Translations under genes and position numbers: made by a program
The notes under the pieces: generated by a model
What the model was told of the DNA's origin: nothing
Databases searched by the model: none
Seen by the model: the letters and a program-made list of their open reading frames with translations, nothing else
NCBI GenBank assembly: GCA_905182895.1
Contig: CAJJDD010000021.1
Span: forward strand, 1-64,000
Length of the DNA stretch: 64,000 bases
From: Flavobacteriales bacterium UBA4466
Lineage (GTDB): Bacteria > Bacteroidota > Bacteroidia > Flavobacteriales_D > Sanyastnellaceae
Direction of reading: 5' to 3'
In this document: one piece after another, positions 1-64,000 of the stretch
How positions within the stretch are numbered: the stretch's first letter is position 1
Layout: every line of letters begins with the position of its first letter

Positions 1-2076
1 GGTTCTTCAGTGAGATATATTCAGGATGAATCTGCAGGGATTGCCATCTATTCTGCAGATACCGAAACTTCTCTCCCTTGGGAAGGTTTTGTCACTCCCT
101 CAAGAGGTGACGAAATTACTGTGACAGGTGAAATCTCGGAGTATAACGGATTATTAGAAGTGGGCCCCAATTTAAGTGTTGTTACTATTAATAGCACAGG
201 AAATGATCTACCAGATTTTGAGTACATCGACTTCTCTGATTTTGGTGAAGATCTAGAAGGACAACTGGTAAATTTTGATGGAGCTCAATTCCAGGATGGA
301 GGGAGTACCTTCGCAGGGAGCAATACGTATACTTTTCTACATGAAGGTGATCAAGGTATAATTTACCTTAGGACAGGGAGTCCTTTTGGAAGGACAGATT
401 ATCCCTGCTGGTCAGATCACGCTGACGTGGTATTGTCTCTCAGTTCTACGTTTACTGGTTTTGGAGGGTATCAGTTACTCCCTAGAGATATGGAAGACTT
501 AATTTCCGATGCAAGTATTAATCTCGTCTCTCAGCTGACTCAGTCATCTCACGATGAAAGTTCTATTAGCTTAAATTGGTTAACGGATACTCCAGGTACT
601 ACAGTGCTTTATTACGGAACAGATCCTGAAAATCTAACTGAGACTGCGTCAGGGATGGAAGGAGTAACAAGTCATGAAGTTACTATGTCGGGTCTAGAGC
701 CAGGAACAGTGTACTTCGTTTATGCTGAATCGGCTAATGATGATTCTGCAGTTCAGTCAAGCGTCTCATCATTCGCAACGATTAGTGAGTCAAGTGGAGA
801 TATTCATGTTTATTTCACTGGGTCAGTTGATGCAAGTGTTTCTACTATAGAAGAAGCTATTACTTTAGGAGCAGCTACCAATGATACTATAGCAGCCTAC
901 ATTGATAGAGCAGCATCTACGATAGATTTAGCGGTTTATAATAATAACGACCAAACGATTATGAACGCGGTGGATGATGCTTATGATAGAGGAGTTCAAA
1001 TTAGGTACATTACTCAAGGTTCTAATGCTAACATAGGTCTAGGTCAAATTAATTCGGCTATTCCCGTTTTAGAAAGACAGGATGATAATGGCTCAGGGAT
1101 GCACAACAAGTTTGTTATTATTGACGCTGATGACACCGATAACTGTGCTCTAATTACAGGTTCTACAAATTTCACTACGAATGGGCTAGTTGAAGACTAT
1201 AACAATGTAGTAATCTTTCAAGATCAATCGATTTGTAGAGGGTATAGAGTGGAGTTTGAGGAAATGTGGGGTGGAAGCGGTTCGCAGCCAATAGTAGGGA
1301 ACAGTAAATTCAGCTCACTAAAATTGAATAACACCCCTAAGCAATATACCATAGGTGGTGTGCCTGTAGAAGCATACTTTTCACCAACTGATGGTGTAAC
1401 TGATGCTATTAAGTCGGCCATCCAGACTACTGATTCCGACTTAGATTTTGCACTTTTGGTTTTAACAAGAGATGATTTACGAGATGCAATTATTGAAGAA
1501 GACAATCTATTTTTAGTGGTGGCGAGAGGAATGATAGAGCATGTAAGTGGGCTTAGGATCGGATTTTCAGGATTTATTAGAAGGTGGTGTGGATGTTGAA
1601 AGCCATGAAGGGATATTTCCTCAACTTCACCATAAGTATTGTATTATAGACCACAGTAATTTAGATTCTGATCCGCTCGTAATCACTGGTTCTCATAACT
1701 GGAGTGCCTCAGCAGAAACTGTAAATGATGAGAATACAGTCATCATCCATGACGCCAACATAGCCAATCAGTTTTACCAAGAATGGTATAAAAGATGGTC
1801 CGAATTAACGATAGGAGTAGAGGAAGTAGAAAACCAGTGGGATGTGCGATTCTACCCTAACCCTGCCTCTGATGTAGTTAACTTATACGTGAATAACACT
1901 GGGAAGTTCTAATCTTTCTGTCAGCTTGCTGGACATGACTGGAAAAGAAGTGTATCAGTCAAGCTTACAGGGTAAAAGGCATCTTTTGGATGTCTCTCGC
2001 TTTTAGTCATGGGGTTTATACGCTAATGATTCATGATGGACAGTATTCTTACGCTCAGAAGTTAGTTATTCGTTAA
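1..2076 (+). CDS. Secreted phospholipase-D-like protein with OB-like, FN3, PLD and T9SS sorting domains (5' truncated, frameshifted)
   Basis: The frame is open to the window edge, so the true start lies upstream. Counting from the GTG at 10, residues about 1-165 resemble the OB-like domain ([13 protein letters not shown]) found in Bacteroidota secreted nucleases, followed by a fibronectin type III domain (about 172-257). A first HKD half-site follows: H365, K367, D372 and GSTN near 383. The second HKD half-site (HHKYCIID, then GSHNWS) lies in another frame near 1628-1700, and a C-terminal T9SS type A domain ([14 protein letters not shown]) starts near 1850. Breaks near 1500-1547, 1910 and 1998 are each repaired by removing one base; the repaired protein ends at 2076. 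Two HKD motifs form one PLD active site, so a secreted phosphodiesterase (phospholipase or nuclease) is expected; the substrate is unknown. The longest intact pieces are 10-1599 and 1547-1912. Confidence 0.85.
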
Positions 2077-2098
2077 GTTTGCTCTAATTAATGAGCAA

Positions 2099-3037
2099 AT
2101 GGAATTCTCGAATACATCTGGAAAAATATATATAGCAGGCCATAATGGTATGGTCGGCTCAGCTATTCATAGAGCTTTACTCAAGAAAGGGTATACTAAC
2201 ATTGTAACTCGTTCTTCTAAAGAGCTAGACCTGAGAAATCAGAACGAAGTAAATGATTTCTTCAAGTCCGAAAAACCGGATTTCGTTTTTTTGGCCGCAG
2301 CCAAGGTTGGAGGGATTCTGGCCAACAACACATATAGGGCAGAATTTCTTTATGACAACTTGATGATTCAGACAAACGTCATTCATGCAAGCTATACCAA
2401 TAAAGTTTCTAAGCTATTATTCTTAGGTTCGTCATGTATTTATCCTAAAATGGCTAAGCAGCCACTCACAGAAGAGGCGCTGTTAACGGGAGAGTTAGAG
2501 CCTACTAATGAGCCGTATGCTATAGCGAAGATTGCTGGAATTAAAATGTGTGAGGCATACAGAGACCAATATGGTGTTAACTTCATTTCTGCCATGCCTA
2601 CAAATCTTTATGGCCCTAATGATAATTATGATTTAAAAAGTAGCCATGTCCTTCCTGCCTTACTTAGAAAATTTCATGAAGCTAAAGTTTCAGGAGATTC
2701 GGAAGTTCAGTGCTGGGGAACTGGCTCTCCTATGCGGGAGTTCTTACATGTAGATGATTTAGCAGCAGGCTGTCTTCACTTAATGCTAACTTATGATCAA
2801 AAAGAATTCGTAAACATTGGGACGGGAACAGATGTGACCATTAAGGACCTGGCAGAGACCATAGCCTCTATTGTTGGGTTTAATGGAGAACTCGTTTGGG
2901 ATTCCACCAAGCCAGACGGAACACCAAGAAAGCTTATGAACGTAGGTCGAATTCACGCTTCAGGATGGAAGCATGAAATAGACCTCAAAGAAGGCATTAA
3001 ACAAGTATTTAAGGAATTTACGAATAATGATTGTTGA
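2099..3037 (+). CDS. fcl: GDP-L-fucose synthase
   Basis: This 312-residue extended short-chain dehydrogenase is of family-typical length. It carries the N-terminal NADP-binding glycine motif ([10 protein letters not shown], residues about 13-22) and the catalytic Ser/Tyr/Lys set, with SSCIYP near 110 and Y140xxxK144. It also has the family signature around [12 protein letters not shown]. It converts GDP-4-keto-6-deoxymannose to GDP-L-fucose in the cytoplasm, supplying fucose for surface polysaccharide or O-antigen. The next gene's probable ATG (3027) lies inside its 3' end, which suggests translational coupling. The neighbourhood (wecA, two RemB-like proteins) fits an envelope polysaccharide role. 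Confidence 0.95.
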
Positions 3038-4497
3038 ATTTCCACGTTTAATTACTATTTCAATCTTTTTTTCTTTTAGCCATAAACGTATCCGGCCAGT
3101 TGGATTTGTTTCCACTGCAGCAGGATTATATTGAAGAGTCTAGATATTCTTATGGAGATTTAGACTCAGCTACTCATACGTCTATACTGCCATTTTCGGT
3201 AAAAGACTCAGAGCTATCTGAGTCTTACTTTTACAGGGATACCTCGCTTTATTACAATCTTTTAGCAGCCAAGGTTTTTAAGGATGATTTATTTTCTATA
3301 AACGAAGAAGATTTTGTGCTCAGAATAAATCCGCTTTTCGATTTTAGAGGAGCCAAAGATTTGATAGATACCAGCACTTATGCTGATACCACTCTATTTA
3401 TACAGAATTCTAGAGGATTTAAAATGGATGGAAAAATAGGAAAGCGGCTCTTTTTTCAAACAGGATTTTTAGAAAATCAGTCCTATTTACCTAGTTGGCA
3501 GAAAACATATGCAGATACTAACTTGGTCATTCCTGGAATGGGAAGACATAAGGCGTATAAAGACAGCGGGTTTGATTATTCCCAATCTTATGGATGGGTA
3601 AACTACTTTCCTGTTAAAAACATTAATCTCTTCTTTGGCCATGGGAAAATGTTCTCAGGACATGGCTATAGGTCACATTTATTAAGTCATCAAAGTTTTA
3701 ACTTCCCCCATTTAAAAGCCTCAGTGACTCTTCTTAAAGGAAAGTTAAAAGCCATGTGGAGTCTAGCAGCGCTGCAATCTCTGAGCAGGAAACCTTTAGG
3801 GGAAGTTCCAGAATCATTGTTCAAGAAAAAATCAGCTACATTTTCCTCATTAAGTTACTTGGTAGGAAAAAGAGTAGAATTGTCAGTTTTTGAAACCAAT
3901 ATATGGAAGAGGTACAGTGAGTTTTCTGGTACTGTTCCTCTAAATGGACTAGCTTATGCTCCTGTGCCATTATTAGGATACCTAACACAGCGCGTAGATT
4001 CTCTCCAGTCAGCTAGAATTGGATTTAATGGGCTATTAAAAATCTCAAATAGAATTCAGTTTTATTCTCAATATCAAATAGAGACTGAAGGCCTTCAGTT
4101 GGGAATTCGAATAAATGAATTAGGGATAAAAGGATTAAGAGTCCAGGCAGAATATAATCAAGCTAACATGGTGGCTGAAATAGACCCGATGGTCAGTTTT
4201 AGTCATTTAAATGAGGGGCTAGGACACCCAGTTCAAGATACTTTTGATGAGGTGTTTATTTCTGTAAACTACATCAAAAATCGCTGGTTAGGTAAGGTGT
4301 CTTACTCCCAGGTAAATAGCCTGGCAGACAGAAAAACCCTAGATGTGAATGCAGCTTATTTAGTAAATGCTAAAACTAATTTAAAAATAGCCTTGGGTTA
4401 CTTATATAGAGATCAAGGACAGGGGGGTAGCTCTCAGTCGGGACTTTTCTACTTTGGTGTGAAAACTTCTATATTTGACTCCTTCTATAATTTTTAA
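3027..4497 (+). CDS. RemB/Wzi-like outer membrane beta-barrel protein, copy 1
   Basis: The long open frame begins at a weak TTG (3100), but an ATG at 3027, overlapping the end of fcl, reads a good signal peptide ([15 protein letters not shown]). Dropping one T from the T-runs near 3065-3078 joins it to [12 protein letters not shown]. The mature protein (about 465 residues) is rich in alternating hydrophobic and aromatic segments typical of a beta-barrel. It has motifs shared with the gene at 5606, such as [15 protein letters not shown] and a late [10 protein letters not shown]. These resemble the gliding-motility protein RemB and capsule-assembly Wzi barrels. I infer an outer membrane protein linked to surface polysaccharide or cell-surface adhesion. 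The RemB assignment rests on recalled motif likeness and gene context, not a search. Confidence 0.7.
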
Positions 4498-4523
4498 TAA
4501 CTTGCTAATAAAATCAATCAATC

Positions 4524-5609
4524 TTGACCGAACTCCTTCTCGCATTTCTCACCGCTTTCGGAGTAGTCTTAGTGGCTACGCCTTCTTTAATTAAAGTAGC
4601 TAAGATTAAGCATTTAGTGGATGAGCCAAGTGAAGACCGTAAAGTCCATAGAAAAAGCGTACCTACTATTGGAGGTATTATGATTTTCGCAGGAACTATA
4701 CTCGCGTTTTGTCTTTTCTTTCCCACTGATGATATAGGCTTTGCATTTGATGTGAAAGAGGCTGTGCATGATTTCCAGTACATTATAGCATGTCTCTTTA
4801 TTCTCTTTTTTGTAGGAACTAAAGACGACATTATTGGGTTTAGCCCAACTAAAAAGCTTATCGCCCATCTGTTAGTAGGAGGTATTCTCGTATTTATGGC
4901 CGATTTCCGTATTACTAGTCTTTACGGGCTGTTTAGACTTGATGGAGATTTGCCTTATTGGTTCAGTGCTCCATTTTCTATTTTTGTCTATATCGTAGTA
5001 GTAAATGCGGTAAACCTTATAGATGGGGTAGACGGTTTAGCCGCTGGAGTTGGTTTTATTTCAAGTGTTGCCTTTGCCTGTTGGTTTGTTATTATCGGTC
5101 ATTTCCCATTTGCTGTGCTAGCTACTTCGTTGGCAGGATCTTTGTTAGGGTTTTTAATCTTCAACTTCAATCCCGCTAAAATATTTATGGGGGACTCAGG
5201 CTCTCTTATTATTGGCCTAATAATGTATGTTTTGTCCATCGGAATGATTGAGCAGCAAGGCCTGGACCAAGACTTAATGATTACCTCAATCTCCCGTCCA
5301 GTTTTGGCTATGGCTATTCTAGCGTACCCACTTTTAGACACAATCAGAGTATTTACCTTGAGGGCTTTAAAAGGAACCTCTCCCTTCAGTGCGGATAGGA
5401 ATCACCTACATCATCATCTGCTAGACTTAGGCTTGAGCCATAAACAAACAGTATTAGTTGTCTATGCATTCTGTTTAATTATTATAGCTCTGGTATTTCT
5501 AACTCCTATCCACTCTCCCAATGTTAGCTTTTTAATAGTAGGGGTCACTGCATTTGTGCTTACTCAATGCATTTTCATTTTTAAGAACTTCAGAAAAGTT
5601 AGTTCATGA
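4524..5609 (+). CDS. wecA: Undecaprenyl-phosphate GlcNAc-1-phosphate transferase (MraY/WecA family)
   Basis: A polytopic membrane protein of 361 residues with about ten hydrophobic segments. Family signatures are visible: PTIGGI after the first helix, the Asp pair in GTKDDIIGF (about 98-106), NLIDGVDGLAAG, MGDSGSL and the late histidine motif HLHHHLLDLG. Enzymes of this family move a sugar-1-phosphate from UDP-HexNAc onto undecaprenyl phosphate at the inner membrane, starting O-antigen or exopolysaccharide repeat synthesis. The start is a TTG at 4524 placed to give MTELLLAFLTAFGVVL; no better ATG is in frame nearby. The stop overlaps the next ATG (ATGA at 5606-5609). The exact sugar cannot be told from sequence alone. 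Confidence 0.92.
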   Translation: MTELLLAFLTAFGVVLVATPSLIKVAKIKHLVDEPSEDRKVHRKSVPTIGGIMIFAGTILAFCLFFPTDDIGFAFDVKEAVHDFQYIIACLFILFFVGTKDDIIGFSPTKKLIAHLLVGGILVFMADFRITSLYGLFRLDGDLPYWFSAPFSIFVYIVVVNAVNLIDGVDGLAAGVGFISSVAFACWFVIIGHFPFAVLATSLAGSLLGFLIFNFNPAKIFMGDSGSLIIGLIMYVLSIGMIEQQGLDQDLMITSISRPVLAMAILAYPLLDTIRVFTLRALKGTSPFSADRNHLHHHLLDLGLSHKQTVLVVYAFCLIIIALVFLTPIHSPNVSFLIVGVTAFVLTQCIFIFKNFRKVSS

Positions 5610-7102
5610 TTAGGGAGTTATCGGTAGTGACTTTACTGCTGTGTAGCCATTTCTTATTGGGGCAAGAGGGAAGCCAGGACTCTTTGGTGCCAAAAATCTC
5701 CTGTACTTATTCAGGAGTTTTATACGCCAGTTTCTTTTTCCGAATATCAAGGAAGTGAGATTAAACTCCCTATTAAAGTAAAAGCTAATTTAGATTTCCT
5801 CCTTAACACAGGAGGTTCTTTTGTTAACGAAGTATCCCCTGTTTACGCGGGCTATGTTAATCCTGGAGTAGTATTGAAAAGCCGAAATAAGACTTTAAAC
5901 TTAGATTATTCGATGGCTAGCTTAGGTTTAGGTAATTACATGTCGGAATTTGTGGATAGCACAGGAGTTCTGTCAGGGTTTGGCGTTGCAACGCAAGAAA
6001 AATTCGGCTATTTGGCTAATAGAATACGAGGAAGATTTAATTGGCAAATATCCAAGCATTTTAATACAGAGATAGGAAATCACACTAATTTTTGGGGTAA
6101 TGGGTATAGGTCTATGGTTCTAGGAGAGAATACAACTCCATATCCATATTTAAAACTTACCACGAAAGTTTGGAAAATTAAGTACACTAATTTATTTATG
6201 CAACTCCGAGACCTGCAGCCAAACGTGTCATGGAAAGACTCCAGGCAGAAGTATGTGGCGCTGCACGCTATAGACTTTAAAGTTAATGAGCGCTTCTCGT
6301 TTACCGTATTTGAATCGGTGGTTTGGCAATCCTCGGATACCTTGTCCAATAGGAATTTTGATATCAATTACCTAAACCCTGTAATATTCTACAGACCTGT
6401 AGAGTTTAGTCAAGGGTCTGCCGATAATGTTCTTTTAGGAATCGCGGCTCGGTTAAGTTTGGATAAAAACTTCATGTGTTACGGTCAGCTTTTTCTAGAT
6501 GAGTTTTTACTATCAGAAGTGAAAAAGCGCGAAGGCTGGTGGGCAAATAAAGTAGGTATACAAATAGGCGTTCAAGCGGCTAATTTATTGCCAGGATTCT
6601 GGGCTTATTCAGAATTTAATAGTGCTCGACCCTTTACCTATACACACGGAAGTGTGCTTCAGAATTATGGCCATAGAAATCAGTCTCTAGCTCACCCCTT
6701 AGGAACTAATTTTTACGAGTGGTCTTCTGGAGCTCAGCTAGAAAGAAATAATTGGACCTTCACGGGAAGGTTTAATTGGGCACTTTACGGACGAGACTTA
6801 AATGGAGATAATTATGGTGGAGATATTTTTAGGTCTTATAGAGCAGCCTTTTAGAGTTTATGACAACAAAATAGGTCAAGGAAACACCCACCATTCTACA
6901 GTCACACAGTTAACCTGCTTCTAGAAAGATATTGAAAAATAGGGATGTATTCTTTTTCGGAAGTTATAATTGGCGTCATGTACAAAATCAGTTTGAATTA
7001 AATGATGAGCATATTTTTTCCTTCGGAATAAGCTCATCAGTCTATAAGATAAGCTCTAAAAATTCTAATGGAGCTTTGCCCAGTTTATCGAATGATTTTT
7101 GA
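5606..7102 (+). CDS. RemB-like outer membrane protein, copy 2 (frameshifted)
   Basis: The ATG at 5606 overlaps the wecA stop and opens a signal peptide (MIRELSVVTLLLCSHFLLGQ). The frame is lost near 5690; one base out restores QKSPVLIQEFYTPVSFSEYQ and links to the long open stretch 5874-6854. After 6854, further one-base shifts near 6850, 6910 and 6930 reconnect RVYDNKIGQGNTHHS and a barrel-like tail ending NGALPSLSNDF at 7102. Family-type motifs include NFWGNGYRSM and NYGHRNQSLAHPLGTNF, recalled from the gliding protein RemB. With the copy at 3027 it brackets wecA, so the pair probably acts at the outer membrane on polysaccharide display or adhesion. The intact core alone is 326 residues. 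Confidence 0.75.
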
Positions 7103-7135
7103 TAATTTCTATACATTTAGTCTTAAGAATTGGAC

Positions 7136-7143
7136 TACTTTTG
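7136..7143 (+). promoter_or_regulatory. Putative -7 box (TACTTTTG) for the ctaB operon
   Basis: The octamer matches the Bacteroidota -7 consensus TAnnTTTG and lies 19 bases before the TTG start of ctaB. No convincing -33 TTG is visible at normal spacing, so this rests on the -7 box and its position alone. Confidence 0.4.
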
Positions 7144-7161
7144 TGCGCTCAATAGTTCATT

Positions 7162-8064
7162 TTGACAGCAGCGATATTAAATCAAATAAGTTATATTAAG
7201 TCTATTAAAATTAAAGACTTAGCCGAGTTGATGAAGCTTAAATTGTCAGCCTTGGTTGTGCTGTCGGCTGTGTTGGGTTATTTCATGGGGACATCTTCTC
7301 CTGAAATTTTACAAATTGTTTTCGTAATACTAGGAGGTTTGCTCCTTACAGGAGGTTCTAACGGTTTTAATCAGGTTTGGGAAAGAAACCAGGACGCCTT
7401 GATGAAGCGAACCATGAATAGACCTCTTCCGACAGGAAGTCTCTCCGTGGAAGTCGCTATCGTTTGGAGTACGGTTGTGTCTATAGCTGGTATTTCTATT
7501 CTCTGGTTTTTGTTAAATCCTTTCTGCGGAATTCTAGGTGTGCTAGCGTTGTATAGTTATGTTTTTCTGTACACCCCATTAAAAAGAGTAAATAGTGTCG
7601 GTGTTACTGTTGGAGCTTTTCCTGGAGCTATACCTCCTATGCTAGGCTATGTAGCTGCTAGTGGATCTTTTGGACTAGAGCCAGGGTTACTGTTTGCGTT
7701 GCAATTTATGTGGCAGTTTCCTCATTTTTGGGCTATCGCGTGGGTAGCTAAAAAGGATTATGATAATGGGGGTTTCAAAATGCTCCCATTTAACAAGGGT
7801 AAAACCACATTTACCGCGTGTTATATAGCCTTGTCTGCTTTCGTTCTAATCCCCGTAAGTATTTTACCATGGTTTACTGGTAGTGAGGGTCCTATGATAG
7901 GAAATGTCGCAGGAGTCTCAACTTTAATTATCGGGATACTTTATTTCATGGTAGCTCTTAGGTTTGCACTAACAAAAGAGGATAAATATGCTAAGCAAGT
8001 AATGTTTGGTTCGTTTATCTATCTCCCTGTAGTACAGTTATTATTCGTTCTAGATAAAATTTAA
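7162..8064 (+). CDS. ctaB: Protoheme IX farnesyltransferase (heme O synthase)
   Basis: A 300-residue UbiA-superfamily membrane prenyltransferase with about nine hydrophobic helices. The catalytic Asp-rich loop is clear: NQVWERNQDALMKRTMNRPL (near residues 70-90), then the second conserved region around YTPLKRVN. It farnesylates heme B to heme O, the first step to the heme A/O of the terminal oxidase. It heads a block of oxidase subunit and assembly genes that follow in the same direction with short gaps. The start is a TTG at 7162, giving MTAAILNQISYIKS, supported by the upstream -7 box. An ATG 23 codons in (MKLKLSALVV) would remove part of the cytoplasmic N-terminus. Confidence 0.95.
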   Translation: MTAAILNQISYIKSIKIKDLAELMKLKLSALVVLSAVLGYFMGTSSPEILQIVFVILGGLLLTGGSNGFNQVWERNQDALMKRTMNRPLPTGSLSVEVAIVWSTVVSIAGISILWFLLNPFCGILGVLALYSYVFLYTPLKRVNSVGVTVGAFPGAIPPMLGYVAASGSFGLEPGLLFALQFMWQFPHFWAIAWVAKKDYDNGGFKMLPFNKGKTTFTACYIALSAFVLIPVSILPWFTGSEGPMIGNVAGVSTLIIGILYFMVALRFALTKEDKYAKQVMFGSFIYLPVVQLLFVLDKI

Positions 8065-8076
8065 ATACCATTTAAA

Positions 8077-8844
8077 ATGTCAGAATCTACACTTTCCTCA
8101 GATACAGAAACAAAAAAAAAGAAGGTGGATGTGTTCGAAGGTCATCCACTTGAAGTAAAGGAGAGAACTAAGAAGATGCTTATGTATCTCATTCTATTTG
8201 CTGTTCTTATGATGTTTGGCGGATTTACTTCTGCATTTATAGTAATGGCACCTCAGGCATACTGGGTTCATCCAGAGCCTGTTTCAGGATTGCTTGCAAG
8301 TAATGTCATCATTATTATATCCAGTTTGTTTTTAATAGGCGCAGGATATATGGCTAGCCAAGGGAAAAGGCAGGCTACGACCATACTACTTGTTCTTACT
8401 TTTCTATCCGGAATCGGGTTTACTCTCAGCCAGTGGAATGGTTGGCTACAATTAAATGATAAAGGATTGTTTGTTTCGCATAATGAAATTGGAGATGTTT
8501 CAGGAGAATATGGAGTTGATTACATGATAACCTATAACTCGTTACCTGTGATTTTTGAAAATGGACAGTTTTATAAAGGAACAGACAAGGAAAGACTTGA
8601 ACCAGTCACTCAAGTGATGCAAAAGCAAAAAGATAATTCTACCAGTTTGCTGTTCCTGTTTATTTCTGTACATGCATTCCATTTAGTTCTAGGGTTAATT
8701 TACTTGATAATTAACATAGTAAGAAGCGTGAGAGGGACTTTTTCAAATGGAGACATAATAAGTTTAAGGACTCAAGGGATTTACTGGCACTTTATGGGAA
8801 TATTGTGGCTCTATTTGTATGCTTTTTTGTTCATTATTTACTAA
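8077..8844 (+). CDS. Heme-copper oxidase subunit III, first copy
   Basis: This 255-residue membrane protein has five main hydrophobic segments and the subunit III hallmark near the C-terminus, LFLFISVHAFHLVLGLIYL, followed by a YWHF motif. A hydrophilic stretch of about 60 residues (about 125-190) between helices 3 and 4 is longer than in minimal subunit III and lacks recognisable ligands. It belongs to the oxidase membrane complex, which has a subunit III role in stability and oxygen access. Flavobacterial oxidase loci commonly carry two adjacent subunit III genes, as here with 8869. Subunits I and II are not in this window. Confidence 0.88.
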   Translation: MSESTLSSDTETKKKKVDVFEGHPLEVKERTKKMLMYLILFAVLMMFGGFTSAFIVMAPQAYWVHPEPVSGLLASNVIIIISSLFLIGAGYMASQGKRQATTILLVLTFLSGIGFTLSQWNGWLQLNDKGLFVSHNEIGDVSGEYGVDYMITYNSLPVIFENGQFYKGTDKERLEPVTQVMQKQKDNSTSLLFLFISVHAFHLVLGLIYLIINIVRSVRGTFSNGDIISLRTQGIYWHFMGILWLYLYAFLFIIY

Positions 8845-8868
8845 AATTGCAAGAAATTACTACGACTG

Positions 8869-9903
8869 ATGTCAGGAGAAGCTTCAAAACAAATTGAAAA
8901 AGACGTTTTATGGGGGGGAGGAAGATCTCCTTTCAGCGTTACTTATGGTAAAATGATGATGTGGTTCTTCCTAGTATCGGATGCCCTTACATTTAGCGGC
9001 CTCTTGATTTCTCTAGGATTTTTTAGAACTGGTGTCTTCGGTGACCTTGAAGGCTTTTGGCCGGTGGGGGAGAAAGTATTTGAGGCATTACCACTCTTGG
9101 GAACAGGCTTCCCGTTGATCTACGTAGCGCTCATGACATTCCTATTGATTGTAAGTTCTGTTACTATGGTGCTAGCCGTGGAAGCAGGACATAGGAATGA
9201 TAAAAGAAGCGTTACTAAATGGTTAGTCTGGACTGTAATAGGAGGATTCTTCTTCTTGGGCTCTCAGGCATGGGAGTGGTATCACTTTATTCACGGTTCT
9301 GGTGGTTATTATATTAGCGCGAATGAACTTGTAGTTGATGGTTTAGATCAATCGGGTGAAACCATAAGCTATACAGTAGCAGCTGGAGAAAAAGTTTATT
9401 ATGGAGCAGAGCACGGACATTCTCATGAAGAAGAGGGTCATGATGAGCACCACGGACATGATCATGCATCTAATAATGAAATCTCAGGAATGGGAGGCGG
9501 TGGACATGATGACCATGCCGAGGAAGAGGTGCATGGAGAGCAAACTCCAAAAGTATTGTACTTAAATAAGTATCAAACTTCTATAGTCACTGTAGATGAT
9601 GCCGGAACAATAACGAAGCTTTTGGCAGTTAAAAATGAGAACCTTCCAGAAACCAGCGGAGCAGATTTAAGTTCTAATGAATATGGGCCTCAGCAGTACG
9701 CTAATTTCTTTTTCTTCGTTACAGGATTTCATGGTTTTCACGTATTTTCAGGTGTGCTTATTAACTTGATCGTACTAATTATGGTGATTAAAGGAGTAAT
9801 GCATAAGAGAGGACATTATGAAATGGTTGAGAAAACGGGATTATACTGGCACTTTATAGACCTAGTGTGGGTGTTTGTATTTACATTCTTTTACTTAGTT
9901 TAA
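8869..9903 (+). CDS. Cytochrome c oxidase subunit III, second copy, with His-rich loop
   Basis: 344 residues with subunit III topology: helices around residues 25-45, 82-105, 118-135, then about 280-305 and 325-343. The C-terminal signatures TGFHGFHVFSGVLINL and YWHFIDLVWVFVF are typical. Between helices 3 and 4 lies an insertion of roughly 130 residues holding a dense His/Asp/Glu cluster (about 182-225; EHGHSHEEEGHDEHHGHDH and HDDHAEEEVHGE). This cluster would sit on one membrane face and could bind Cu, Zn or Ni. It follows the first subunit III gene by 24 bases and precedes subunit IV by 11 bases, so co-transcription is likely. Confidence 0.9.
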   Translation: MSGEASKQIEKDVLWGGGRSPFSVTYGKMMMWFFLVSDALTFSGLLISLGFFRTGVFGDLEGFWPVGEKVFEALPLLGTGFPLIYVALMTFLLIVSSVTMVLAVEAGHRNDKRSVTKWLVWTVIGGFFFLGSQAWEWYHFIHGSGGYYISANELVVDGLDQSGETISYTVAAGEKVYYGAEHGHSHEEEGHDEHHGHDHASNNEISGMGGGGHDDHAEEEVHGEQTPKVLYLNKYQTSIVTVDDAGTITKLLAVKNENLPETSGADLSSNEYGPQQYANFFFFVTGFHGFHVFSGVLINLIVLIMVIKGVMHKRGHYEMVEKTGLYWHFIDLVWVFVFTFFYLV

Positions 9904-9914
9904 TTTAATAAATA

Positions 9915-10295
9915 ATGGAAAGAGACGATTTAATACAAGATCATAATTATTCTATATCAGCTAATCATAATGAGGCTCAGGGTGTTGTTATAAGAAAAAA
10001 GATATGGAAAGTAACTGGGATTCTCACCCTAATTACTTTCATAGAGGTTGTTTTAGGCATTGGTTTTAAGCAGAATAGTGATTGGTGGGCATTCATTAAA
10101 TGGTCGTTCATCATCTTGACATTATTTAAAGCGGCATACATTGTTTTATCATTTATGCACTTAGGAGATGAAAGAAAAAATCTTAAATGGACTATTCTAA
10201 CGCCTTACTTAATGTTTGTAGCTTACTTACTTTTTATAGCTGCTAGAGAAGGAACAGATATGTCTGCGCTATTATTAAATTACTTAGGAAGTTAA
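9915..10295 (+). CDS. Cytochrome c oxidase subunit IV family protein
   Basis: A 126-residue protein with three hydrophobic helices (about 33-55, 62-83 and 94-116), matching the prokaryotic subunit IV (CyoD/CtaF-like) layout. The motif FKAAYIVLSFMHLGDERK between helices 2 and 3 is typical of the family. It sits directly after the subunit III pair and before the copper-chaperone genes, consistent with a small structural subunit of the same oxidase. Confidence 0.85.
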   Translation: MERDDLIQDHNYSISANHNEAQGVVIRKKIWKVTGILTLITFIEVVLGIGFKQNSDWWAFIKWSFIILTLFKAAYIVLSFMHLGDERKNLKWTILTPYLMFVAYLLFIAAREGTDMSALLLNYLGS

Positions 10296-10305
10296 TAACT
10301 TACAA

Positions 10306-10980
10306 ATGCTGAAGAAGGTTGGTTTGATTTTTATAGTACTCATTTTTCCGTTAGGTTTTCTACTTTTCTTTGGGTTAGCGTTAGATCATAAATTCAAAAC
10401 ACTACCTTATTATCATCCTTCTGAAATTCTTTTGGACTCTGCCGATAATGACTTAGGCAAGACCTATTTCTTGCCGAATAAGGAGTTTGTAAACCATAAC
10501 GGTGACATAGTCTCGATAGAGTCTTTGAAAGATAACGTTTATCTTCTTGCGCCTTACTCGTTAGGTTCTGAGTATATCTCGGTTATAACTAAGAGACTTC
10601 TTACAGCTAACTTTAAGTATACAGATGAGGATAACATTAAAATCATTGGTCTGAATACAGATGGAGTAATACAGGATGAAGAGCATTTAAAGGATTACAT
10701 GGTTAATCTTAACCGAAATGCAGATGAAACAGATAATTTTTTCTATCTAAGCACTACGTCAAAGGAAGCTATGGAAGATTTTATCACTAAGGAGCTAGGG
10801 ATAGTTAATCTAAATAATAGCGCGATTACGCTCTTAATTGACTCTAGGGCTCAAATTAGAGGAAGGTACAATCTAAATGCTGAGAGACAAATTAATGATG
10901 CGATAGAAGACATTGCGCTTTTAAGAAAGGAAATAGATATTGAGAGGTATGAAGCTAATAAAGTTAATTCTAATAATTAG
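10306..10980 (+). CDS. SCO-like thioredoxin-fold protein lacking copper-ligand cysteines
   Basis: 224 residues with an N-terminal membrane anchor (about 5-26) and a periplasmic domain. The domain follows the SCO pattern: an opening strand (FLPNKEFVNHNGDIVSIESL), a central region equivalent to the SCO metal site, and the DSRAQIRGRYN strand near the end. Where SCO proteins carry CxxxC, this protein reads APYSLGSEYIS, with no cysteine, so it cannot bind copper in the usual way. Its 3' end overlaps the start of the genuine SCO gene (10949) by about 30 bases. A structural or partner role in oxidase assembly is an inference from position. Confidence 0.6.
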   Translation: MLKKVGLIFIVLIFPLGFLLFFGLALDHKFKTLPYYHPSEILLDSADNDLGKTYFLPNKEFVNHNGDIVSIESLKDNVYLLAPYSLGSEYISVITKRLLTANFKYTDEDNIKIIGLNTDGVIQDEEHLKDYMVNLNRNADETDNFFYLSTTSKEAMEDFITKELGIVNLNNSAITLLIDSRAQIRGRYNLNAERQINDAIEDIALLRKEIDIERYEANKVNSNN

Positions 10981-11627
10981 TGTCTTAGGCCAATTTGGCT
11001 GTAGTTTTTTCGAGGATCATAATCCGCGTGATCAAAATAAAGTTTCAGTAACGGATAATAATGGCTATCTAAAAGAAGGTGAGCAACTTCCTTTCTTTGG
11101 ACCTATAACCAAGGATGGACAGGACACCCTGTTCTATCAGGTTCCTAAATTCTCCCTGCTTGATCAGGACTCTTTAGATTTGGATATGCCTATTTAGTGA
11201 AGAATTTTTTATTGTTGATTTTTTCTTTACTACCTGCCAAACAATTTGCCCGATTATGACTAGTGAATTAGTTAAATTACAAGGCATGCTTTATGAAAGA
11301 GGATTGGGTGAAGAAATACAATTCTTATCCGTAACGATAGACCCAAATACCGATTCACCTCAGGTATTAAAAGCATACGCAGAGAATAAAGGGTGTAACT
11401 TAAACAGTTGGGCTCTAGGTACTGGAGAAATTGAATACATCGATGAGCTCAGTAAGGAAGGATTTTTTCTGGCAGTAGATAGAAATGCGGCTTATCAGGA
11501 TGGAATAATTCATAGCTCACAGGTTATTCTAGTAGATGGAAATAGGCATGTAAGAGGGTCTTATGATGCGGTTGACGAAAACGAAATGCAAAAATTATTA
11601 CAGGATTTAATTATTTTATCAGAATGA
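10949..11627 (+). CDS. SCO-family copper chaperone lipoprotein (frameshifted)
   Basis: The ATG at 10949 starts MKLIKLILIISVLGQFGC, a lipoprotein signal with a lipobox Cys, supporting this start over the TTG at 10940. The frame breaks near 11190-11215. After removal of one net base the reading continues as VDFFFTTCQTICPIM, which contains the SCO copper motif CxxxC (codons at 11235 and 11247). The remaining domain (from 11256) includes SVTIDPNTDSPQVLKAY and the late HSSQVILVD segment, whose His is the third copper ligand of the family. SCO proteins deliver copper to the CuA site of oxidase subunit II. The stop overlaps the DUF420 start (ATGA). Confidence 0.85.
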
Positions 11628-12175
11628 CAGTTAAAAACTCAAAAGGAACAAATAAAATTATTATGCTACTGGGTGTGGTTATACCGCTGGTAGTGGCTGT
11701 ATTATATGTGCTTCCGAAGCCTGAGAATATGAATCCTGGGGTGAAAGCTATTCTAGAGAATTCGCCTAAGTTCAATGCCTGTATTAATGCGACTACATTT
11801 ATTCTCTTGATTTTAGCCTTAGTAGCGATAAAGGCTAAAAAAGTACAGTTGCACAGTAAGTTAATGACATCAAGTATAGCTCTTGGTGTGCTCTTCCTTT
11901 TGAGTTATGTGTCTTATCACTTTAGTTTTGATGATACCATTTACCCATTGGATTCAGAGTTTAGGCCTTTATATATAACCATTCTAATTTCTCACATAGT
12001 GCTGAGTGCCATCGTAGTTCCTTTGGTTTTAATTAGCTATTTAAGAGGATTGAATGGAGAGATTGAAAGGCATAAAAAAATAGTAAAATTTGCCTATCCT
12101 ATATGGTTGTATGTGACGCTTACTGGTGTCGTTGTCTATTTGATGATATCTCCTTATTACGCATTTAATCAGTAA
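11624..12175 (+). CDS. DUF420 membrane protein
   Basis: 183 residues with five predicted helices (about 14-34, 52-70, 82-104, 123-145, 155-176). Conserved histidines lie near helix ends (LHSKLMTSS, SYHFSF, HIVLS, ERHKK), as in DUF420/YozB-like proteins that accompany cytochrome oxidase genes. The pattern suggests metal or heme handling during oxidase assembly, but the molecular function is not established. It overlaps the SCO stop by four bases and is followed 11 bases later by a small CxxC membrane protein. Confidence 0.8.
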   Translation: MTVKNSKGTNKIIMLLGVVIPLVVAVLYVLPKPENMNPGVKAILENSPKFNACINATTFILLILALVAIKAKKVQLHSKLMTSSIALGVLFLLSYVSYHFSFDDTIYPLDSEFRPLYITILISHIVLSAIVVPLVLISYLRGLNGEIERHKKIVKFAYPIWLYVTLTGVVVYLMISPYYAFNQ

Positions 12176-12186
12176 TTTTGTAAAAG

Positions 12187-12417
12187 ATGAAAAAAACGGT
12201 CTCGTTATTGCTAATCTTAATAATTGTATGTCTTTATTGTCCAGACATTGATGCACAATGCGCCATGTGCAAGCAAGTTGCAGAAGATGCCTCTAATCAA
12301 TCTGGAGATGCTATAGGTCTTGGATTAAACAATGGAATAAAATACCTTCTAGTTATACCATACGTTTTGTTTGGTATTTTTATGGTGGTGTTTTTCAGAA
12401 GGAAAGCGATAAGATAG
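12187..12417 (+). CDS. Small membrane protein with CAMC motif at the end of the oxidase block
   Basis: A 76-residue protein with an N-terminal signal or anchor helix (about 4-23). A short exported loop follows carrying DAQCAMCKQVAEDASNQ, then a C-terminal helix (about 50-68) ending in a basic FRRKAIR tail. The CxxC pair just after the signal helix is a plausible metal or redox site. It follows DUF420 by 11 bases with a clear ATG, so it appears to be part of the oxidase assembly block. I do not recognise a named family. Confidence 0.7.
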   Translation: MKKTVSLLLILIIVCLYCPDIDAQCAMCKQVAEDASNQSGDAIGLGLNNGIKYLLVIPYVLFGIFMVVFFRRKAIR

Positions 12418-12516
12418 TTCATGTCAAAATTGAATTTATTTCTTTCATATTCCCTATGATAAGAAGATAGCTTCAATTAGCACTTATTATACTAATATCA
12501 AGTAAACACGAGAGCA

Positions 12517-13239
12517 ATGAAAAATTTATACTTTATATTTTTACTAACGCTGTTGATTTTTCCAGATGTTGCTTTTGGACAGTTTGTTAAAGAAAAAAAG
12601 ATTACAAAGGGAGAGAGTTTCAGCGGTATTCAGTATATGAATGTGCAGGTTTCACATGAAAGGTCAGGTGATTTCATCCCGGCTGATATTCGTGTAAATG
12701 GACTAAATACTCGGAAGCAAACCATACTCACTCAGGTTATGGATACAACCTTTGAAATAAATAACTACAGATTATATACTATTTCTTGTGTAGAAAAAGG
12801 GTACATGTATTATAACGAAAAGTTCTGGCCTTCAGAGAATGAGATTCATTTACAACAGGTGAAATTAATACCTCTGGCCATTGGGCTTTCTACTGATGTG
12901 AGAGACATTAAATTTCTAGGGGATCAAACCGCTATCTATCATAAATCAAAACCGAGTTTAGCAGAAATTAAAGAATTCCTTGATTTAAACCCTTCTGTTA
13001 AAATAGCAATCGTGGGTCATGTAAATGGACCGGATAAAAGAAAGAGTCCTAAGTTCTATCAGAAAGCTTCTGAAGCTAGAGGGCAGGCAGTAATGAATTA
13101 CCTAATAGAGCTAGGCGTAGACGAATTAAGATTAGAAGCCCAAGGAAGAGGGAATACTCAGATGTTATTTCCTGATCCTAAAACTGATTGGCAGAATGAA
13201 GCCAATAGAAGAGTGGAAATTCTTATTACAGGCATTTAA
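12517..13239 (+). CDS. OmpA-family C-terminal domain protein
   Basis: 240 residues with a signal peptide (MKNLYFIFLLTLLIFPDVAFG). A middle region of beta-strands leads to a C-terminal OmpA-like peptidoglycan-binding domain (about 125-240). That domain shows the usual progression: VKIAIVGHVNG, a region equivalent to NxxLSxxRA seen as YQKASEARGQAVMNYL, GVDELRLEAQGRGNTQ and NRRVEILI. It probably anchors the outer membrane to peptidoglycan from the periplasm. It stands alone, about 100 bases after the oxidase block and 77 bases before the TolC gene. Confidence 0.85.
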   Translation: MKNLYFIFLLTLLIFPDVAFGQFVKEKKITKGESFSGIQYMNVQVSHERSGDFIPADIRVNGLNTRKQTILTQVMDTTFEINNYRLYTISCVEKGYMYYNEKFWPSENEIHLQQVKLIPLAIGLSTDVRDIKFLGDQTAIYHKSKPSLAEIKEFLDLNPSVKIAIVGHVNGPDKRKSPKFYQKASEARGQAVMNYLIELGVDELRLEAQGRGNTQMLFPDPKTDWQNEANRRVEILITGI

Positions 13240-13315
13240 CAATTGTTTTCCAGCCACTCTGTAATACCACTTTTTATTTAAGTAAGTTTGTCTTGATATA
13301 GTTAAATTCAAGGTA

Positions 13316-14743
13316 ATGATAAAGCACTTAATTTTTGTTCTGTTAATTTTTGCATCTGCAAAAGGAATAGGGCAGAATACATTTTCCCTCAACAAATGTT
13401 TGGAGATTGCTCTTGAGAATAATATCTCTCTTAGTCAAGGTGAGCTTAATGTTCAACAGAACGAGTTGGGGTTAATTCAAAGTAAGGCCAACTTGCTTCC
13501 TTCCCTTAACGGTAGCGCTAGTCACGGATATAACTGGGGACAAACAATTGACCCATTTACTAATCAATTTGCCACAAATAGGATTCAGTCCAACAGCTTT
13601 GGCTTAAACACGGGGGTAACGATTTTCAATGGTTTCACTCTTCAGAATAGAATAAAGCAAGCAGACTTGAATTTAAAAATAAGTCAACTTGGTTTGGAGT
13701 CTTCAATCAATGCCATTGCATTGGCCGTAGCAAACGCTTATTTATCTGTGCTCTTTAATCAAGAAATTAACACAGCTAATCTAGCGAATAGATTGGCCTC
13801 AAAAGAACAAGTAGATAGAGTTAAATTACTAGTGGAGGCCGGTCAAGTTCCTGAGGCTAACTTATATCAAGTTCAGGCGCAACTTGCACAAGACGAGGCT
13901 AGAGTAATCAACTCATTTAATGCTATTTCTCTAGCTAAATTGAATCTGATTCAGCTAATCCAACTTCCTGAAGAACAGAAAACGAATTTCGGAATAGAAA
14001 CTCCTTATCTGAACGAGCCCGTGTTTAACCTTCCTTCTAAGAATTCTGTTGTGTTAAATGCTTTAGGCACATTTCCGGAAGTTAAGAGTGCAGAGCTAAC
14101 CATTGCAAGAGCTGATTTAGAGTATAAAATAGCCAATGGAGGTAGATACCCTAGATTAGGAGCTAGCTATAATTATGGAAGTGGATTTTCTGGGGCTAAT
14201 CAAAGAGGAATTGGAGACCTTGTCAGTTTTGGAAATTTTCCGATAGGAACGCTTAGCGGTTCTAATCAGTCAGTGCTGTCACTGGACCAATTATCATTTA
14301 ATGATTTTGAGACGGTTCCTTTCTTTAATCAATTGAAGGATAATGTTAATCGAAGTATGTTTTTTAGTTTAAATATCCCGATTTTTAATGGGTTATCTAA
14401 TAGGACCAATGTTCAAATGGCGGAAATTGGTCAGGAGAATGCGAAATTAGAATCGCTAAATGTTAGAAATCAATTACGCCAGACTGTAGAATCAGCATTT
14501 GCAGACGCCACTGCTGCATATAAGACGTATGAAGCAGCAGACTATTCGTTAAGAGCCCAAAAAGAAGCTTTTAAATATGCTAAGATTAGGTATGAAGAAC
14601 AAGTCATAAACGGAGTAGATTATGCTCAGGCCAGGAGTCTAAGAGACGCAGCTTTGTCTGAGAAGATAAGAAGTCAGTATGACTATGTTTTCAAGCTGAA
14701 GATTCTAGAATTTTATCAGGGTAAAACAATATCTTTAAATTAA
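13316..14743 (+). CDS. TolC-family outer membrane efflux protein
   Basis: 475 residues with a signal peptide ending near GIGQ (residue 20) and the two-fold repeated helical layout of TolC channels. The repeats open with FSLNKCLEIALENNISLSQGELNV and, in the second half, LGTFPEVKSAELTIARADLEYKIANG. Long amphipathic helices with Gln/Asn/Ala-rich faces dominate, and the end QYDYVFKLKILEFYQGK is typical. It forms the outer membrane exit duct of a tripartite exporter. Its stop overlaps the start of the periplasmic adaptor gene, which supplies the partner; an inner membrane pump gene is not adjacent. Confidence 0.92.
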   Translation: MIKHLIFVLLIFASAKGIGQNTFSLNKCLEIALENNISLSQGELNVQQNELGLIQSKANLLPSLNGSASHGYNWGQTIDPFTNQFATNRIQSNSFGLNTGVTIFNGFTLQNRIKQADLNLKISQLGLESSINAIALAVANAYLSVLFNQEINTANLANRLASKEQVDRVKLLVEAGQVPEANLYQVQAQLAQDEARVINSFNAISLAKLNLIQLIQLPEEQKTNFGIETPYLNEPVFNLPSKNSVVLNALGTFPEVKSAELTIARADLEYKIANGGRYPRLGASYNYGSGFSGANQRGIGDLVSFGNFPIGTLSGSNQSVLSLDQLSFNDFETVPFFNQLKDNVNRSMFFSLNIPIFNGLSNRTNVQMAEIGQENAKLESLNVRNQLRQTVESAFADATAAYKTYEAADYSLRAQKEAFKYAKIRYEEQVINGVDYAQARSLRDAALSEKIRSQYDYVFKLKILEFYQGKTISLN

Positions 14744-16030
14744 TGGCGAATAAAGAGTCTAATAGGAAAGTCTGGATATTTTTAGGAGTAGTAATACTAA
14801 TAGTAGTGGCCGTTTTGCTTACGCAAAAGAATGATGATATTCTTGTAAGTACAGAAAGACCCACGTTTAAAGACATTATTTCTACCGTGAGCGCTAGTGG
14901 TAAAATTAGACCTGAAAGTGAGGTGAAAATTTTCTCCGAAGTGAATGGTCAGGTTACAGAACTGCTTATTAAAGAAGGTGATATAGTTAATAGTGGGGAC
15001 TTGCTATTAAAGGTTAATCCAGAAATATATAGAACAGCCTTACAGCGGAAGCAGGATACCCTAGTCTCAATTTTATAACTCTCAAACAATAGCTAACTAA
15101 TGCTATTTTAGATCAAGACTTTGAATCAGCTATCATTCATTTAAACGAAGCACTTCAATTAGTAATCAATTCTGATGACAATATTCTTAAATCAGATGTC
15201 TATTTAAATTTTGCCGAACTACAGAAAGAGAAGCCGCTAAAGAAAGTGTAAATAGTGCCAGATTTTCTATAAATAGTGCCCAAGCAGGGAAAGATGAGGC
15301 TACTGAAAATTTAAGTAGAACTGCTATTTACGCTCCGCAAAATGGAATAGTGACAGCCTTAACCATAGAAAAAGGAGATGTTATTTTGGGAACTGGAATG
15401 ACTAAAGGAGATGAGTTAATGAGAATTAGCGACTTGAATGTTATGGAGGTAGATGTAGATGTAAATGAGAGTGATATCGTGCGGGTAAACTTAGCAGATA
15501 CGGCACTCATAGAAGTAGATGCCTATCCTGATAGAAAATTCAAAGGGATTGTAACAGAAATAGCGAATACGGCTAGTAACTCTAGTTTAATGAGTACGGA
15601 TCAAGTAACTAATTTCTCTGTGAAAATCAGAGTTCTTAAAAACAGTTACGCTGATCTGTTAGCAGAAAAACCTTCTAGCTTCTCCCCTTTCAGGTCGGGA
15701 ATGAGCGCCAATGTGGACGTACGTACGGATTACATGAACAATGCTCTTGCTGTTCCTATTACTTCAGTAACCACTAGAACAGATACTACCTCTGTAGGGA
15801 AAGAGAAGCCCAAAAAGGAGGGCGATAGATCAGATGAAGAAGAGTTTACTTTGGTATTTGTGAAAGTTGGTAATAAGGCCCAAATTCGTTTGGTTGAACT
15901 TGGACTGCAGGATGATGAGTTTTATCAAATTACCCGAGGGTTAAAAGAGAACGATGAAATAATTGTAGGCCCATATGATGCAGTTTCTAAAAAGCTCAAG
16001 AATAATATGGAAGTACAGTTGGAAGAATAA
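14743..16030 (+). CDS. Efflux periplasmic adaptor subunit, MFP/HlyD-type (disrupted in the hairpin)
   Basis: The N-terminal piece (14743-15078) has one membrane helix (about 8-26) and the first barrel/lipoyl half (ISTVSASGKIRPESEVKIFS, EVNGQVTELLIKEGDIV). The C-terminal piece is open from about 15220 to 16030. It has a coiled-coil end (AAKESVNSARFSINSAQ), the second lipoyl half (TAIYAPQNGIVTALTIEKGD) and membrane-proximal beta domains. Between about 15050 and 15235 no single frame is intelligible. The gap (about 62 codons) equals the expected helical hairpin length, and fragments such as SFKRSTS and VINSD fit a hairpin tip. I read this as a cluster of indels, not a deletion. It bridges the TolC channel to an inner membrane transporter not seen here. 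Confidence 0.85.
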
Positions 16031-16036
16031 GACAGG

Positions 16037-16723
16037 ATGAAAAATGGGATCCTCTGTATAGAAACAGCTACTAAGAATTGCTCTGTGGCATTATTCGAAG
16101 ATGGACACTTAGTGTCATGTAGAGAAGAGTCTAGTACAGAATATATCCACTCTGAGAAACTAGCCCAGTTTATCGATGAGGTACTAACAGAAAACAAAAT
16201 CACTGCTAAAAATTTGGCGGCTGTGTCACTAGCTTCAGGTCCAGGATCTTATACGGGATTGAGAATAGGGGTTTCTACAGCCAAGGGAATAGGTGTAGGT
16301 GCAGGAATACCATTGATAGCCATACCTAATTTAGTTCAGTTGGCTCTGGCAGCTAAAACTATAGATGATTCTTTCGAACTATATATCCCTATGTTGGACG
16401 CTAGAAGAATGGAAGTGTTTACTGCTGTTTTTACAGCTAATCTAGAAGTGCTAGAAAACACTTACGCTAAAGAAATTGACGCAGATAGCTTTAATGATTT
16501 GGCAGGTAAAAAGATTGCCATTTTTGGGGATGGGGCTGAAAAATGTCTTGAAACATTAAACTGGTTAAATGTAGAATTATTAGAAGTCCAATGCAGTGCA
16601 CGAAACCTTGGTCAGATTACGTTAACTAAGTTAATCGAGAAGAAATTTGAAGATTTGGCATATTTCGAGCCTTTTTACTTGAAAGATTTTATCGCTGGAA
16701 CTCCGAAGAAAATATTTAAATAA
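16037..16723 (+). CDS. tsaB: tRNA threonylcarbamoyladenosine biosynthesis protein TsaB
   Basis: 228 residues of the ASKHA fold, with the opening phosphate-loop strand ILCIETATKNCSVALFEDG and the family motif SLASGPGSYTGLRIGVSTAKG (about 66-85). It partners TsaD, TsaE and TsaC in making the t6A37 modification of ANN-decoding tRNAs; TsaE is encoded elsewhere in this window (35711). The length and lack of the TsaD metal-binding histidines make this TsaB. It follows the adaptor gene by six bases and is followed immediately by a GTG-started lipoprotein gene. Confidence 0.95.
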   Translation: MKNGILCIETATKNCSVALFEDGHLVSCREESSTEYIHSEKLAQFIDEVLTENKITAKNLAAVSLASGPGSYTGLRIGVSTAKGIGVGAGIPLIAIPNLVQLALAAKTIDDSFELYIPMLDARRMEVFTAVFTANLEVLENTYAKEIDADSFNDLAGKKIAIFGDGAEKCLETLNWLNVELLEVQCSARNLGQITLTKLIEKKFEDLAYFEPFYLKDFIAGTPKKIFK

Positions 16724-16724
16724 A

Positions 16725-17143
16725 GTGGGAAATAGACTTATCATATTACTAGCCATTGTACTGTTAACCGGTTGTAAAGGATGCAGGGAGAATAATAGTG
16801 TGGTTCCTTTAGTAAGCGTAGATTTTTCGATTAATATTAATGATGCGTCTTATTTCGAGTTGACGAGTATTACAGGATGGGTTTATGTAACAGGAGGTAG
16901 CCGTGGTATTATCATTTATAGAAATAATATAGATCAGTTTACAGCTTTTGATAGACATGCTCCTTATAATGCAGAAGAAGGATGCAGGGTATTTGTTCTT
17001 GAAGATGATATAACTCTAAAGGATGAATGCAGTGAGTCCAGCTGGTTGATTCTAGACGGAAGTTTGATTTCAGGGCCTGCAGAACAACCTCTAAACAGTA
17101 CAGCACGAATCTAAGCGGGTCTATTCTCAGAGTAACTAATTAG
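16725..17143 (+). CDS. Rieske-like small lipoprotein (frameshifted 3' end)
   Basis: It starts with GTG at 16725, one base after the tsaB stop. The signal peptide ends in a lipobox (LLTGCKGCR). The body resembles small Bacteroidota Rieske-type proteins: a GSRGIIIYRNN strand, then FDRHAPYN, EEGCRVFV, DECSESSWLILDG and GPAEQPL. The canonical CxH...CxxH cluster ligands are not all present (only one Cys in each expected pair), so the iron-sulfur site may be lost or obscured by errors. The apparent stop at 17112-17114 follows a break near 17098. In the shifted frame the tail STNLSGSILRVTN continues to a stop at 17143. Function is unknown. Confidence 0.6.
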
Positions 17144-17439
17144 TAGTGTTTTAACGTTCCGAATATGAAACGTGGACGGCTGTAAGCATCAATGTTTTCA
17201 TATTCCTTGTTAGCAAATTTTATCTTATTGTCAGTATTGCTCTTCCAATATTTGATTTTACTTTATGAGGTGTTTGACATAATTTTTTCTTCTGGTAGAG
17301 AATACCTCCAAGAGCCCCATTTTTATTGAGTATTTTGAGATATCTATATTTATTATTCTCTGCCATAAGCATAGAAGTAAATGAGAGAAATAAAAGCATG
17401 GACAAATGTTCTTAATTGTATTTCGATTTTTGTCGTCAT
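17140..17439 (-). CDS. Small secreted protein, unknown function (frameshifted)
   Basis: No long open frame exists, but two minus-strand pieces read like a real exported protein. One is MLLFLSFTSMLMAENNKYRY, continuing with NKNGALGGILYQKKKLCQT (about 17401 down to 17240). After one shift near 17235 it continues IKYWKSNTDNKIKFANKEYE and SRPRFIFGTLKHY to a stop at 17140. A possible earlier ATG at 17439 (MTTKIEIQLRT) joins through another shift. The stop overlaps the end of the convergent lipoprotein gene by four bases. I do not recognise a family. Confidence 0.35.
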
Positions 17440-17613
17440 TCTTAAATCGGCTACAACTTCCGCATATCCACACTATATATTGAGCTCATTAATCTAAACA
17501 ATATTAATGAGATATATAGAACGCCAATTTATTAAGATCCTAAAAAAAGCCACCAGCTACTTCATATTTTGCCACGGAAAATCAATTTGGGGTTTTGCTA
17601 GAAGTTTAATCAA

Positions 17614-17650
17614 TAAAAAAAGAGGGCCGAAACCCTCTCTTTTATTTTTT
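17614..17650 (-). terminator. Rho-independent terminator of the large T9SS-substrate gene
   Basis: On the minus strand a 6-bp GC-rich stem (AGAGGG/CCCTCT) around a TTTCGG-type loop is followed by a run of seven T. It lies 17 bases beyond the stop of the gene ending at 17667. Confidence 0.85.
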
Positions 17651-17666
17651 ATTGTGATAGTGTCTT

Positions 17667-20600
17667 TTATCTCTCGATGAGGATTTGTTGGCGCACCACG
17701 CCTTGATCATTATCGATGGAAATCACGTAGTTTCCTGTTGCAAGCTCAGTTGTGTTTAGAGTCGTGTTTGTTTTTGTCAACACGCCTTCATTCACCATTC
17801 TTCCTTGCGCATCAAAAAGCTGGTAACTCTCATTGATGAGCGATTCGTCAATGGATATCGTTACGCTGGTAGATGCAGGATTAGGGAAGATGTTGATGGA
17901 TTGCATCATTTGTTCTTCGATGTTTGTTGGAAGAACTACGATGTTGAGTAACACAATTTCACCTTCACATCCGTCAAGAGTAGTTTCTTGAACACCCAAA
18001 TCTGCACTTCCTTCTAAACTCCATACCACTTCAATAGAAGAAGAGCCTTGTCCAGATGTGATTACGCCCCCAGAAATTGTCCAAGCGTATGAACTTCCTG
18101 CAGTTTCTGTATAACTGTAAGATTCAGTGCTGAAGGCGGCTGGAATTGCGCTACCAATAATATCATAAGCGACAACATAAGAGCAAGATCCGTCATCAAT
18201 CGTTGCGTCAGGATTGAAATTACAGGCCAAAGAATCTGTACAGCCTGAAATTGATGTTTCTTGACCTTCACATTCACAATTATTCTGAATGGTGTCATTA
18301 ATAGTATTTGAATCGCCATCATCACAAGAATCTCCAATAACTATGCAAGATCCATCTTCAGTAGTGGCTTCTAAATTGTAATTGCAGGCCTCAGGATTTG
18401 TACAACCCGGTATACTTAACCCTTCACATTCACAATTATTCTGAATGGTGTCATTAATAGTGTTTGAATCACCATCATTACAAGAATCTCCAATAACTAA
18501 GCACGATCCATCTTCAGCAGTGGCTTCTATATTGTAATTGCAGGCCTCAGGATTTGTACAACCCGGTATACTTAACCCTTCACATTCACAATTATTCTGA
18601 ATGGTGTCATTATTGTTTCTGTATTTCCATCATTACACGGATCTCCTATAGAAATACAATTGCCATTGTCTGTAGTAGCTTCCGGATCGTAATTGCATGC
18701 TTCAGAATCTGTACAACCAGTAATATTTCCACCAGGAAAAATAACAACATTTACACATGATTCTACAGACTCACAAATGCCATTTATAATCGAGACACAA
18801 ATTTCCCCAATTCCTTCATAATCCCAAATAATAGAAGGTTGATAGTTGTCATTGTTCCCCTCGATAACACCGCCTGATACATTCCAATTGTAAACAGCAT
18901 CCTCGATTAAAATTACTTCATAAATTTCTGAAGTGAACTCTGTAGTGATATTTGCTCCAGAAATAGATACTTCGGGCAGAAAGTAGCATGAACCATCGTC
19001 ACATGACGCCTCCGTGTTGTAGTTGCATGCTTCCGAATCGATGCAGCCTAGTAACCCCTCACCACCACAATCTCCACATTCATCAAATTCAAGGCATGTG
19101 CCATCATCACATGTCGCTTCTGGGTTGAAGTTACAAGCGAAAGAAACAGTACATCCGGCAACTCCCATTCCTCCACAATCTCCGCACTCATCAAATTCAG
19201 CGCAAGATCCGTCATCACATGTCGCTTCTGGATTGAAGTTACAGGCGAAAGAAACAGTACATCCAGCAACTCCCATTCCTCCACAATCTCCGCACTCATC
19301 AAATTCAGCGCAAGATCCGTCATCACATGTCGCTTCTGGATTGTAGTTACAAGCGAAAGAAACAGATGCAGCCTAGTAACCCCTCACCACCACAATCTCC
19401 ACATTCATCAAATTCAAGGCATGTGCCATCATCACATGTCGCTTCTGGGTTGAAGTTACAAGCGAAAGAAACAGTACATCCGGCAACTCCCATTCCTCCA
19501 CAATCTCCGCACTCATCAAATTCAGCGCAAGATCCGTCATCACATGTCGCTTCTGGATTGAAGTTACAAGCGAAAGAAACAGTACATCCAGCAACTCCTA
19601 TTCCTCCACAATCTCCGCACTCATCAAATTCAGCGCAAGATCCGTCATCACAGAGGCCTCATCATCAAAATTACATGCAGAGCTATCCATACATCCGGGT
19701 ACGGCCAAAGTTTCGCAATCACAGAGGTGAAACCCTAATTGGGTGAAAGTATTCGCTGGCAATGAATCGTATTCATTAAGAATGTCAAAAGACTCCGGGT
19801 TGGCTGTATAACCTTGTGTAAAAGAAGCTTTTCTAACTAGAGTATGATCCTTAGAAACAAAAGCTTGATCTCCTTGATTATCTATATAACTTCCCCAGCC
19901 CGGGAATCCAGCTCCTTCTCCGATCTTTCCGAATATGTCTACTAATTGGTTCCCGCCATCTTTTAATATAGCTACTGCATCATTTCCATCAAAATACATC
20001 ACTTCTTGACCATCGTTGTATGATGGGTTTACGAAAACGTCTGCTTGCAATTGTAACTCATCCCAGACTGGAACTTCAAATCCTGTACCATCTGGATTTC
20101 TTTTATCCAATACTACTACATACACATCATAAGGAGCTATGGAAACTCCAGTTAAATATGTGATATTTCCTGGTGTTGCGCTACCATTTTGAAATCTCAC
20201 TAAACCATATTCTGAAGAAACAGCAAAAATAATTGGAAAAATTGCTTTACCATGATTATTAGAAAACCCCTCTACTACCTCAGAGATTATTAAATCTGTA
20301 CATCCTGAAATTGATGTTTCTTGACCTTCACATTCACAATTATTCTGAATGGTGTCATTAATAGTATTTGAATCACCATCATTACAAAAATCTCCAATAA
20401 GTAAGCAAGTTCCATCATCAATTGTTGCATCAGCATCGAAATTACATGCAGAGCTATCCATACATCCGGGTACGGCTAAAGTTTCGCAAGTATATAAGTT
20501 AATATTATCTATAAACAAGTTGGTATAACCGTTTGTACCTTGCTGTGTATAATGGAACATTACATTATGTGATTGACCATCTGCATAAGCACTCACATCT

Positions 20601-23076
20601 ACACTTTTAAAATTCCAAGGAGTTGTTCCCCCAGTGTTTCCACAATGAGGATCTTGATCTGCTTGTAGCTCAAAAATAGTATCTCCATCAATAAGCACGG
20701 TTAAAACATCATCTGCAGCACAGCCATTTTGTTGTCTTTGCCACCAATCTAAAGTAGCTGAACCTCCTGCATCTATAATTACATCTTGGGAAATAGAGTT
20801 AATGGAGCCTTGATTCCAGCCGCCAAACCAAGCAGAAGTAGTGGAATAATTATACGCCCTATTTCCAATCGTATGAGTAGTGATGGGTAAAAATCCAGTA
20901 CTTGAATCATCTAAAAACGATTCAAACTGTGACCAGTTTGCTGCTGAGTTTTCAAAATCACCATTTAATAGATGATCACTGTCACTTCCTTCACAAATAG
21001 ATTGATCACAAGCGTTATAAATATATAATGCTGGAGCACAGTTATTTGCTTCAAACTGAAAAATTCTGGTAGATAACATGTTATCTGAAATAGGATAAGA
21101 ATAAGTCCCAACTCCTGTAATAAGTATGGTTATTGTTTGACTTTCATCCCTAATATTAAATGGCGGTGCAATACTTCCCTGATACGTCCCCATATCTGTT
21201 ACTGTTAAAGTTATATTATTACTATTACAACTCACTTCTGCTGTTATTACAGGAGGCGTTTCGATAAAAATATTTGTCTGAATAGTGCTGTCACAGCCTA
21301 AAGAAGAGGTTAGTGTGGTGAAATATTGAGAATCTGAAATAGGGCTAACAGAAGAGCCATCTGGTAGGGTATAACTCTCTCCGCTGCACCGGTAGGCAGT
21401 GATCTCAGTCAATACGTCTACTGCAATTTGGGCAGAATAGGTAATTATGCTATCACACCCATTGGAACCTGTAAAATTCGCGGTGTGACTAAAGGGCACA
21501 GTAATGTTATCATAGCTAGTTCCATCGGGAAAAGTATAATTTGAACCATAACACAAGTCAAGATTTGTATTTGAAAAAATGGTGTTTCCGCAGATCTGTA
21601 AACTGGATACAAAAATATCTCTACAGTAATTGATGCCAACTGGGCAACTGGTTGCAGTTTCATATATTGCAGTTCCTAAATTTATATCTAGAATATCTGT
21701 AAAGCCTGCGGCAATTTGTATAGATTCATTAACATCTATATCGTAATAAAAACTCCTTATTCCAAACTCCCAAAAATCGTGTGGAATTTGTTTTGTCCAT
21801 TCTAAAGCAGGTCCTGCAGCGCTTGAACCATCCCATTTGAAAAGCATGTGTTCAAAATTGGTAGATGGTGGGTCATTAAAGACAGGACCTGGATCAATAT
21901 CTACAGAAATACTTGGAGAGAGTGTCATAGAAAAGTACATTTGACCATCCCCTTCACATTCCAAATCAACACCCGTATCAAGAAAACTAACACTCCATTC
22001 CATAGAGGAGTTCGTGTTTGGATATTTCAATATCCCTGGTTGAGGCGGTGTGACTGTACCTACAGGATTGATTGGGTTGAAAGGAAAACTTCCCACTACG
22101 TAAATATTCCCAACATCGTCAAACTCTAATTGATCAACCGAGGAATCCCAATTTCCGCTAGGATAAGCATAACTGTCATGACCATTATAACTACCATCAT
22201 TATTTAATACAATATTAGTAATTTTACTTTATTTTGATTGGGTGGGTTGATTGACCATGTTGATCCAGGATCTGGTTGGATTGAGTCTTTATGCGTTCCG
22301 CCAAATAATAATCGACCACTCGCGTCTACATCTATGTCAACTATTTCCGCACCAGTACAAGCCAAATCAAAGTTAACACCCCAAATAAAACTGCCATCAG
22401 TTCCGCTATATTTTGCAGCACAAGGCACCGAACTACCAGCTACTACTGGATCGATCTCAAATAGTCCAGGACCCGGATCTAAATCTATTATGTCATCAAA
22501 CGAACCTGCTATCAATACATCACCACTGGGGTCCAGCGTCATTTTACATTCTATGTCAACTGGAATGGCCCAAAGTAAATTTCCATTATTCCCATCCAAT
22601 TTCTGAATAACTGCATATTCAGTATTTAGATTGAAGTTTAAAATGGGAAATCCTGGATCAACATCCATATAGTCGGTAGCTCTGGTATTAACAAAAACAT
22701 CCCCATTTCCGTCTATAGCCACCTCTTGTATAGATGTAGCTAAATTATATATTTCACCTGATAAATTTCGAACTGCCCATTGTATAGCACCTGCGGTGTC
22801 TAGTTTCATAATAAAACCATTGGCACCCCATGTGTTATTGAATGAAACCTTTGTTCCGTTTGAAGTTAAATTATGAAGTCCTGCACTAGGATCAAAGTCA
22901 ACGGTATTACAAAAATATCCTGCAACAACAGTGTTGCCAGCATTATCTGTTGTAATATCGGTGGGAGCATCCCAACGGTCGGACCCCGTGGTGAAATAAT
23001 AATCGGAGGCGAATGTTTGGGCGTTTGAGTTTAATACAAGTAATATTGCCGAAGTAAAAAGTAATAGTTTCTTCAT
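17667..23076 (-). CDS. Giant Cys-rich repeat protein with T9SS type A sorting domain (frameshifted)
   Basis: Minus-strand pieces at 22204-23076, 19598-22096, 18572-19276, 18062-18337 and 17667-18230 form one protein of about 1,800 residues. Order: signal peptide (MKKLLLFTSAILLVLNSNAQ); a beta-propeller-like region with repeated DVDPG/DLDPGPG motifs; cysteine-containing Ig-like segments (LDLCYGSNYTFPDGTSY, YRCSGESYTLPDGSS); and a carbohydrate-binding-like domain opening LLNGDFENSAANWSQF. A lamin-tail-like domain (DLIISEVVEGFSNNHG...) follows, then many Cys-rich GC(T/M)-x-ACNFxxxATxDDGxC units, including 36-residue tandem copies. It ends in an Ig-like domain and a T9SS type A tail (INIFPNPASTSVTISID). 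It should be exported by T9SS and attached or released at the surface; an adhesin role is inferred. Breaks lie near 22100-22200, 19660, 19280-19370, 18600 and 18240-18330. Confidence 0.85.
19073..19660 (-). repeat. 108-bp tandem coding repeats (36-residue Cys-rich units) with a 324-bp higher-order copy
   Basis: Units encode GCTVSFACNFNPEAT-CDDGSC-AEFDECGDCGG-MGVA, 36 residues or 108 bases, and nearly identical copies run through this stretch. The 10-mer atgcagccta occurs at 19041 and again at 19366, followed by the same sequence. The spacing of 325 equals three 108-bp units plus one base, so the second block is both a duplication and out of frame. The copy number could be real or an assembly collapse/expansion. 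Confidence 0.85.
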
Positions 23077-23081
23077 GAGTG

Positions 23082-23089
23082 CAAAGATA
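23082..23089 (-). promoter_or_regulatory. Putative -7 box (TATCTTTG) of the giant T9SS-substrate gene
   Basis: It matches TAnnTTTG on the minus strand and ends five bases upstream of the ATG at 23076. Initiation a few bases downstream would leave essentially no leader, so the mRNA may be leaderless. Confidence 0.35.
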
Positions 23090-23109
23090 TATTTTCATGC
23101 TATATTTAT

Positions 23110-23131
23110 TAGCCCATTTGTAGCCCATTTT
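23110..23131. repeat. Tandem 11-bp direct repeat in a divergent promoter region
   Basis: Two adjacent copies, TAGCCCATTTG and TAGCCCATTTT, lie in the 68-bp gap between the giant secreted-protein gene (minus) and the gene at 23145 (plus). Their position suggests an operator, perhaps for the neighbouring predicted DNA-binding protein. Confidence 0.5.
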
Positions 23132-23144
23132 GTATTTTTATACA

Positions 23145-24404
23145 ATGGAGTCTACTGATTTTTTGAGGAATCAAATTGAAACAACTTTTGGTTCCGGTAT
23201 AAATAACGGAAAAGACATTAAGTTACTTCAACAGCAATTAGAAGAAAAGACACAGGCATATATTGGCTATAATACATTGCGCAGATTTTTCGGACTACTT
23301 CCAAGCACTAAGCCTAATCAATCCACATTAGATGTTCTTTCGAAATATGTCGGTTTTCAGGACTTTTATCTTTTTACGCATCAAAAAAGATATAGTGATT
23401 TAGAAACTACGCTTAAACTCGCTAGAATAAAAAATAGCAATTTAATTTCTAAAAACGATACCTACTTTATTCATTCGCTAATAGCTTCAGAACAATTTAC
23501 TAGCTATTTCAATTCAATGGCGGAATACTTCTTACACCGCAAGAACGTAAAGTGTCTTCATCAATTATTTACCAGCAAAATAAAAAATATTGAGCGTTAT
23601 CAGCAACTTCAAATTTGCGTCCAAATCGGCACACTTTTGAGAAATTATTATTTAAATGATCTAGCTTTTTTAACTCAAGTTATTCAAAATGATTGTTTTA
23701 GAGAGGTTGTTTTGTATAATTTTGTGGATTATGATTACTTCAATCATGGTTATATCAACCTTATTAAAACATCGATCAGTATAGAAAAAAACAGAAACCA
23801 TTTACTGTTTCTTCACTTAATTCTATTTCATAATAATTTTTTAACCAAGTGTGAATCTAATAACAAAATGCTCCCTTTGAACTTAAAAGGATATAAGTCC
23901 GTTCACCCTATTGTAAAAGGACGGTTTCAATTGTCTAAGCTTACATTAATAAATGAAAATAAAATACAAACCAAGATTTTTCAAAAGACTCTAAAACTGG
24001 CTAAAACTGATAATAAAGCTGAGTTTTATTTTGAGCTAATTCCTGGTTTAATATTGTTAAGACGGGTCGATTTACTTAGAAAAATTCTCAGACAACATCT
24101 TGTCTCTCTTTTTGAAGTGAACGACTATAACCGATTTACTCATTTAGCTATATTTCAAATAGCATTATGTTTGGTGTACATTGATGAAGAATCTTGGCCA
24201 AAGGCAAAAACTCAATTCTCTCAGATCAATATTAATCAAGTATTCATCTCTTATGATTCTTATATTAAGCTGTTTTACCTCATAGCGGACTATCATCTTA
24301 ACACAACTAAAAAAAATGAAGTTCTAGAAGAATATATGAATATTTCTAGGGCTACTAAATTTCAACTTTTTTCTAAAGATTTCCTAATGAACTATTTTGC
24401 CTAG
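23145..24404 (+). CDS. Predicted HTH-like N-terminal protein with all-helical C-terminal region, unknown family
   Basis: The ATG at 23145 is preferred over an in-frame TTG five codons upstream. The first 75 residues (MESTDFLRNQIETTFGSGIN, then LLQQQLEEKTQAYIGYNTLRRFFGL and STLDVLSKYVGF) look like a helix-turn-helix module. The NTLRRFFGL...STLDVLSKYVGFQDF layout recurs in Bacteroidota regulators, as I recall. The other 340 residues are helical, rich in Leu/Phe/Tyr/Asn and without motifs I recognise; TPR-like helical pairs are possible. No signal peptide or membrane helix is seen. Divergence from a huge secreted protein and the shared 11-bp direct repeat suggest transcriptional control of that gene. 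This function is an inference. Confidence 0.65.
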   Translation: MESTDFLRNQIETTFGSGINNGKDIKLLQQQLEEKTQAYIGYNTLRRFFGLLPSTKPNQSTLDVLSKYVGFQDFYLFTHQKRYSDLETTLKLARIKNSNLISKNDTYFIHSLIASEQFTSYFNSMAEYFLHRKNVKCLHQLFTSKIKNIERYQQLQICVQIGTLLRNYYLNDLAFLTQVIQNDCFREVVLYNFVDYDYFNHGYINLIKTSISIEKNRNHLLFLHLILFHNNFLTKCESNNKMLPLNLKGYKSVHPIVKGRFQLSKLTLINENKIQTKIFQKTLKLAKTDNKAEFYFELIPGLILLRRVDLLRKILRQHLVSLFEVNDYNRFTHLAIFQIALCLVYIDEESWPKAKTQFSQININQVFISYDSYIKLFYLIADYHLNTTKKNEVLEEYMNISRATKFQLFSKDFLMNYFA

Positions 24405-24431
24405 AAGCGAAATCTGGAAATTCTGATCCAT

Positions 24432-24467
24432 AAAAAAACGCCTCTAATTGTAGAAGCGGTTTTTAAT
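24432..24467. terminator. Bidirectional terminator between the HTH-like gene and ahcY
   Basis: The stem CGCTTCT/AGAGGCG (one G-T wobble) closes a 6-base loop. On the minus strand it is followed by seven T (ahcY end); on the plus strand by five T (end of the gene at 24404). Confidence 0.75.
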
Positions 24468-24518
24468 TTTATTTGGAAGAGTAATTAATACTAATTACTC
24501 GGATATGATCGACTAATA

Positions 24519-25851
<1,333 letters not shown>

Positions 25852-25861
25852 TTATGCGTTG

Positions 25862-25869
25862 CAAAGGTA
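25862..25869 (-). promoter_or_regulatory. Putative -7 box (TACCTTTG) of ahcY
   Basis: An exact TAnnTTTG match on the minus strand, 22 bases upstream of the ahcY ATG. No clear -33 element at normal spacing. Confidence 0.45.
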
Positions 25870-25939
25870 CAGATTATCAATAGAAAAATGAAACCCCGTA
25901 TACTTTTGGGAGAATGTATATGAAGCAAGCACAATTCCT

Positions 25940-25947
25940 TAGTTTTG
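25940..25947 (+). promoter_or_regulatory. Putative -7 box (TAGTTTTG) of the phosphopantetheinyl transferase gene
   Basis: It matches TAnnTTTG and ends seven bases before the ATG at 25955, implying a very short or absent leader. A second match, TACTTTTG, lies at 25901-25908. Confidence 0.35.
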
Positions 25948-25954
25948 TTACACA

Positions 25955-26557
25955 ATGCCACTAAAAGAACTAAGAGAGATTAAGGGAGGAGCTGAGTTAG
26001 GAATATGGAAACTAACAGAGCGCGTTTCTGAGCTAGAAAGCCTTATGTCTGAAGAGGTAGCTACAGAAAAGTACAAAGGATTTAACCATGACCTAAGACG
26101 ATTAGAATGGCTGGGAGCCAGGGCACTTATGTCTAAAATGGGGCTTAAAAAAACACTTCAGTATACAGAGCATGGAAAACCTTTTTACCCTTCGGGGCCT
26201 AAAATTTCTATCTCACATTCTAAAGATTTCATAGCTATTATTACGCATCCAGAGAATGAAGTAGGAATAGATGTTCAGGAAGTTGTAGATAAAGTCAGAA
26301 GGATAAAACACAAATTCTGTAATACACATGAGCTTGATTGGGCCACTTCAGATGAGGATTTTACTATAATTTGGTCAGCTAAAGAAGCGCTTTTTAAGGT
26401 AAAAGAAAGGAATGTTCTGTTCAAAGAAGATATCCAAGTAAGCCGTCCCGAAAATGGGCAGCTTCATATCACCTATAAAGAAAGTCAAGCTTACTCAGGA
26501 GTTCTTTTGAATCTAAAAGATTACGAAGGTATTTATGTCGTGGAGGGTAATTCTTAG
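25955..26557 (+). CDS. 4'-phosphopantetheinyl transferase superfamily protein
   Basis: 200 residues of the Sfp/AcpT-type family. The magnesium- and CoA-binding motif is visible as GIDVQEVVDKVRRIKHKF (from about residue 107) and WSAKEALFKVKER (about 143-155). An upstream ISHSKDFIAII strand is also typical. It transfers phosphopantetheine from CoA to a carrier-protein serine. No carrier protein or polyketide/NRPS cluster is near, so it probably serves the fatty acid ACP or a distant system. It is divergent from ahcY with its own -7 box. Confidence 0.9.
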   Translation: MPLKELREIKGGAELGIWKLTERVSELESLMSEEVATEKYKGFNHDLRRLEWLGARALMSKMGLKKTLQYTEHGKPFYPSGPKISISHSKDFIAIITHPENEVGIDVQEVVDKVRRIKHKFCNTHELDWATSDEDFTIIWSAKEALFKVKERNVLFKEDIQVSRPENGQLHITYKESQAYSGVLLNLKDYEGIYVVEGNS

Positions 26558-26613
26558 GAGTCAACATGCTTTTATTTTCAGGGATCAAGTTGTACAAAAA
26601 ACTCAGATCTAAA

Positions 26614-26760
26614 TCATAAACTATTCTTGGTTACCCAATATCTATACCCCACTATTGCTTTCTGAATTGTACTTAAATTATATAAGTCTTTTCTTATCAT
26701 AGAGGGTAATATTAATTTATTAATACGTGCCAATATTTTAAATGCGAACTTGTTTTTCAT
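26614..26760 (-). CDS. Conserved-looking 48-residue basic protein
   Basis: A short complete frame with ATG at 26760 reads MKNKFAFKILARINKLILPS, then MIRKDLYNLSTIQKAIVGYR and YWVTKNSL, with stop TGA at 26614. It is basic, amphipathic and of even composition. I recall closely similar 45-50-residue proteins in many Flavobacteriia (pattern KxLARxNKLxLPSxxxKxLxLxxxxKxQxAIxxxRYxVT), sometimes labelled SsrA-binding protein without basis. Function is unknown. It lies alone in the gap between the phosphopantetheinyl transferase gene and mutS. Confidence 0.7.
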   Translation of the reverse strand: MKNKFAFKILARINKLILPSMIRKDLYNLSTIQKAIVGYRYWVTKNSL

Positions 26761-27093
26761 TTGTTTGAATTAGGCAGAAAAAGTAAAATGAATTTACTTT
26801 TCTCTTAAGTATGTAAGGTACATTTTTTTTAAAAATACACCAGTCACTCTACAACATATTTCGCCATCCAACACCAAAAGCTAGTTTCTTGGTTAACCAA
26901 GAAAAAATAATGATACTTGAAAGCTGCGTCCATGTTGATGGAATGTTAAAAACCTAAAAGGGTTAGGAAGCGCCACAAAAGAGATGACCATGTATCTTTC
27001 GATGATCTAACGAGGACACATGGTTTCTTAAATACGGCTGCCGCTCTATCTGAAATGGGGGGCATTTTGTGTCTTTTAATTGAGCGCTTTTAT
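26761..27093. other. Intergenic stretch upstream of mutS with several inverted repeats
   Basis: No protein was recognised here. A perfect 20-bp palindrome with arms TTTCTTGGTT/AACCAAGAAA covers 26885-26904. A looser pair ACCATGT (26987-26993) and ACATGGT (27018-27024) could close a hairpin, and AACC-TAAAA-GGGTT lies near 26950-26966. The plus-strand frame that runs into mutS is open from about 26950 without a start codon, which may be coincidence. It could hold an operator, a small RNA or a decayed gene end. Confidence 0.4.
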
Positions 27094-29714
27094 ATGGATG
27101 ATGCTGCAGAAAAGAAGAGTAAAACGGTTAAAGAAACGCCTCTTATGGGTCAGTATAATCGTATAAAAGCGAAGTATCCTGATGCGCTATTGCTATTTAG
27201 GGTGGGAGATTTTTATGAAATGTTTGGGGAAGATGCTATAAAAGCTTCCGGAATTTTAGGGATAGTATTAACCAAAAGAAAAAACGGAGCCGCTGCATTT
27301 ATAGAGCTTGCTGGGTTCCCTCATCACAGTGTAGACACATATTTACCTAAATTGGTTAGAGCTGGTCATAGAGTTGCTATTTGTGATCAGTTAGAAGACC
27401 CTAAGCTCACCAAAAATATAGTGAAGAGAGGTGTTACCGAATTGGTAACTCCGGGTGTTTCATACCATGATCATGTTCTGGATAATAAGAAGAATAATTT
27501 CCTAGCAGCAGTTCATTTAAATGATGATATTTCTGGAGTGTCATTTTTAGATGTTTCTACTGGAGAGTATATGTGCGCTCAGGGAAAGGATGATTATATC
27601 GATAAACTGCTTCAAAGCTTTAGACCCTCAGAGGTGCTTATCCAGAAACAGAAGCTTGCTGAATTTCAAACCAGGTTCGGGTCAAGTTTTTATACGTATG
27701 TGCTAGAAGATTGGGTTTTTACTGAAGATTTTTCAAATGATATATTAAAGAGTCACTTTAAAACAAAGTCATTAAAAGGTTTCGGCATAGAGCGCTTAAC
27801 AGAAGGAGTGTCAGCTGCTGGAGCTGCTATGCATTACCTGGCAGAGACCAAGCATAATAGGTTAAGACATATAGCCTCTATCTCGCGAATCGAAGAAGAA
27901 AAATACGTTTGGTTAGACCGATTTACCATAAGAAATTTAGAGCTAATTCATTCTCCTCACCCTAATGCAGTTACTTTAATTGACGTTATGGATCACACGG
28001 TTTCTCCTATGGGAAGCCGACTTCTAAAAAGATGGATGGTTCTTCCTCTCAAAGATTTAGCTCCTATCCAAGAAAGATTAAATATTGTAGACCACTTTAC
28101 CTCGAGCACCGAGAGCATAGAGGCGTTGCAAAGCGAAATAAAAAAAATAGGAGATCTAGAACGGCTCATATCTAAGGTAGCCGTGGGTAGAGTTAACCCT
28201 AGAGAGCTTCTTCAGCTAAGCAGGGCTTTAACTAGTCTAATCACGATCAAAGAAAGATGTGGCCTTCAGGAGAACAAAAGCCTAAAGCAGCTCGCTGATC
28301 AAATTAACCTTTGTGAAACGTTAAGAGAAAGCATAAAGTCTAGGTTAAAAGAAGACCCGCCCGTAGTGCTGTCTAAAGGGAATGTTATAGCTGATGGAGT
28401 AGATGCAGAATTAGATGAGCTCAGAAAAATAGCTTTTTCAGGTAAGGATTTCCTAAGACAAATTCAGGAGAGAGAATCCGGTATTACGGGAATACCATCA
28501 TTGAAAATAGCGTATAATAATGTTTTTGGGTATTACCTAGAAGTTAGAAACACCCATAAAGACAAGGTCCCTGAGACCTGGATAAGAAAACAAACTTTAG
28601 TAAATGCTGAAAGATACATTACTGAAGAATTAAAAGAATATGAGGCTAAAATTTTAGGCGCAGAAGAAAAAATAGCTGGAATAGAGTTTAGGTTGTTTAA
28701 TGAGCTAGTCTCAGAAAGTGCCCAGTTTGTGGCGCCTGTTCAGATTAATGCTAGTGCTGTGGCTAAGCTAGATTGTCTGCTTAGTTTTGCTAAAATTGCT
28801 GTGAGAAATCATTATGTGAAACCTGAAGTAAACGAAGGTTTCTCATTAGAAATAGAAGCCGGAAGACATCCGGTAATAGAACAGCAGTTACCATTGGATG
28901 AGGAATATATTCCCAATGACATTTCATTAGATAATGAAGTCCAACAAATAATGATGATTACCGGACCTAACATGTCTGGTAAATCTGCTATTCTTAGACA
29001 AACAGCGCTAATTACGATTATGGCACAGATGGGCTCTTTTGTGCCTGCTAAGTCTGCCAAAATGGGCGTGGTAGATAAGGTCTTTACCAGAGTAGGTGCC
29101 TCAGATAACATTTCGAGGGGAGAATCTACTTTTATGGTAGAGATGAATGAAACTGCCAGTATTCTGAATAACCTTTCCAACCGAAGTTTAATCCTGCTGG
29201 ATGAAATTGGGAAGAGGAACCAGTACCTATGATGGAATAAGCATCGCTTGGGCTATAGCTGAGTTTTTACATGAACATCCTTCATATAGAGCTAAAACGC
29301 TTTTTGCTACGCACTACCATGAGTTAAATGATATGTCTTCTGTCTTTCCTAGGGTGAAAAACTTTAATGTGGCAGTTAAAGAAGTCGAAAATAAAGTCCT
29401 TTTCTTAAGGAAGTTAAAAGAAGGCGGTTCTAATCATAGTTTCGGTATTCATGTAGCGCAGATGGCAGGAATGCCTGCAGAAGTAGTGCTGAGAGCTAAT
29501 GAGTTATTAGTGAAGTTGGAAAGTAAAAGTGAAAAAGCGAGCTCAGCTAGCCCTGCTAGTAAATTAAATGAGACTGACTCAGAAGTGCAGCTTAGTTTCT
29601 TCCAGTTAGATGACCCTGTATTACAGCAGGTGAAGGAAGAAATTATTAGTACTGATATAAATACGCTCACTCCGGTTGAGGCCTTATTCAAGTTAAATGA
29701 GATTAAAAAAATAA
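27094..29714 (+). CDS. mutS: DNA mismatch repair ATPase MutS (frameshifted)
   Basis: The ATG at 27094 ([20 protein letters not shown]) is preferred to the upstream 27055 ATG because the sequence before it is not family-like. Domains in order: mismatch-binding domain I with the FYEMF motif ([13 protein letters not shown]), connector and lever domains, clamp, and ATPase with Walker [10 protein letters not shown] and the [11 protein letters not shown] motif. At 29205-29215 the Walker B region LLDEIG breaks because GGG stands where GG restores [15 protein letters not shown]. The C-terminal part continues to the HTH region. The natural stop is probably at 29712-29714, hidden by one extra A in an A7 run. 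It recognises mismatches and recruits MutL. Confidence 0.95.
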
Positions 29715-29746
29715 TAGATACTCAAGTAAGACCTGCTGTTGCAAAA

Positions 29747-30325
29747 ATGGCCGATTCTAATCGTAAAAAACAGATATTAAAAGGGGCAGCTCGGCTTTTC
29801 AGGAAAAGGGGTTTTACTGCTACATCTATGAGAGACATAGCCTCAGAGCTCCAAATAGAAGCGCCTAGTTTATATAACCATATTAAAGGAAAGCAAGAGA
29901 TACTGCAGATATTATTACTGGAGTTGGCCCGTTCTTTTACTTTAGGCATGGAGGTAATTATAAGCTCTACATTAACTTATGAAGAGCAGCTAGAAGGGTT
30001 GATTAGGCTTCATGTAGACCTTACCATTAAACACCCTAATGGAATGGCGCTACTTACCTCTGATTGGGTCCATTTAGAAGAGCCTGCATTTAGTGAGTAT
30101 GTCTCTATGAGAGATGAATATGAGCTGTCGTTTAGAAATATTTTAATAGAAGCTTTTAAGAAGAATGGAAAAGAATCTGTGAACGTAGATTTAGCCCTAT
30201 TTTCTATTCTTTCTACTTTAAGATGGCTCTACTCATGGGTTTTGAAAAACCCAGAAATTAACCCGATTGAATTAGAAAAAGAGATGATTGAAAACTTGCT
30301 ATCGGGTATATTCAGTCAGTCTTAA
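29747..30325 (+). CDS. TetR/AcrR-family transcriptional regulator
   Basis: From the ATG at 29747 this is a 192-residue protein with an N-terminal TetR helix-turn-helix: [20 protein letters not shown], then [23 protein letters not shown]. An all-helical ligand-binding region follows (about 70-190). As sequenced, its frame is continuous with the end of mutS, giving an apparent MutS-TetR fusion from 29201. I treat that as read-through caused by an extra A near 29705-29711. The effector and targets are unknown. The following adenosyltransferase gene starts 15 bases after its stop. Confidence 0.88.
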
Positions 30326-30340
30326 AAATGAACGAATCAA

Positions 30341-30889
30341 ATGAAAATTTACACCAAAACAGGAGACAAAGGCACTACTTCTTTATTAAGCGGACGTAGA
30401 GTAAATAAAAATAATAATAGAATTGAGGCTTATGGAACTGTAGACGAGCTGAACAGCTGGATAGGTGTGATTAGAGACCGCAGTCATGAAAAGTATCATA
30501 AAAATCTCATCACTATCCAAAACGAACTTTTCACCATCGGTAGCCAATTGGCAAATGATCCTGAGAAAAAAGCTTCTTTTAAACTCCCAGACATTGATTC
30601 TGAAAGTGTATTGAGGTTGGAAAATCTAATGGATGAGCTGAATTTGGACTTGCCAGAGATGAAGAATTTTGTTCTTCCTGGTGGTCATGAGCTCGTTTCT
30701 TTTATTCATGTGGCTAGATGTGTTTGCAGACGAGCAGAGAGAAGAGTGGTGGATTTGATGGAGCATCAAGGAGTAGAAGAACTCATTATTCAGTACATTA
30801 ATCGCCTGTCAGATTACCTATTTGTGCTTTCTAGAGCTTGTTCTCAAGAGGTTTCAGCAGAGGAAATCCCGTGGAAACCTGCCGTTTAA
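30341..30889 (+). CDS. Cob(I)yrinic acid a,c-diamide adenosyltransferase, PduO type
   Basis: 182 residues with the PduO signature MKIYTKTGDKGTTSLLSGRR at the N-terminus (ATP-binding loop), YGTVDELNSWIG, and the conserved RCVCRRAERRVV helix near 128-139. A trimeric four-helix-bundle enzyme that adenosylates cob(I)alamin using ATP. It supplies adenosylcobalamin, for example to methylmalonyl-CoA mutase. The ATG at 30341 follows the TetR stop closely, so the two may be co-transcribed. Confidence 0.94.
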   Translation: MKIYTKTGDKGTTSLLSGRRVNKNNNRIEAYGTVDELNSWIGVIRDRSHEKYHKNLITIQNELFTIGSQLANDPEKKASFKLPDIDSESVLRLENLMDELNLDLPEMKNFVLPGGHELVSFIHVARCVCRRAERRVVDLMEHQGVEELIIQYINRLSDYLFVLSRACSQEVSAEEIPWKPAV

Positions 30890-31051
30890 CATCTTTATCT
30901 GCTATTAAACAGGTAGTTAGTCTTAATAATTTTGATTTAAAAATTGATGTCGAATAGGTAAACAAAAAAATTATATTCGCGTAAAATTTGAACGCAGCAG
31001 CGGATTACAAGAACAACTTATCGTTTTAGTATCAAATAAACAATTAATCGC

Positions 31052-31273
31052 ATGTATTGGACATTAGAATTAGCATCATATTTAGAAGATGCCCCTTGGC
31101 CAGCTACCAAAGACGAATTAATAGATTTTGCCATGAGAGCAGGAGCTCCGCTAGAAGTAGTAGAAAACCTTCAACAAATAGAAGATGAAGGTGAGGCATA
31201 TGAAAATATTGAAGAAATCTGGCCAGATTATCCCTCCAAGGAGGACTTTTTCTTTAACGAGGATGAGTATTAA
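31052..31273 (+). CDS. DUF2795 small acidic protein
   Basis: 73 residues, ATG start, matching the small Bacteroidota DUF2795 proteins: MYWTLELASYLEDAPWPATK, then ELIDFAMRAGAPLEVVENLQ and a strongly acidic tail (EDEGEAYENIEEIWPDYPSKEDF...NEDEY). Function unknown. It is monocistronic, with about 160 bases of upstream sequence and a strong terminator 24 bases after the stop. Confidence 0.9.
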   Translation: MYWTLELASYLEDAPWPATKDELIDFAMRAGAPLEVVENLQQIEDEGEAYENIEEIWPDYPSKEDFFFNEDEY

Positions 31274-31296
31274 TTAACCATTAAATATCATTATAG

Positions 31297-31323
31297 AACC
31301 GATAACTTGTTATCGGTTTTTTT
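31297..31323 (+). terminator. Rho-independent terminator after the DUF2795 gene
   Basis: A 10-bp stem, AACCGATAAC/GTTATCGGTT, with a TT loop, followed directly by a T run. Confidence 0.9.
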
Positions 31324-31340
31324 ATGCTCAATAATTTTGG

Positions 31341-31376
31341 GCAAAAAAAATTAGGATCTGCGCTCAGACCCTAATC
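31341..31376 (-). terminator. Terminator downstream of lysC (minus strand)
   Basis: On the minus strand TTAGG-G-TCTG pairs with CAGA-T-CCTAA around a short loop (one mismatch), followed by eight T. It lies about 190 bases past the lysC stop. Confidence 0.7.
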
Positions 31377-31565
31377 CACTTAACATTAAACTAAAACTAC
31401 CGTTACAATTAGTGCATTGTAACTATGAAAATTTGCCTTATCTCAGTGGGTGAAACCCATAAGATAATTTCAAGATAATCATTAATTTCATTTCGGAACG
31501 AATATGTGTTACAGAAATTAACACAGAATTATCACAGAGTTTTTGTTGTGTTGGTTTCTAGCGTT
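31376..31565. other. Structured non-coding stretch between lysC and its terminator
   Basis: No open frame is convincing. Two small inverted repeats are visible: TTACAAT-tagtgc-ATTGTAA near 31404-31423, and CTTAT...GGG-tgaaa-CCC...ATAAG near 31438-31464. With the minus-strand terminator at 31341-31376 this could be a structured 3' UTR or a small RNA. Confidence 0.35.
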
Positions 31566-32819
31566 TTATTGTGCTGAGGTATCCATTATCAATCGCACAG
31601 TATTTCTACTTCTTTGCTCTAAAAGTAGATTTCTTCCATTGGTTAATTCTTTAATAATAGGTTCATTATAGTGTCTGATGGTTAATAGTTCTAATCCTTT
31701 ATTAAACCGAATAGAAAATTTAAGATCCAAAGATTGTCGAATGTTTTCCAAGTCTTGACGAGCATGATTAAACACGATAGAAAAACTAATAGCACTATTC
31801 TGCATTAAATTGACAGCTATGTTATGATCCGAAAGAACTTTAAATATTTCGCTGAGCTCTTTCTCACCTATAAAAGAGAAGTCTCTTGGAGTAAAACTCA
31901 CTAAGATCTGCTCTCTTTTACTAATAAAGGATGGAACTAAAGGAATCATATCCACTCCATCTGTAATAACCGTTCCTTCTTCGCCAGGGTCTATAAATGA
32001 TTTTATATAAAGAGGAATCTTTTTATTCTGAAGAGGTTTTACGGTTTTAGGATGAATCACACTAGCTCCGTAATAAGCTAGTTCTATGGCCTCTCTGTAT
32101 GAAATCTGATTTAGTTTTATTGTGTTCTGAAATTTTCTGGGATCTGCATTTAGCATACCCGGAACATCTTTCCAGACGGTAACACTCTCTGCATTCAACA
32201 GATGAGCAAATATAGCTGCACTGAAGTCAGACCCCTCTCTTCCTAGAGTTGTCGTTTCGTTATTTTTGTTCGAACCTATAAAGCCTTGAGTGATTATTAG
32301 TTTTTTGTTTTTCGAAGATGCCTGTGAGTTTTTGATTTGTCTCGAGGATTCTTCCCAGTTTACCTGAGTTACTTTATGGTTATCTTGGGTTTTGATAATT
32401 TCACGAGCATCAAGCCAATGAGAGTCGAAGCCTTCATTTATTAAAAATAAATGAATGAGGTAAGTGCTCGCCATCTCCCCTTGAGAAACTATTTCATCAT
32501 AGCGGAAGAACTCATCTTTATTGGCCTCTAAGAAGCTAGTAATATGATTTAACCTTTCCTCTATAAAGTTTTTAAAGTCGTCTGTGATACCCAGAGACTT
32601 GGCGATATCTAGATGGAAGTCTTTAAACTTTAGAAGGAGGGAAGAGCGCTTCTCTTGAGATTCTGTTTCTAGGATGCTCTCTAATAGGTTGGTGGTTTTC
32701 CCCATAGCGCTGATTACTACGAGAAGTTTTTCAGAGGAATACGCTCTAAGTATTTTGGCTACGTTTTTTACAGATTTAGAATCTTTTACAGAAGCCCCAC
32801 CAAATTTAAATACGAACAT
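31566..32819 (-). CDS. lysC: Aspartate kinase (monofunctional)
   Basis: 417 residues. The amino-acid kinase domain starts MFVFKFGGASVKDSKSV, with KFGGAS at 5-10, and carries TTLGREGSDFSAA and the YYGASVIHPKTVKPL segment. Two ACT-like regulatory regions follow (about 300-417). It phosphorylates aspartate, the first step to lysine, threonine and methionine. It is monofunctional; no homoserine dehydrogenase domain follows. It lies 12 bases downstream of the HD phosphohydrolase gene on the same strand, so they are probably co-transcribed. Confidence 0.93.
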   Translation of the reverse strand: MFVFKFGGASVKDSKSVKNVAKILRAYSSEKLLVVISAMGKTTNLLESILETESQEKRSSLLLKFKDFHLDIAKSLGITDDFKNFIEERLNHITSFLEANKDEFFRYDEIVSQGEMASTYLIHLFLINEGFDSHWLDAREIIKTQDNHKVTQVNWEESSRQIKNSQASSKNKKLIITQGFIGSNKNNETTTLGREGSDFSAAIFAHLLNAESVTVWKDVPGMLNADPRKFQNTIKLNQISYREAIELAYYGASVIHPKTVKPLQNKKIPLYIKSFIDPGEEGTVITDGVDMIPLVPSFISKREQILVSFTPRDFSFIGEKELSEIFKVLSDHNIAVNLMQNSAISFSIVFNHARQDLENIRQSLDLKFSIRFNKGLELLTIRHYNEPIIKELTNGRNLLLEQRSRNTVRLIMDTSAQ

Positions 32820-32831
32820 TAAAATTAAATT

Positions 32832-34064
32832 TTATAAATATTCTGCTAAAAACCATTTTTGTACTGGGTCAGAAAGAGCCGAGATATTCAGATGGTCAGA
32901 GGCGAGGGCCAAATCAGTTACTGTGCCGTCCTTCATCTTGATAAGGATATTTTCTGATGCAGGGCTATATGCCTTATTGTCCACCATATCATGAATAACG
33001 AAATATGCAGCCTCATCTAAAGAGAGTTCATATTTTTCAGAAATTCGATGTTTCATTTTTGAAATGAGCTCCTCTGGCCACTTTTCACTACTAAGTTTGA
33101 TTTTAAATAATTTTCTATTCAGAAGTGAGCTAGAAAGAAGGCTGAGTACCTTGTCCTCGTGATTTTTCCAAACTTTTATACAAGCCAAAACATCATAGTC
33201 ATCCAATTCGCAGAACTTTTCTAAGATGGTTTTATCCGACCGAATCATAGACATGTCATATTCCGAATATAGAAATTCTCTTAGAACAGGCGTAGCAAAA
33301 AGGTCGATATCATCATGTGCTAATTGTTTAGCCCGTTTGAGGATGTTAACTGGCATAAATTCAGCACTCAAAACAGTCTTATGAAGATAAACTTGCCAGT
33401 ACATAAGCCTTCTGGCTACGATGTATTTTTCTATTGAGTATATTCCTTTCTCTTCCACCACTACTTGGTCATCCTGAACATCAAGCATTTTTATAATGCG
33501 TTCGGTACCTACGATTCCCTCAGATACACCGCTATAAAAACTATCTCGGGATAGGTAATCCAACCTATCCATATCTAGCTGACTACTTACGAGCTGGTGT
33601 AAAAACTTCTTTTTATAAGTGTCTGAGAATATTTCTATAGCAGTATTCAGCTTTCCACCGAACTCTTCGTTTAAGTGGTGCATAATTAGTAACGTGAGTT
33701 CTTCATGAGAAATATCACTCACTATACTATGTTCTAAAGCATGGCTAAAAGGCCCATGACCCACATCATGAAGAAGTATGGCTAGAGTAGCCCCTAGCTC
33801 TTCTTCATCAGTAATTTCCACTCCTTTTTGCTTAAGACTATCTAGAGTTTCCTGCATTAAGTTCATGGCTCCTATGGCATGATGGAATCTGTTGTGCACA
33901 GCTCCGGGATAGACTAAATGTGAAAGTCCAAGTTGAGAAATTCTTCTCAATCGTTGAAACCACGGATGATCTATAATCTCTATAATAAACTCATCCTTTA
34001 AGGTTATAAACCCATAAACAGGATCATTAAAGATTTTCTTCTTATTCAATTTTTGTTCTCTCAA
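32832..34064 (-). CDS. HD-domain phosphohydrolase (dGTPase-like, COG1078 type)
   Basis: 410 residues. The HD metal site is visible: HNRFHHAIGAMNL (His about 61-62) and ILLHDVGHGPFSHALEHS with His99-Asp100, preceded by the family opening FQRLRRISQLGLSHLVYPGA. A later LDMDRLDYLSRDSFYSGV segment supplies the distal Asp. Such proteins hydrolyse nucleotides or deoxynucleotides, but the substrate for this clade is not fixed. Divergent from porX, with about 90 bases between. Confidence 0.9.
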   Translation of the reverse strand: MREQKLNKKKIFNDPVYGFITLKDEFIIEIIDHPWFQRLRRISQLGLSHLVYPGAVHNRFHHAIGAMNLMQETLDSLKQKGVEITDEEELGATLAILLHDVGHGPFSHALEHSIVSDISHEELTLLIMHHLNEEFGGKLNTAIEIFSDTYKKKFLHQLVSSQLDMDRLDYLSRDSFYSGVSEGIVGTERIIKMLDVQDDQVVVEEKGIYSIEKYIVARRLMYWQVYLHKTVLSAEFMPVNILKRAKQLAHDDIDLFATPVLREFLYSEYDMSMIRSDKTILEKFCELDDYDVLACIKVWKNHEDKVLSLLSSSLLNRKLFKIKLSSEKWPEELISKMKHRISEKYELSLDEAAYFVIHDMVDNKAYSPASENILIKMKDGTVTDLALASDHLNISALSDPVQKWFLAEYL

Positions 34065-34156
34065 AAAAAAACTAGTTTTTAGTGTACGTTTATTCTGCTA
34101 AAGTCGTTTAACTTTCGAACCTTCTTTATATACTGAAACGAAAATAATTCACTTTA

Positions 34157-35710
34157 ATGGCGGAAAAAAAAATATTATGGGCAGATGATGAAATAGATTT
34201 GCTTAAACCACACATTATTTTCTTAGAAAAGAGAGGGTATAATGTTACTACAGTCAACTCCGGTAATGAAGCAGTAGACATGGTAGAAGAGCAGTTTTTT
34301 GACATTGTATTTTTAGATGAAAACATGCCCGGTGTATCGGGTTTAGAGGCGTTGCAATCTATAAAGGGAATTGACCCGACCCTGCCTGTTATTATGATTA
34401 CCAAAAGTGAAGAAGAGCACATTATGGAAGAAGCCATAGGCTCTAAGATTTCCGATTATTTAATAAAACCAGTAAACCCTAATCAGATTCTGTTAGCTCT
34501 GAAAAAGAACCTTGATGAAAAGAGATTAGTGGACGAGCAAGCCTCTTCAGGATATCAAAGACAGTTTAGAGAAATCAGTATGCAGCTAATGGGTAGGCTG
34601 GATACAGAGGACTGGCAAGAGCTATATAAAAAGCTAGTTTATTGGGATTTAGAGTTAGACGGAACTCAAGACGAAGCGCTCGAAGGAATATTTGCTACGC
34701 AAAAGGAAGAAGCAAATACTCAGTTCTCGAGATTTATAAAGGATAATTATTTAGACTGGCTAAAGGGAGAGGTAGAAGCTCCTACTATGAGCCACACTTT
34801 ATTTAAAGATAGAATTCATCCTGAAATTATAAAGAATGAAGAGAGTCTGTTCTTAGTGGTTATCGACAACTTAAGGTTTGATCAATGGAAGGCACTTCAG
34901 CCTGCAATTAATGAATACTTTAGAGTAGAGGAGGAAGATATGTTCTTTTCTATTTTGCCTACAGCGACCCAGTATGCTAGAAACGCCCTGTTCTCTGGAT
35001 TGATGCCTTCCGAAATTCAAAAGATGTATCCGCAATTTTGGGTTGGAGAAAATGATGAAGGTGGAAAAAATAAATATGAAAAAGAATTACTAGAAAAAAA
35101 TCTTCAGAGGTTAGGGCTCAATATTCCATTTAGTTATAATAAGGTGTTAAACCTAAATTATGGAAAGAAGCTTAATGAGCGATTTAATGAACTCACTAAG
35201 AATAAGTTAAATGTTGTGGTCTATAACTTTGTCGATATGCTTTCTCACGCCAGAACGGAAATGGATATGATTAAAGAACTTGCTGGAGACTCTTCTGCTT
35301 ACAGGTCTTTAACCCTTTCTTGGTTTGAGCATTCTCCACTTTTAGAGCTTCTTAAAAAAATAGCGCAGAATGGTTCTAAGCTTATTATTACTACGGATCA
35401 TGGAACTATTCAAGTAGACCATCCAGTTAAAGTAGTAGGAGATAGAGCTACAAATAGTAATTTAAGGTACAAAACAGGTAGAAATTTAAAGTATAAAGCA
35501 TCTGAAGTATTCGAAATTGCTAAGCCTGAAGAGGCATACCTTCCCAAGGAGAATATAAGTTCTAGCTATATTTTTGCTTTAAAAAACGACTTTTTTGTTT
35601 ATCCGAATAACCTGAATCACTTCGTGAAGTATTATGACAGCACTTTCCAGCATGGAGGGATTTCCATGGAGGAGGTAATGATTCCATTTGTGAAGTTAAT
35701 CCCGAGATAA
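34157..35710 (+). CDS. porX: T9SS regulator PorX: response regulator fused to a PglZ-type phosphatase domain
   Basis: 517 residues. The N-terminal receiver domain (MAEKKILWADDEIDLLKPH) has the acidic pair Asp10-Asp11, phospho-acceptor D54 in VFLDENMPG, and the conserved Lys in IMITKSEEE. A linker leads to a PglZ/alkaline-phosphatase-superfamily domain (about 160-517) with VVIDNLRFDQWK and ITTDHGTIQVDHP metal-site motifs. Length and architecture match PorX, which with sensor PorY controls type IX secretion genes in Bacteroidota; PorY is not adjacent. It is followed one base later by tsaE and then by ald, in the same direction. Confidence 0.93.
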   Translation: MAEKKILWADDEIDLLKPHIIFLEKRGYNVTTVNSGNEAVDMVEEQFFDIVFLDENMPGVSGLEALQSIKGIDPTLPVIMITKSEEEHIMEEAIGSKISDYLIKPVNPNQILLALKKNLDEKRLVDEQASSGYQRQFREISMQLMGRLDTEDWQELYKKLVYWDLELDGTQDEALEGIFATQKEEANTQFSRFIKDNYLDWLKGEVEAPTMSHTLFKDRIHPEIIKNEESLFLVVIDNLRFDQWKALQPAINEYFRVEEEDMFFSILPTATQYARNALFSGLMPSEIQKMYPQFWVGENDEGGKNKYEKELLEKNLQRLGLNIPFSYNKVLNLNYGKKLNERFNELTKNKLNVVVYNFVDMLSHARTEMDMIKELAGDSSAYRSLTLSWFEHSPLLELLKKIAQNGSKLIITTDHGTIQVDHPVKVVGDRATNSNLRYKTGRNLKYKASEVFEIAKPEEAYLPKENISSSYIFALKNDFFVYPNNLNHFVKYYDSTFQHGGISMEEVMIPFVKLIPR

Positions 35711-36121
35711 ATGAACTTTGAAGTAAATTCAATTATGGAGCTAGAGAAGTTGTCTAAAAAATGGTTGAAGCTAAATCCTGACCCTGTAATCTGCTTTTTA
35801 AACGGTGATATGGGAGCCGGAAAAACTACGTTTATTAAAAGTATATGTCAAGAACTAGGAGTGAAAGAGTTGATTTCTAGTCCTACTTTTTCATTAGTGA
35901 ATGAATACGAAACAGAAAAAGGAGCTAGCGTTTTTCACTTTGATCTATACAGAGTGAATGATGCAGAGGAACTTTATGATTTAGGTTTTGAAGAATATCT
36001 TGATAAAGATTGTTATGTGTTTATCGAATGGCCTGCCATAGCCAAACCATTTTTTAACGGAGATGAAAGGAATATTTTGATTACAAGAGAAAATGAAGTT
36101 AGAGTGTTCAAGTTTTTCTGA
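35711..36121 (+). CDS. tsaE: tRNA threonylcarbamoyladenosine biosynthesis ATPase TsaE
   Basis: 136 residues with the Walker A loop GDMGAGKTT (about 32-40), the conserved SSPTFSLVNEYE switch region and the IEWPAIA segment near the C-terminus. TsaE is the ATPase that drives the TsaB-TsaD complex in t6A tRNA modification; tsaB is at 16037. The ATG abuts the porX stop, so translation is probably coupled. Confidence 0.94.
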   Translation: MNFEVNSIMELEKLSKKWLKLNPDPVICFLNGDMGAGKTTFIKSICQELGVKELISSPTFSLVNEYETEKGASVFHFDLYRVNDAEELYDLGFEEYLDKDCYVFIEWPAIAKPFFNGDERNILITRENEVRVFKFF

Positions 36122-36169
36122 ATTTCGTATCTTCTCGCGTCATAATCTGTAATAATAAGTAACACTGCT

Positions 36170-37387
36170 ATGGGGGATAATAAAAGAATAAAAGCTTTGG
36201 CTGAACAAGCCCAATTAATGCCTCAGGAAGAACTCTTAGCAGTTCAAAAAAGAAAAAATAATTTAACTATATCAATTCCTAAAGAAACCTCTTTCCAGGA
36301 AAAAAGAGTAGCATTAACCCCAGAAGCTGTTGGTCTCTTAGTAAACAATGGCCATATCGTTTTGGTAGAAGCTTCGGCTGGAAAGGAATCTCATTTTTCT
36401 GATACAGACTACAGCGAAGCTGGAGCTCAAATTGTACACGAAAGAGAGAAAATATTTCAATCCGAAATTATATTTAAAGTGGCTCCGCCTTCTTTAGAAG
36501 AAGTAAAAATGATGAGCGGAAATCAGTTTCTCTTTTCAGCATTACAGATGACCTTACAGCCGAAAGAATCGCTAGAGGTGTTGATGAAAAAGAAGGTCAC
36601 TGCTATAGCTTGGGACTATATAAAAGACAGCGAAGACATTTATCCTGTAGTTAGAGCTATGGGAGAAATAGCAGGAAATACCAGTGTTTTAATAGCGAGT
36701 GAATATTTGAGTAATGCCAATAACGGACAAGGGCTTATGTTCGGTGGTATATCGGGAGTTCACCCTACAGAAGTAGTAATCATAGGAGCCGGAACTGTAG
36801 GTGCTTATGCCTCTAAAGCTGCGTTAGGTATGGGGTGCAGCGTAAAGATTTTTGATAATAGCCTTTTTAAATTAAGGAGGTTACAGAATGATGTAGGTCA
36901 TAGGTTGTGGACGTCTACTATTCAACCTAAAATTCTAGCCGAAGCTCTTAAGAATGCTGACGTAGCTATAGGTGCGTTAAGTGCTCCGTTTGGAAGGACT
37001 CCTTGTGTAGTAAGCGAGGCAATGATCGAGAACATGCCGTCAGGTTCAGTCTTGGTCGATGTAAGCATCGATCAGGGAGGTGTTTTTGAAACGAGTAGAA
37101 TTACGAATCATGACCACCCTACATTTAAGCACCATGATGTAATTCACTATTGTGTGCCCAATATTGCATCTAGAGTCAGTAAGACGGCTAGCTATGCCCT
37201 AAGTAATATTTTTGCTCCAGTTCTTATTGAAATGGGAAATGAAGGAGGGGCAGATAAAATGATAAAAGGGGACCCTGGTTTTAGAGAGGGGGTATATATG
37301 TTCAAAGGGTGTCTCACCAATCAAATTATTGGCGAGCTCTTTGATTTACCTTGGAAAAATTTAGGTTTGCTTGTTGGAGCTATCTAA
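36170..37387 (+). CDS. ald: Alanine dehydrogenase
   Basis: 405 residues of the alanine dehydrogenase / PNT N-terminal family. KETSFQEKRVALTPEAVGLLV carries the pyruvate/substrate-site residues, and EVVIIGAGTVGAYASKAALGMG is the NAD-binding glycine motif. An N-terminal extension of about 35 residues (MGDNKRIKALAEQAQLMPQE) precedes the first beta strand, common in Bacteroidota forms. It interconverts alanine and pyruvate plus ammonia. Third gene in a porX-tsaE-ald run. Its 3' end probably overlaps the convergent rng gene by 27 bases. Confidence 0.9.
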   Translation: MGDNKRIKALAEQAQLMPQEELLAVQKRKNNLTISIPKETSFQEKRVALTPEAVGLLVNNGHIVLVEASAGKESHFSDTDYSEAGAQIVHEREKIFQSEIIFKVAPPSLEEVKMMSGNQFLFSALQMTLQPKESLEVLMKKKVTAIAWDYIKDSEDIYPVVRAMGEIAGNTSVLIASEYLSNANNGQGLMFGGISGVHPTEVVIIGAGTVGAYASKAALGMGCSVKIFDNSLFKLRRLQNDVGHRLWTSTIQPKILAEALKNADVAIGALSAPFGRTPCVVSEAMIENMPSGSVLVDVSIDQGGVFETSRITNHDHPTFKHHDVIHYCVPNIASRVSKTASYALSNIFAPVLIEMGNEGGADKMIKGDPGFREGVYMFKGCLTNQIIGELFDLPWKNLGLLVGAI

Positions 37388-38932
37388 CTCTACTTCTTCT
37401 TGGTTTTGGTCGTAATAATGGACCTCTAAAAGTTCCAGGGTAGTGCTAGAATCTATTGAGATTTTAAATGATACTTCTTTCTCCAACCCTTAAGAATACT
37501 ATTAAACATACCTCTTTTTAAATAAGCTTCTAGCATTGGATGAACCAACATGGTAAGCGAGGTAGTTTTTCCCTATAGATTGCAACGCAGCTAGCGAGCG
37601 TTCTATTTCATCAGTAATAAGTACAGAAGCTTCTATCTTGCCAGATCCTTTACATGATGGACAAAGCTCTGTTGTAGTTATGTCTGTTTCAGGGCGAACT
37701 CTCTGTCTTGTGATTTCAACAACTCCAAATCTACTTGGTGCTAGTATATTATGCTTTGCTTTGTCATCTTTCATAAACTCTTTGAAAGAATCTACAAGTT
37801 TCTTCTGATTTTCTCGCTTCTGCATATCTATAAAGTCAACGCAGATAATACCACCCATATCTCTTAACTTAAGAATTCGAGCTATTTCTTCAGCGCACTC
37901 CAGATTTGTCGTCAGTGCATTTTCCTCTTGGCTTTTTACACCACCTTTTCTATTTCCGCTATTCACATCTATCACATGCATAGCCTCAGTGTGCTCGACA
38001 ATTAGATAAGCACCAGACTTAAGCATAACTTGTTTCCCGAAGCTTGCTTTTATTTGTCTGTGAATTCCGAACTTCTCGAAAAGATCATTGCTTTTGACCA
38101 GTTTGACGATTCCTTCTTTTTCTGGAGATATAGATTTAACATAGGCCTTTACTTCGGCAGCCATGTCTTTGTCATTCATGTGAATGGCTTCGTGTTCTGG
38201 TGTAAGTAGGTCTCTTAGAACTGTTGACCTTCTGTCTAACTCTCCCAGGACCTTGTCTGCTGGTTTAGCATTCTTAAGATTTTGAAACAGTGTTTCCCAT
38301 CTGGAAATTAAGTCAGCCAGATCAGTATGTAATTCGGCAACTTTTTTTCCTTGAGCTACCGTTCTAAGAATGATTCCACAGTTAGCAGGTTTAATGCTTC
38401 GCATCAAATTCTTAAGTCTTTTTCTATCTTCCTCATCAGTGATTCGTGTAGAAATCGATATTTTGTTTGAGAAGGGAACTAAAACGACAAAACGACCAGC
38501 CAATGTGATTTCTGATGTCAGACGAGGACCTTTAGTAGATATTGGCTCCTTTACAACTTGTACTAAAGCCAATTGACCACTCGCTAGTTGATCTTTTATC
38601 TTTCCGTGTTTATCTATGTCTGGCAGACATTTAAAACTCTTCAAATCAGATTTGGTGAGTTTTTTCGCCTGCGTCTTTTTGACATAATCCTTTAAAGAAG
38701 AATGTTGCGGGCCTAAGTCGTGGTAATGAAGAAAAGCATCTTTCTCGTATCCTACATTAACAAATGCAGCATTAAGACTAGGTAAAACTTTTCGAACCTT
38801 GCCCAGGTAAATATCGCCTACTTTATATTCTTTAGAGGTATTCTCTTTATGCAGTTCTATTAACTTATTGTCTCTAAGAACTGCTATATCTGAGCCTTTT
38901 TCAGAGGCATTGATAATTAATTCTACACTCAT
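37361..38932 (-). CDS. rng: Ribonuclease E/G family protein (3' end frameshifted)
   Basis: The open frame 37502-38932 (476 residues) starts MSVELIINASEKGSDIAVLR. It has an S1-like domain, the RNase E/G catalytic centre (MHVIDVNSGNRKGG; GGIICVDFIDMQKRENQKKL with metal-binding Asp) and the zinc-link-type CPSCKGSGKI. It stops early at KRYV. One base out at 37505 continues GMFNSILKGWRKKYHLKSQ, and another shift near 37452 gives IDSSTTLELLEVHYYDQNQE and a stop at 37361, matching the usual C-terminal WxxKY...EY(H)F region. It processes rRNA and turns over mRNA. A run of minus-strand genes (39059-40022) lies upstream. Confidence 0.9.
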
Positions 38933-39038
38933 GTGTAAATTTCCTTTTTTAAATGTAACTGCATAAAATTATACAGCCTAGACTAAATTGTCTACTATAA
39001 AAAAAGGCAAGTACGTGTTTATTAGAAGAAAAGGATAA

Positions 39039-39060
39039 AAGATTCTCCTAGGAGAATCTT
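39039..39060 (-). terminator. Terminator after the AURKAIP1/COX24-like gene
   Basis: A 22-bp perfect inverted repeat (arms AAGATTCTCC/GGAGAATCTT) overlaps the stop codon and is followed on the minus strand by a T-rich stretch, TTTTATCCTTTTCTT. Confidence 0.7.
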
Positions 39061-39151
39061 ATTTCTTTTGCTTATGTCTGTTTTTTCTCAAACGTTTTTT
39101 ACGCTTGTGAGTTGACATCTTATGTCTCTTTCTTTTTTTACCACTTGGCAT
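39059..39151 (-). CDS. AURKAIP1/COX24-like tiny basic ribosome-associated protein
   Basis: A complete 30-residue frame, ATG at 39151 to stop at 39059: MPSGKKRKRHKMSTHKRKKR followed by LRKNRHKQKK. The sequence is almost wholly Lys/Arg/His. Proteins of this exact pattern are conserved across Bacteroidota and resemble the AURKAIP1/COX24 ribosomal domain (mS38/bTHX-like), so it is probably a small ribosomal subunit component. It lies 13 bases downstream of the TPR gene and upstream of rng. Confidence 0.85.
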   Translation of the reverse strand: MPSGKKRKRHKMSTHKRKKRLRKNRHKQKK

Positions 39152-39163
39152 ATCTAAATACTT

Positions 39164-39705
39164 TTAATTTCTTAATCTAATAATTTCTTTCTGCACTGCC
39201 TCTTTCTTCTCAGTTTCATTAGGGTCTATTTCAGTCATATAGACCTCTAGCTGTTCTAAGGAAGCTTCTGTCTTGCCTAATGCTTCCAAACACACCGACA
39301 GTTGATATCGAGCATCTGGGTATTTTTTCAAGCCCACAAAGGTACTAACTTTTTCAAGACGATTTAACATGCTTTTATCCAATTGTCTACATGTCTGGAA
39401 AAAGTTATAGAAAATAATCCTAAATAATACTGAGCGTCTAGTTGCGTAGAGTCCTCTTCCACTATTGCTAGAAGATCCTGAATGCCGCTCATAGGATCTT
39501 CGCTTTGAACAGCTCGAATAGCTTTTTCTACCCTATCCTTCATTGATGTAGGAGATGTTTCTGAATCCTCCGTTATATCTTGGCTAGTAGTTTTGGCTTT
39601 GATGCTATTCGTGGTTTCTAGTGGTTGCTCTGGCATAAATAAAAACAGCACCACCAGTAATACTGACAGTGCTATTAATATAATTTGTTTATTTCTAGAA
39701 TTCAC
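39164..39705 (-). CDS. Tetratricopeptide-like membrane-anchored protein (frameshifted)
   Basis: Two pieces, 39364-39705 and 39164-39382, join through a shift near 39370-39410. An N-terminal membrane anchor (NKQIILIALSVLLVVLFLFM) leads to a Ser/Thr/Glu-rich linker. Helical TPR-like repeats follow (AQYYLGLFSI..., KYPDARYQLSVCLEALGKTEASLEQLEVYM). The gene directly follows HU, whose start region it nearly abuts, and precedes the tiny basic protein. An exported or periplasmic scaffold role is likely; the exact function is unknown. Confidence 0.75.
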
Positions 39706-39995
39706 TATTTAACTGGAACTTTAGTTTTAACCCTTTCTACAAAAGATTTGGCTGGCTTAAAGGCTGGGATGTTATGAGCAGGAATAATTATAGCCTGGTT
39801 CTTTAATATGTTTCTTCCAGTTTTTTCAGCTCTAGTTTTCACTATGTAACTTCCAAATCCTCTTAGATAAACGTTCTCGCCTTTTTCCAAAGAACCTCTT
39901 ACAGTGCTCATGAAGGCTTCAACTACATTTAGTACGTCCACTTTTTCTATTCCGGATTTGTCCGCTATAGAATTTACAATATCTGCTTTTGTCAT
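39705..39995 (-). CDS. HU/IHF-family DNA-binding protein
   Basis: From the ATG at 39995 the protein is MTKADIVNSIADKSGIEKVD, continuing with the family core VYLRGFGSYIVKTRAEKTGRN and the beta-arm/tail PAHNIPAFKPAKSFVERVK, 96 residues in all. An upstream in-frame ATG at 40022 would add nine residues not seen in the family. HU proteins bend and compact DNA. It is divergent from mutY with a -7 box in the gap. Confidence 0.93.
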   Translation of the reverse strand: MTKADIVNSIADKSGIEKVDVLNVVEAFMSTVRGSLEKGENVYLRGFGSYIVKTRAEKTGRNILKNQAIIIPAHNIPAFKPAKSFVERVKTKVPVK

Positions 39996-40035
39996 TTTGT
40001 GCTTTTGAATTATTAATTTCACTTAAAATACATTA

Positions 40036-40043
40036 CAAAAATA
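40036..40043 (-). promoter_or_regulatory. Putative -7 box (TATTTTTG) of the HU gene
   Basis: A TAnnTTTG match on the minus strand about 40 bases before the HU start, in the HU-mutY divergent gap. Confidence 0.35.
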
Positions 40044-40110
40044 CTTACTGCGTTGAATTACTGAGCATCTTTTCTAGATTTTTATGAGCAGGAAAACTAA
40101 TAATAAGTAA

Positions 40111-41199
40111 ATGGATAAGGTGTTTAGTCAATATCTCATATCAGACTGGTACTTCACTCATAACAAGACGATTTGACCTACCATGGCGGAAGACCTCGAG
40201 ACCGCCTTTACCATGTTTGGCTCTCGGAGATTATACTTCAACAAACGAGGGTAGCTCAAGGATTAAATTATTATTTGAACTTTGTTGATGAGTTTGAGAC
40301 AGTGCACGACCTAGCAAAGTCCAAAGAAGAGACAATTCTCAAGTTATGGCAGGGTTTAGGCTATTATTCTCGTGCGAGAAACCTCCATTTTACAGCAAAT
40401 TACATCTCTAACGAGTTAAATGGTGAATTCCCTAAGAATTTCAAGGGATTACTTCAGCTTAAGGGTGTTGGATTGTACACAGCGGCTGCTGTTGCTAGTT
40501 TTTGTTATGATGAGAAGGTCGCAGTTTTAGATGGGAATGTATTTCGAGTGTTGTCTAGAGTGTTTGGTATAGACGAGCCTATAAATACTTCCTTAGGTGA
40601 GAAGATATTTAGAGAACTCAGTGCCGAGTTGTTGCCGTCAAGTGAAGTAAGTAATTACAATCAAGGGATTATGGAATTTGGCGCCTTGCAATGCACTCCT
40701 AAAAACCCCAAGTGCGTGTATCATGCCCGTCTAAACGCGAAATGTGATGCTCTTCGAACGAAAAGAGTAAAAGACCTGCCTGTCAAGCTGAAGAAAACTA
40801 AAGTTCTAGAGTTGCACATGTCATTTCTCGTATTAATCACGGGTAGAGAAACAGTCTTGAGAAAAAGAGTGGGAAAAGGGGTTTGGCAGAATTTGTATGA
40901 GTTCCCCAGTTTTGTGGCGTCTTCTGCTGAGAATTCAAAAAATGACCTGGATCTTTTTGTAAGTGAAGTCTGGGTTGGATGTTAATGGAGTAGAGTTCGT
41001 CTCTGCTAGATACAGGCATCTTTTATCCCATCGAAAAATTCACGCGCAGTTCTTTGTTTATAGAGTTGAAGAGATTCCTGCTTTGTTAAAGACGGATTCT
41101 GTAGTCTTTGAAGATTTATTAGGACTTCCTATTCATCGATTAATAGAAAAATTCATTTCTGATTGTCCGGGATTCTTTAAATTAGATGGAAAATCCTGA
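40111..41199 (+). CDS. mutY: A/G-specific adenine glycosylase MutY (frameshifted)
   Basis: The ATG at 40111 begins MDKVFSQYLISDWYFTHNK. Single-base shifts near 40170 and 40195 recover the RFDLPWRKT and HVWLSEIILQQTRVAQG segments. The helix-hairpin-helix GVGLYTAAAVASF and catalytic Asp (VAVLDGNVFRVLSR) are intact. The Fe-S loop reads CTPKNPKCVYHARLNAKC; removing bases c, a and t within about 10 bp gives C-x6-C-x2-C-x5-C, the canonical cluster. After another break near 40970, the NUDIX-like C-terminal domain (RYRHLLSHRKIHAQFFVY) runs to 41199. It removes A opposite 8-oxoG. Confidence 0.92.
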
Positions 41200-41229
41200 A
41201 ATTTAAACTGAATAGTTTTTTTAGAATCA

Positions 41230-41237
41230 TAACTTTG
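41230..41237 (+). promoter_or_regulatory. Putative -7 box (TAACTTTG) of ssb
   Basis: An exact TAnnTTTG match that ends 16 bases before the ssb ATG. No clear -33 TTG upstream. Confidence 0.45.
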
Positions 41238-41253
41238 TCTAAATATTCAAATT

Positions 41254-41682
41254 ATGGCTGGTGTAAATAAAGTAATTTTAATAGGTAATATTGGGAAAGA
41301 TCCAGAGATAAAGTCATTCGAGAATAATCGTGTGGCAAATTTTTCTTTGGCTACAAGTGAGACTAGAAAAAACAAAAGCACAGGAGAAAGAACCACCTAT
41401 ACTGAGTGGCATAGTATTGCCGTTTGGGGACCGCTGGTAGAGATAGTCGAAAAATACTTAAGAAAAGGTTCTCAAATTTATTTGGAAGGGAAGCTTAGAA
41501 CAAGGTCTTGGGATGGGAATGACGGAACTAAAAGATATACAACCGAAATAGTAGCGGATAGTTTTACTATGCTTGGAAAGGCTCCTATAGAAGGAGGGTC
41601 TAATACTCCTCCAGCTCAGGCAAGTGAAAATGAAACAAGTACAAAAGGGGAGTCATTGCCGGATGATGACCTTCCGTTTTAG
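41254..41682 (+). CDS. ssb: Single-stranded DNA-binding protein
   Basis: 142 residues. An OB-fold domain (about 1-110) opens MAGVNKVILIGNIGKDPEIK and includes the EWHSIAVWGPLVEIVEKYLRKG core. A short polar linker ends in the acidic protein-interaction tip DDDLPF. It coats single-stranded DNA in replication and repair. It lies between mutY and gldE, an arrangement recalled from other Bacteroidota. Confidence 0.96.
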   Translation: MAGVNKVILIGNIGKDPEIKSFENNRVANFSLATSETRKNKSTGERTTYTEWHSIAVWGPLVEIVEKYLRKGSQIYLEGKLRTRSWDGNDGTKRYTTEIVADSFTMLGKAPIEGGSNTPPAQASENETSTKGESLPDDDLPF

Positions 41683-41704
41683 TCGTTAATTTAAAAACTA
41701 TATT

Positions 41705-43052
41705 TTGGACCCTGTCATTTTATGCGATAGTCTGTTTTCTGTTATTTTTTTGCAAGTTATAGGTGAATTGAGCTTTTGGGTGTTTTCGCTCGTGATGATA
41801 GCTCTTTTAGTAGCGAGTGCTCTAATTTCAGGTTCAGAAGTAGCCTTTTTTTCTATCGTGCACTTTCATCAGAAGTTGCGACATGGTTTTAATTCAAGAT
41901 GCATAGAGACCTGTATTATTCTGAATTTATTGATGCTTCCCGAAAAGGAGCCCGCTTCTCGAAAGCTTCTCGCTACCATTTTAATAGTAAACAACTTTAT
42001 AAACGTAGCTATTATACTCATTTCTTCCTTTGTGGTCGATCCTTTTTTTACAGAACCTTCCAATCCAGTGTTTCAGATACTGGTTCAAGTTGTGTTTGTT
42101 ACGTTTCTTTTAGTGCTTTTTGGGGAAGTGATTCCTAAGGTTTATGCTACGTCTAATAATTTAGGGTTGGCTTCTTTTATGGCTAAGCCGATGGTGTTCT
42201 TGTCTAAGGTTTGCGACCCTATTAGCAGGCCATTAATTGGTCTTACTAGGTTTATTGGCGGCAGGTCAGCTTCTTCTGCAAATAGTATCAGTATTGATGA
42301 ACTGAGTCAAGCCTTAGATCTTACCAATGATGATTTCAGAACCGAGGGAGAGCAAAAAATCTTAGAAGGTATAATTTATTTTGGGACTAAGGATGCTAAG
42401 CAGGTAATGACCTCTAGAGTTGATATTCAGGCTATAGATATAGAAACTTCATTTGATGAAGTCCTCGAAATAGTAAGTAAAATAGGTTTCAGTAGAATTC
42501 CTGTTTACTCCGAAACGCTTGACTCTATAAATGGAGTGCTTTACCTGAAAGATTTACTACCATATATTCATAGAAAACATTTTGAATGGACTAAGCTTCT
42601 TAGGGTCCCGTTTTTTGTTCCTGAGAATAAAAAAATAGATGATTTATTAAGAGAGTTCCAAGAAAAGAAAATTCATATGTCGGTAGTAGTAGACGAATAT
42701 GGAGGAACTTCTGGTGTAGTAACATTAGAGGATATTAGAAGAAATCGTTGGAGATATTACTGATGAGTTTGATGACGATGACCTTCAGTACTCTAAGTTG
42801 GATGAGAATACGTTTGTTTTCGAAGGTAAAATATCGTTAATCGATTTGTATCGGGTTACTGATCTTGATGGAGACGATATGGAAAACGCCAAGGGAGACT
42901 CAGATTCCTTGGCAGGTTTTATTATTGAACAATGCGGCAAGATTCCACTAAAAAACGAAAAAATATCGTTCAATAATTTAACGTTCATTATTGAGGCTGC
43001 GGATAAAAGAAAAATTAACAGAGTAAAAATTATAATCGGTAATGAGGAATAA
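41705..43052 (+). CDS. gldE: Gliding motility-associated protein GldE, CNNM/CorC type (frameshifted)
   Basis: The piece 41705-42763 begins at TTG (MDPVILCDSLFSVI). It has a CNNM/DUF21 membrane domain of four helices (SALISGSEVAFFSI; VIPKVYATSNNLGLA), then two CBS domains (VMTSRVDIQAIDIET; VVVDEYGGTSGVVTLEDI). The frame breaks at about 42735; one base out restores VEEIVGDITDEFDDDDLQYS. The C-terminal CorC_HlyC domain continues through 42798-43052. GldE accompanies GldD and supports T9SS-dependent gliding in Flavobacterium; a cation-transport-type activity is inferred from family. Its end overlaps the gldD start by 11 bases. Confidence 0.9.
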
Positions 43053-43617
43053 ATGTTCTGTAAGCTGTTTTTTATGTTTGCTGCTTGTCATTACTTCGTG
43101 CAGTGATGATGATTACTTTTTGCCAAAACCAAAAAGTTATTTCAGAATAGATTTGCCAGGAAAAAAATACGAATCTACAAGTTCAGAGCTACCTTTTTCT
43201 TTTGAAAAACCGGTGTTTTCCATTATTCAAAAACGTAAAAACATTAATCAGTTTAATCTGGTGTTTCCTATTCATAAAGCGAAAGTTCATTTCACCTATT
43301 TTTCACTAGAAAATCAGGAAATTCAACCATTTTTAGAAGATGCCTATAATTATGCTTACAAGCATAACTCAAAGGCTACTGCTATTAACACCTCTAATCA
43401 CAGACTGGACAGCACCCATGTTTACGGGTTGAGTTATGAGCTTAAGGGAAATGTAGCGTCTCCATTGCAGTTCTTTGCCACAGACAGCGTTTCTCACTTT
43501 TTAAGAGGCGCTCTTTATTTTGACCATAGTCCTAATGCAGATTCCATAGCTCCAGTACTGGAGTATATAGAGACTGATATCGAGCACTTTTATAAAACTT
43601 TAGAGTGGAAGAATTAG
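43042..43617 (+). CDS. gldD: Gliding motility lipoprotein GldD
   Basis: 191 residues with a lipoprotein signal (CLLLVITSCSDDD, lipobox Cys near residue 20). The GldD pattern follows: PKPKSYFRIDLPGKKYES near the N-terminus, then INLVFP-type strands and a C-terminal DIEHFYKTLEW. GldD is a lipoprotein needed for gliding and T9SS function. It overlaps gldE and the coaX start, so this is a tightly packed operon. Confidence 0.93.
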   Translation: MRNKCSVSCFLCLLLVITSCSDDDYFLPKPKSYFRIDLPGKKYESTSSELPFSFEKPVFSIIQKRKNINQFNLVFPIHKAKVHFTYFSLENQEIQPFLEDAYNYAYKHNSKATAINTSNHRLDSTHVYGLSYELKGNVASPLQFFATDSVSHFLRGALYFDHSPNADSIAPVLEYIETDIEHFYKTLEWKN

Positions 43618-44342
43618 ATCTAATTGTTGACCTTGGAAACTCGTATCTAAAGTTTTGCTTTGGACATCAAGGTGTTCTGGGAGAGAAACATTCAGTGCCT
43701 AACCATGAGGCATTAATCACCCTTGAAAAAGAGTTGGAAAAAGTCAAGTTGTGCTCTATCATTTTATCTTCGACTGCTTCAGAAGAGAAAACGAAATCAG
43801 TTCTTGGTTTTTTAGAATCGAAAGGAAATGTACATTACCTCAGCCATAAAAGTGATCTGATTTTCGAAATGGGTTACCAAACACCTAGGACGTTAGGCCT
43901 GGATAGAATAGCAAATATAAGTGCGGCAGCAGTTATTTTCCCTGGTGTCTCTTCGTTAGTCATAGACATAGGGACTTGTATTACTTATGATGTTCTTTGG
44001 GGTGGAGCCACTTATTGCGGGGGAGCTATAACCCCAGGTTGGCGAATGAGATTTAAGTCAATGAATGATTATTCAGCTAGGCTGCCACTTCTCGAAACGT
44101 TAGACTGCCAGTTTTTTCCAGGAAAGAGTACAGAAGAGAGTCTTAAGTCAGGTGTTTTTTATGGAATTTTAGGAGAGATTCATCAGTTTATAAATGAAAC
44201 TGAACAATCTTTCGGAGAAGTAAAAGTTCTCATTACCGGAGGAGATGCATTCCATTTTGTAGGTGGAATAAAAAAGACGATTTTTGCCAACCCAAAACTT
44301 ACCCTGAAGGGGCTGTATGAAATACTTAAACATAATAATTAG
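43605..44342 (+). CDS. coaX: Type III pantothenate kinase
   Basis: 245 residues of the ASKHA fold. It has DLGNSYLKFCFG (phosphate 1), GLDRIANISAA, VIDIGTCITYDVL (catalytic Asp and phosphate 2), GGAITPGWRMRF and VLITGGDAFHF. It phosphorylates pantothenate in the first step of CoA synthesis. The start is a GTG at 43605, 13 bases inside the gldD 3' end, chosen because EELDLIVDLGN directly precedes the first motif. Confidence 0.93.
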   Translation: MEELDLIVDLGNSYLKFCFGHQGVLGEKHSVPNHEALITLEKELEKVKLCSIILSSTASEEKTKSVLGFLESKGNVHYLSHKSDLIFEMGYQTPRTLGLDRIANISAAAVIFPGVSSLVIDIGTCITYDVLWGGATYCGGAITPGWRMRFKSMNDYSARLPLLETLDCQFFPGKSTEESLKSGVFYGILGEIHQFINETEQSFGEVKVLITGGDAFHFVGGIKKTIFANPKLTLKGLYEILKHNN

Positions 44343-45760
44343 GTCGTTAGTTTTTACTCTAGTCTTTGTTAGTTCTGCTCTTGTTAGTGTGGCACAGCTA
44401 AACACTATTTCACCATATTCTCGATTTGGACTGGGTGAGCTGGAGTCTCAAACTCCAAGTTATGGCCATGGCCTATCAGGTTCTATGATAGCACTAAGCA
44501 CGCCTTTTTCTGTGAATTTCACAAACCCAGCTAGCTATAGTAGTTTAGCTAGACCTGTATTTCAAACAGGTGTAACGGTTAACAACTTTCAATTAGAAAA
44601 CGCTGATGTAAGTGAGCGGAACTCTCTTTCTAAGATAAACGAGATGAGCATTGGTATTCCTTTAGGCAAAGGGCTTGGAGCAGCTTTTGGTGTTTTTCCC
44701 TTTAGTTCTGTTGGATATGAGTTGTCAGAGAATTCAGTTGTGTTGCCTGACGGTACTTCTGCAGAGTACAGGTATTCCGGAAACGGAGGGTATACGAAAG
44801 GTTTTTTGGGAACCTCTTACAAGAAAAATTATTTTAAAGACTCAGTGGTTAAGACGGCTAAAGGATTGGAAGTAGATACGGTTAAATATCTTAACTCTTA
44901 CGTTTCTTTAGGAGTCAATGGAAACCTGTTATTCGGTTCAGCGGACTATGGAAGGGATGTTATTTATGATGAGCTCTCAGGAATTTACCATAGAAAAGAA
45001 AGTAGAGGAGCCTCGATGGGTGATGGTAGTCTGACTTTTGGAGCTTTGTTTAAAAAGAATCTTCGAATTAAGCATGAGTACAGAATTGGAGAGAGTGTTA
45101 AAACCTCAGATTGGGATGTTACCGCTGGTTTGAGCTATAGTCTTGAAAACAACGTAGGGTTTACATCTGAGAATTTGATTCAGAATGCAAATTATAGTTC
45201 GTCTTTGGATGAGTTAAGTGCCCAGGATACTATATTCCTACTCAGGAGAGGTTGATGGTGAAATCATTCTTCCGGCAGAGTTAAGAGCAGGGCTTGTGTT
45301 TAGTTTTGTAAATGAAAAGGAAAGACAGTTAGAGCTTTCTATGGAATGGAAAAATCAAAATTGGGAGAACTATTCTAATTCGTTAGAAGATACGGGTAGC
45401 ATAGATAGGTACGGAAATGCTAACTCATATTCTTTAGGAATGCTATTAACACCTAGACCGGTGGGCAGCTCCAATACTCCTTGGTACATGACTACTATTT
45501 ATCAAGTAGGCGTTCGATATGGAGATGGTTACTTGAAGTTTAGTGATGAAGCCCTAACAGAAAAACGTGTTTCACTTGGTGTTTCCATTCCTTTTTTAGG
45601 AAGCAATTCTTATAGTAGATTGAATTTAGGCATGGATTTTGGAACTTGGGGTTCTACCGATAACGGATTAATAAAAGAGACCTCTTTGAGTTCATATATA
45701 GGTATTAGTATTATGCCTCACAAAAACGATAAGTGGTTTGTAAAAAGTAAATACAGATAA
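44317..45760 (+). CDS. Outer membrane beta-barrel protein downstream of coaX (frameshifted)
   Basis: Pieces 44317-45255 and 45218-45760 join at a shift near 45230 (IPRILYSYSGEVDGEI). A signal peptide (LVFTLVFVSSALVSVAQ) precedes NTISPYSRFGLGE and repeated amphipathic strands with Gly/Ser/Asn turns, ending in WFVKSKYR, typical of a FadL-like or porin-type barrel of about 480 residues. In Bacteroidota such a barrel commonly follows coaX. It may transport hydrophobic ligands, but the substrate is unknown. Its start lies inside the coaX 3' end. Confidence 0.8.
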
Positions 45761-45772
45761 ACAACAAGAGAG

Positions 45773-47110
45773 ATGAAAGGAATTTTAATTTTAACACTAA
45801 GCACTTTATTATTTACTTCTAGTTATGCTCAAGATGAGGCGTGCTGGGGAGAAACAGAAGACCAGAAAACTCTTTGTAGAGAAGCTTATGGCATCTGGCA
45901 GGGAGACAGAGAGCAGGGGAGTGTAGATATAGCTTACCAGTCTTGGTTGAAAGTAAAAGGAATCTGTCCTCCATGTGTTAGTGAAAAATTATACACGGAA
46001 GGAGCCAAGTACTTTTCTGCATTTATGAAGAAGAATAAAAGCGATTCTGTTGTGCAGCAGATGTATTTGGATTCGCTATTGCACTTGTATGATGCTAGAA
46101 TAGAATATTTTCCTAGAAAAAAAGCTTACGTTCAAGGGAAGTATGGTACGCAGTTATTTAAATACAGACCTGCTGAGTATGAAAAAGCACAAACTTACTT
46201 AAAGCCCTCTATTGATAGTGGTAAAGAGAAAAGTGCTGCTTCTGCGTTGCAAAGCTATTATTACACTATTTACATGCAGTATGCTTCGGCTGTAGAATCT
46301 AAGGATTCTCTAATGAAGGTGAATAAAAAAATAGAGCTTTTAAAAGAATTCGTGAGAATAAGTGATTTTGTAGATGGGGGTATAAGTCTTGCTAAAAAGG
46401 AGGCGCAGAAAGCCAGCTATGAAAAAGTGAGAAAGAATCTCTTGAAGATTTTTCTTCAGGTAGAGTCAGATTGCGAGTCTTTATTGAACTTGGTGAAAAA
46501 CAACTTGGTGGTTGAAGGAGACGCTGAGTCTATGAAGACTGCCGTAACCATCTTAACTTTAAAGGAGTGTACAGAAAGCGATGAATATACTAGATGGGTT
46601 CCAGAGACAGATGATGGTACCGCTAAGTCGGCATACTCTATAGGGTTAATACTGTTAAAAGGGGAAATGTACCAAGAGTCGTTAATGTGGATAGAGCTAG
46701 CTGCGACTAGATGTGAATCTGAAGAGTGCGGTGAGCTGATGAGTTATTTACAACGAGCTGGTCAAATAGCCAATTTAAATAAAGAAACATCAAAAGCTAA
46801 AAAGTACGCTCGTCAGATTTTAGATGCCGACCCTAATAGCGGTGATGGTTATTTAATCTTAGCAGATGCTTGGAGTAACAGTAACTGCAATGATGAAAAG
46901 TTTGGAAGAGCTTGTTCATATTGGGTAGCGTATGATTACTACGCTAAGGCAAAAAGAGTAGACCCTTCAGTAGCTGAAAAAGCGAATAAGAGTATGAATT
47001 CGGTGAGAAAAGGCTGGCCTGTAAAAAGAACTGTATTTCAGCAAGGAGTTGAAGTCGGGACTTCTTATAACTGCTGTGGTGTTACCACTACGGTTAGAAC
47101 TTCAGATTAA
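45773..47110 (+). CDS. Tetratricopeptide repeat protein, periplasmic
   Basis: 445 residues with a signal peptide (MKGILILTLSTLLFTSSYAQ). A helical repeat body includes Cys pairs (CWGETEDQKTLCREAYG; GICPPCVSEKLY; ESEECGELMSYL). TPR-type helices appear at about 285-380 (AYSIGLILLKGEMYQESLMW; ADPNSGDGYLILADAW). It is conserved in this coaX-OMP-TPR-lptC arrangement in other Bacteroidota as I recall. A scaffold role in the periplasm is inferred. Confidence 0.8.
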   Translation: MKGILILTLSTLLFTSSYAQDEACWGETEDQKTLCREAYGIWQGDREQGSVDIAYQSWLKVKGICPPCVSEKLYTEGAKYFSAFMKKNKSDSVVQQMYLDSLLHLYDARIEYFPRKKAYVQGKYGTQLFKYRPAEYEKAQTYLKPSIDSGKEKSAASALQSYYYTIYMQYASAVESKDSLMKVNKKIELLKEFVRISDFVDGGISLAKKEAQKASYEKVRKNLLKIFLQVESDCESLLNLVKNNLVVEGDAESMKTAVTILTLKECTESDEYTRWVPETDDGTAKSAYSIGLILLKGEMYQESLMWIELAATRCESEECGELMSYLQRAGQIANLNKETSKAKKYARQILDADPNSGDGYLILADAWSNSNCNDEKFGRACSYWVAYDYYAKAKRVDPSVAEKANKSMNSVRKGWPVKRTVFQQGVEVGTSYNCCGVTTTVRTSD

Positions 47111-47683
47111 TTGAAAAAGAAAAAATATAATTATTTATCTATTCCGGTCATTTATATAATGGCCGGAATATTTTTTTCATGTCAAAATACCATGGAAGAA
47201 ATAGAGTCTGCAAATGATGGCTCTATACTTCCTTCACAAACTATAAAGAACGGATCCTTCGATTACACTGAAAAAGGGAAGCTATTGCACAGAATAGCTT
47301 CAGGTGAAATGAATCAATTTGAAAATGAAAATCTGGAAGCCAGCGTTTATGTTCGTGTAGAAATGTTCGATGCTGCTGAAAATGTTGACGCTGTGTTGAC
47401 ATCTAAGGAAGGAACCTATCTTAAATCTAAAAGTACAGTTATCGCCAGAGACTCCGTTAGATTAAAAAATGCTGAAGGGGATGTTTTGATGACAGAGGAG
47501 TTAACTTTATATCAGGATAGTAATTTAATTGTTACAGATTTTCCAATCGAAATTCATAAAGGAGATAACGTTATTTTTGGAGAAGGGCTAAGAGCCGATG
47601 CTAGTTTTAAAAAGTATACCATTCTAAACCCTGCCAATTCTAGAATAATAGTACCAGAAAGAGAAAAGACAAACCAAAAATGA
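47111..47683 (+). CDS. lptC: LPS export ABC transporter periplasmic protein LptC
   Basis: 190 residues, TTG start, directly after the TPR stop. An N-terminal anchor or lipoprotein signal (VIYIMAGIFFSCQNTMEE) is followed by an OstA/LptC-like beta-jellyroll: LHRIASGEMNQFENENLEAS, ASVYVRVEMFDA, LTSKEGTYLKSKSTVIARDS, EIHKGDNVIFGEGLRAD. LptC passes LPS from the inner membrane LptBFG complex to LptA. The alternation of strands and the gene order support the call. Confidence 0.8.
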   Translation: MKKKKYNYLSIPVIYIMAGIFFSCQNTMEEIESANDGSILPSQTIKNGSFDYTEKGKLLHRIASGEMNQFENENLEASVYVRVEMFDAAENVDAVLTSKEGTYLKSKSTVIARDSVRLKNAEGDVLMTEELTLYQDSNLIVTDFPIEIHKGDNVIFGEGLRADASFKKYTILNPANSRIIVPEREKTNQK

Positions 47684-47880
47684 TAGATAAAAATCAGCTT
47701 ACCAGTATTAATCGAATAGTAATGTATGTTTGGTTGGGTATGGCAGTGCTTGGGCTTATAGTTTCAGGAATTATTTATTTTAGTTCTGAATCAGAAGGAA
47801 TTTCTACTTACTTAGTTCTTTCGCTCATTTGTTTCATGATGTATGGTTGGAAGAGGTTTCAGGTGTCTAAGTTTTCCTAA
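47680..47880 (+). CDS. Small two-helix membrane protein
   Basis: 66 residues, overlapping the lptC stop by four bases. Two hydrophobic helices (about 15-34 and 43-57) are separated by a short acidic loop (FSSESEGIS). There is no recognised motif. Its position between lptC and a CNNM gene suggests co-translation with the lptC operon; the function is unknown. Confidence 0.65.
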   Translation: MIDKNQLTSINRIVMYVWLGMAVLGLIVSGIIYFSSESEGISTYLVLSLICFMMYGWKRFQVSKFS

Positions 47881-47894
47881 ATTGAAAAAGTAGA

Positions 47895-49155
<1,261 letters not shown>

Positions 49156-49180
49156 GCTTTTATAGCTGCCGAAACATCAC

Positions 49181-49188
49181 TAAATTTG
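49181..49188 (+). promoter_or_regulatory. Putative -7 box (TAAATTTG) of ppiD
   Basis: A TAnnTTTG match 29 bases before the ATG at 49218, in the short gap after the CNNM gene. Confidence 0.45.
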
Positions 49189-49217
49189 CCGATCTTAAAA
49201 ATTTAAAAGATTTAGCT

Positions 49218-51284
49218 ATGGCAATGATTGAAAACATCCGAAAAAGAAGAGGCCTTCTTATTTTCTTTATAGGTATAGGTATGTTAGGATTCCTAGTTCC
49301 CTATGACGCTGTGATGTCCCTTTTTGGTAAAACTCCAGGAAGTGAGACTATTGGAGAAATAAATGGAAAGGTAATTAACCAAGGCTCGTTTCAGAAAGAT
49401 CTTTTGGCTGTTCAGCAGTCTAACCTTTACAGAGGTGATGATAATATTTCTAGTGCCGCTTGGACTGACCTCGTGAATGAAACGCTATACGCTGAGGATT
49501 TAGATGCTGCTGGATATGTAGTAGGAGATGAGGAATACGAAGATGTTATTCTTGGTGTTAGTCCTTCTGCGATGGTAAAGCAAGCTTATTATGGAGGAGT
49601 TGTAAATGATGAGACCAGAGCCAAAGCTCAAGAATTATTCGAAACACAGCCTGCTCTTAGTGCTAGGGCTCAAAAATCAATGATCGTAAAGAGATATAAG
49701 CTCGAAAAGCTAGAATCTTTATTAAAGAAAGGAATTTATGCTAATTCTTTAGATGCAGAGAGAGATTATCTTTTAAAGAACGATAAGGCAAGTGTTTCTT
49801 TTGTTTCTGTTAAGTATTCAGACTTATCTGATTCTACTGTCACTGTCTCTGATAGTGAAGTGATGAGCTTCTTCAATAGGAATAAGAACAACGCTAAGTA
49901 TCAGCAAAGACCTTTTAGAGAAGTGAGGTACCTCGAGTATGATGTATTTGCATCTCCTCAGGACTCAACTGTTTTAATGAGTGAGTTAGCAGAGTTTAAA
50001 GCTAAGTTTATCTCTAGTAAGGATGATAGTCTTTACGTAATTGATCATTCAGACGATAGAATTTACAGAAAAGAAACTTATGCAGCTGGAACTACAGCTG
50101 GAGTTACAGATTCTTTATTAAATAAAGGGAATGTTGGTGATGTTGTAGGTCCTTATGAAGATGGAGGAGTTTACAAATTAGCTAAAATTGTAGAGAAAAA
50201 ACCAGTAGTAAGCAGAGTCAATGGAAGACATATATTTTTAAAATCTGGATTCCAAAGAGCAGAAAAAGATTCTGTATTAACCTTGGCAGACAGTATAAAA
50301 ACGCTTTTAGAAGGTGGGTCTAGTTTCTCTAGCCTTGCTGCTAAATGGTCTGCAGATGAAAGTAACTCTTCCAAAGGAGGGTCTTTAGGTTGGTTATCTC
50401 CAGATGATGAAATTGATCCAGAAGAAAAAGTAAGAAACCAGTTGAGAAGCATTCTTGTAAATGCTGAAAAAGGAGCTGTTAGAATATCAGAAGTCCCTGG
50501 TGGAGTAAGTATTTCAGAAGCTACTAATTTTGAGTATGACGGAGAAAACTCTATTCTAGCAGTAATCTCTAGAGAAATTAAAGCCTCTGATTCTACTCAA
50601 GATGAGCTGTACTCAGATGTAAGTTCTTTTGCGTTGCAATACACTTCAGGTGAAGAGCTAATGGCTACAGCTGAAGAGCAAGGACTTTCTGTAATAGAAA
50701 AGAAGATAACCAAAACGAGTAGAACTGTTTCAGGATTGACCAGTTCAGAATCTATAGTTAGATGGATTAACTCTAGAGATGTTGATCTAGATGAGGTTTC
50801 GAAAATATTTGATGTAGACGGAAAATTCGTAGTGGCTACGGTTTCTAAAATTCAAGATGAAAAGACTCCTGAGTTTTCAACGGTAGAGGATGATATGAGA
50901 GCAGACGCTCTTAATGAGGCGAAGTTCAAGTTTGTAAAAAGCGCGATGTCTGAAGGTAACTTAGATGAGATTAAGGATGCCGTGGATGGGTCTACTAAGA
51001 AAACATCGAAATTGACGTTCAGTTCTAATAACCTAAATGGATTAGGTAATAACGAGCCTGAAGCTGTAGGGTTAGCATTTGGGTCACCTGCTGATGCTAT
51101 TACTAGAGTAGTGAAAGGAGATCAAGGAGTAGCTGTAATTCAGGTTATTGATAAAACACTTGCTCCTGAAAAAGCTAGTTATTCTGACGACCAAGCTTTA
51201 CTTCAAACTTCTTTTGGAAACTTATATAATAGAATTAAATCTTCACTTACTACTCAGATGGTAAAGGACGAAAGAAACAGATAA
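49218..51284 (+). CDS. Peptidylprolyl isomerase, SurA/PpiD-like periplasmic foldase
   Basis: 688 residues. An N-terminal membrane anchor (IRKRRGLLIFFIGIGMLGFL) precedes a SurA_N-like chaperone region (about 35-230). A parvulin (PPIC) domain follows around 325-430 (RHIFLKSG, then SSFSSLAAKWSADESNSSKGGSLGWLSPDDEID). A second, more degenerate parvulin-like or chaperone region lies to the C-terminus. It helps fold outer membrane and secreted proteins. The layout is that of PpiD rather than soluble SurA. A strong terminator lies 25 bases after the stop. Confidence 0.9.
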   Translation: MAMIENIRKRRGLLIFFIGIGMLGFLVPYDAVMSLFGKTPGSETIGEINGKVINQGSFQKDLLAVQQSNLYRGDDNISSAAWTDLVNETLYAEDLDAAGYVVGDEEYEDVILGVSPSAMVKQAYYGGVVNDETRAKAQELFETQPALSARAQKSMIVKRYKLEKLESLLKKGIYANSLDAERDYLLKNDKASVSFVSVKYSDLSDSTVTVSDSEVMSFFNRNKNNAKYQQRPFREVRYLEYDVFASPQDSTVLMSELAEFKAKFISSKDDSLYVIDHSDDRIYRKETYAAGTTAGVTDSLLNKGNVGDVVGPYEDGGVYKLAKIVEKKPVVSRVNGRHIFLKSGFQRAEKDSVLTLADSIKTLLEGGSSFSSLAAKWSADESNSSKGGSLGWLSPDDEIDPEEKVRNQLRSILVNAEKGAVRISEVPGGVSISEATNFEYDGENSILAVISREIKASDSTQDELYSDVSSFALQYTSGEELMATAEEQGLSVIEKKITKTSRTVSGLTSSESIVRWINSRDVDLDEVSKIFDVDGKFVVATVSKIQDEKTPEFSTVEDDMRADALNEAKFKFVKSAMSEGNLDEIKDAVDGSTKKTSKLTFSSNNLNGLGNNEPEAVGLAFGSPADAITRVVKGDQGVAVIQVIDKTLAPEKASYSDDQALLQTSFGNLYNRIKSSLTTQMVKDERNR

Positions 51285-51308
51285 TAGTAAAATTAAATAC
51301 GCTACAAA

Positions 51309-51340
51309 TAAAAAGGCTACTCACATGAGTAGCCTTTTTA
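51309..51340. terminator. Bidirectional terminator between ppiD and pheT
   Basis: A long stem, AAAAAGGCTACTCA pairing with TGAGTAGCCTTTTT around a CA loop, lies between the convergent gene ends and gives a T run on either strand. Confidence 0.92.
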
Positions 51341-51379
51341 TTTATAAGGATATCTTGATTTAATACGCGACTAAGAAAA

Positions 51380-53803
51380 CTATCTTAGTTCCGCTTGAAA
51401 TTGTTTCTTGTAGCCGTTTAGAATCCGTTCCATAGTCTTCTCTATGGTTTTATCCTCTAGAGTTTTTGAGTGATCTCCCAGAGTGTATCTAAGCGCATAA
51501 CTCTTCTTTCCTTTAGGCAGTTTGTCTCCTTCATAAACGTCAAATAAGGAAACTCCTTTTAGTATTTTACCTCCCAGTTGGTTGGCTATGGCTTCTAGCT
51601 CTTCATATTTTATCTGTTCATCTAGAAGTAAGCTTAGATCTCTTTGAACTTCAGGAAATTTCGATACGGAAGAATATTTAATCGCAGGAGTATTTACCTT
51701 ATGAATTGCAGTCCAATCTAAAAAGCATAGAAACACCTCCTGCTTTATGTTGAAATGCTTAAGTTCTTTGCTTGTGGCTTTTCGGGCGCTTCCTATAATG
51801 ACCTTTTTCGATTTGATCTCTAGAGAACTTCCAGTTTGGCTTATGGAATAAGGAACATTTATGTTTTGTAACACAGATTCAATACTTTGAACTAAATGAA
51901 CCATTTCAGTTTTCACTTTTCCATTTAGCCAACCTTCTTTTTGAGTAAGGCCAGACTTCATCAGTCCTAGTATATGCTTTTCTTTATAGCCAGATTCTGC
52001 TTTTGCATAAACATTACCGAACTCATAGAACATGAGGTTTGAAGACTTTCTGTTCATATTAAATGAGGCGGCTTGAAGCATGTTGTAAGCCAAGTTCGTT
52101 CTGAGCTCTGCTAAATCTTTACTGAGTGGATTTAGTAATTTTACAGCGTCACCAAAAACTTCTGAGCTGCACACGCTAGAATGCTCTTCAGCGGTTAGGC
52201 TGTTGTTCATGATTTCATTAAACCCTTGAGAGCTCAGCATGTCAGCTACTCCCGTTCTAATGCGCTCTGAGTTATTTTGATTAAAATAAGAGAGAGAAGA
52301 GTTTAGTTTCTCAGGCAGAGGGATGTTGTTGTATCCGTATATTCTAAGAATCTCCTCTATTACATCAGCCTCTCTAGTGACATCTACTCTGTATTTAGGT
52401 GCGTAGCAAATCCACTTGGTGTCTCCTTCGGTTTTTTCAATTTCAAAATCTAGGTCTGTTAAGATATTTTCCATTTTAGAAAATGGAATATCAAGCCCGA
52501 TCATCTTCTGGCATCTCACAGGAGAAAAGTCAATTTTACATTTTTCTCTTGTTTTAGAGTTGGTATCTATAACACCTTGTTCTAGAGCGCCACCGGCATG
52601 CTCCAGAATTAAATCGATAGCTCGCGAAATTGCAGGCTTACACATGTCAGGGTCTACGCCTCTTTCGAATCTAAATGATGCATCGGTGTTTAGCTGGTGT
52701 CTTTTTGCGGTTTTTCTAACGCTAATAGCATCGAAAACAGCGCACTCTAGGAATATATTCGTTGTTTTAACAGATACTCCAGAGTCAATTCCGCCAAACA
52801 CACCTGCCAAGCATAACGGTTTAGAGTTAGCATCTGCGATAGTAATATCATTTTTGTCTAGTATTCTCTCTTTTCCATCTAGAGTGGTGAACTTAACGCC
52901 TTCTTTAGCCTTCATCACCTTAACTTCATTGGCTCCTATTACATCTAGATCGAAAGCATGTAGGGGGTGTCCAAGTTCATGCAGAACATAGTTAGTTATA
53001 TCTACAATATTATTTATTGGTTCTATCCCTATAGTTTTAAGCCTTCTTTTGATTAACTCACTAGACTCTTTAACAGTCACTCCTTTTATTACTGCTCCTA
53101 AGTATTTTTCACAATCTTCTGGATTTTCAATAGACTATTTTGAACGTCTTATTATCCCTAATAGGATGATGACTAAACTCTAGAGGTTTTAACTCTAGGC
53201 CTTTTTTAGATTCAGTACTCGAGTGTTTTAGTCCGACCAATAAATCTCTAGCTACTCCCAAGTGCCCGAGAGCATCAGTTCTGTTGGGAGTTAAGCCTAT
53301 TTCTATACAGGTATCACTTGAAAGTCCTAGGTGCTCTGCAGCAGGTGTTCCTGGAATTGTTTGAGAATCTAGAACCATAATTCCGTCATGGCCTTTTCCC
53401 AAACCTAACTCATCTTCTGCGCAGATCATCCCTTCTGAGACCTCTCCTCTTATTTTTCCTTTCTTTATTTTAAAAGGATCTCCCGATATAGGATGAAGTT
53501 CGGCTCCAATCGTAGAAACCATTACTTTCTGCCCCTCCGCTACGTTTGGCGCACCACAAACAATCTGCAGTGCCTTCAGACTCTCCTATGTTCACTTTGG
53601 TTATGCTTAATCTATCAGCATTTGGGTGTTGTCGTTTCTCTAAAACTTCTCCTACTACCACTCCTTTTAGGCCTCCTTTAATAAGGTCTACGGTTTCTAT
53701 TTTTCTCTACCTCTAACCCTGTGTCAGTTAATATAGAAGCGATTTCTTCCCGTGGTAATGTGATGTCAGCGAAGTCTTTTAACCAGTCTAGTGATACTTT
53801 CAT
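51380..53803 (-). CDS. pheT: Phenylalanyl-tRNA synthetase beta subunit (frameshifted)
   Basis: The ATG at 53803 starts MKVSLDWLKDFADITLPREE, the family N-terminus. Breaks near 53690, 53550 and 53110 each cost one base and separate the pieces 53470-53661, 53127-53522 and 51380-53080. Together they give about 807 residues. Domains in order: tRNA-binding OB domain (VVGEVLEKRQHPNADRLSI), B3/B4 editing region (NAERYI-type core, RFERGVDPDMC), B5 domain, aminoacylation-like core (LAELRTNLAYNMLQ), and anticodon-binding FDX-ACB domain (FPEVQRDLSLLLD). An essential gene; three frameshifts argue for sequence error. It partners pheS at 57248. Confidence 0.95.
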
Positions 53804-53825
53804 AAATCCTTTTTTCGAACAGATA

Positions 53826-53833
53826 CAAATTTA
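53826..53833 (-). promoter_or_regulatory. Putative -7 box (TAAATTTG) of pheT
   Basis: A minus-strand TAnnTTTG match 22 bases before the pheT ATG. Confidence 0.45.
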
Positions 53834-53973
53834 TGAAACTACGACTCTCTAAAGCGCTATAATTACGATTAAACCTCAATAATAAAAGAGTTACATCTAT
53901 TTGGTGGCACAAATAAAAGGAAAGCGATAATGAATTAACGTGAAAATTATTCTTTGAAGTCTAAGTTAGCCGC

Positions 53974-54839
53974 CTAGAATTGGAGAAATACTAGTTTGTG
54001 ATTTGGATTAATTCCATGCGTTTTACGACTTGCTTGTAGTGTGAGTTTAGCCTGGTTTAAGTAACCTAGATTAGGGGTTCGAAGCTTATGTGTTCGAGTT
54101 TTAACTAGTTCTGGAAAGAAGTGTTTTTTTGTCTTAACGTTTCGCCATCGAACTTTATTTTGATTATAAAATTGGAATCGATGGCTTTGTTACTCCAGCG
54201 CGCCGGCTCCCAGGCGGGCATTCTGTCTATTACTGAACTAGCAGATTTATTGAAAATGTAGGCTGAGCTAGCGAGAATTTCTTTAGAAATAATTTTTCCA
54301 AATTTGTTGATACTTAAATTGAAAGTCACTTCACCTTCATAAAGATCTAGTAACTCAGCTTGGTAAGGAAATTTTAAATGGTCTGATATGAAGTTCTCCA
54401 GCTGTTCTTGGCCATTTTCAAACCTAGCTAGGCAAGATTTTCTTTTGATAGTCTCGGGCTATTTCGTCAACTGAAGGATAGAATCTGTCAGGTTTTCTTT
54501 CCCCAAACAGGGTGTACCTTTCCCAAACGCCCATTCTATTTCCGTTTTTGAAATCGCCTTTAGATTCGATCTTTCCATTGCGGTGAAAAAAGGTACACAA
54601 GCCATGGAGAATGGTTATTTGTTTGTCCAGATAATGTCCCTTCATTTGCGGAAAATCTGTTAAATAGAATACTTCAGCATAATAAAGGTTTTCATTGTGC
54701 TGTTGAACGGTACGATAATATTTTGCGCGTTCATGTCACTTATTGGATTGAAATTTTCATCCAAGAAAGTTTTGTCGTCTTGCAAAGCAAAAGCGTTAGC
54801 TGAGAATGCGATTAGTAAAAAGGTTAGTACCCGATTCAT
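53974..54839 (-). CDS. MORN/YwqK-type repeat and TonB C-terminal-like protein (frameshifted)
   Basis: The ATG at 54839 starts a signal peptide (MNRVLTFLLIAFSANAFA). After a shift near 54725 the frame reads KYYRTVQQHNENLYYAEVFY. It then enters MORN/YwqK-like repeats (GLCTFFHRNGKIESKGDFKN, GNRMGVWERY) in the piece 54424-54645. A further shift near 54425 leads to FPYQAELLDLYEGEVTFNLS and the TonB-C-like piece 54105-54329 (NKFGKIISKEI..., FIIKIKFDGE). A last shift near 54110 could extend the protein (NLGYLNQAKLTLQASRK) to a stop at 53974; otherwise it ends at 54105. Bacteroidota have many MORN-TonB fusions of unknown partners. Confidence 0.6.
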
Positions 54840-54948
54840 CGTATATTAGCGTTCTAGAAGGTTTATTTGGTTTTACAAAGATAGTAATTTCCATGTGTTT
54901 TTGTTTTTGATGTCAAATTGACCTAGAGGTCATGTAATTTAAGGTTTT

Positions 54949-55287
54949 ATGGATTATCAGTTTGAAAAAGAGTGGAATGAATTGACTAAAGATTTAGCTG
55001 AAACTTTCAAAATGGATATGGATTTACAGTCAGTGCTTTTCCTGATAGGTGTGCAGGAATTAGGTGTAGGCTTTAGAGAGTTTAAAAAGCAGGAAAAAAT
55101 GGATTTAATGCATATTGCGATATGCAGACTACTAGAGCCTTACGGGTACTATCTTTATTCGGGTAAAGATAAAGATGGGTGGCCTCATTATGATGAAAAA
55201 CAAAAAGTCCCTACGTTGTCAGCTGGCGAACAAGAAAAATTAATGAAAACTGCAGTGATTGAATATTTCAGTACAGCTGATGCTTAA
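54949..55287 (+). CDS. Conserved hypothetical protein, 112 residues
   Basis: A soluble protein without signal peptide: MDYQFEKEWNELTKDLAETF, a conserved-looking core QSVLFLIGVQELGVGFREFK, and MDLMHIAICRLLEPYGYYLY then KDGWPHYDE. I recall close relatives in many Flavobacteriia with the same IGVQELG and LMHIAICRLLEPYGYY motifs, but no function is established. It stands alone between divergent and convergent neighbours. Confidence 0.8.
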   Translation: MDYQFEKEWNELTKDLAETFKMDMDLQSVLFLIGVQELGVGFREFKKQEKMDLMHIAICRLLEPYGYYLYSGKDKDGWPHYDEKQKVPTLSAGEQEKLMKTAVIEYFSTADA

Positions 55288-55294
55288 AGAGTTT

Positions 55295-55653
55295 CTACTC
55301 AATTAGGATACTTTCTTCCGAAGTTTCCTGTTCCTCTATTTTTATTATACCACTTCCTAGTAAACTTCCCTTGATTACCTCGATGTCTAAAACAGCAAAA
55401 CCACTTTGACCTGATTCATAGAAATCTGAAAAGTTGAAAGATGCTATACCACTTCCATTTGTGAATTGAGTTGTATCGAAACGTGTCTGCCCAGTTCCAA
55501 ATTTGAATAAATGTACTTCAGCTCCAGGAACGGAGTTCCGGCAGAATTTAGAACAGTCACAGACGCTATAGTCTCTTCTATTTTAAAGCAAGACTGAAGA
55601 GCTAAACCTAAGAAGATAGAGAGGAGAATAAGATATCTTTTCTTGAACATCAC
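55295..55653 (-). CDS. Small lipoprotein, unknown function (frameshifted)
   Basis: It begins MMFKKRYLILLSIFLGLALQ with a lipobox SC (residue about 22), then FKIEETIASVTVLNSAGTPF. The frame is lost near 55535. In the shifted frame PGAEVHLFKFGTGQTRFDTT, NGSGIASFNFSDFYESGQSG and EQETSEESILIE follow to a stop at 55295. The VTVLNSAGTPVPGAEVHLF pattern suggests a carboxypeptidase-regulatory-like (Ig-type) domain of about 95 residues. Probably surface or periplasmic. Confidence 0.65.
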
Positions 55654-55773
55654 GTTAATTTTAAATAAGTACGGCTATTACTAGCAAAATGTTGCTTGCT
55701 GATTCATTAAAAACGGTATGAATCATTAAATTCGCAAGAAATATTAGACCGCAATTTAATCAATTATTTAAAT

Positions 55774-56523
55774 ATGAAGTATACACTTATATTGTTATTC
55801 GGAATTTGTTCTATTACGTTTACTAGCTGCAGCGAAGAGGCGGCTCCTAGTCTTAAAAAAGAAGAAAGACCTTCTGCGCCAGCTGCAGTTCCTGAAGGAG
55901 AACCCTTGAAAAGAGAAGAGGTGAAGATTTCTAAATATGTGAAATTGTCTACTGAGATGGGAGATGTAGAAATAGGGCTCTATGACAATACTCCTCTACA
56001 CAGAGATAATTTTTTAAAGCATGCTGAGTCTGGGTTTTATAAGGACCTATTGTTTCATAGAATAATAAAAGGATTTATGGTTCAAGGGGGCGACCCTAAC
56101 TCCAAAGGTGCTTCATCCAGCACGAATCTTGGCAGTGGTGGCCCGGGGTATACTGTCCCGGCAGAGTTTAACCCTAGTTTAATCCATAAAAAAGGAACCT
56201 TAGCTGCGGCCAGGAATAATAACCCTCAAAAGGAGTCATCTGGTTCTCAATTTTATTTGGTTCAAGGTAAAATTATGACTGACAGTCAGTTAGACGGATT
56301 GGAGAAGAGTGTTGCCAGAAATATGCCTGGTTTTACGTACACCAAAGAGCAAAGAGAGATATATAAAACTATAGGCGGAACTCCCGCGCTTGATATGAAT
56401 TACACAGTTTATGGAGAGATAGTAAAAGGATTAGATGTTATAGACAAAATAGCAGCCGTGGTAACGGCAGGAGGTGATAGACCGGTTGATGATGTTAAAA
56501 TGAATATTACAATCATAGAATAA
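55774..56523 (+). CDS. Cyclophilin-type peptidylprolyl isomerase lipoprotein, copy 1
   Basis: 249 residues with a lipoprotein signal (FGICSITFTSCSEE). A charged linker leads to a cyclophilin domain (about 65-249) carrying FHRIIKGFMVQGGDP, GPGYTVPAEFNP, GTLAAARNNNPQKESSGSQF and a TVYGEIVKGLDVIDKI end. The catalytic Arg is in HRIIKGF. It isomerises prolyl bonds in the periplasm. Its stop overlaps the next start by one base, and the downstream copy is closely related, showing tandem duplication. Confidence 0.93.
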   Translation: MKYTLILLFGICSITFTSCSEEAAPSLKKEERPSAPAAVPEGEPLKREEVKISKYVKLSTEMGDVEIGLYDNTPLHRDNFLKHAESGFYKDLLFHRIIKGFMVQGGDPNSKGASSSTNLGSGGPGYTVPAEFNPSLIHKKGTLAAARNNNPQKESSGSQFYLVQGKIMTDSQLDGLEKSVARNMPGFTYTKEQREIYKTIGGTPALDMNYTVYGEIVKGLDVIDKIAAVVTAGGDRPVDDVKMNITIIE

Positions 56524-57248
56524 TGAGATTATTATTAATAATATTAAGTGTTTCACTTCTTAGTTGCGGTGCAAATGATAAGACTATTGCTACGCAGACT
56601 AATGAGCAACTAGTAGTCGATACTGTTAAAGGTTTAGTTAAAGACGTTCCTGCTGGAAAAGAAGCAGTGCTTTCTACTATTTATGGAGATATGACCATCT
56701 TACTTTATGATGAGACTCCATTACACCAAGAGAATTTTATTAAGCTTGTGAATGAATCATTTTATGATGATTTAATCTTTCATAGGGTGATTAACTTTTT
56801 CATGATTCAGGGGGGAGACCCTGCTTCAAGAGGAGCATCTGCCGATACGAGATTAGGCGGAGGAGGCCCAGGGTATTCTGTGCCAGCTGAATTCAATCCT
56901 AAATTTGTGCATAAAAAAGGGGCTTTGGCTGCTGCTAGGACTAATAACCCTAAGAAAGAATCCTCTGGATCTCAGTTTTATATAGTTCATGGTAAAAAAC
57001 AGAATGATGCTGATGTCAATTCTATAGAAGCTAGAATAGCTCAGAAAAACCCAGGCTTTAAGTATACTGAAGCACAGAGAGCTGAGCTTATCCAAAATGG
57101 AGGAACTCCTTTTTTAGATATGGATTACACTGTTTTTGGAGAAGTTATTTCTGGACTTCAGGTGATAGATTCGATAGCGAAAGTGGCCACGTTGTCTGGT
57201 GATAGACCGCTAGTAGATGTGAGAATGTCTATAAAAATGTCTAAATAA
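56523..57248 (+). CDS. Cyclophilin-type peptidylprolyl isomerase lipoprotein, copy 2
   Basis: 241 residues with a lipoprotein signal (LLIILSVSLLSCGAND). The cyclophilin domain has FHRVINFFMIQGGDP, GPGYSVPAEFNPKF, GALAAARTNNPKKESSGSQF and TVFGEVISGLQVIDSI. It is highly similar to the preceding gene over the whole domain but has FF where copy 1 has GF after HRVIN. One-base overlaps on both sides (TAATG) put it in one operon with copy 1 and pheS. Confidence 0.93.
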   Translation: MRLLLIILSVSLLSCGANDKTIATQTNEQLVVDTVKGLVKDVPAGKEAVLSTIYGDMTILLYDETPLHQENFIKLVNESFYDDLIFHRVINFFMIQGGDPASRGASADTRLGGGGPGYSVPAEFNPKFVHKKGALAAARTNNPKKESSGSQFYIVHGKKQNDADVNSIEARIAQKNPGFKYTEAQRAELIQNGGTPFLDMDYTVFGEVISGLQVIDSIAKVATLSGDRPLVDVRMSIKMSK

Positions 57249-58261
57249 TGATAGAAGAGTTAGAAAAGTTAAGGAAAGAGATTTCTGATTTCAAAGCGAA
57301 GTCTTCTGAAGAGATAGAGCAGTTTAGAATTAAGTTTTTGGGCAGACAAGGGATCTTCAAAGAGCTATCGGCTAATTTTAGAACTGTAGCTAATGAACAG
57401 AAGAAGGAGGTAGGAATAAAGCTTAATGAGCTTAAGAACCTCGTTCAAAATAAGATCGAGAACTTTTCTTTGAGCTCTGATTCTCCAAGTGGAGAGTCTT
57501 CTGCAGAAGATTTTACGCGCAGTTCAGGTGGTATGGAATTAGGGAGCCGCCATCCAGTTTCACTTATTAGAAGGGAAATTCTCGATATTTTTAGTAGAAT
57601 TGGATTCTCTATTTCGGAAGGTCCTGAAATAGAAGATGATTGGCATGTTTTCGAAGCTTTGAATTTTCCGCCAGAGCACCCAGCTCGAGATATGCAGGAT
57701 ACTTTTTTTATAGAGAAAGATCCTGATATGATGTTAAGAACTCATACAAGTAGCGTTCAGGCCAGAGTGATGAAAAACACTCCTCCTCCTATAAGAACGG
57801 TTTCGCCAGGAAGAGTTTTTAGAAATGAAGCCATTAGCTCCAGGTCTCACTGTATTTTTCATCAGATAGAAGGTTTATACATAGATAAGGACGTTTCATT
57901 TGCTGATTTAAAGCAAACCCTATCCTATTTTACTAAAGAGTTTTTTGGAAAAACAGAGATAAGGTTAAGACCTTCATACTTCCCGTTCACTGAGCCAAGC
58001 GCTGAGATGGATGTTTATTGGGGGCTAGAAACTGAAACGGACTATAGAATAACTAAAGGCACGGGATGGTTAGAAATCTTAGGTTGTGGAATGGTTGACC
58101 CTAATGTTTTAGCTAACTGCGGTATAGATTCGAATGAATATTCTGGATTCGCTTTTGGGATGGGAATAGAAAGAATAGCTATGCTTAAGTATCAAATAGA
58201 TGATATTCGAGTACTTTTTGAAAATGATGTTCGTGTTTTAAATCAGTTTAAAGGAGCTTAG
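57248..58261 (+). CDS. pheS: Phenylalanyl-tRNA synthetase alpha subunit
   Basis: 337 residues, normal length and intact. An N-terminal coiled coil (MIEELEKLRKEISDFKAKSS) is followed by the class II aminoacylation core. It has motif 1 around GRHPVSLIRREI-type residues (SRHPVSLIRREILDIF), motif 2 FRNEAISSRSHCIFHQIEGL and motif 3 GFAFGMGIERIAMLKY. It forms the alpha2-beta2 enzyme with pheT (51380), which here is on the opposite strand about 3.5 kb away. It is the last gene of the cyclophilin operon. Confidence 0.96.
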   Translation: MIEELEKLRKEISDFKAKSSEEIEQFRIKFLGRQGIFKELSANFRTVANEQKKEVGIKLNELKNLVQNKIENFSLSSDSPSGESSAEDFTRSSGGMELGSRHPVSLIRREILDIFSRIGFSISEGPEIEDDWHVFEALNFPPEHPARDMQDTFFIEKDPDMMLRTHTSSVQARVMKNTPPPIRTVSPGRVFRNEAISSRSHCIFHQIEGLYIDKDVSFADLKQTLSYFTKEFFGKTEIRLRPSYFPFTEPSAEMDVYWGLETETDYRITKGTGWLEILGCGMVDPNVLANCGIDSNEYSGFAFGMGIERIAMLKYQIDDIRVLFENDVRVLNQFKGA

Positions 58262-58271
58262 TTGTGATGTC

Positions 58272-60300
58272 CTAGGTTAGATTAGGGAGGTTAAAAACGA
58301 GTTTAGCTCCTTTGCTTTCTTCGCTTTCGAGTGAGATTTTTCCTCTAAGCTTGTCCGAGGCTATCTTTACTAGATATAGTCCTAAGCCAGCACCTTTGGA
58401 CTTATGGGTCCCCTTAACGAACATGTCAAATACCGAGTCTTTTACTTTTGTGGCTATTCCTTGTCCGTTATCTTCAATACATACAGATGCTCCTGAACTA
58501 TCTGTTGTAATTGATATTTTGCAATAGTCAGAGGAAGAGCCTAGTCTATATTGCATGGAGTTAAGAATGGTTTTTTTTAGAATAACCCCGATTAAGCTAG
58601 GGTCACTGAAAAAGGGAGCCTTCTCTCTAATGTGCCATGAAATATCTAACCCTTTTGTCTTATCTGAATTTGAGGTAAAATCTAGATTGTTTTTTATGTC
58701 TGAGAAGTTGATTTGCTCAATCTTGGGCTCGATCTTTTTATAATCTACTGCTCTAGAAAGGTTGAGTAAAATTTCATCCATCTGATTAGCGCAGCTCTCT
58801 ATTAGTGTGGTGTACTTTAAAAGTTGCGCTGGATTAGTTTCGGTTTTTAGTAGAGTGATTAAGCTTTTTATAGAGGTGAGTGGATTTCTTAGGTCGTGAG
58901 AAGACTTGTATATGTAGGTGTTTAGTTCAGAGTTTAAGTCTCTAAGCTCTTTGGTTCGCTTGTAAACCTTCCATTCTAAAATTTGTCTGATTTTTTTTCT
59001 TTTTCGGATGTAGTAAATCACAAAAACGAGAATAATTGATAGTGAAATGGAAAGGGTGAACAGGGTTGTTTTCCACCCATTCAAAAGCCATTTAGGATCA
59101 GCTTTAGCCACAGCAGACTCTCCTTTTTTTATTGTGGGAACATAGATGTATGGACTGTTTTCTAGTTTCCTAATCTTAGTTTCCAGAAGAGAGCGAGAAA
59201 TGCTGTCAGAGATACTCAAATAGGTATGGGCCTTCTCCCAATCGCCTCGTGCTTTATAGAAATCAGCGATTACTTTGGATGAAGAAATTATCTTTGATTG
59301 GTTTTCGGAGTTAAGTGCTAAATTATTTGCCTTATGCAATGCTAGTATGGCGTCGGTTCCTCTCTCGTTAAGCTGATATAACTCGCTTAACCTTAATAGG
59401 GCTTCATACCTCTGGTCAAAGTACTTTTCATTAATATATCGAAAGGCTTTTTCCTGAGTTTTTAGGGCATCTCTGTTTCGGCCTATGGAGCCATAGGTAT
59501 TGGAGAGTTGTACGAGATGTTTGGCTGTTTTTTCTGTGCCGTAGGCTGATTCGCATAGGTCTATGAGACTCTTCTCAGTGTTAATTTTTTCTTGAAATCT
59601 CTTTTCAAATCCATATATAGTAGAAAGAGATTCTAAAATCCTCACTTGTTCTACAGTATCATTTAGCTGTCTGAATCCAGATAAAGCAGAGGTGAAAAAT
59701 TTTTCTGCCTCCTTAAATTCGCCGGCTTCATAGGCAATAGTGCCTATTTCTTTTGTCAGTTCGATGGACTCAATGACTTTCCCTTGTTCTATGTAGTTGT
59801 CATGAGCTTGTTTTAAATATTTGATAGCCAGAGAGTAATTTTTATCTCTTTTATGAATTTTAGCACTTTCATTAAGGTTATGGCTTTTTGATTGATGGCG
59901 TTTATTCCATCAAATATTATGTACGCTTCGGTTAAGTAGGTTTGAGCTAAGTCATAGCTTTTATCTTGGCTATAGATTTCGCTGGTATGCAAATAGGCTT
60001 CTCCTAATAGCTCTGGATGATGATTCGAATCATCATTTTCTAGTATTTTTTTTAGTTCGTTTAGCGCTTGAACATCTTTTTTTTCCTGTCTGAGAATTTC
60101 GAATTTTAACAGAACGGCTTCGAAATAAGTGGATTGTTCCTTTGATGTATACGTTGTTATAGAATCTAGATAGAAGTACTTGTCTTTAAGGGTTCTTCTA
60201 GATTGGAGTTCATCTTTTAGAGAGTAGTCAAACCCGAATACAGCAAAGTCACTTGCCAAGAATGAGATGGTAATCAGCAGAAAAGTAAATATGTGATTTC
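58272..60300 (-). CDS. TPR-containing sensor histidine kinase (frameshifted)
   Basis: Pieces 59813-60259 and 58272-59645 join through a break near 59650-59810, in which TPR helices continue in shifted frames. A hydrophobic N-terminus (FTFLLITISFL) precedes six or so TPR-like helical pairs (LLGEAYLHTSEIYSQDKSYD, LSNTYGSIGRNRDALKTQEK). One membrane helix follows (TTLFTLSISLSIILVFVIYY), then a HisKA region with phospho-acceptor SSHDLRNPLTSIKS and an HATPase domain (N-box ILNSMQYR, G1 EDNGQGI, G2 GAGLGLYLVKIA). The true start is unclear, near 60300; 60259 is a TTG. No response regulator gene is adjacent. Confidence 0.88.
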
Positions 60301-60353
60301 GTTTCTTAGTTAGTTATAGCGCTCGGCAATGCTAATGAGAAAAGAAACGAAAT
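60296..60353. repeat. 12-bp inverted repeat at the 5' end of the histidine kinase gene
   Basis: ATTTCGTTTCTT (60296-60307) and AAGAAACGAAAT (60342-60353) are perfect inverted copies with a 34-base spacer, between the M42 peptidase stop (60412) and the kinase. It may be a terminator stem without a T run, or an operator. Confidence 0.5.
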
Positions 60354-60411
60354 ACTTCAGCGTGCGCTAATGATTTTACCGAATTTTTCTAACACTAAGT
60401 GTTTAGTTAAA

Positions 60412-61452
60412 TCAATGGCTCCAATCGTATTGGTCTAAATTCTCCAATGAAAGCGTAAGAAGTGATACAGAGTTTATTACATCAAGTTTATGGACCATTT
60501 CTATGACCTGATGAATATTCCTTGTCGGAATAGAAATAGCTCCAGCTATAGAGCCTCCTGCGGTCATCTGCTGGAGAGCTGATGTGTCTGTACCACCTGC
60601 AGTTAATATTTCTGGTTGCCAGGTGATTTCATTCTTATCTGCCAATTGTTTCATGAATTCTACCATCCGATAGTCACAGACAGTTCTGGAGTCCATGATT
60701 TTTATAGCAGTCCCTTTTCCGAGTTTTGTGATTTTATTATGTGCAGTTGACCCTGGTGTGTCAAACGCAATAGTAGTGTCTAAACATATACCAAAATCTG
60801 GTTGAATTTCTTGTGACGCTACAGATGCTCCCCTTATTCCGATTTCTTCCTGAACGGTGAAAACAGCGTATAGATCAAAAGGTATGTCCTTCACCTTTTT
60901 TAAAGTTTCAATCAGAATATAGACAGATATTCGGTTATCCAGAGATTTGCAGTTGATGCAATCTCCCATTTCTATAAGTTCTCTTTCTCTAGTAATAGGG
61001 TCGCCTATTTTTACAAGTTTTTTAACTTCTTCTTTGGGTTTGTAATCAAGGTTATCAAAAATTTTAGGTGTCTTCGTCCTTTCTTCTGGTGACATAATAT
61101 GAATGGGTTTGGCGCCCATTACTCCTATTACGTCCTTTTTTCCATGGACTAGAACTCTTTGAGCAGTTAGCGTTTTAGGATCAAACCCACCTAAAGTGTG
61201 AAAGTGAATATAGCCCTCATCGTTAATATGAGTAACTATGAATCCAATTTCATCCATATGTGCAGCTACCATTACTTTTTTTCTGCTTTTGCCTTTTTTC
61301 AGCACGGTAACATTCCCCATGTTGTCTACACTTACATCGTCTGCTAGGTCTTTAACTTGCGAGAGAATTAAGTCTCTGATTGGTTTTTCGAAACCTGGGG
61401 CTCCAGGAGTTTTACAGATGGTATTCAGTAATTTTATATCTACTTTTTTCAT
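60412..61452 (-). CDS. M42-family metallopeptidase (glutamyl/deblocking aminopeptidase type)
   Basis: 346 residues. Metal and catalytic motifs of M42 are present: VMVAAHMDEIGFIV (His and Asp near 70), the Glu pair FTVQEEIGIRGA, DTTIAFDTPG and TAGGTDTSALQQM. The tail carries the late metal histidine (TRNIHQVIEMV). These cytosolic enzymes are large complexes that trim peptides from the N-terminus. It follows the M28 peptidase gene by three bases on the same strand. Confidence 0.93.
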   Translation of the reverse strand: MKKVDIKLLNTICKTPGAPGFEKPIRDLILSQVKDLADDVSVDNMGNVTVLKKGKSRKKVMVAAHMDEIGFIVTHINDEGYIHFHTLGGFDPKTLTAQRVLVHGKKDVIGVMGAKPIHIMSPEERTKTPKIFDNLDYKPKEEVKKLVKIGDPITRERELIEMGDCINCKSLDNRISVYILIETLKKVKDIPFDLYAVFTVQEEIGIRGASVASQEIQPDFGICLDTTIAFDTPGSTAHNKITKLGKGTAIKIMDSRTVCDYRMVEFMKQLADKNEITWQPEILTAGGTDTSALQQMTAGGSIAGAISIPTRNIHQVIEMVHKLDVINSVSLLTLSLENLDQYDWSH

Positions 61453-61455
61453 TTT

Positions 61456-62463
61456 CTACTCGTTATAAATAACATCCATTACTACATCTCCTACCGCTTG
61501 TAAAGTTTCTTTAGAGATGTTTTCCATATTGTCTTGATGGGTGTGATGGAATTTACCATAACCTCCCATTTGATGCACATGAAACTCCACTATAGCAGCG
61601 GAAGGAATCCCTGCAGCATTTACGAATAAGTGGTCATCTGTAGTAGGATTCGTTTTAGCACGCTCAAATAACCCCCCATACCCTAAACTATTCGCTGATT
61701 TCCAAATTTTATCTACTACGTTAGACGCGTATTCTAAAGAAGTCCCTTCTCTCGGGAATGCTGCATTTTCACCACCTACCATATCTAGGAGGATTCCATA
61801 TTTTGCGTTGTAGTTTTTTTTATGTGGTTTGTTAGCCCAGTATTGACTGCCCAGACACCAATCTTTGTAATTAGAGCCCGAAGCATATGTAGGTCTTCCG
61901 TAGTCCTCGGAGTCAAATAGAATGATGTCTACTCCATAGTCTGTCGGGTTCTTACTAAGCATGCGAGATATTTCTAAAAGCACACCTACGCCACTTCCGC
62001 CATCATTTGCCCCATCTATAGGTTCGTTAATTCGAACAGTGTCCTTATCTGCAAATGGTCGCGTGTCCCAGTGAGCATATAGCATAATTCGCTTTTTCTT
62101 TTCTGGTTGAAATTCTGCGATTATATTTTTCATTCGGAGAACAGTGCCATCATAGGCAGTTACGTTGTCTTCTTGAGTAATAATGTTAGCTCCAAAACCT
62201 TCTAGTTTGCTTTCTAACCAATTCCCACAAGCTTCAGCTGATGCTGAATTAGGGTTTCTTGGGCCAAAATCCACTTGTTTTTGTATGTATGCGTAAGCGG
62301 AGTCTGAGCTGAATTTGGGAGCTTTAATTCTTTTCTTAGCTGTCTGATTAGAACTTTTTTGCTTTGAGTTAGGTTTGCGTTGCAACGCAGAAAAAACGAT
62401 AAAAAACAAAAATAGAAGTACTGCTAATACGGCTACTATTTTAAAAATGGGTTTATTCCTCAT
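61456..62463 (-). CDS. M28-family metallopeptidase / glutaminyl-cyclase-like protein
   Basis: 335 residues with an N-terminal membrane anchor ([20 protein letters not shown]). The M28/QC-type catalytic domain has [10 protein letters not shown] and [15 protein letters not shown] (zinc Asp), LFDSEDYG (Glu/Asp), [10 protein letters not shown] and [12 protein letters not shown] (metal His). The DTRPFAD...DGANDG spacing resembles glutaminyl-peptide cyclotransferases as much as aminopeptidases, and both activities are possible. It overlaps the cysS stop by about 11 bases, implying coupling. Confidence 0.9.
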
Positions 62464-63922
62464 GGTTCCAAGTGCTTCCTTCTTTAGAGTCGTTTATTTT
62501 TATATTCAATTGGGCTAGTTGGTCTCTGATTTTATCAGATACTCCCCAGTTTTTCTCTTCTCTAGACTGTTTTCTTAAGTCTATGACCAGCTCCATAAGA
62601 CCTTCTAGTACATGGCCATTGGCATTTGAAGTTTCTTTAACAAACCCCAAAACCTCATGAGAAAAGAGGTTCATGACTTTGTTCAGTAGAGTGAGATTTT
62701 TATCGTCAATTTTAGCGCTTCCATCATACACAGAATTAATAATCTTTACTCCTTCGAATAAATGAGCAATCAGAATAGGAGTGTTAAAATCATCATTCAT
62801 GGCCGCATAACATTTAGCTTGAAGTTCTTCAGCGTTCACCTCGTTTTCATCTGATGGGTGAAGTGATGTAACCGTTTTTAATGCGTTTACTAATTTTTTA
62901 TATCCCTTTTCTGCAGCTTGCAGGGCTTCGTTAGAGAAGTCTAGCGTACTCCCGTAGTGACTTTGCAACATAAAGAACCGCACGGTCATGGGGCTGTATC
63001 CTTTTTCTAATAACTTATGATTACCAGTAACAAGTTCTTCTGGGGTAAATCCGTTACCTTCTGATTTAGCCATTTTTCTGCCGTTAACAGTAAGCATGTT
63101 TCCATGAATCCAGTAGTTTACAGGCGATTTCCCGCCAGCTCCTATGTTTTGTGCTATTTCACATTCATGATGAGGAAATTTTAAGTCCATTCCTCCGCCA
63201 TGTATATCAAAGGTTTCACCGAGGTATTTAGTGCTCATCACTGAACATTCTAAATGCCATCCAGGGAAGCCAATGCTCCATGGAGAGTTCCATCTCATAA
63301 GATGATGGGGGTCTGCTCTTTTCCAAAGAGCAAAATCTAGTGAATCTCTTTTTTCAGATTGCCCATCGAGCTCTCTAGTGTTAGAAATTAAATCCTCGAT
63401 ATTTCTTCCAGAGAGTGTTCCGTAGTCATGTGTGGAATTGTATTTTTTCACATCAAAATATACAGAGCCATTAGATTCATAAGCGAAACCATTTTTAATG
63501 ATTTCTTCTATCATCTCTATCTGTTCCATAATATGACCGGTGGCAGAAGGTTCTATGGAAGGGTCTTGTATATTGAAAAGCCGCATTACGCCACGAAAAC
63601 CATTGGTGTATTTCTGAACCACTTCCATAGGTTCAATATTATCCAATTTGGCCTTTCGCGCTATTTTATCTTCTCCTTCATCTCCATCACCTACTAGGTG
63701 ACCAACATCGGTTATGTTTCTGACGTATCGAACTTTGTAGCCAATGAATTTGAGATATCTAAAAACTACATCAAATGAGAGAAAGGTTCTAACGTTTCCT
63801 AAGTGGACATCACTGTAAACAGTCGGGCCACATACATACATGCCTACATTTGGGGCTGAAATAGGGATGAAAAGCTCTTTTTTTCTAGTAAGGCTATTTT
63901 GTATATACAGCTGGTTTTCCAT
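62453..63922 (-). CDS. cysS: Cysteinyl-tRNA synthetase
   Basis: 489 residues, intact. The class I core includes [19 protein letters not shown] (zinc Cys and HIGH-type HLGN), [17 protein letters not shown] (zinc Cys), [11 protein letters not shown] (zinc His) and the KMSKS-type KMAKSEGN. The C-terminal helical tRNA-binding region ([20 protein letters not shown]) completes it. The ATG at 63922 is the family start ([18 protein letters not shown]). It overlaps the downstream M28 gene. The upstream gene, if any, lies beyond the window. Confidence 0.96.
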
Positions 63923-64000
63923 GGAGCAAAGAAAGTGAAAAGTAAAGAGAAGGAGGGATTTTATAAGGCTAAAAGCTGCTTAATACAATTTAGTAATTGA

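Follow-up and report, generated by a model that had tools for sequence, protein, structure and literature searches.

An 11-bp sequence repeated back to back between two divergent genes raises the question of whether the product of one gene controls the other through this repeat, and with which sign. The window examined here is a 64,000-nucleotide stretch of a contig of the Flavobacteriales bacterium UBA4466, in which the intergenic gap between the divergent starts at 23076 and 23145 covers positions 23077-23144 (68 nt). The preliminary description of this DNA had proposed a dedicated regulator/adhesin pair, namely a regulator with an HTH-like N-terminus and a long helical C-terminal part of an unfamiliar family, divergently transcribed across 68 bases from a giant T9SS substrate, with two adjoining 11-bp copies in the gap. 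Both the gap and the copies are present as described: half-site 1 (TAGCCCATTTG) occupies 23110-23120 and half-site 2 (TAGCCCATTTT) occupies 23121-23131 of the plus strand, the two copies abut, and each is conserved at a period of 11 across the family.

The target gene, which encodes a T9SS-tailed exported protein, lies on the minus strand at 17670-23076 (the lower end is approximate) and is split into several reading-frame pieces in the assembly. The last piece matches TIGR04183 with 44.1 bits against a cut-off of 23, which identifies a type A C-terminal sorting domain at residues 114-185 of this piece, calculated to lie at 17676-17891 on the minus strand. The N-terminus (MKKLLLFTSAILLVLNSNAQ) is signal-like by eye and is also called a signal peptide by a simple detector, as would be expected for a T9SS substrate. 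The giant substrate is therefore recovered, in broken form. Tandem arrays are observed in this gene at 18265-18718 and 19040-19652, with units of 156, 108 and 325 bp that encode cysteine-rich modules; because the units are in tandem and up to 99% alike, their copy number probably varies. On the other side of the regulator, the minus-strand gene at 24519-25839, which we take to be ahcY, is spread over two frames here, whereas in a congener (G002) the gene is a single open frame of 443 aa; this split and the broken T9SS gene both indicate that the assembly contains frameshift errors. An Rfam search of 16500-26000 returned no matches.

The regulator gene extends on the plus strand from the ATG at 23145 to the stop codon ending at 24404 and encodes 419 residues, as delimited by the open reading frame, the family alignment, structure models and fold comparison. 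The listing of open reading frames places the start at TTG 23130, and the homologues favour the ATG at 23145. The N-terminal domain (residues 1-88), modelled alone with a pLDDT of 91, consists of five helices (3-15, 22-36, 42-48, 59-68 and 74-86) and no strands, and its fold matches are mostly of the XRE/lambda-repressor type, to which most of the 50 matches listed belong. The Z scores are 6.5 for EspR (the best), 6.2 for C.Esp1396I, 6.1 for TP901-1 CI, 5.7 for SinR and 5.0 for both PrgX and ComR. The model is thus consistent with an XRE/lambda-repressor-like fold of four to five helices with its HTH at helices 2-3, in which YNTLRRF at residues 42-48 would form the recognition helix; Pfam HTH_3 does not match this domain. 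In the full-length model (pLDDT 89.6), the first domain is followed by a TPR-like superhelix, from about residue 85 to 419. In the VIA-align comparison, the best structural match of the superhelix is domain III of MalT (Z 13.7, rmsd 6.1, 269 aligned), followed by Rap (11.7), PlcR (10.7), AimR (10.5), NprR (9.9), PrgX (8.8) and Rgg144 (8.3). Because helical repeats often reach such Z values, these matches speak to the fold and not to kinship, and Foldseek alone returned no match below E 0.001 for either the whole-protein or the N-domain model. Both structural claims of the preliminary description, the HTH-like N-terminus and the long helical C-terminal part, accordingly agree with the models.

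The unfamiliarity of the family is also borne out. The window protein has no match among Pfam, NCBIfam, PDB sequences, plasmids and phages; family-wide searches of PADLOC and PHROGs give weak scattered matches, none at a meaningful score; and Pfam searches of 30 members find no TPR family, the sole exception being ANAPC3 at E 0.15. The literature searched, which left most subscription journals outside its coverage, holds no recognised description. The family thus appears to be undescribed, and none of the family models searched covers it. Homologues are found in 48 of 114 genomes of the same taxonomic family by sequence search and in 124 of 356 genomes of the order by profile search, and an even draw of 392 genomes of the phylum yields 13 with matches. 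The named relatives are mostly uncultured Flavobacteriales (Crocinitomicaceae, Flavobacteriaceae and Cryomorphaceae), with Cytophagaceae in addition. The best phylum-wide matches after the window itself are N-terminal domains of larger proteins with open frames of 823-878 aa. In two loci from other Bacteroidota (L258 and L259), the N-terminal domain, here with the motif STLKRFF, heads larger proteins with open frames of 823-861 aa, which indicates that the DNA-binding domain extends past the regulator family. For the comparisons below, 212 homologues were reduced to 129 sequences by dropping proteins shorter than 340 aa, near copies and duplicates of the window locus (L001, L098 and L116), and the 126 with a start and 80 nt of upstream sequence were used for the repeat count. 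Sequence set A2 omits three of 115 sequences (one each from L148, L206 and L207), and target set A3 omits five of 64 (L074, L087, L158, L170 and L187). The window regulator falls in a clade of eight members with a support of 99. A tandem pair of regulators is seen in L053 and L037, in which the second has its own GGTCCA/GGTACA half-sites.

A single copy of the 11-bp sequence is unremarkable in the window: six occurrences with at most one mismatch are found against 3.17 expected, and 11 of 100 shuffles reach six. The tandem pair, searched with up to three mismatches, has a single occurrence in the genome (1.65 Mb, 62.9% complete) and none in the backward control. The strongest test is comparative, and it establishes the tandem repeat as a feature of the family. 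Of 126 homologues, 44 have a direct repeat of period 11 with at least eight of nine matches no further than 80 nt from the start; the shuffled mean is 2.83 with a maximum of 7 in 100 shuffles, control genes give 24 of 899, and each other period from 7 to 30 is found in zero to eight homologues. The same threshold is missed by 82 of the 126, and several regulator subfamilies are devoid of any tandem operator. The consensus of the operator matrix is TTTGATACATA-TTTGGTACATT, and most high-scoring loci have the end of the operator 5-8 nt ahead of the regulator ATG. Extra copies are found at L045, with three and a fourth imperfect one, and at G235, with five in a row (four overlapping matches).

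The letters of the operator go together with the type of HTH. All 58 GTA-type operators belong to proteins with [SN]YN or, in L078, SYN-class recognition helices, and all six GCCCA-type operators to proteins with [GS][FYV]N at the start of the recognition helix. The GRTACA operator accompanies the helix [SN]YNTLRR, and GCCCA is the form of the window's clade, in which six of the eight members carry it. Both halves change together: GGTACA stands in both halves for the first gene of L031 and for L130, L149 and L160, four members of one subclade, and GATACA in both halves for the second gene of L031. Such paired change is as expected of a protein-binding site, though with few independent events given the clade structure. 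Two further arrangements are seen. In L050, L056, L058, L059, L064 and L069, by eye, an inverted GGTACA-N5-TGTACC replaces the tandem repeat about 15 nt before the regulator ATG, beside a membrane-protein gene, and this subfamily may possibly have switched from head-to-tail to symmetric binding. In three Cytophagaceae members (L088, L094 and L097), the divergent gap contains GTCCAAAT direct repeats about 10 bp apart, well away from the regulator ATG, which are perhaps another operator type.

The position of the operator relative to the promoters is informative for both genes. In Flavobacterium psychrophilum, the sigma-A box TAnnTTTG is placed at -12 to -5 in the portion of the study cited (PMC9723704). 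Of 82 operator sites, which include a few weak matrix picks, 36 have a target-strand TAnnTTT[GA] box at a distance of exactly 21 nt from operator position 4, and one of the 36 (L187) is at a misplaced site; 1000 shuffles give a mean of 0.30 and a maximum of 3. Neighbouring spacings are rare (two sites at 20 nt, four at 22 nt, and four at 32-33 nt, one repeat further), and 40 of the 82 sites have no strict box at 20-22 nt. In the window, the predicted target -7 box (TATCTTTG) lies at 23082-23089 on the minus strand with the same 21-nt spacing, and transcription of the target would start at about 23077 if the -12 to -5 placement, as far as it is described for that other genus (PMC9723704), applies here. 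The 21-nt spacing and this placement together put the 22-bp operator at a centre of -41.5 relative to the target, the value given for class II CAP sites in the consulted part of PMC10936776. The operator thus probably occupies the position of a class II activator, with the placement of the box borrowed from another genus. The proposal that the shared repeat is a control element of the target promoter therefore gains support from both placement and conservation.

On the other side, the predicted regulator -7 box (TATTTTTA) lies at 23133-23140 on the plus strand, 4 nt before the ATG. In 38 of 126 homologues, exactly 4 nt separate the end of a TAnnTTT[GA] box from the regulator ATG, and in 51 of 126 the distance is 1-8 nt, compared with 59 of 936 control genes. 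Such a position implies a leaderless mRNA, and the regulator promoter is apparently leaderless; leaderless mRNAs amount to only 5.5% in Flavobacterium psychrophilum according to the cited portion of PMC9723704. For GTA-type operators, half-site 2 and the regulator -7 box overlap. GCCCA-type operators stand at another distance from the regulator's own box, but two of four such sites keep the target spacing, which weakly suggests that the target-side spacing is what selection holds. A sigma-70 promoter scan, which is uninformative in Bacteroidota, found 7 promoters against 7.9 expected.

The operator also occurs away from regulators. A search for GRTACANNNNTGRTACAT in 42 genomes selected because they carry the regulator gives 45 occurrences, spread over 31 of these genomes, with one occurrence for the backward control and six for a period-10 form of the operator; 42 genomes of the order in which no regulator was detected contain two occurrences, both in one genome, a comparison that is partly circular since 33 of the 45 sites are at regulator loci. 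All 12 unlinked sites have an opposite-strand start 13-137 nt away, and a box is found at 20-22 nt on the opposite strand in seven of them and within the next 60 nt on the same strand in one. The twelve sites thus share the polarity of the regulator-linked sites. Some of their targets look like families that are also found beside regulators: by eye, a 102-aa IRVTKA protein is the target in L254, L041 and L082, and a protein that we presume to be TerB-like is the target in L244 and L032.

An upstream neighbour in divergent orientation is present for 53 of 59 operator-bearing regulators and for 249 of 796 control genes (p 2e-19); 30 of these 53 neighbours are called exported, compared with 76 of 249 divergent control partners (p 5e-4). 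Among operator targets within 150 nt, 42 of 64 are called exported and 22 are not, compared with 214 of 611 control genes called exported (p 3e-6), and all of these p values are indicative only, given a coarse export detector and relatedness among the loci. Only four of 59 targets have a recognised T9SS tail, some targets being cut by the end of the locus; the others include lipoproteins, an outer-membrane barrel and proteins that appear to be cytoplasmic. Additionally, the best homologue of the window target within the taxonomic family, in G011, is separated by one small gene from a distant relative in the regulator superfamily, the neighbourhood having been examined in this one of 15 genomes with target matches.

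The target and the regulator form a cassette of about 7.4 kb (17140-24513, ends approximate) that is absent as a unit from the two congeners with a readable site, G001 and G002, in which the lipoprotein gene to the left of the cassette is directly followed by ahcY; G003 gave no match. The cassette was also considered as a mobile element, and no end repeats are evident by eye. The idea of a dedicated pair of regulator and putative adhesin is therefore supported in part: it fits the window, where the tandem occurs once in the incomplete genome and both genes are absent together from two congeners, but is too narrow as a general pairing of regulator and T9SS substrate, since targets across the family are varied and some genomes carry further sites. 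The preliminary description had named homologues unlinked to secreted proteins and lacking an HTH as the outcome that would speak against it; what is found are neighbours enriched in exported proteins and a predicted HTH.

In light of these results, the regulator is likely to be a self-repressing one-component class II activator of exported-protein genes that represents an undescribed Bacteroidota family. The XRE-like HTH would recognise the 11-bp half-site, and two protomers would sit head to tail on the tandem repeat, one helical turn apart. On the strand of the target gene, the operator centred near -41.5 would take the place of the -33 element, from which the bound regulator would bring RNA polymerase to the secreted T9SS protein gene. 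On the other strand, this operator lies over or directly next to the predicted leaderless promoter of the regulator itself, so that binding would be expected to switch off the regulator gene. The probable receiver of the signal is the TPR-like superhelix.

Repression is a common role of XRE-like HTH proteins, and phage CI and SinR are among the top model matches of the N-domain. The regulator could thus keep both divergent promoters silent and be released by a ligand, a reading for which the overlap or abutment of the operator with the regulator's own -7 box would also speak. The target side argues otherwise: there the operator precedes the core promoter, with a constant distance of 21 nt to the -7 box, which is the place of an activator, such exact spacing is needless for repressor sites, and none of the 12 unlinked sites overlaps the target -7 box, which makes repression of both genes unlikely. 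The closeness of the operator to the regulator ATG in most high-scoring loci would also suit a repeat that serves autoregulation of the regulator only, with an incidental neighbour, and some neighbours are presumably housekeeping-like (FabH-like in L065 and L200, PheT-like in L187). This is very unlikely given the fixed spacing between operator and target box, the unlinked sites that keep the same polarity where no regulator is present, the divergent arrangement of 53 of 59 and the gain or loss of both genes together.

A different question is what the superhelix senses. In a receptor of the RRNPP type, it would bind a small peptide that is secreted and taken up again, and would thereby govern activity at the operator, a proposal that is compatible with class II activation. 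The order of the domains, HTH and then TPR-like superhelix, fits such a receptor, as do the superhelix matches to Rap, PlcR, AimR, NprR, PrgX and Rgg144 (Z 8.3-11.7) and the presence of PrgX and ComR among the HTH matches. Against it, the best match of the superhelix is domain III of MalT, a sugar sensor, none of the 30 members searched matches a Pfam TPR family, and no convincing small secreted ORF stands beside the window gene when all ORFs of at least 20 aa are considered. RRNPP systems are moreover described from Firmicutes and their phages in the part of PMC10075063 consulted, and on balance we give a peptide receptor of this type a low probability. A broader proposal, equally speculative and with a small chance of being right, is that the family comprises intracellular receptor-activators that read a signal tied to their own exported proteins, e.g., a peptide released from the partner or a back-up of export, and adjust the transcription of these proteins via portable operator-target cassettes; such a Bacteroidota counterpart of RRNPP would use an operator code (GATACA, GGTACA or GCCCA) to separate paralogues within the same cell.

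A comparison with known systems shows likenesses and differences for the self-repressing activator proposed here. MalT is an activator, a large ATPase with a C-terminal LuxR-type HTH; the regulator shares the TPR-like sensor superhelix of MalT, whereas the HTH of the regulator is N-terminal and its length leaves no space for an ATPase domain. For CAP, a symmetric dimer, the binding site is an inverted repeat, whereas the operator of the regulator is a direct repeat; the likeness to class II CAP/CRP lies in the 22-bp operator centred at -41.5, the CAP value being that of the consulted part of PMC10936776. The same part of that source, on the SARP AfsR, describes an activator, as proposed here, that combines an HTH with an all-helical domain and uses two 11-bp direct repeats side by side, one helical turn apart (PMC10936776). 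However, the SARP HTH is described there as OmpR-type and winged with beta strands, whereas that of the regulator is all-helical and XRE-like; the SARP repeat is 8 bp from the -10 element, whereas here 21 nt separate the -7 box from operator position 4; and SARPs are from Actinobacteria, whereas this family is from Bacteroidota. Of the SARP features, direct repeats spaced by 11 bp (or 22 bp) are thus present, with a period of 11 in 44 of 126 homologues, and the winged HTH and the 8-bp placement are not. With RRNPP proteins (PlcR, NprR, PrgX, Rgg and AimR), as far as the consulted part of PMC10075063 describes them, the regulator shares domain order, size, the N-terminal XRE-like HTH of the DNA-binding members and an exported-product partner next door. 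TPR repeats recognised by sequence are lacking, and so is an adjacent gene for a secreted propeptide of 10-100 aa in the window, where the neighbours are the T9SS-tailed gene and ahcY; some homologues have lipoprotein targets of 99 aa. The phylum differs as well, the survey having covered Firmicutes and viruses only according to the same part, and the tandem direct-repeat operator at a class II position belongs to the regulator (PMC10075063). Because defining features of both fail, the regulator is filed under neither SARP nor RRNPP. PorX/PorY, in the parts of PMC11320123 and PMC10951265 consulted, likewise ties transcriptional regulation to the T9SS in Bacteroidota, but is a two-component system of another family that acts on the secretion machinery, with no substrate-specific divergent pair described in those parts.

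About a third of the sampled genomes of the order (124/356) carry the regulator, yet no family model searched covers it. To our knowledge, the control of individual T9SS substrates and of other surface proteins in Bacteroidota is poorly understood. For the regulator studied here, the sequence itself reveals the operator, the layout of the promoters and the candidate targets, and the cassette offers a direct way to test class II activation at the unusual TAnnTTTG promoters of Bacteroidota. The cassette could additionally yield insulated promoter parts for Bacteroidota.
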